Shown: in pieces, positions 1 to 15,756 of the stretch | Layout: each line of letters starts with the position of its first letter | How positions within the stretch are numbered: position 1 is the first letter of the stretch | Source: Clostridiales bacterium | GTDB taxonomy: Bacteria; Bacillota; Clostridia; Christensenellales; Aristaeellaceae | Reading direction: 5' to 3' | NCBI GenBank assembly: GCA_012512355.1 | Contig: JAAZEI010000015.1 | Location: 1 to 15,756 of the forward strand | DNA: 15,756 nucleotides | Made by a program: the position numbers and the translations under genes | The notes under the pieces: model-generated | Told to the model about the DNA's origin: nothing | The model's input: the letters and a program-made list of their open reading frames with translations, nothing else | The model's database searches: none

Positions 1-582
1 GGGAACAATCGGTACCCCATCTTCTCCCTTAACAAAGGGTACTACCGGGTCAAGGACACCTCGCTCGTAGCGGCGATAATATTCATCCTCAGGATATAGA
101 AAAATATCATTCACCCGGTCATAACGAGTCTCATCTGCTTCTACCAACACAAGCAAGTCTCCGCGCTCCAGTGCTTCTTCATAGTGCTTGGCTTCACTTT
201 TTTCTATACCCATACCTGCCAAAGCACCGACTAGTCCTCCTGCGGCACCGCCAGCGGCAATGCCTCCAAGCGTCGCAGCGATCGGTCCTGCAGCCAGAAA
301 GGGACCAATGCCGGGTATAGCCAAGGTGCCGATGCTCAGGAGCAATCCTCCTATACCGCCTATAATACCGCCGGTCGCAGCGCCCGCTCCGGCCGCGCGG
401 CCGACAGCCTTTGAAGAATCAACATCTATATCTGTTCTATCCTCAAGCATTTCAAAACGCTCAGGGTTTTTCGCCAGAACGGAAATGTCATTGTTTTCAT
501 AACCCACTTCAAGGAGTCTCTTAATTGCCGATACAGCTTCATTTTCTGTCGGATAAACTCCGATTAAATACTTTTTAGCCAT
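1..582 (-). CDS. YflT-like general stress protein (3' truncated by window edge)
   Basis: This open frame reads from an ATG at 582 to the window edge without a stop, giving 194 visible residues; the C-terminus lies outside. The N-terminus (MAKKYLIGVYPTENEAVSAI, residues 1-20) continues into a ferredoxin-like fold segment of the YflT/general-stress-protein-17M type. A glycine/alanine-rich stretch follows at about residues 60-125 (GAGAATGGIIGGIGG and similar), resembling a glycine zipper that could insert in or lie against a membrane, and then a second charged segment (EALERGDLLVLVEADE). The gene stands alone downstream of the phospholipase D-family gene. An AAAGGA ribosome binding site lies about 8 nt before the ATG at 582. 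An in-frame ATG at 597 is possible but lacks a site. In Bacillus, YflT-family genes belong to the sigma-B general stress regulon, and a sigma-B-like promoter is visible upstream. The family is clear; the biochemical role is unknown. Confidence 0.8.
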   Translation of the reverse strand, partial: MAKKYLIGVYPTENEAVSAIKRLLEVGYENNDISVLAKNPERFEMLEDRTDIDVDSSKAVGRAAGAGAATGGIIGGIGGLLLSIGTLAIPGIGPFLAAGPIAATLGGIAAGGAAGGLVGALAGMGIEKSEAKHYEEALERGDLLVLVEADETRYDRVNDIFLYPEDEYYRRYERGVLDPVVPFVKGEDGVPIVP

Positions 583-679
583 TTTATTTCCTTTCATTCG
601 CTGTGCATTTTTATTTTATAATTCTCAATTAAATCAGGCAGAACATTCTTATTATGCTTTGCGGCCTGACTTTATTAAT

Positions 680-704
680 ATACCCTTAGGTCAAAATATG
701 AAAC
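680..704 (-). promoter_or_regulatory. Candidate sigma-B-type promoter of the YflT-like gene
   Basis: Read on the minus strand, GTTTCA (704-699) is followed after 13 nt by GGGTAT (685-680). This fits the Bacillus sigma-B pattern (GTTT-A, about 12-15 nt, GGGTAT). The predicted transcript would have a leader of about 90 nt before the ATG at 582. The match is short and the presence of sigma-B in this organism is not shown, but the target gene is of a family that is sigma-B controlled elsewhere. Confidence 0.45.
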
Positions 705-779
705 AAATAACACATACCCACAACGGCAAGCAATTCATATCCAGAGATTATTGCGTAAATAAACCATATAGATTGCGAT

Positions 780-796
780 AACATCAATATGATGTT
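780..796 (-). terminator. Weak hairpin just after the phospholipase D-family gene
   Basis: AACATCA and TGATGTT form perfect 7-bp arms around a 3-nt loop, starting 6 nt beyond the stop codon of the upstream minus-strand gene. No T-run follows, so this is at best a weak or non-canonical terminator or a transcript 3'-end stabiliser. The remainder of 583-802 shows only the candidate stress promoter and no convincing gene. Confidence 0.3.
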
Positions 797-802
797 CTAG
801 GA

Positions 803-2245
803 TCAAACGATGAAACGAACCAGCCATACAAGAGGAGACAAAAGATGGATTTTTAGGTCCTTATAAAAATCAATGGGTTTGGGAACAACTCCATTATCGG
901 TATCATCAGACAAGGCTGAATTCAAAGGTGTGGACAGAGCGAACATGTCCTCCATGTGCTTTTTTAGTGTTTGATTAATCTGATCGCTGTACACTACCAG
1001 CATGGTTTCTGTGTTGATGTACGCGCTGCGAATATCAAAGTTAAATGAGCCAAACACACTGATGTTCTCATCAATGAGCAAGGCCTTTGTATGAACGGAA
1101 TGATCTCCCTGGAACTCATTGAGGTTCATATCCAAATTTTTTATATTTGTCTTCTGAATCAAGAAATCTGCTGAAGCGATAAAGTTATTGCCTGATGCGC
1201 GAGAATTGATTAATACGGATAGCTCCAGCGGCTTTGCGATGACTGCAGACATGTCATTGTACATGCTCCTGTTTAAAATCAAATAAGGGGTCTGAAGCCA
1301 AATACGCTCCTGTGCCTGCTTCATCAAGTCAATCAATGCAGCCCACAGAACAGGCTCTTTCACCCCGATACCCGCCGGGTTGGTTAATATAGCCAATCCA
1401 TCAATAGGCACGGTTTGCTTTATCCAATCCGCCGGCAGCATCAACTCAGGTCGTTTTAAACATAAATCTAAATAGTCTTGCTGCAGCCCACGCTCAAAAG
1501 CAAGAACTGCAAACGCCTCCTTTGGAGGTATCTTGGTCAATGCAGACGAGCCCCATTGACTCCACATAGATTCAAAATGTTTCGACATGATAAAAGCCGG
1601 ATTGCTTTCATCAGGTGCTTGGCTAAAAACAAGAATATCCAGATCATCATTATATTCCGGGTGACCCGGCTTTGTGAAAAACTCATTTGATATATTACGG
1701 CCGCCAAAAACAATAATCTGTGCGTCCGAAATCATAAACTTTTCATGGTGTCTCGAATTAATTCCCATTGGGACCAACACGTTAATAGGGTTGTAGTATC
1801 TCAGCTGCATATTCTCGTGAGTACCTAGCACATAACTTAAATGACTGCGCGATAAATGAACCTTGCCCATAAACCCATCCATTAAGATGCGAACTTGCAC
1901 ACCTCTGTCAGCAGCTGCCATCAAGGCAGAGGCCACCAGATGTCCGCTCTCGTCATCCTGAAATAGATACGAACTGATGATGATGCTTTCTCTGGCATTT
2001 GCGATCATTCGGATTCTCGCATCAAGTGCCTCCTCGCCTGTCACCAGAATAGCAGCGCGGTTCCCCTCATGAGTGATCGGCTTTAAAAGGGATTGTGCTT
2101 TTGCCTGAGCGGGGTGAGCAGGTACAAAAGCATAGGGCAGCAAGAATGCGCCTAGATAAAAAATAATTAAAAAGGGAATAATTAGCCATATTTTAAATCT
2201 TCTTTTATTAAAATTCCTTGTCAAGGCTTTGGGCGGTCGGCTCAA
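803..2245 (-). CDS. ClsC/YmdC-like phospholipase D-family protein (probable cardiolipin synthase)
   Basis: Proteins of this family transfer phosphatidyl groups, typically making cardiolipin, through two HxKxxxxD (HKD) active sites. Both are intact: HEKFMISD, followed by FGGRNISNEFF, near residue 167, and HTKALLID, followed by FGSFNFDIRSAY, near residue 385. The GGRNI and SFNFDIRSA contexts resemble E. coli ClsC/YmdC more than ClsA. A single N-terminal membrane anchor (about residues 20-41, IWLIIPFLIIFYLGAFLLPY) precedes the catalytic part. I chose the TTG at 2245 because a perfect GGAGGTG lies 8 nt upstream (2260-2254). A longer in-frame GTG start at 2281 (492 aa) has no such site. The gene has its own promoter and appears monocistronic. 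Cardiolipin synthase is the favoured role, but other PLD-type hydrolase activities cannot be excluded. Confidence 0.85.
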   Translation of the reverse strand: MSRPPKALTRNFNKRRFKIWLIIPFLIIFYLGAFLLPYAFVPAHPAQAKAQSLLKPITHEGNRAAILVTGEEALDARIRMIANARESIIISSYLFQDDESGHLVASALMAAADRGVQVRILMDGFMGKVHLSRSHLSYVLGTHENMQLRYYNPINVLVPMGINSRHHEKFMISDAQIIVFGGRNISNEFFTKPGHPEYNDDLDILVFSQAPDESNPAFIMSKHFESMWSQWGSSALTKIPPKEAFAVLAFERGLQQDYLDLCLKRPELMLPADWIKQTVPIDGLAILTNPAGIGVKEPVLWAALIDLMKQAQERIWLQTPYLILNRSMYNDMSAVIAKPLELSVLINSRASGNNFIASADFLIQKTNIKNLDMNLNEFQGDHSVHTKALLIDENISVFGSFNFDIRSAYINTETMLVVYSDQINQTLKKHMEDMFALSTPLNSALSDDTDNGVVPKPIDFYKDLKIHLLSPLVWLVRFIV

Positions 2246-2329
2246 TTCGGGAGCACCTCCAGATAATAGCTGATGGTTCACTCATTAACATTTCATTTTT
2301 ATAACTTTTAAGCAGTAAAAACAATTGTT

Positions 2330-2358
2330 ATTATAGCATATAAGAGATTTTATGTTAA
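2330..2358 (-). promoter_or_regulatory. Sigma-A promoter with extended -10 for the phospholipase D-family gene
   Basis: On the minus strand, TTAACA (2358-2353), a 17-nt spacer and TATAAT (2335-2330) form a near-consensus promoter, and TGC immediately before the -10 gives an extended -10 element. The 10-bp palindrome AACAATTGTT (2329-2320) directly follows the -10 at the expected transcription start and could be an operator. The leader to the TTG at 2245 would be about 78 nt. Confidence 0.7.
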
Positions 2359-2429
2359 TTTCCAAATGCATTGAGAGGCATCTCTGCGAACAATCTCTAT
2401 CATACCCTTTTTTTGTTTTTACTTCCATA

Positions 2430-2459
2430 AAACAGCACAGACAAATGTCTGTGCTGTTT
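2430..2459 (-). terminator. Terminator of the nine-gene metal-cluster operon
   Basis: AAACAGCACAGACA (2430-2443) and its exact complement (2446-2459) form a 14-bp stem with a 2-nt centre. On the minus strand the stem ends in GCTGTTTTATGG, so a short U-tract follows. It lies about 70 nt downstream of the last gene of the operon (stop at 2530) and upstream of the next promoter, which places it as a Rho-independent terminator. Confidence 0.75.
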
Positions 2460-2529
2460 GGATTCGCAACTCTTTTTCATTCTCATTATATCAGTTCAAA
2501 TATGCGACTGCCCACAGGTTTGGGTTCAA

Positions 2530-2871
2530 TTAATGTTCGTGCTCGTGATGGTGCTCATCACAGATAGAGCCACTGTCAACCAGTGTACCTAATCGAAAGG
2601 CCTCTGCCGCGACGCGACTGTTGCCCGTAGCACCTGTGACAACTCGGATATTACGTTCATTGAAAATATCACAGGCCCCTTGGCCCATGCCGCCCGCAAT
2701 GATCACTTCTACCCCCATATCCGCCAGGAAATTGGGCAGGAAACCAGGTTTATGGCCAGGGTTGGCGATTGGCTCGCCCAGTCCTGTGCTGGTATCCACA
2801 ATTAAGAACTCCTCACAATGCCCAAAATGCTGGGCAACCTCACCATGCTGGGATGCAACTGCAATTTTCAT
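2530..2871 (-). CDS. NifX/NifB-C-terminal-like metal-cluster protein with His-rich tail
   Basis: This 113-aa protein is a stand-alone domain of the dinitrogenase FeMo-cofactor biosynthesis family (NifX, NafY, NifB C-terminus, and the anaerobe ORP/MTH1175 group). These are small ribonuclease H-like folds that carry metal-sulfur clusters or their precursors. Diagnostic segments are MKIAVASQHGEVAQHFGHC at the N-terminus, GVEVIIAGGMGQGACDIF near residue 53, and VVTGATG near residue 77. The C-terminus ends in C104 and DEHHHEHEH (residues 105-113), an obvious potential metal-binding tail. The start ATG overlaps the stop of the Mrp gene in an ATGA arrangement, with GGAGAG 8 nt upstream, so translation is probably coupled. 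It is the last gene of the operon. The bound cluster, if any, cannot be read from the sequence. Confidence 0.88.
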   Translation of the reverse strand: MKIAVASQHGEVAQHFGHCEEFLIVDTSTGLGEPIANPGHKPGFLPNFLADMGVEVIIAGGMGQGACDIFNERNIRVVTGATGNSRVAAEAFRLGTLVDSGSICDEHHHEHEH

Positions 2872-3710
2872 CGATGATTCTCTCCTGTCTGTTTGATTAA
2901 TTCAGCAACCGGTTTGAGCCAGTCAGCTTGTAGATCTTCAATAGTTCCTTGGTCACAGGCTTCCGACAGCGCCGGGTCGATGGGCAAACGGGCCAACAGG
3001 GGTAAGTGATGGTTTTTGGCAATTTCCTCAACATGACTTTCGCCAAAAATTTTGTGCTTTTTCCCTGTATCTGGGCAGACAAAATACGATAAATTCTCTA
3101 CCAGGCCCATAATAGGAATATTCATCATTTCTGCCATTTTAACAGCTTTGCTCACAATCATCCCCACCAATTCCTGGGGCGAAGTCACCATCACAATGCC
3201 ATCGATTGGCAGAGATTGAAAGATGGTCAGCGGGACGTCACCGGTGCCCGGTGGCATATCGATGAACATCACGTCCACATCATCCCACACCACATCTGTC
3301 CAAAACTGCTTAACCGTTCCGCCCAGAATAGGGCCACGCCACAGTACTGGATCGCTGTCATTTTCAAGCAGCAGGTTGACTGACATGATTTGGATGCCTT
3401 GACGGCTTACAATGGGAAGTATGTGGGTACCGTCACCTCTGGCTTTCCCTTTAATGCCAAAAGCTTTTGGAATGGAAGGGCCAGTAATATCTGCATCAAG
3501 AATAGCAGTTCTCATGCCCATCTTGTTGGCAGCTACTGCCAGCAAGCCGGTGACAGAAGATTTGCCCACTCCGCCCTTGCCGCTGACAACGGCAATCACC
3601 TTTCCCACCCTGCTATTCAAATTTAGATGCGCGCTTAGGTCCGGTGCTGCAGTTCTGTCCTCACAGGTTTCTTGGCAGTCTTCACAATGTTGGTCGCAAT
3701 GCTCACTCAT
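2868..3710 (-). CDS. Mrp/NBP35 family P-loop ATPase (Fe-S cluster carrier)
   Basis: Members of this MinD-related family (ApbC, Nbp35, Mrp) bind and transfer Fe-S clusters in the cytoplasm. The 280-aa protein has an N-terminal cysteine cluster C5-C9-C12-C16 (CDQHCEDCQETC), a deviant Walker A GKGGVGKS at residues 44-51, a switch segment DADITGPSIPKAFG at 72-85, and DMPPGTGD at 151-158. The family's usual CPxC metal site is CPDT here (residues 212-215), so the second cysteine is missing. The start ATG at 3710 has AAAGGAG 5 nt upstream. It lies 11 nt after the MBL-fold gene and overlaps the following NifX-like gene by 4 nt. An Mrp next to a NifX-fold protein is a recurrent pairing in anaerobes, including the Desulfovibrio ORP system. 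Family assignment is firm; the partner cluster is inferred. Confidence 0.92.
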   Translation of the reverse strand: MSEHCDQHCEDCQETCEDRTAAPDLSAHLNLNSRVGKVIAVVSGKGGVGKSSVTGLLAVAANKMGMRTAILDADITGPSIPKAFGIKGKARGDGTHILPIVSRQGIQIMSVNLLLENDSDPVLWRGPILGGTVKQFWTDVVWDDVDVMFIDMPPGTGDVPLTIFQSLPIDGIVMVTSPQELVGMIVSKAVKMAEMMNIPIMGLVENLSYFVCPDTGKKHKIFGESHVEEIAKNHHLPLLARLPIDPALSEACDQGTIEDLQADWLKPVAELIKQTGENHR

Positions 3711-3721
3711 GGTGTCTCCTT

Positions 3722-4546
3722 TTAAAAAATAGTAATAGTCTGTCCGCAGGAGAGATATTGAAGCTGGTCTCCCAAGCGGTAATTAAGTTTTTCATAGGCC
3801 GTCAGGCCGGTGCAGTGGCAAGTGTAATACTGAGCTTTGGTTAGAGATAAGTAAGATGCAATATGATCCAGCAATTTATCGTCTGCGGTGCCTGATGAAT
3901 GGCTCTCCAAATGAAACCCGCCAATCACGACATCCGGTTCACGCCCCGTAATTTTTTTAATATGTTCAAGTATATTGACAATGCCGTGATGCGAACAGCC
4001 CGTTAACAGCAGCATCTTCCCGTCTTCCTCTACAGTCATCACCTGCTCATGAGAAAAATCATCTGCCAGCATTTCCCCCTCTTTTTCCATCAGCAGACCG
4101 CTGTTGGTATCAGGGATAGGCTCGATAAGCTTGATATCTGAATGCAGTGTAATGCCGGGCATCAATTGGGTTTGCTTCTGTGCAAATATCATTCGTCCAT
4201 TATTCATCAAGTGTTTCGCAAGACCGACATATTCAGTCTGTCCTGCATGTCTTTTTGCATATTGTCCGCCAAAAGCTTCTTCTCTGATGTGAATTGACGC
4301 TTTGTCATTCTCCTGGATGAAGGTGTCGATTCCTCCGCCGTGATCATAGTGACCGTGTGAAATAACCAAGTGGGTAACATCCGCAATATCTACATCCATT
4401 TTTTGAGCATTTCTAAAAAACGTGCCACTGGCTCCGGTATCAAAAAGGACAACAGCATCCTTTGTTTGAATAAGGACAGATAAACCATGCTCACTTTTAA
4501 GATCCTCTGAAATGCTTGTGTTTTCAGAGAGCATCGTGATTTTCAT
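3722..4546 (-). CDS. MBL-fold metallo-hydrolase, COG1237-like
   Basis: This 274-aa metallo-beta-lactamase-fold protein carries the metal-binding motif HGHYDHGG (H64, H66, D68, H69), followed by TGCSHHG (182-188) and GGFHLES with H212, a pattern of the COG1237 group. Some members are annotated as dihydropterin ribofuranosylaminobenzene-phosphate synthase-like proteins, but a specific reaction cannot be assigned here. A further Cys-His-Cys (CHC, 243-245) lies near the C-terminus. No signal peptide is visible, so it is probably cytoplasmic. The ATG at 4546 has an AAAGGAG site about 11 nt upstream. It lies between the ZIP transporter (57 nt away) and Mrp (11 nt), so it is likely part of the same transcript. 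COG1237 genes often accompany NifX/Mrp-type genes in anaerobes. Confidence 0.85.
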   Translation of the reverse strand: MKITMLSENTSISEDLKSEHGLSVLIQTKDAVVLFDTGASGTFFRNAQKMDVDIADVTHLVISHGHYDHGGGIDTFIQENDKASIHIREEAFGGQYAKRHAGQTEYVGLAKHLMNNGRMIFAQKQTQLMPGITLHSDIKLIEPIPDTNSGLLMEKEGEMLADDFSHEQVMTVEEDGKMLLLTGCSHHGIVNILEHIKKITGREPDVVIGGFHLESHSSGTADDKLLDHIASYLSLTKAQYYTCHCTGLTAYEKLNYRLGDQLQYLSCGQTITIF

Positions 4547-4564
4547 CTGCTTTTCTCTCCTTTC

Positions 4565-4586
4565 TTGTAAATACTCATGTTTACAA
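4565..4586. repeat. Inverted repeat between the ZIP and MBL-fold genes
   Basis: TTGTAAA (4565-4571) and TTTACAA (4580-4586) form perfect 7-bp arms around 8 nt in the only sizeable gap (57 nt) in the downstream half of the operon. It could be a regulator site or a weak intercistronic hairpin. The stem is AT-rich and lacks a T-run, so I do not call it a terminator. Confidence 0.35.
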
Positions 4587-4603
4587 TACGCCTTTTGAAA
4601 AGA

Positions 4604-5326
4604 TTATTCAATCAGCAATAACAGAAGCGCAAGTGCCACACCCAAGAAAAACGCCATCGATGAGTGCTTTTTCTCGCCATCTTCTGCTTCGGGCAGAAGA
4701 TGGGACGCCGAGAGATATATCAGCACACCAGCAACAAAACCAAGGGTTAGACCCAGGGTAGCGTCATTCACACGGCTGATGGCTGGATAAGCCAGCAACG
4801 CCCCAATGGGGGTTGAAATCGCTGCGACAAAAAAAGCATATATAGCCGATTTCTTAACTGAAAACCCGGATTTCATCAGCAGTGAAAAAGTAATGACTCC
4901 TTCTGCAAACTCATGAATGACAAGCCCCAAACCCGTCAGAATGCCCATGAGTGCGCTGACAGAGAAAGTGACTGTATACACAACACCGTCCAGCAGCGAA
5001 TGGATAAAAATACCTTGCATGGCAGTGATGCCAAAAGCCAGAGATTTTTGTTTTGTCCGGTGCCTGATAAGTTTATTACTTAAAAACATAAACACAAAAC
5101 CTGCAAGCGCTGCAATACCCGCATGCTCGTTTTTTGAAAGAGCTCCTGGCAGCGCCATGATGAGAGGAGAGGTGATGAGCATGCCGGCTGCAAAGCACAT
5201 AAAATACTCCTGCGTCTTCTCAGCCCAACTTTTATTTCGATAAATAACATAAATGCCCAGACTGTTGACCAGCATAGCACTCATTGAAAAAAGCAAAATT
5301 AAAGGAAAAGGATTGTTATGGCTCAT
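4604..5326 (-). CDS. ZIP family divalent metal transporter
   Basis: This 240-aa membrane protein has about eight hydrophobic segments. It has the ZIP metal-pathway signatures HSLLDG (109-114, transmembrane helix 4) and HEFAEG (138-143, helix 5), plus SHLLPEAE (208-215) before the last helix. ZIP proteins move Zn2+, Fe2+ or related ions into the cytoplasm; the substrate cannot be read from sequence alone. The ATG at 5326 has GAGGT about 9 nt upstream, and the gene starts 34 nt after the stop of the second MinD-type ATPase. Its place inside an operon of Fe-S and NifX-type genes suggests that it supplies metal for that pathway (inference). Confidence 0.88.
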   Translation of the reverse strand: MSHNNPFPLILLFSMSAMLVNSLGIYVIYRNKSWAEKTQEYFMCFAAGMLITSPLIMALPGALSKNEHAGIAALAGFVFMFLSNKLIRHRTKQKSLAFGITAMQGIFIHSLLDGVVYTVTFSVSALMGILTGLGLVIHEFAEGVITFSLLMKSGFSVKKSAIYAFFVAAISTPIGALLAYPAISRVNDATLGLTLGFVAGVLIYLSASHLLPEAEDGEKKHSSMAFFLGVALALLLLLIE

Positions 5327-5360
5327 GTCTCATTACCTCAAACTTCAAAAAGCGGTTTAT

Positions 5361-6230
5361 TTATATTGTTAAAAGTTTAATCATTGTTTTTTCGTACACT
5401 TCACGCACCGCGAACCCTGCAGGGCTTGAAATATCCGCAATGGATTCGCCACGGTTGAGTGCGTTAAACACCTGCTTGTCGTAGGGGATGGTCCCGACAA
5501 AATCGATCTCTTCTTTTTTACAATATCGCCGAATATCTTCCGCCTTTGCTGGGTTTAGATCTGCTTTGTTCACACAAATAGCAATATCTGTCCCCATTCC
5601 CCTGGCCGTTTCTACAATACGCGTCAAGTCACTCATACCGGAAATAGAAGGTTCTGCCACTATCAGGGTCAGAGAAGCCCCGCTTAATGACGCAATAACC
5701 GGACATCCGATACCAGGAGAACCATCAATGATTGCAAAGGGTATGCTTTCATCACTGGCCAGATTCATTCTTTTTTTAACTTCACTTACGAGCTTGCCTG
5801 TTGTGCCGCTGCCCATCTTGAGCAGCGCGGTTGAAAAAACCCAGTCGCTGTCCAGGCATAATGTCATCGTACCCGCTTGATGCGCAGCCATGGAGATGGC
5901 TTTGACAGGGCAAAGCCGCTCGCATACCCCGCACCCTTCGCAGCGAAGAGAGTCTACATGATAAACAGGGTTGGATACTATGGCATCAAAACGACAATGC
6001 GCAGCACATATTCCGCAGCTGATGCAAATGTCTGATTGAATAACAGCTTTCCCCAGATCAAAATATGCCTCTGTTTGTGTTTTTTCGCACTGCGGTGTCA
6101 CCAGGGCCAAGTTGGGTGCATCCACATCGCAGTCGGCATAGGCTCTGGCCTGTGATAAACGAATCATGGCGCTGGCAACAGTTGTTTTGCCAGTACCGCC
6201 TTTGCCGCTAAGAATGACTAACTGCCGCAT
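5361..6230 (-). CDS. MinD-superfamily ATPase with inserted 2x[4Fe-4S] ferredoxin domain (second copy)
   Basis: The protein (289 aa) begins with a P-loop, GKGGTGKTT (residues 9-17). An inserted bacterial ferredoxin-like domain follows, with C69-C72-C75-C79 and C97-C100-C103-C107, each the CxxCxxCxxxC pattern of a [4Fe-4S] cluster. The MinD fold then resumes (IIDGSPGIGCPV near 188, NKADLNPAK near 247). This architecture (COG1149) is characteristic of anaerobes and equals the paired Orp3/Orp4 ATPases of the Desulfovibrio orange-protein complex. The start ATG at 6230 is preceded by AAAGGAG and overlaps the upstream paralogue by 23 nt, so expression should be tightly coupled. It probably works as a heterodimer with its neighbour (inference). 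The ATP-driven reaction is not established. Confidence 0.9.
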   Translation of the reverse strand: MRQLVILSGKGGTGKTTVASAMIRLSQARAYADCDVDAPNLALVTPQCEKTQTEAYFDLGKAVIQSDICISCGICAAHCRFDAIVSNPVYHVDSLRCEGCGVCERLCPVKAISMAAHQAGTMTLCLDSDWVFSTALLKMGSGTTGKLVSEVKKRMNLASDESIPFAIIDGSPGIGCPVIASLSGASLTLIVAEPSISGMSDLTRIVETARGMGTDIAICVNKADLNPAKAEDIRRYCKKEEIDFVGTIPYDKQVFNALNRGESIADISSPAGFAVREVYEKTMIKLLTI

Positions 6231-7077
6231 GCGATATCTCCTTTGTCAATTGATGAAGTAAATCAGAAAATATGTCATGGTACTTATCATCTTCATTTGC
6301 TGCAATCAAGGCGTTTGAATGCATTAGACCAAGTACCGGGTCATGGGGAATGCGAGCAAAAATTGGAATATTATGCTCTCTGCAAAACCTTTCAGCAGGA
6401 TTGGTCCCTTCCGTGCACTTATTCAGCACTGCAGCAAACGGTTTTTTAAACAGCCTGACAAGTTCATATACCATGCTAAGGTCATGCACCCCAAAGCGTG
6501 TAGGCTCTACCACCAGTAGACAGAAATCCGCATCTGTAATGCTCTCCATCGCCATACAGGAACTGCCAGGAGGACAATCTATAAAAATTTGTTCATGATG
6601 ATCAGAGGCAGGAACAGCCAGCAGTTCTTGAATAATTGGTATCCCTGAAGCTTCTCCGGGGTTTAAAAAACCGGATTTGACTGCTACTGCGCCTGAAGAG
6701 CCTTCGCGTACGCAGCCAATAGGTCTGTCTTCTTCATGAAGCGCATTTTGAGGGCAAAATAGAACACAGCCTCCGCACGAGTGGCAGATGCCATCAAAAA
6801 TAAGAAGGGAATTTTTGGCCAAAGCCAAAGCATTGAAAGCGCAGAAATCAACGCAAACCCTGCACCCGTCACAAAGGGCAGGGTTAACACGGGGCACTCG
6901 GACAGTGACGGTTTTTTCTAAGATATGTTCCGGCTTGAAAAAAAGATGACCGTTTGGTTCTTCTACATCACAGTCAATGTACATGGCATGCTCTGCGACA
7001 CTGGCCAAATTGACAGACACCAGAGTTTTGCCGGTACCGCCTTTGCCGCTCAAAATTGCAATTCTTTGTTTACTCAC
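6208..7077 (-). CDS. MinD-superfamily ATPase with inserted 2x[4Fe-4S] ferredoxin domain (first copy)
   Basis: This 289-aa paralogue of the following gene has the same order: P-loop GKGGTGKT (11-18), then ferredoxin insert with C69-C72-C75-C79 and C98-C101-C104-C108, then IDCPPGSSC (near 186) and NKCTEGTNPAE (near 240) in the second half of the MinD fold. The two proteins have the same length and cysteine layout but clearly differ in sequence, as expected for subunits of a heteromeric ATPase. The start is a GTG at 7077, overlapping the preceding NifX-like gene by 8 nt. No strong ribosome binding site precedes it, which points to translational coupling. The role inferred from known ORP systems is ATP-dependent, Fe-S-containing maturation or assembly of the NifX-like partner. 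Confidence 0.9.
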   Translation of the reverse strand: MSKQRIAILSGKGGTGKTLVSVNLASVAEHAMYIDCDVEEPNGHLFFKPEHILEKTVTVRVPRVNPALCDGCRVCVDFCAFNALALAKNSLLIFDGICHSCGGCVLFCPQNALHEEDRPIGCVREGSSGAVAVKSGFLNPGEASGIPIIQELLAVPASDHHEQIFIDCPPGSSCMAMESITDADFCLLVVEPTRFGVHDLSMVYELVRLFKKPFAAVLNKCTEGTNPAERFCREHNIPIFARIPHDPVLGLMHSNALIAANEDDKYHDIFSDLLHQLTKEISHAAVSHS

Positions 7078-7441
7078 CAGCCTGACCGTGTAATCCTTTG
7101 TGAATCTCGCTGAGCTGCGTTAATCTGCCTTCTTCGAAAGCTTTAATATTGTCCATGGCACTAAGATTATCAAGAGACTTGTATAGTTTTATGCCAGCTG
7201 CCTTGAGTACATCAGCTGCATTTTGTCCGCATCGCGGAGTTAAAAGAACTTCAGCGCCGCTATCGACTACTATCTGAGCTGCCAGAACACCAGCTCCACC
7301 GGCGCTGTGAGCAGCAATATTTTCACGCAGCTGCGTTGAATCCAGACTGTCATCATGAATAAGATAAAAAGGAGCCCTCCCAAAAGAAGTCGCGACCTCA
7401 GAAGCTGTAGTGTTGCTATTGACCGGTATTGCGATTTTCAT
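7070..7441 (-). CDS. NifX/NifB-C-terminal-like (ORP-type) protein
   Basis: This 123-aa member of the dinitrogenase FeMo-cofactor biosynthesis family begins MKIAIPVNSNTTASEVATSF and has FGRAPFYLIHD near residue 20 and VLLTPRCGQNAADVLKAAGI near residue 67. In related systems such proteins carry Fe, Mo or Mo-Cu sulfide clusters. It lacks the His-rich tail of the second NifX-like protein at the operon end. An AGGAGG site at 7453-7448 touches an ATG at 7447 but lies 6 nt before the in-frame ATG at 7441, so 7441 is the true start. The gene overlaps the end of the DUF134 gene and the start of the first ferredoxin-ATPase gene. Confidence 0.87.
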   Translation of the reverse strand: MKIAIPVNSNTTASEVATSFGRAPFYLIHDDSLDSTQLRENIAAHSAGGAGVLAAQIVVDSGAEVLLTPRCGQNAADVLKAAGIKLYKSLDNLSAMDNIKAFEEGRLTQLSEIHKGLHGQAGE

Positions 7442-7940
7442 TTTCATCCTCCTGAATTTTTATTGTATTATCTTGCTGTATACGGTTGATCCCTATTCCC
7501 CTGCTTGGACGGCCGGACCCCTGACCTTGACCTCGTCCTTGCCCTTGACTTTGACCTCGTCCTTGCCCTTGACCTTTTCCACGTCCTAGGCCACGTCCTT
7601 GTCCTGGGTGATGATATCTGCAACCCTGTCCACAGCCTCCATCCAAATTGTCGCATAGCCTGTATTCTCCGCCATCTATTGACAGCATCAGACCTTCGAC
7701 CAAAAACTTCGCAATTTTGTTTCTGGCCTCAGCATATATTCCCTGCACTGTGGTGCGCGCAACATTCATTTGAATGGCACATTCTTCCTGGGTAAATCTT
7801 TCCAGGTCGATAAGGCGGATACTTTCATATTCATCCACCGTCAGGCTGACGATATCTCCAAGCCCTTTGGCATCCAGCGGACCAAAACGTCGGCTTTGGG
7901 GCAGCTTGCATACATGTCGATATTTAATGGGTCTGGACAA
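7416..7940 (-). CDS. DUF134 (UPF0251) DNA-binding protein with Gly/Gln/Arg-rich tail
   Basis: The first 95 or so residues are a DUF134 domain: MSRPIKYRHVCKLP, then LTVDEYESIRLIDLERFTQEECAIQ and a helix-turn-helix like sigma-70 region 4 (about 50-78, MNVARTTVQGIYAEARNKIA). Next come possible metal ligands C96, C103, C107, H110 and H111. A low-complexity stretch of GQGRG-type repeats fills about 112-145, and the last residues are polar (QEDENENRN). The tail is unusual; typical DUF134 proteins are shorter. The start is TTG at 7940 with GAGGTG about 6 nt upstream. The gene is second in the operon and overlaps the following NifX-like gene by 26 nt. It is the only transcription-factor-like protein in the window, so it is the natural candidate for binding the operator pair upstream and for sensing metal or redox state (inference). 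Confidence 0.85.
   Translation of the reverse strand: MSRPIKYRHVCKLPQSRRFGPLDAKGLGDIVSLTVDEYESIRLIDLERFTQEECAIQMNVARTTVQGIYAEARNKIAKFLVEGLMLSIDGGEYRLCDNLDGGCGQGCRYHHPGQGRGLGRGKGQGQGRGQSQGQGRGQGQGSGRPSRGIGINRIQQDNTIKIQEDENENRNTGQ
7521..7620. repeat. 24-bp tandem repeat inside the DUF134 gene
   Basis: The 23-nt unit at 7527-7549 recurs exactly at 7551-7573 (period 24 bp), and degenerate versions continue to about 7605. In the coding frame this gives an 8-residue period of the GQGRGQSQ kind, building the Gly/Gln/Arg-rich tail. Such repeats can expand or contract by slippage while keeping the frame, because 24 is a multiple of three. Confidence 0.8.
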
Positions 7941-7963
7941 ATCTTCACCTCATTTTTTTAGCA

Positions 7964-7988
7964 GGCGGGGGAGCGTCCTCCCGCCGCC
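7964..7988 (-). promoter_or_regulatory. GC-rich intercistronic hairpin between the DUF5320 and DUF134 genes
   Basis: GGCGG and CCGCC form the outer pairing, and GGGAG and CTCCC the inner pairing, with one bulged base and a 4-nt loop: a ten-pair, almost all-GC stem. It lies 10 nt after the DUF5320 stop. The transcript then runs into A residues and the ribosome binding site of the DUF134 gene, not into a U-tract, so it is not a canonical terminator. It more likely stabilises or processes the mRNA and sets the ratio of the first gene to the rest. Confidence 0.55.
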
Positions 7989-7998
7989 TATTGTTTAG

Positions 7999-8283
7999 TT
8001 ACTCGCTTTGCAGTGTTTTGTCAAGGGCATCCAGCTGAGCTTTAAGGTTGTCACGCCTCTGCTGCAGCTGCTCTCTTGAAGCTTGAACAGGATTGTCGTT
8101 TATCGCCATGGCCCTGCCATACCCTTGACCATAGTTCATACCGCGCCCTGCTCCGGCACCACGGCCTCTTGCACCGCCTCGGCCCATTGTGCAGCCGATT
8201 CTTTGACCACCTCCGCAAGGGCCAAAGCCCCTACCTGTCATCGCTCCGGTCCCCATGGGACCAGTTCCATCCATTCTTGGCAT
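7999..8283 (-). CDS. DUF5320 family small protein
   Basis: This 94-aa protein starts MPRMDGTGPMGTGAMTGRGFG, the hallmark of DUF5320, and continues with GPCGGGQRIGC and a Gly/Arg-rich stretch to about residue 58. A short predicted coiled coil (about 66-94, ASREQLQQRRDNLKAQLDAL) closes it. The two cysteines (near residues 23 and 31) could bind metal or a cluster. The ATG at 8283 follows AAGGAGGTG with good spacing. It is the first gene of the nine-gene operon and in anaerobes recurs beside NifX-like and ferredoxin-MinD genes. No molecular function is known. Confidence 0.85.
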   Translation of the reverse strand: MPRMDGTGPMGTGAMTGRGFGPCGGGQRIGCTMGRGGARGRGAGAGRGMNYGQGYGRAMAINDNPVQASREQLQQRRDNLKAQLDALDKTLQSE

Positions 8284-8300
8284 ATGTTTTCACCTCCTTA

Positions 8301-8364
8301 TAGTTATTGACATATGTCACTTACAACACCATCATACCACATTACTGACATATGTCAATAACTA
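8301..8364. promoter_or_regulatory. Paired 19-bp inverted operators flanking the operon promoter
   Basis: TAGTTATTGACATATGTCA at 8301-8319 is repeated exactly, inverted, at 8346-8364, with 26 nt between. Each copy contains the perfect 12-bp palindrome TGACATATGTCA (8308-8319 and 8346-8357), the shape of a site for a dimeric regulator; the centres are 38 bp apart. The distal copy contains the -35 box and the proximal one lies just past the predicted transcription start, so binding of both would block transcription. DUF134, encoded in the same operon, is the candidate binder (inference). Confidence 0.8.
8331..8358 (-). promoter_or_regulatory. Sigma-A promoter of the nine-gene operon
   Basis: On the minus strand, TTGACA (8358-8353) is followed after 16 nt by TATGAT (8336-8331), and TGG immediately before the -10 provides an extended -10 element. 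Transcription should start near 8324, leaving a leader of about 40 nt that includes the proximal operator and the AAGGAGGTG ribosome binding site. Confidence 0.8.
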
Positions 8365-8556
8365 TTTTTCGGTTCAAAATGAAATATTTTCTTTAGTCTA
8401 ATAGCTGAAAGTAAATCATCTTCATCCGCCTCTCGCCTAGGAATAAAAAGAATGAGGGAGATTTCGGAATTGATACCGCATAGATAATTGGCATCTCTTT
8501 ACAATACGATCTATGTATAGCGGGTTTATCATTATCGAAATTAGGGTAAATCATTA

Positions 8557-8580
8557 ACAGTTGAAAGGCTGTTCAACTGT
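8557..8580. promoter_or_regulatory. ArsR/SmtB-like operator before the HMA-ATPase-UvsE operon
   Basis: ACAGTTGAA (8557-8565) and TTCAACTGT (8572-8580) form perfect 9-bp arms around 6 nt. The core TGAA-N6-TTCA has the layout of SmtB/ZiaR-type metal-sensor operators, which commonly control Zn/Cd efflux ATPases. A possible promoter (TTAACA at 8554-8559, 18 nt, TGTATT at 8578-8583) would place the repeat between -35 and -10, but it is weak. No ArsR-family gene is in the window. Confidence 0.55.
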
Positions 8581-8618
8581 ATTGGATAGATTATGAAATC
8601 ATCAGAAGGAGGAAATAA

Positions 8619-8846
8619 ATGACTAAATCATATAGTATCATAGGCCTTGATTGCGCGAATTGCTCAACTAAAATAGAGCGGAAAATAACCGGATTGTCCG
8701 GAGTTCATGATGTTCGCGTTAATTTTCTGACTCAAAAATTAACATTGGAAGCTGATGAAGTCAAAATGCATGCTCTCGCACAGCAGGCAGCTCGAATCGT
8801 ACGTGAAGTGGAGATAGGTGCCCGGCTCCTCCTGCCCAAAGTATGA
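8619..8846 (+). CDS. Free-standing HMA (heavy-metal-associated) domain protein
   Basis: This 75-aa protein is a single ferredoxin-like HMA domain with the metal-binding loop GLDCANCSTKIE, in which C12 and C15 form the CxxC. HMA domains bind soft metals and pass them to P1B-type ATPases. In most such ATPases the domain is fused at the N-terminus. Here it is a separate gene whose stop overlaps the ATPase start (ATGA at 8843-8846), so it is best read as the detached regulatory or chaperone domain of that pump. The AAGGAGG site lies about 7 nt before the ATG. The aspartate just before the first cysteine (DCANC) is typical of Zn/Cd/Pb-type HMA domains. Confidence 0.9.
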   Translation: MTKSYSIIGLDCANCSTKIERKITGLSGVHDVRVNFLTQKLTLEADEVKMHALAQQAARIVREVEIGARLLLPKV

Positions 8847-10729
8847 AGATCAAGCTTCGGCTTATTTTATTTGCATCAGCTTTATTTGCTGCGGGTTTCT
8901 TCTTTGAAAATGGTAAGGTCTGGCGAATTGTGTTGATGCTGGGTGCCTATGTCTTGGTGGGTTATGATGTTCTATGGCGCGCATCGAGAAATATTTCCCG
9001 CGGAAAAATATTTGACGAGAACTTTCTGATGTCTCTTGCCACTATCGGCGCTGTGATTATCGGTCAATACGCTGAGGCTGTGGCGGTGATGGTATTTTAC
9101 CAGACCGGCGAATTATTTCAAGATTACGCAATTGACCGTTCCCGGCGCTCCATCGCGCAAACCATGGATTTGCGACCAGACTCGGCAAATCTCATCACCG
9201 CCAGCGGCATCATTGCTGTGGATCCGCAAAATATAAAAGTGGGAGATATGATCCTGATTCGTCCTGGCGAGAAGGTGCCTCTGGATGGCATTGTTGAAGA
9301 TGGCATCACGATGCTTGATACGGCTGCCCTGACGGGCGAACCGCTTCCCAAGGAAGTGAGGCCGGGAGACAATATCTTAAGCGGCTGTGTCAACCTCTCA
9401 GGAGTGATCTCCCTTCGAGTCAATAAGATATTTGGCGAGTCTACCATCAGTCAAATTTTAGAAATGGTAGAACATGCGACAGACAAAAAATCTCGTCAGG
9501 AAAAGTTTATCACCCGCTTTTCAGAAGTCTATACACCCATCGTAGTTGTATCAGCTTTGCTGCTGGCATTTTTACCACCGCTTCTGGTGCAAGGAGCGGA
9601 ACTCTCAGACTGGGTATATCGGTCATTGAATTTTCTGGTCGTATCCTGCCCCTGCGCGCTGGTTATCTCCATTCCTCTCTCTTTTTTTGGCGGCATCGGC
9701 GGCGCATCACGTGCGGGCATCCTGGTAAAAGGCTCCAACCACATGGAGGCACTCGCCAAAGCCCAAACTTTTGTTTTTGATAAAACCGGCACCTTAACAC
9801 TTGGCAGCTTTTCCGTACAAAAAATCAATCCAGCCAGGGGCAATGAAAAAACACTTTTAGAATTAGCAGCCCTGGCGGAAAGCCAATCCAACCACCCCAT
9901 TGCCCAGTCGATCCGACAATCGCACGGGCAGACATTGGACGCGAATCGTGTACAGAACATTGAGGAGATGGCAGGCGGGGGTGTGAGCGCTCGCATAGAT
10001 GGAATCGATACGCTCATCGGCACACAGCGGATGCTAAATGAGCGAGGTGTTGTTGTACCGCAGGTAGATTCCCCGGGCACGGTCACCCATATATCCCAAA
10101 AAGGTGAATATCATGGTCACTTGATTATCTCAGACAAGATCAAGCCCTGTGCCAAAGAGGCACTGCAAAGGCTGCGCGCCAGGGGCGTCAAACAGCTGGT
10201 GATGCTCACCGGCGATAATGAACAGGTTGGGCGCATCACGGCAGACCGCTTGAATATTGACTTAGTCTTTGCAGGACTGCTTCCGCAGGATAAAGTTATA
10301 AAGTTGGAAGAGTTATTAGCCCAGCCAAACCGCAGAGGTACTCTGGCTTTTGTTGGCGATGGGGTTAACGATGCGCCTGTTTTGGCGCGCGCTGATGTCG
10401 GCATCGCCATGGGGGCCCTGGGGTCGGACGCAGCCATCGAAGCCGCCGATATTGTCATTATGAATGATGATCCCTGTAAAATGGCCTCAGCTCTTGATAT
10501 CGCCAGGCGAACCGTGCACATTGCCAAACAAAATGCTGGCTTCGCCTTATCGGTTAAAGCTTTGGTGCTGGGCCTGAGCGCTTTTGGGCTGTCTACCCTC
10601 TGGATGGCTGTATTTGCTGATGTCGGCGTGACAATACTGGTCATCCTCAATGCCATGCGCGCTTTGCGCGTACCAAAAGAAGCCTTCAGCTGCTCTGAGG
10701 ATTCTAACTGTCCTGTCAAAACAGTATGA
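8843..10729 (+). CDS. P1B-2-type Zn2+/Cd2+/Pb2+-exporting ATPase (CadA/ZntA family)
   Basis: This 628-aa integral membrane pump exports soft divalent cations using ATP. Motifs in order: TGEP in the actuator domain (164-167), the membrane metal site CPC (269-271), the phosphorylation site DKTGT with D313, the P1B-specific HP dipeptide in SNHPIAQS (H351), TGDN (456-459), and GDGVND (505-510). In the last helices K572 and D593 occupy the places of the conserved Lys and Asp of P1B-2 pumps, pointing to Zn/Cd/Pb, not Cu. There is no N-terminal HMA domain; the protein starts directly with the first hydrophobic segments, and the HMA is encoded by the preceding gene. A CSEDSNC pair near the C-terminus could add a metal site. 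It overlaps both neighbours by 4 nt (ATGA). Confidence 0.95.
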   Translation: MKIKLRLILFASALFAAGFFFENGKVWRIVLMLGAYVLVGYDVLWRASRNISRGKIFDENFLMSLATIGAVIIGQYAEAVAVMVFYQTGELFQDYAIDRSRRSIAQTMDLRPDSANLITASGIIAVDPQNIKVGDMILIRPGEKVPLDGIVEDGITMLDTAALTGEPLPKEVRPGDNILSGCVNLSGVISLRVNKIFGESTISQILEMVEHATDKKSRQEKFITRFSEVYTPIVVVSALLLAFLPPLLVQGAELSDWVYRSLNFLVVSCPCALVISIPLSFFGGIGGASRAGILVKGSNHMEALAKAQTFVFDKTGTLTLGSFSVQKINPARGNEKTLLELAALAESQSNHPIAQSIRQSHGQTLDANRVQNIEEMAGGGVSARIDGIDTLIGTQRMLNERGVVVPQVDSPGTVTHISQKGEYHGHLIISDKIKPCAKEALQRLRARGVKQLVMLTGDNEQVGRITADRLNIDLVFAGLLPQDKVIKLEELLAQPNRRGTLAFVGDGVNDAPVLARADVGIAMGALGSDAAIEAADIVIMNDDPCKMASALDIARRTVHIAKQNAGFALSVKALVLGLSAFGLSTLWMAVFADVGVTILVILNAMRALRVPKEAFSCSEDSNCPVKTV

Positions 10730-11994
10730 GCAAGTATATTTTGGATACACGCATTGGTTATGCCTGTGTAAACCCGGATGTCCGAGATGGGGGCTTTAAA
10801 ACCTGTCGCCTGGCTGACGCCAGTTATGAGAAATTGTATCCGCTTATTAGCCACAACCTGGATGCTCTGGAAAAAATAATCGAATATAACGCTAAAAACC
10901 ATCTCCTTCTTTTTCGCATCTCCTCTGATTTAATTCCTTTTGGCTCACGGCCGGAAGCCTTTATTGACTGGCGCAAAGAGTTTAAGGAGAGGTTTTCACA
11001 AATCGGAAAAAAGATAAGCGAAAGCGGTATGCGTGTATCAATGCACCCAGGGCAATATACTGTACTCAACTCAAAACGAGCCGAAGTTGCGGTGGCTGCC
11101 GTACGTGATTTGGTTTACCATGCAGATGTGCTTTCAATGCTTGGCACTGACTCAGACAGTAAAATTATCCTTCACATCGGAGGCGCATATGGCAATAAGG
11201 ATGAAGCTAAACATACTTTTGTGCGCCGCTACCACCACTTGTCTGCACAAATCAAAAAACGGCTTGTTATTGAAAATGATGACAAGCTTTTTAACATCTC
11301 TGATCTTCTTTGGGTGAGCGAGCAAACCGGAGCTCCGGTTGTCTATGACAACCTGCATGACCAGATTAACCCATCAGATAATAAGATAAGCCAAGAGATG
11401 TGGATCGAAAAAGCTGCAGACACCTGGAATAGCACAAGCGGACGGCAGAAAATCCATTATAGCCAGCAAGACAGCGACAAAAAAGGCGGCGCTCATTCAC
11501 AGACAATTGACGCAAGCGCATTTATTGAGTTTTACAGCAAACTTGTGAATCGGGATATCGATATCATGCTCGAAGTGAAAGACAAAAACAGGTCTGCTAT
11601 CAAAGTAAACCTCTGCCTGAAACCCGATATCCGAGGGCTGGAGCGGGAATGGGCCAGATACAAATATTTGGTGCTGGGCAAAGACGCCGCTGCCTACCAT
11701 CGCATCAGAACGCTTCTCAAAGAGAAGCAAAATCCGGATGCTCTTTCGTTTTATGAGATTATAGATTCTTCTCTTCGTCTGCCTGATCTTCATGGGCGCC
11801 AAATCAATGCCCTGATGCATGTATGGGGATACTTTAAAAATCGTGCAAGTGACCATGAGAAAATAGTCTTCAGCCAAAAGATCAAGGACTATGCTGATGG
11901 TACAGCAAGCCTGACTAGCATTAGAAAAATGCTTTTAAAATTGAGTCTGAAGTATCAGGAGAATTATCTGCTCGACGGATATTTTTTTAGCTGA
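10726..11994 (+). CDS. uvsE: UV-damage endonuclease UvsE fused to a YbgA/DUF1722-like domain
   Basis: UvsE/UVDE nicks DNA 5' of UV photoproducts and other lesions, starting alternative excision repair. The N-terminal 300 or so residues are the metal-dependent TIM barrel: IGYACVNPD (10-18), HPGQY (107-111), LHIGG (149-153), IENDD (182-186), YDNLHDQ (207-213), IHYSQQD (243-249), AHSQ (256-259) and LEVKDK (282-287). Bacillus UvsE ends near residue 320. Here about 110 more residues follow, with YKYLVLGKDAAAYHRI, LHGRQINALMHVWGYFK and YQENYLLDGYF, the pattern of DUF1722 (YbgA). The ATG at 10726 overlaps the ATPase stop by 4 nt, so repair enzyme and metal pump share a transcript. The barrel assignment is firm; the DUF1722 assignment is by motif. 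Confidence 0.9.
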   Translation: MSKYILDTRIGYACVNPDVRDGGFKTCRLADASYEKLYPLISHNLDALEKIIEYNAKNHLLLFRISSDLIPFGSRPEAFIDWRKEFKERFSQIGKKISESGMRVSMHPGQYTVLNSKRAEVAVAAVRDLVYHADVLSMLGTDSDSKIILHIGGAYGNKDEAKHTFVRRYHHLSAQIKKRLVIENDDKLFNISDLLWVSEQTGAPVVYDNLHDQINPSDNKISQEMWIEKAADTWNSTSGRQKIHYSQQDSDKKGGAHSQTIDASAFIEFYSKLVNRDIDIMLEVKDKNRSAIKVNLCLKPDIRGLEREWARYKYLVLGKDAAAYHRIRTLLKEKQNPDALSFYEIIDSSLRLPDLHGRQINALMHVWGYFKNRASDHEKIVFSQKIKDYADGTASLTSIRKMLLKLSLKYQENYLLDGYFFS

Positions 11995-11997
11995 TAC

Positions 11998-12025
11998 AAA
12001 ACACTGCTTGATCAAGCAGTGTTTT
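11998..12025. terminator. Palindromic, probably bidirectional terminator
   Basis: A perfect 28-bp palindrome has 14-bp arms starting AAAACACTGCTTGA. It sits 3 nt after the uvsE stop and about 60 nt beyond the stop of the convergent SDR gene. T-rich sequence follows on the plus strand (TTTTCAAAATTATTTTTT) and TTTTG on the minus strand, so it can serve both genes. Confidence 0.8.
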
Positions 12026-12086
12026 CAAAATTATTTTTTGGTTATATGTCTGACATAAATAGTTATGCAAAGTTGCTCAGGCTAAC

Positions 12087-13091
12087 TTATATTCTTTTCT
12101 GATCCTTAAGCCATCTGGCTGTATCGCGGATGCTTTCTTCAATTGGCCGCGCATAAAACCCAAGATCTCTTTTTGCTTTTTCAGAAGAAAAGTGACTGTT
12201 TGTCAAAACTGTCAGTAGGGAGTAAGCAGAAAAAACAGGTGTTTGTTTGCGAATTCTATACCATAGGGAGAAGAGTGGCAAAGAAAGACGAGCCAGCCAG
12301 GAGGGCGCTTTGAAAAGCAGTTTCTTTTCCCCTGAAATCTCTGAGAATATTCGTAAGATCTCCATAACAGTAATGTACTGCCCAGCCAAAATAAAGTCTT
12401 CTCCAATTAAATCTTTGTCACAAACAGATAATATCCCGCGGGCTACATCCCTTACATCCACAAAGTTATATCCTCCATGGACACCCATGGGAATGCGCCC
12501 CTGAAAATAATCAATAAACAGCTGTGTCATGTTGCCGCTGGCATAATCACCCGGTCCGCTAATACCCGATGGAAATATAATATTCACCTTCAAGCCATGA
12601 TGATTGCGCTGATTCATCACCATCTGACAAGCTTCTGCCTTTGTTTTTGCATAACAGCCGACAACCGCGTCCGGATCCGTCATTTCAGGCTCAGTGATTA
12701 TTTCGTCCTCCGGCTTTTCAGTAATTGCGTGGACGGAAGAAATATATATCAACTTTCGTATCTGGGGATCAAAGCACCGCTTCACAACATTTCGGGCACC
12801 ATCCACATTGACACTTCTAACCTTTTCTTCCATGGTCAGACTCATCGTGATGATGGCTGCGCTGTGAATCACAATCGCTTGCTGGTCTGGGGACAGCTGA
12901 AAAAACTGATCAAGGTCAGACTCAATGAGAACATTTCCCTCTATAACCTCTACTTCCGAAGGCAGTTTTTTTATATTTTTATCCCCCGCCAAAGCCAGGA
13001 CCCGGACCCGGTCACCCCGGTTTATCAGCTGAGAGACGATATTGCCACCTAGGAATCCAGCGCCGCCTGTCACCAAATATATCAGATTCAA
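12087..13091 (-). CDS. Extended short-chain dehydrogenase/reductase (NAD-dependent epimerase/dehydratase type)
   Basis: This 334-aa Rossmann-fold enzyme has the nucleotide-binding motif TGGAGFLG at residues 8-15, followed by the catalytic serine region YISSVH (116-121) and the YAKTK active site (Y147, K151). FPSGISGPGD (near 172-181) is typical of extended SDRs related to dihydroflavonol reductases and sugar epimerases. The substrate cannot be assigned. The start is TTG at 13091 with AAAGGAG about 7 nt upstream; no ATG with a better site precedes it. The gene is monocistronic, convergent with uvsE, and has its own promoter. Nothing around it indicates a pathway. Confidence 0.88.
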   Translation of the reverse strand: MNLIYLVTGGAGFLGGNIVSQLINRGDRVRVLALAGDKNIKKLPSEVEVIEGNVLIESDLDQFFQLSPDQQAIVIHSAAIITMSLTMEEKVRSVNVDGARNVVKRCFDPQIRKLIYISSVHAITEKPEDEIITEPEMTDPDAVVGCYAKTKAEACQMVMNQRNHHGLKVNIIFPSGISGPGDYASGNMTQLFIDYFQGRIPMGVHGGYNFVDVRDVARGILSVCDKDLIGEDFILAGQYITVMEILRIFSEISGEKKLLFKAPSWLARLSLPLFSLWYRIRKQTPVFSAYSLLTVLTNSHFSSEKAKRDLGFYARPIEESIRDTARWLKDQKRI

Positions 13092-13145
13092 TTCCGTCTC
13101 CTTTTTAAGCTTATGACTACCGAAGCTAATTTGATTGCTTTATTT

Positions 13146-13174
13146 ATTCTACAACATGATAAACCATCTTACAA
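13146..13174 (-). promoter_or_regulatory. Sigma-A promoter of the SDR gene
   Basis: On the minus strand, TTGTAA (13174-13169), 17 nt and TAGAAT (13151-13146) form a good promoter with a leader of about 50 nt to the TTG start. Confidence 0.55.
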
Positions 13175-13224
13175 GCAAGTCATCACCTGACAGACTTCAA
13201 ACAATGAGGTTTTTAGTCGAGTTC

Positions 13225-13259
13225 AAAAAAAGTCAGGCTTTATTAAATGAAAGCCTGAC
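13225..13259 (-). terminator. Rho-independent terminator of the Mg2+ ATPase gene
   Basis: GTCAGGCTTT (13232-13241) and AAAGCCTGAC (13250-13259) form a perfect 10-bp stem with an 8-nt loop. On the minus strand a run of seven T follows immediately (13231-13225). It lies about 25 nt past the ATPase stop. Confidence 0.9.
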
Positions 13260-13284
13260 CTTAACTGATTGAAGAATGCTGTTA

Positions 13285-15756
13285 TTACAGCCATTCCTGA
13301 TATTTTTTGATGTACATGGTCTTCACCAGCTGTGTAGAAATGAAATATGCAATCAGGACGACAACCAACCAGGGTGTGAAAGACATCGGCAGCTTGTGCA
13401 TATCGATTCCTGTGGCGAGATTTGTAAAACCTATCACCACAGCAACTACTGAAACCAACAATGTCGATACAAGCAGCGGCCAAGATGGCCAGCTTTGAAT
13501 AAAAGGCAGCCTGGATGTACGAATCATGTAAATGACCAGTGCCTGTGATACAACCCCAAATACAAACCATCCTGCTTGAAACAGAGGTGCTTTAGCAATG
13601 CTGTTGGCGCCCAAAACCCACCAAAGAATCCCGAAGCACAAGAGGTCAAAAATACTGCTTAAAGGGCCCATCACAAGCATAAAACGCTTGATCGAATCCG
13701 TCTCCCACCTGCGCGGTTTGCGAATATAGGTCTGGTCCACCTGGTCAAAGGGAATGCCCAGCTGTGCAAAATCGTTGAGAAGGTTCTGCGTGAGGATTTG
13801 GATGGGAAGCATCGGAAGGAAAGGCAAAAAGATGCTGGCCACCAAGACTGACACCATGTTGCCAAAGTTTCCGCTGGCCGCCATTTTGATGTATTTAACG
13901 ATATTTCCAAAGGTTTTCCGACCTTGAGTCACACCTTCTTCCAATACCAAAAGATCCTTTTCAAGCAAAATGATATCTGCTGTTTCCTTGGCGATATCGA
14001 CAGCTGTGTCCACAGAGATACCGACATCAGCCTGTCGCATAGCCTGGGCATCATTGATGCCGTCTCCCATATAACCCACTGTATGCCCCACGGTCTGAAA
14101 AGCCTTCACTACCCGTTCTTTCTGAAGGGGTGTTAGTTTAGCAAACAAATCGCATTCTTTAACGATTTCGTGCAAAGCGTTGTCATCCATCGCTTCCACA
14201 TTGCGTCCCGTCATGACAGTAGATGTATTGATGCCAACTTTATTGCATACTTTGATTGCAACGCCTTCACTGTCTCCGGTGAGTACGACCGTTCTCACAC
14301 CATGCTCACGCAGGGCATCGATGGCAATTTTTGCACTCTCCTTAGGCGGATCAAGGAATCCGACGAACCCTATGAGCACCATATCGCTCTCATCTTCCAC
14401 ACCGAAGGAATGGCTATCGGGCACTTCATTCTTTTGCGCGACAGCAATGATGCGCAAGCCCTGTGTATTGTATTTATTGTAAGTTCTCATCGCCTCTTCA
14501 ATGATGTGCTCATCCAGAGGGACAATCTGTCCGTTCATCTCGGCAAAAGAGGAGATGGATATCATTTCTTCCACTGCCCCTTTGGTGATGAGCTGACGCT
14601 TTCCCGTCGTATCTTCCAAAACAACACTCATCCTGCGTCTGGTGAAGTCAAAGGGAATTTCATCTACGACTTGATATTTATCAAGCAGATATTCCAGGCC
14701 ATACTGTGTGGCGCGATTAATTATCGCCAGGTCAATCAAATTTTTAAGACCTGTTTGAAAATAACTGTTGATATATGCATGACGCAGGATACGCTGGTCA
14801 TCCTCTCCGTGCAAATCCATGTACTTTTCAAGAATAATTTTGTCTTCAGTCAGGGTGCCTGTCTTATCGGTACAAAGTACATCCATCTCACCAAAGCTTT
14901 GAATCGCACCCAGAGTGCGCACAATTACCTTATGCTTGGACATGTTAACGGCGCCTTTGGCGAGAGTCGATGTCATGATCATGGGCAGCATTTGAGGTGT
15001 AAGGCCCACTGCCACACTAACTGCAAACAGAAAAGCCTGGGCCCAATCACCTTTGGCCAGTCCATTGATCAAAAACACAACAGGCACAAGCAGCAGCATC
15101 ATTCGCACCAACAGCATACTGACAGAGCTTACGCCCCGCTCAAAGCTCGACTGAGCCCTGTTGCCTGATAGCGATTTAGCCATTGAGCCAAGATAAGTGC
15201 TGTTGCCGCTTGATAAAACCAGGGCATCAGCGCTGCCGCTGATGATGTCCGAACCCATGAAACCGATATTGCCGATATCGGTCATCGATTCATCATCATC
15301 TTCATCCAGATGACTGAACTTTTCAACCGGCATTGATTCTCCCGTCAAAGGTGCCTGCGCAACAAAGGTATCCTTGGTCCTGATAAAGCGCAGATCACCC
15401 GGCAGCATGTCTCCGGCTGAAAGCTTGACTATATCACCGGGTACTACTTCATCCATAGAAATTTCAATGAGGCGGCCATCTCGGTACACATCTGCCTTGT
15501 TGGAAATCGCCTTTGAAAGCGCTTCTGCCGCCTTGTTGGACCGCTGGCTCTGAACAAAGGCCAACCCGCTTGATAATAAAACCAGCGACAGGATGATAAT
15601 CACCGTCACATAATCCGGTTTGGGCGCTGTCGCAACATCGGTAATATAAGTAACGACCGCGATAACCAGAAGAATAATATTAAACGGATTAATCAAAGCC
15701 TCTCTTAGCCGGTGCCAAACCGTATTTTTGGTTCCTGCAGTGATGACATTTTTACC
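13285..15756 (-). CDS. MgtA/MgtB-type Mg2+-importing P-type ATPase (5' truncated by window edge)
   Basis: The frame is open from the window edge to a TAA at 13285 (823 visible residues); the true start is outside. It begins in the cytoplasmic N-terminal part (VWHRLREALINPFN), followed by the first membrane pair. Motifs, numbered from the first visible residue: LTGES near 137-141, GLTPQMLPMI near 251, the phosphorylation site DKTGTLTE with D297, KGA near 392, TGDSEG near 493, GDGINDAQAM near 564. The C-terminal membrane region has NFGNMVSVLVASIFLPFLPM and LNDFAQLGIPFDQVD, close to MgtA/MgtB. These P3B pumps bring Mg2+ into the cell. A short acidic insert (DEDDDES) follows TGES. MgtA has glutamate in GLTPEMLPM where this protein has glutamine. 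Nothing upstream is visible, so an Mg-responsive leader cannot be judged. Confidence 0.93.
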   Translation of the reverse strand, partial: GKNVITAGTKNTVWHRLREALINPFNIILLVIAVVTYITDVATAPKPDYVTVIIILSLVLLSSGLAFVQSQRSNKAAEALSKAISNKADVYRDGRLIEISMDEVVPGDIVKLSAGDMLPGDLRFIRTKDTFVAQAPLTGESMPVEKFSHLDEDDDESMTDIGNIGFMGSDIISGSADALVLSSGNSTYLGSMAKSLSGNRAQSSFERGVSSVSMLLVRMMLLLVPVVFLINGLAKGDWAQAFLFAVSVAVGLTPQMLPMIMTSTLAKGAVNMSKHKVIVRTLGAIQSFGEMDVLCTDKTGTLTEDKIILEKYMDLHGEDDQRILRHAYINSYFQTGLKNLIDLAIINRATQYGLEYLLDKYQVVDEIPFDFTRRRMSVVLEDTTGKRQLITKGAVEEMISISSFAEMNGQIVPLDEHIIEEAMRTYNKYNTQGLRIIAVAQKNEVPDSHSFGVEDESDMVLIGFVGFLDPPKESAKIAIDALREHGVRTVVLTGDSEGVAIKVCNKVGINTSTVMTGRNVEAMDDNALHEIVKECDLFAKLTPLQKERVVKAFQTVGHTVGYMGDGINDAQAMRQADVGISVDTAVDIAKETADIILLEKDLLVLEEGVTQGRKTFGNIVKYIKMAASGNFGNMVSVLVASIFLPFLPMLPIQILTQNLLNDFAQLGIPFDQVDQTYIRKPRRWETDSIKRFMLVMGPLSSIFDLLCFGILWWVLGANSIAKAPLFQAGWFVFGVVSQALVIYMIRTSRLPFIQSWPSWPLLVSTLLVSVVAVVIGFTNLATGIDMHKLPMSFTPWLVVVLIAYFISTQLVKTMYIKKYQEWL

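Follow-up and report, generated by a model that had tools for sequence, protein, structure and literature searches.

Gene content and transcription signals

The window, by which we mean the whole 15,756-nt stretch of DNA that was analyzed, carries on the minus strand (8364–2430) nine ORFs that are flanked by a promoter of the sigma-70 type and a hairpin resembling a terminator. Four of the gene junctions overlap, and the remaining gaps measure 11–58 nt. The encoded families (DUF5320, DUF134, Nitro_FeMo-Co twice, CbiA plus Fer4 in both ATPases, Zip, Lactamase_B and, for Mrp, ParA) scored above their Pfam cut-offs, bearing out the nine-gene set and order of the initial annotation. The promoter-like site on the minus strand starts at position 8358 and reads TTGACA-16-TATGAT, with 11 of 12 consensus matches; the promoter scan placed the −10 box TATGAT at 8331–8336 (minus strand), 16 nt past the −35 and preceded by TG. 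At the other end, the hairpin (2430–2459, minus strand) combines a perfectly paired stem of 14 bp with a short run of U; its RNA fold has −21 kcal/mol and z −4.9, and it was absent from the output of the consensus terminator scan. Another strong RNA hairpin, lacking a U run, lies between the DUF5320 and DUF134 genes (7962–7990, minus strand; −22.8 kcal/mol, z −4.5). The window contained no tRNA and no Rfam family above threshold. We consider it likely that the nine genes form one predicted operon, ORP-related and run by DUF134, for assembly, delivery or storage of an Fe-S (or other metal-sulfide) cluster. They probably build or store iron-sulfur clusters.

Probable cluster-handling proteins and related gene clusters

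The ATPase pair comprises MinDA (6208–7077, minus strand) and MinDB (5361–6230, minus strand), both MinD-type by their CbiA and Fer4 matches and both with an inserted 2×[4Fe-4S] ferredoxin. These proteins would use ATP to move a cluster or its electrons. Their MinD-type matches also fit a role, proposed earlier for ORP, in which they position a polar complex or the division septum and the Fe-S centers sense redox only; septum positioning is given as a putative function of the orp genes in an excerpt of PMC3897727. We regard this role as highly improbable, since the window operon contains neither MinC nor MinE, the neighbors are NifX, Mrp, NifU_N, ZIP and DUF5320, and all eight ferredoxin cysteines are invariant in 22 MinDA sequences.

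The two NifX-fold proteins would, once DUF134 is released, hold the inorganic metal-sulfide cluster that we propose for this operon, and Mrp would pass it on. NifX1 (7070–7447, minus strand; 125 aa; PF02579, 58.2 bits) is of the MTH1175/ORP type, and NifX2 (2530–2871, minus strand; 113 aa; PF02579, 68.8 bits), with a short His-rich C-terminus, resembles the C-terminal domain of MrpORP and is fused to Mrp in several relatives. The Mrp/NBP35-type ATPase (2868–3710, minus strand; PF10609, 289 bits) has four N-terminal cysteines and a deviant Walker A motif, GKGGVGKS (residues 44–51), conserved in 26 proteins. Its CXXC motif is degenerate, reading CPDT at residues 212–215 with the second cysteine missing; among 65 readable Mrp proteins, 6 keep the first CXXC cysteine only and 3 keep neither. 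An excerpt of PMC6345978 ties the CXXC motif of Mrp to cluster binding, and the missing cysteine thus counts against a simple Fe-S cluster reading.

The ORP cluster of Desulfovibrio vulgaris shares with the window paired ferredoxin-bearing MinD-type ATPases (the adjacent Orp3 and Orp4, two [4Fe-4S] motifs each), an ORP-type NifX-fold protein (Orp8), and Mrp and Di-Nase domains. Mrp and NifX2 matched both domains of MrpORP (NCBIfam NF041136) in the same order, at 324.4 bits against a cut-off of 450 and at 92.3 bits. In contrast to the fused MrpORP (Orp9), which according to the consulted portion of PMC6345978 moves Fe-S clusters in vitro, the window Mrp and Di-Nase domains are encoded by separate genes and the second CXXC cysteine is lost. 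The likeness to the ORP core asserted in the initial annotation was upheld by these scores together with that of NifX1 against ORP (2wfb, 45.2 bits, E 8e-11). Whereas the D. vulgaris cluster consists of divergent operons under sigma-54 and an activator, the window pairs a sigma-70-type promoter with DUF134 and has a ZIP gene as well. No sigma-54 activator was present among the scanned window proteins, and in a motif search reaching 6 kb from the ATPases none of 48 Clostridia loci (window included) carried one, in agreement with the previously noted lack of a sigma-54 regulator. The motif searches for sigma-54 activators and MerR are crude: the activator at locus L252 lies beyond the 6-kb limit, and MerR-like counts were 2 by motif search versus 4 MerR-like first genes by grouping.

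The ORP likeness raises the question of which metal is handled. If the operon made an ORP-type Mo-Cu-S (or other non-iron) cluster, carried by the NifX proteins and inserted by the ATPases, the NifX1 match to 2wfb would be accounted for, Orp8 being described in the available part of PMC6345978 as the kind that holds S2MoS2CuS2MoS2. We consider such a cluster quite unlikely. NifX1 is nearer to MTH1175 (1eo1, 70.9 bits) than to ORP, both being likenesses of sequence only, and Pfam found no Mo or Cu transporter among the chosen neighbor proteins, which covered part of the unlabelled ORFs. Iron is indicated by ferritin and by NifU_N; in two relatives a NifU_N scaffold gene sits among those of the operon.

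Gene order proved conserved. Within 6 kb of the ATPases at 148 loci, some of which represent the same genome repeated (L049 and L160 have identical MinDA), we found Mrp at 66, DUF5320 at 56, MBL at 25 and ZIP at 4, so that ZIP, MBL and Mrp each do occur beside the ATPase pair. The core extends to archaea and to many phyla of bacteria, which makes the earlier description of a "Gram-positive version" too narrow. The MBL-fold hydrolase (3722–4546, minus strand; PF00753, 57.9 bits), related to 2p4z (E 6e-38) and TM1679 (3h3e), has an HxHxDH motif conserved in 14 proteins; it had been described as added relative to Desulfovibrio, and this did not hold, as MBL occurs at 3 of 20 Desulfovibrionales loci. 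DUF5320 occurs at 7 of these 20. The ZIP-family metal transporter (4604–5326, minus strand; PF02535, 74.3 bits), which may import Fe2+ or Zn2+, is indeed an addition as previously stated, but a rare one. Its subfamily was present in 5 of 196 Clostridia genomes, and its frequency at the ATPase loci led us to reject it as a constant part of the operon. ZIP was also rejected as a distant regulon member: around ZIP genes located outside the operon, inspected over ~1.5 kb in three genomes, two gave weak, unconvincing motif matches with 2–3 mismatches and the third gave none.

DUF5320 (7999–8283, minus strand; PF17253, 69.7 bits) is a small Gly/Arg-rich protein with a single cysteine (C23) conserved across 18 proteins. 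Any roles for it and for the MBL protein are guesses. One such role would be in an iron-sulfide store resembling IssA thioferrate, with the NifX domains and the Gly/Arg-rich DUF5320 (and DUF134 tail) holding thioferrate and the ATPases and Mrp releasing it. Pyrococcus furiosus IssA shares the NifX (IPR003731) fold with the window proteins and combines it with a cationic Gly-rich tail (PMC5524996, as excerpted), and two IssA homologues are raised in FeS2-grown M. voltae according to the section of PMC8516115 at hand. The composition of DUF5320, its one conserved cysteine and its position nearest to many of the operator sites described below are consistent with such a store. However, the IssA tail is C-terminal and Gly/aromatic, NifX1 and NifX2 lack a tail of this kind, the Gly/Arg-rich sequence of the window resides in DUF5320 and the DUF134 tail, and a tail acting in trans is speculation; DUF5320 also accompanies just over a third of the ATPase loci. 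We consider a thioferrate store possible and rather unlikely.

An operator pair at the promoter

What is new in our analysis is regulatory, namely an operator pair at the promoter that was absent from the initial annotation. The upstream arm (8346–8365), which holds the −35 box TTGACA (8358–8353, minus strand), forms a perfect 20-nt inverted repeat with the downstream arm (8300–8319), located just beyond the inferred transcription start, and is kept in relatives; the cultured relative Anaerovirgula multivorans (L158) carries the operator pair. The two palindromes are 38 bp apart, a spacing shared by 14 of the 40 pairs in relatives and the most frequent one there. A 15-mer from the operator, TTATTGACATATGYC, occurred at 73 sites spread over 46 of the 196 Clostridia genomes; the reversed pattern had 2 sites in one genome, and a scrambled 15-mer retaining the −35 had 5 sites in 4. 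Fifty of 60 site clusters lay just upstream of DUF5320 (28), DUF134 (15), NifX1 (3), NifX2 (3) or MBL (1); the other 10 had no counted family in range, one of them preceding lepA in G145, a genome without DUF134. Of 67 tested regions, 65 had a −10 box 16–18 nt away, against 10.8 expected; the set comprised 87 regions, some of which share a promoter. Of 27 papers matching the operator string in the open-licence literature, the 20 listed included no fitting title.

The organism's own incomplete genome contained one further exact 15-mer site, single-armed and 392 bp upstream of a ferritin-like gene, with 19 nt in common with the window operator arm; near-matches on C191 (upstream of an RNase Y gene) and C295 were excluded from the counts. 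For the ferritin-like gene, whose leader is long, a riboswitch was considered and rejected: the best hit reached 23.5 bits (gathering score 65.3) and lay elsewhere in the locus.

DUF134 as a candidate regulator

DUF134 (UPF0251; 7416–7940, minus strand) starts with TTG and has cysteines at positions 54, 96, 103 and 107, a putative sigma region-4-like helix-turn-helix and a long G/Q/R-rich tail; it matched PF02001 at 68.2 bits (cut-off 27). Pfam lists the function of both DUF134 and DUF5320 as unknown, and in the excerpt of PMC5886521 UPF0251 appears merely as a listed mutation; an apparent mention of DUF134 in PMC10434189 proved to be DUF1349. Sigma region 4 is the reader of the −35. By sequence and predicted fold, DUF134 may share its helix-turn-helix with sigma region 4 proteins, UPF0122 and the DeoR DNA-binding domain. 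Its relatives scored above the Pfam cut-off for sigma region 4, the window protein itself matching below threshold; the DUF134 profile retrieved DeoR and an ECF sigma factor from the PDB; and the predicted model aligned to sigma region 4, at a non-significant best Foldseek E of 0.09 and VIA Z below 8. Compared with these families, DUF134 is short, carries extra cysteines and would read inverted TTGACA-type half sites; its Pfam match reveals no further sigma region. The cysteines proposed as a sensor are not constant, which counts against that role: among 37 near relatives C96 is conserved in 84% and C103 in 59%, and in the DUF134 proteins of L046, L055 and L058 C96 and C103 are missing and C107 is kept.

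DUF134 is encoded by 81 of the 196 genomes, including all 47 with the ATPase pair and 34 of the 149 without it. It is present in 45 of the 46 motif genomes versus 36 of the 150 others, the latter being DUF134 genomes without the exact motif. The same association held among the 149 pair-less genomes, which had not been used to derive the motif: DUF134 was present in 12 of 13 with the motif versus 22 of 136 without it (p 4e-8), the genomes being non-independent and such p values therefore too small. In six pair-less genomes (G008, G029, G062, G092, G097 and G137) the motif precedes DUF134, and in three (G011, G073 and G083) it precedes DUF5320, followed by DUF134. The half sites varied with DUF134 subtype in a comparison that excluded 5 half sites with GTC. 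Speaking against the proposed scheme, in genome G056 a sigma-54 activator comes after a DUF134–Mrp pair.

Another regulator might read the operator, leaving DUF134 a mere passenger gene. The binding of DUF134 to the operator is a prediction; G145, which carries the motif without DUF134, favors a different reader. Against it stand the tight association of motif and DUF134 also in pair-less genomes, the placement of the motif there directly ahead of DUF134 or DUF5320-DUF134, and the covariation of half sites with subtype; we judge a passenger role for DUF134 very unlikely.

Discussion

We tentatively propose, with a confidence falling just short of even, that DUF134 represents a class of anaerobe repressors imitating sigma region 4, in which a dimer reads inverted promoter −35 hexamers under Cys-sensed control by Fe-S/metal-sulfide status, and whose regulon is the ORP-like metal-sulfide machine (ATPase pair, NifX proteins, Mrp and DUF5320) plus ferritin in some species. 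Through its helix-turn-helix the DUF134 dimer would read the two inverted −35-like TTGACA half sites; sitting on both arms, it would deny RNA polymerase access to the −35 and the start site and thereby repress its own operon, and its cysteines may sense Fe-S or metal status. We thus infer an autorepressed operon for iron-sulfur handling. Since related anaerobes show the same operator signs, the proposed role of DUF134 can easily be tested.

DUF134 and DUF5320 are now placed in a system with a defined operator, a candidate reader and a regulon. Between related clusters, DUF134 has apparently been exchanged with sigma-54 activators. The system may shed light on the sensing and handling of iron sulfide in anaerobes.

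Operon layout and operator architecture

The nine genes listed in the initial annotation, DUF5320, DUF134, NifX1, MinDA, MinDB, ZIP, MBL, Mrp and NifX2, were all confirmed on the − strand, with four overlapping junctions and gaps of 11–58 nt at the others. Its operon limits (2430..8364) proved well placed, since a promoter-like site (start 8358) and a terminator-like hairpin (2459–2430, missing from the list of the consensus terminator scan) mark the ends. The promoter contains a perfect 20-nt inverted repeat (8300–8319 and 8346–8365), the candidate DUF134 operator, whose arms are separated by 26 nt and each carry the 12-bp palindrome TGACATATGTCA. The upstream arm includes the −35 box TTGACA, and the −10 box sits between the two arms; judging from the coordinates, the second arm lies just past the expected transcription start. 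The window is an entire contig of a genome that is 79% complete (2.0 Mb in 367 contigs). In the available part of this genome, TTGACATATGTCA occurred without mismatch at the window promoter only, twice.

Between DUF5320 and DUF134, a strong hairpin without a U run (7962–7990, − strand; −22.8 kcal/mol) could set the DUF5320/DUF134 ratio or be a processing site. The window DUF134 has 174 aa in all with a long G/Q/R repeat tail (7416–7600, − strand); its relatives had mostly 111–149 aa among the 120 listed. A divergent HMA small protein and heavy-metal P-type ATPase (8619–10729, + strand; TIGR01525, 536 bits) stand back to back with the operon, the ATPase possibly being an exporter opposite the ZIP importer.

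Conservation of the operator in Clostridia

A search of 196 Clostridia genomes located the 15-mer TTATTGACATATGYC 73 times, in 46 of them. This 15-mer was picked after inspection of the ATPase loci, so that the fair test is provided by the 149 genomes lacking the ATPase pair (MinDA and MinDB). Controls across the genome set gave 2 places in 1 genome (reversed 15-mer), 5 places in 4 genomes (scrambled pattern retaining the −35 box) and 9 places in 7 genomes (reversal of the scrambled pattern). Every one of the 73 sites was recovered; grouping those within 60 bp of one another gave 60 clusters, 50 of which preceded counted families, with the gene start −220 to 450 bp off: DUF5320 (28), DUF134 (15), NifX1 (3), NifX2 (3) and MBL (1). 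Outside these families, one cluster lay 392 bp from a ferritin-like gene of the window's own genome, one preceded a DUF364 gene (putative heavy-metal chelation; G090), one a MerR gene with an ORP-like operon behind it (G179), and one lay 42 bp from lepA (G145); six had no clear target (G040, G062, G093, G123, G144 and G155). In a Clostridia genome other than the window's, two overlapping 15-mers form an operator-like palindrome before a DUF364 gene (locus L130, 3228–3247).

Palindrome-bearing upstream regions numbered 87, and the 67 starting with TTGACA were testable for a −10 box, which was present at 16–18 nt in 65 of them compared to 10.8 expected from shuffles. Spacing within palindrome pairs (n = 40) ranged from 22 to 96 bp and peaked at 38 bp (14 pairs), followed by 36 and 39 bp (6 each). 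To judge from searches of an open-licence library, the DUF134 operator appears to be undescribed.

Distribution of the ATPase loci and their regulators

The best 80 of 303 loci confirmed by a GTDB contig profile scan came from Bacillota, Synergistota, Chloroflexota, Planctomycetota, Thermodesulfobacteriota, Omnitrophota and several archaeal groups, and had a core in common with the window operon. Together with 48 Clostridia loci (window included) and 20 from Desulfovibrionales, the order to which a Desulfohalobiaceae genome belongs, they made 148 loci. Counted within 6 kb, with some loci cut by contig ends, these contained MinDB in 146, NifX1 in 129, NifX2 in 116 and Mrp in 66, and the accessory DUF5320 in 56, MBL in 25 and ZIP in 4. 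DUF134 was found in 70 and a sigma-54 activator in 7, never together, an exclusion valid for ATPase loci only: G056 (L119, contig C55, 2027–5204) carries DUF134, Mrp and a sigma-54 activator consecutively, the ATPase pair being absent. In the Desulfohalobiaceae genome's order, 37 of 41 genomes had two matches each, and 6 of the 20 loci carried the activator and 6 carried DUF134 (within 6 kb). In the MinDA tree, the window fell within a 43-row clade (SH-aLRT 99), and 36 of these rows had DUF134 nearby; DUF134 was also present in 18 of 24 genomes hand-picked from the scan.

In four loci (L057, L061, L062 and L063) the operon begins with a MerR-like gene, followed by Mrp and NifX1. Two further loci encode a small protein between NifX1 and MinDA (L051, 10593–10892; L053, 9342–9647), with a borderline BMC-domain match in L051.

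Relation to the ORP cluster and probable iron-sulfur function

The operon is kin to the orange-protein (ORP) gene cluster of Desulfovibrio and may work like it. Two features of that cluster, the fused MrpORP and sigma-54 control, were absent from the window operon, which we therefore classed as an ORP variant; the orp operons are described as requiring sigma-54 and IHF together with the activator DVU2106 (PMC3897727).

NifU_N genes, the likeness to MrpORP, the NifX domain of IssA and the site at the ferritin-like gene point to an iron-sulfur function. In L042 and L165, DUF134 and NifX1 flank a NifU_N scaffold gene; in G179 (L144), one lies shortly past DUF134. MrpORP, the counterpart of the operon's Mrp and NifX2, transfers Fe-S clusters in vitro (PMC6345978), and the IssA NifX domain binds Fe and S (PMC5524996). 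The only other exact 15-mer site of the window's own genome, on contig C309 (L121, 1114–1128), has one arm only, with 19 nt in common with the window arm and TAAGAT 17 nt past its TTGACA. This operator-like promoter lies 392 bp upstream of the ferritin-like gene, the leader of which had no Rfam match.

The window Mrp has CPDT instead of CPxC, which speaks against a simple carrier role. Outside the Desulfovibrionales set of 20 loci, a readable segment was obtained for 65 of 70 Mrp proteins; of these, six (including the window) lack the second Cys alone and three lack both. Five of the 196 genomes encode a ZIP gene of this subfamily, and each of the five also has the ATPase pair (chance 0.003 with the window's own genome excluded); in the three where the ZIP gene lies outside the operon, no convincing motif was found there.

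Proposed mechanism

Most likely, the operon is autorepressed by DUF134. Sequence architecture, conservation and co-occurrence make up the computed part of this model, by which DUF134 would bind as dimers to both arms, covering the −35 box and the start and thus repressing its own operon. Cys residues of DUF134 may act as the sensor, and Fe-S would be the cargo of the operon proteins; the ATPases, Mrp, MBL, DUF5320 and ZIP likewise have putative roles. The limited constancy of the Cys cluster slightly reduces our confidence, and we regard a DUF134-run, autorepressed iron-sulfur operon as a reasonably probable overall explanation.
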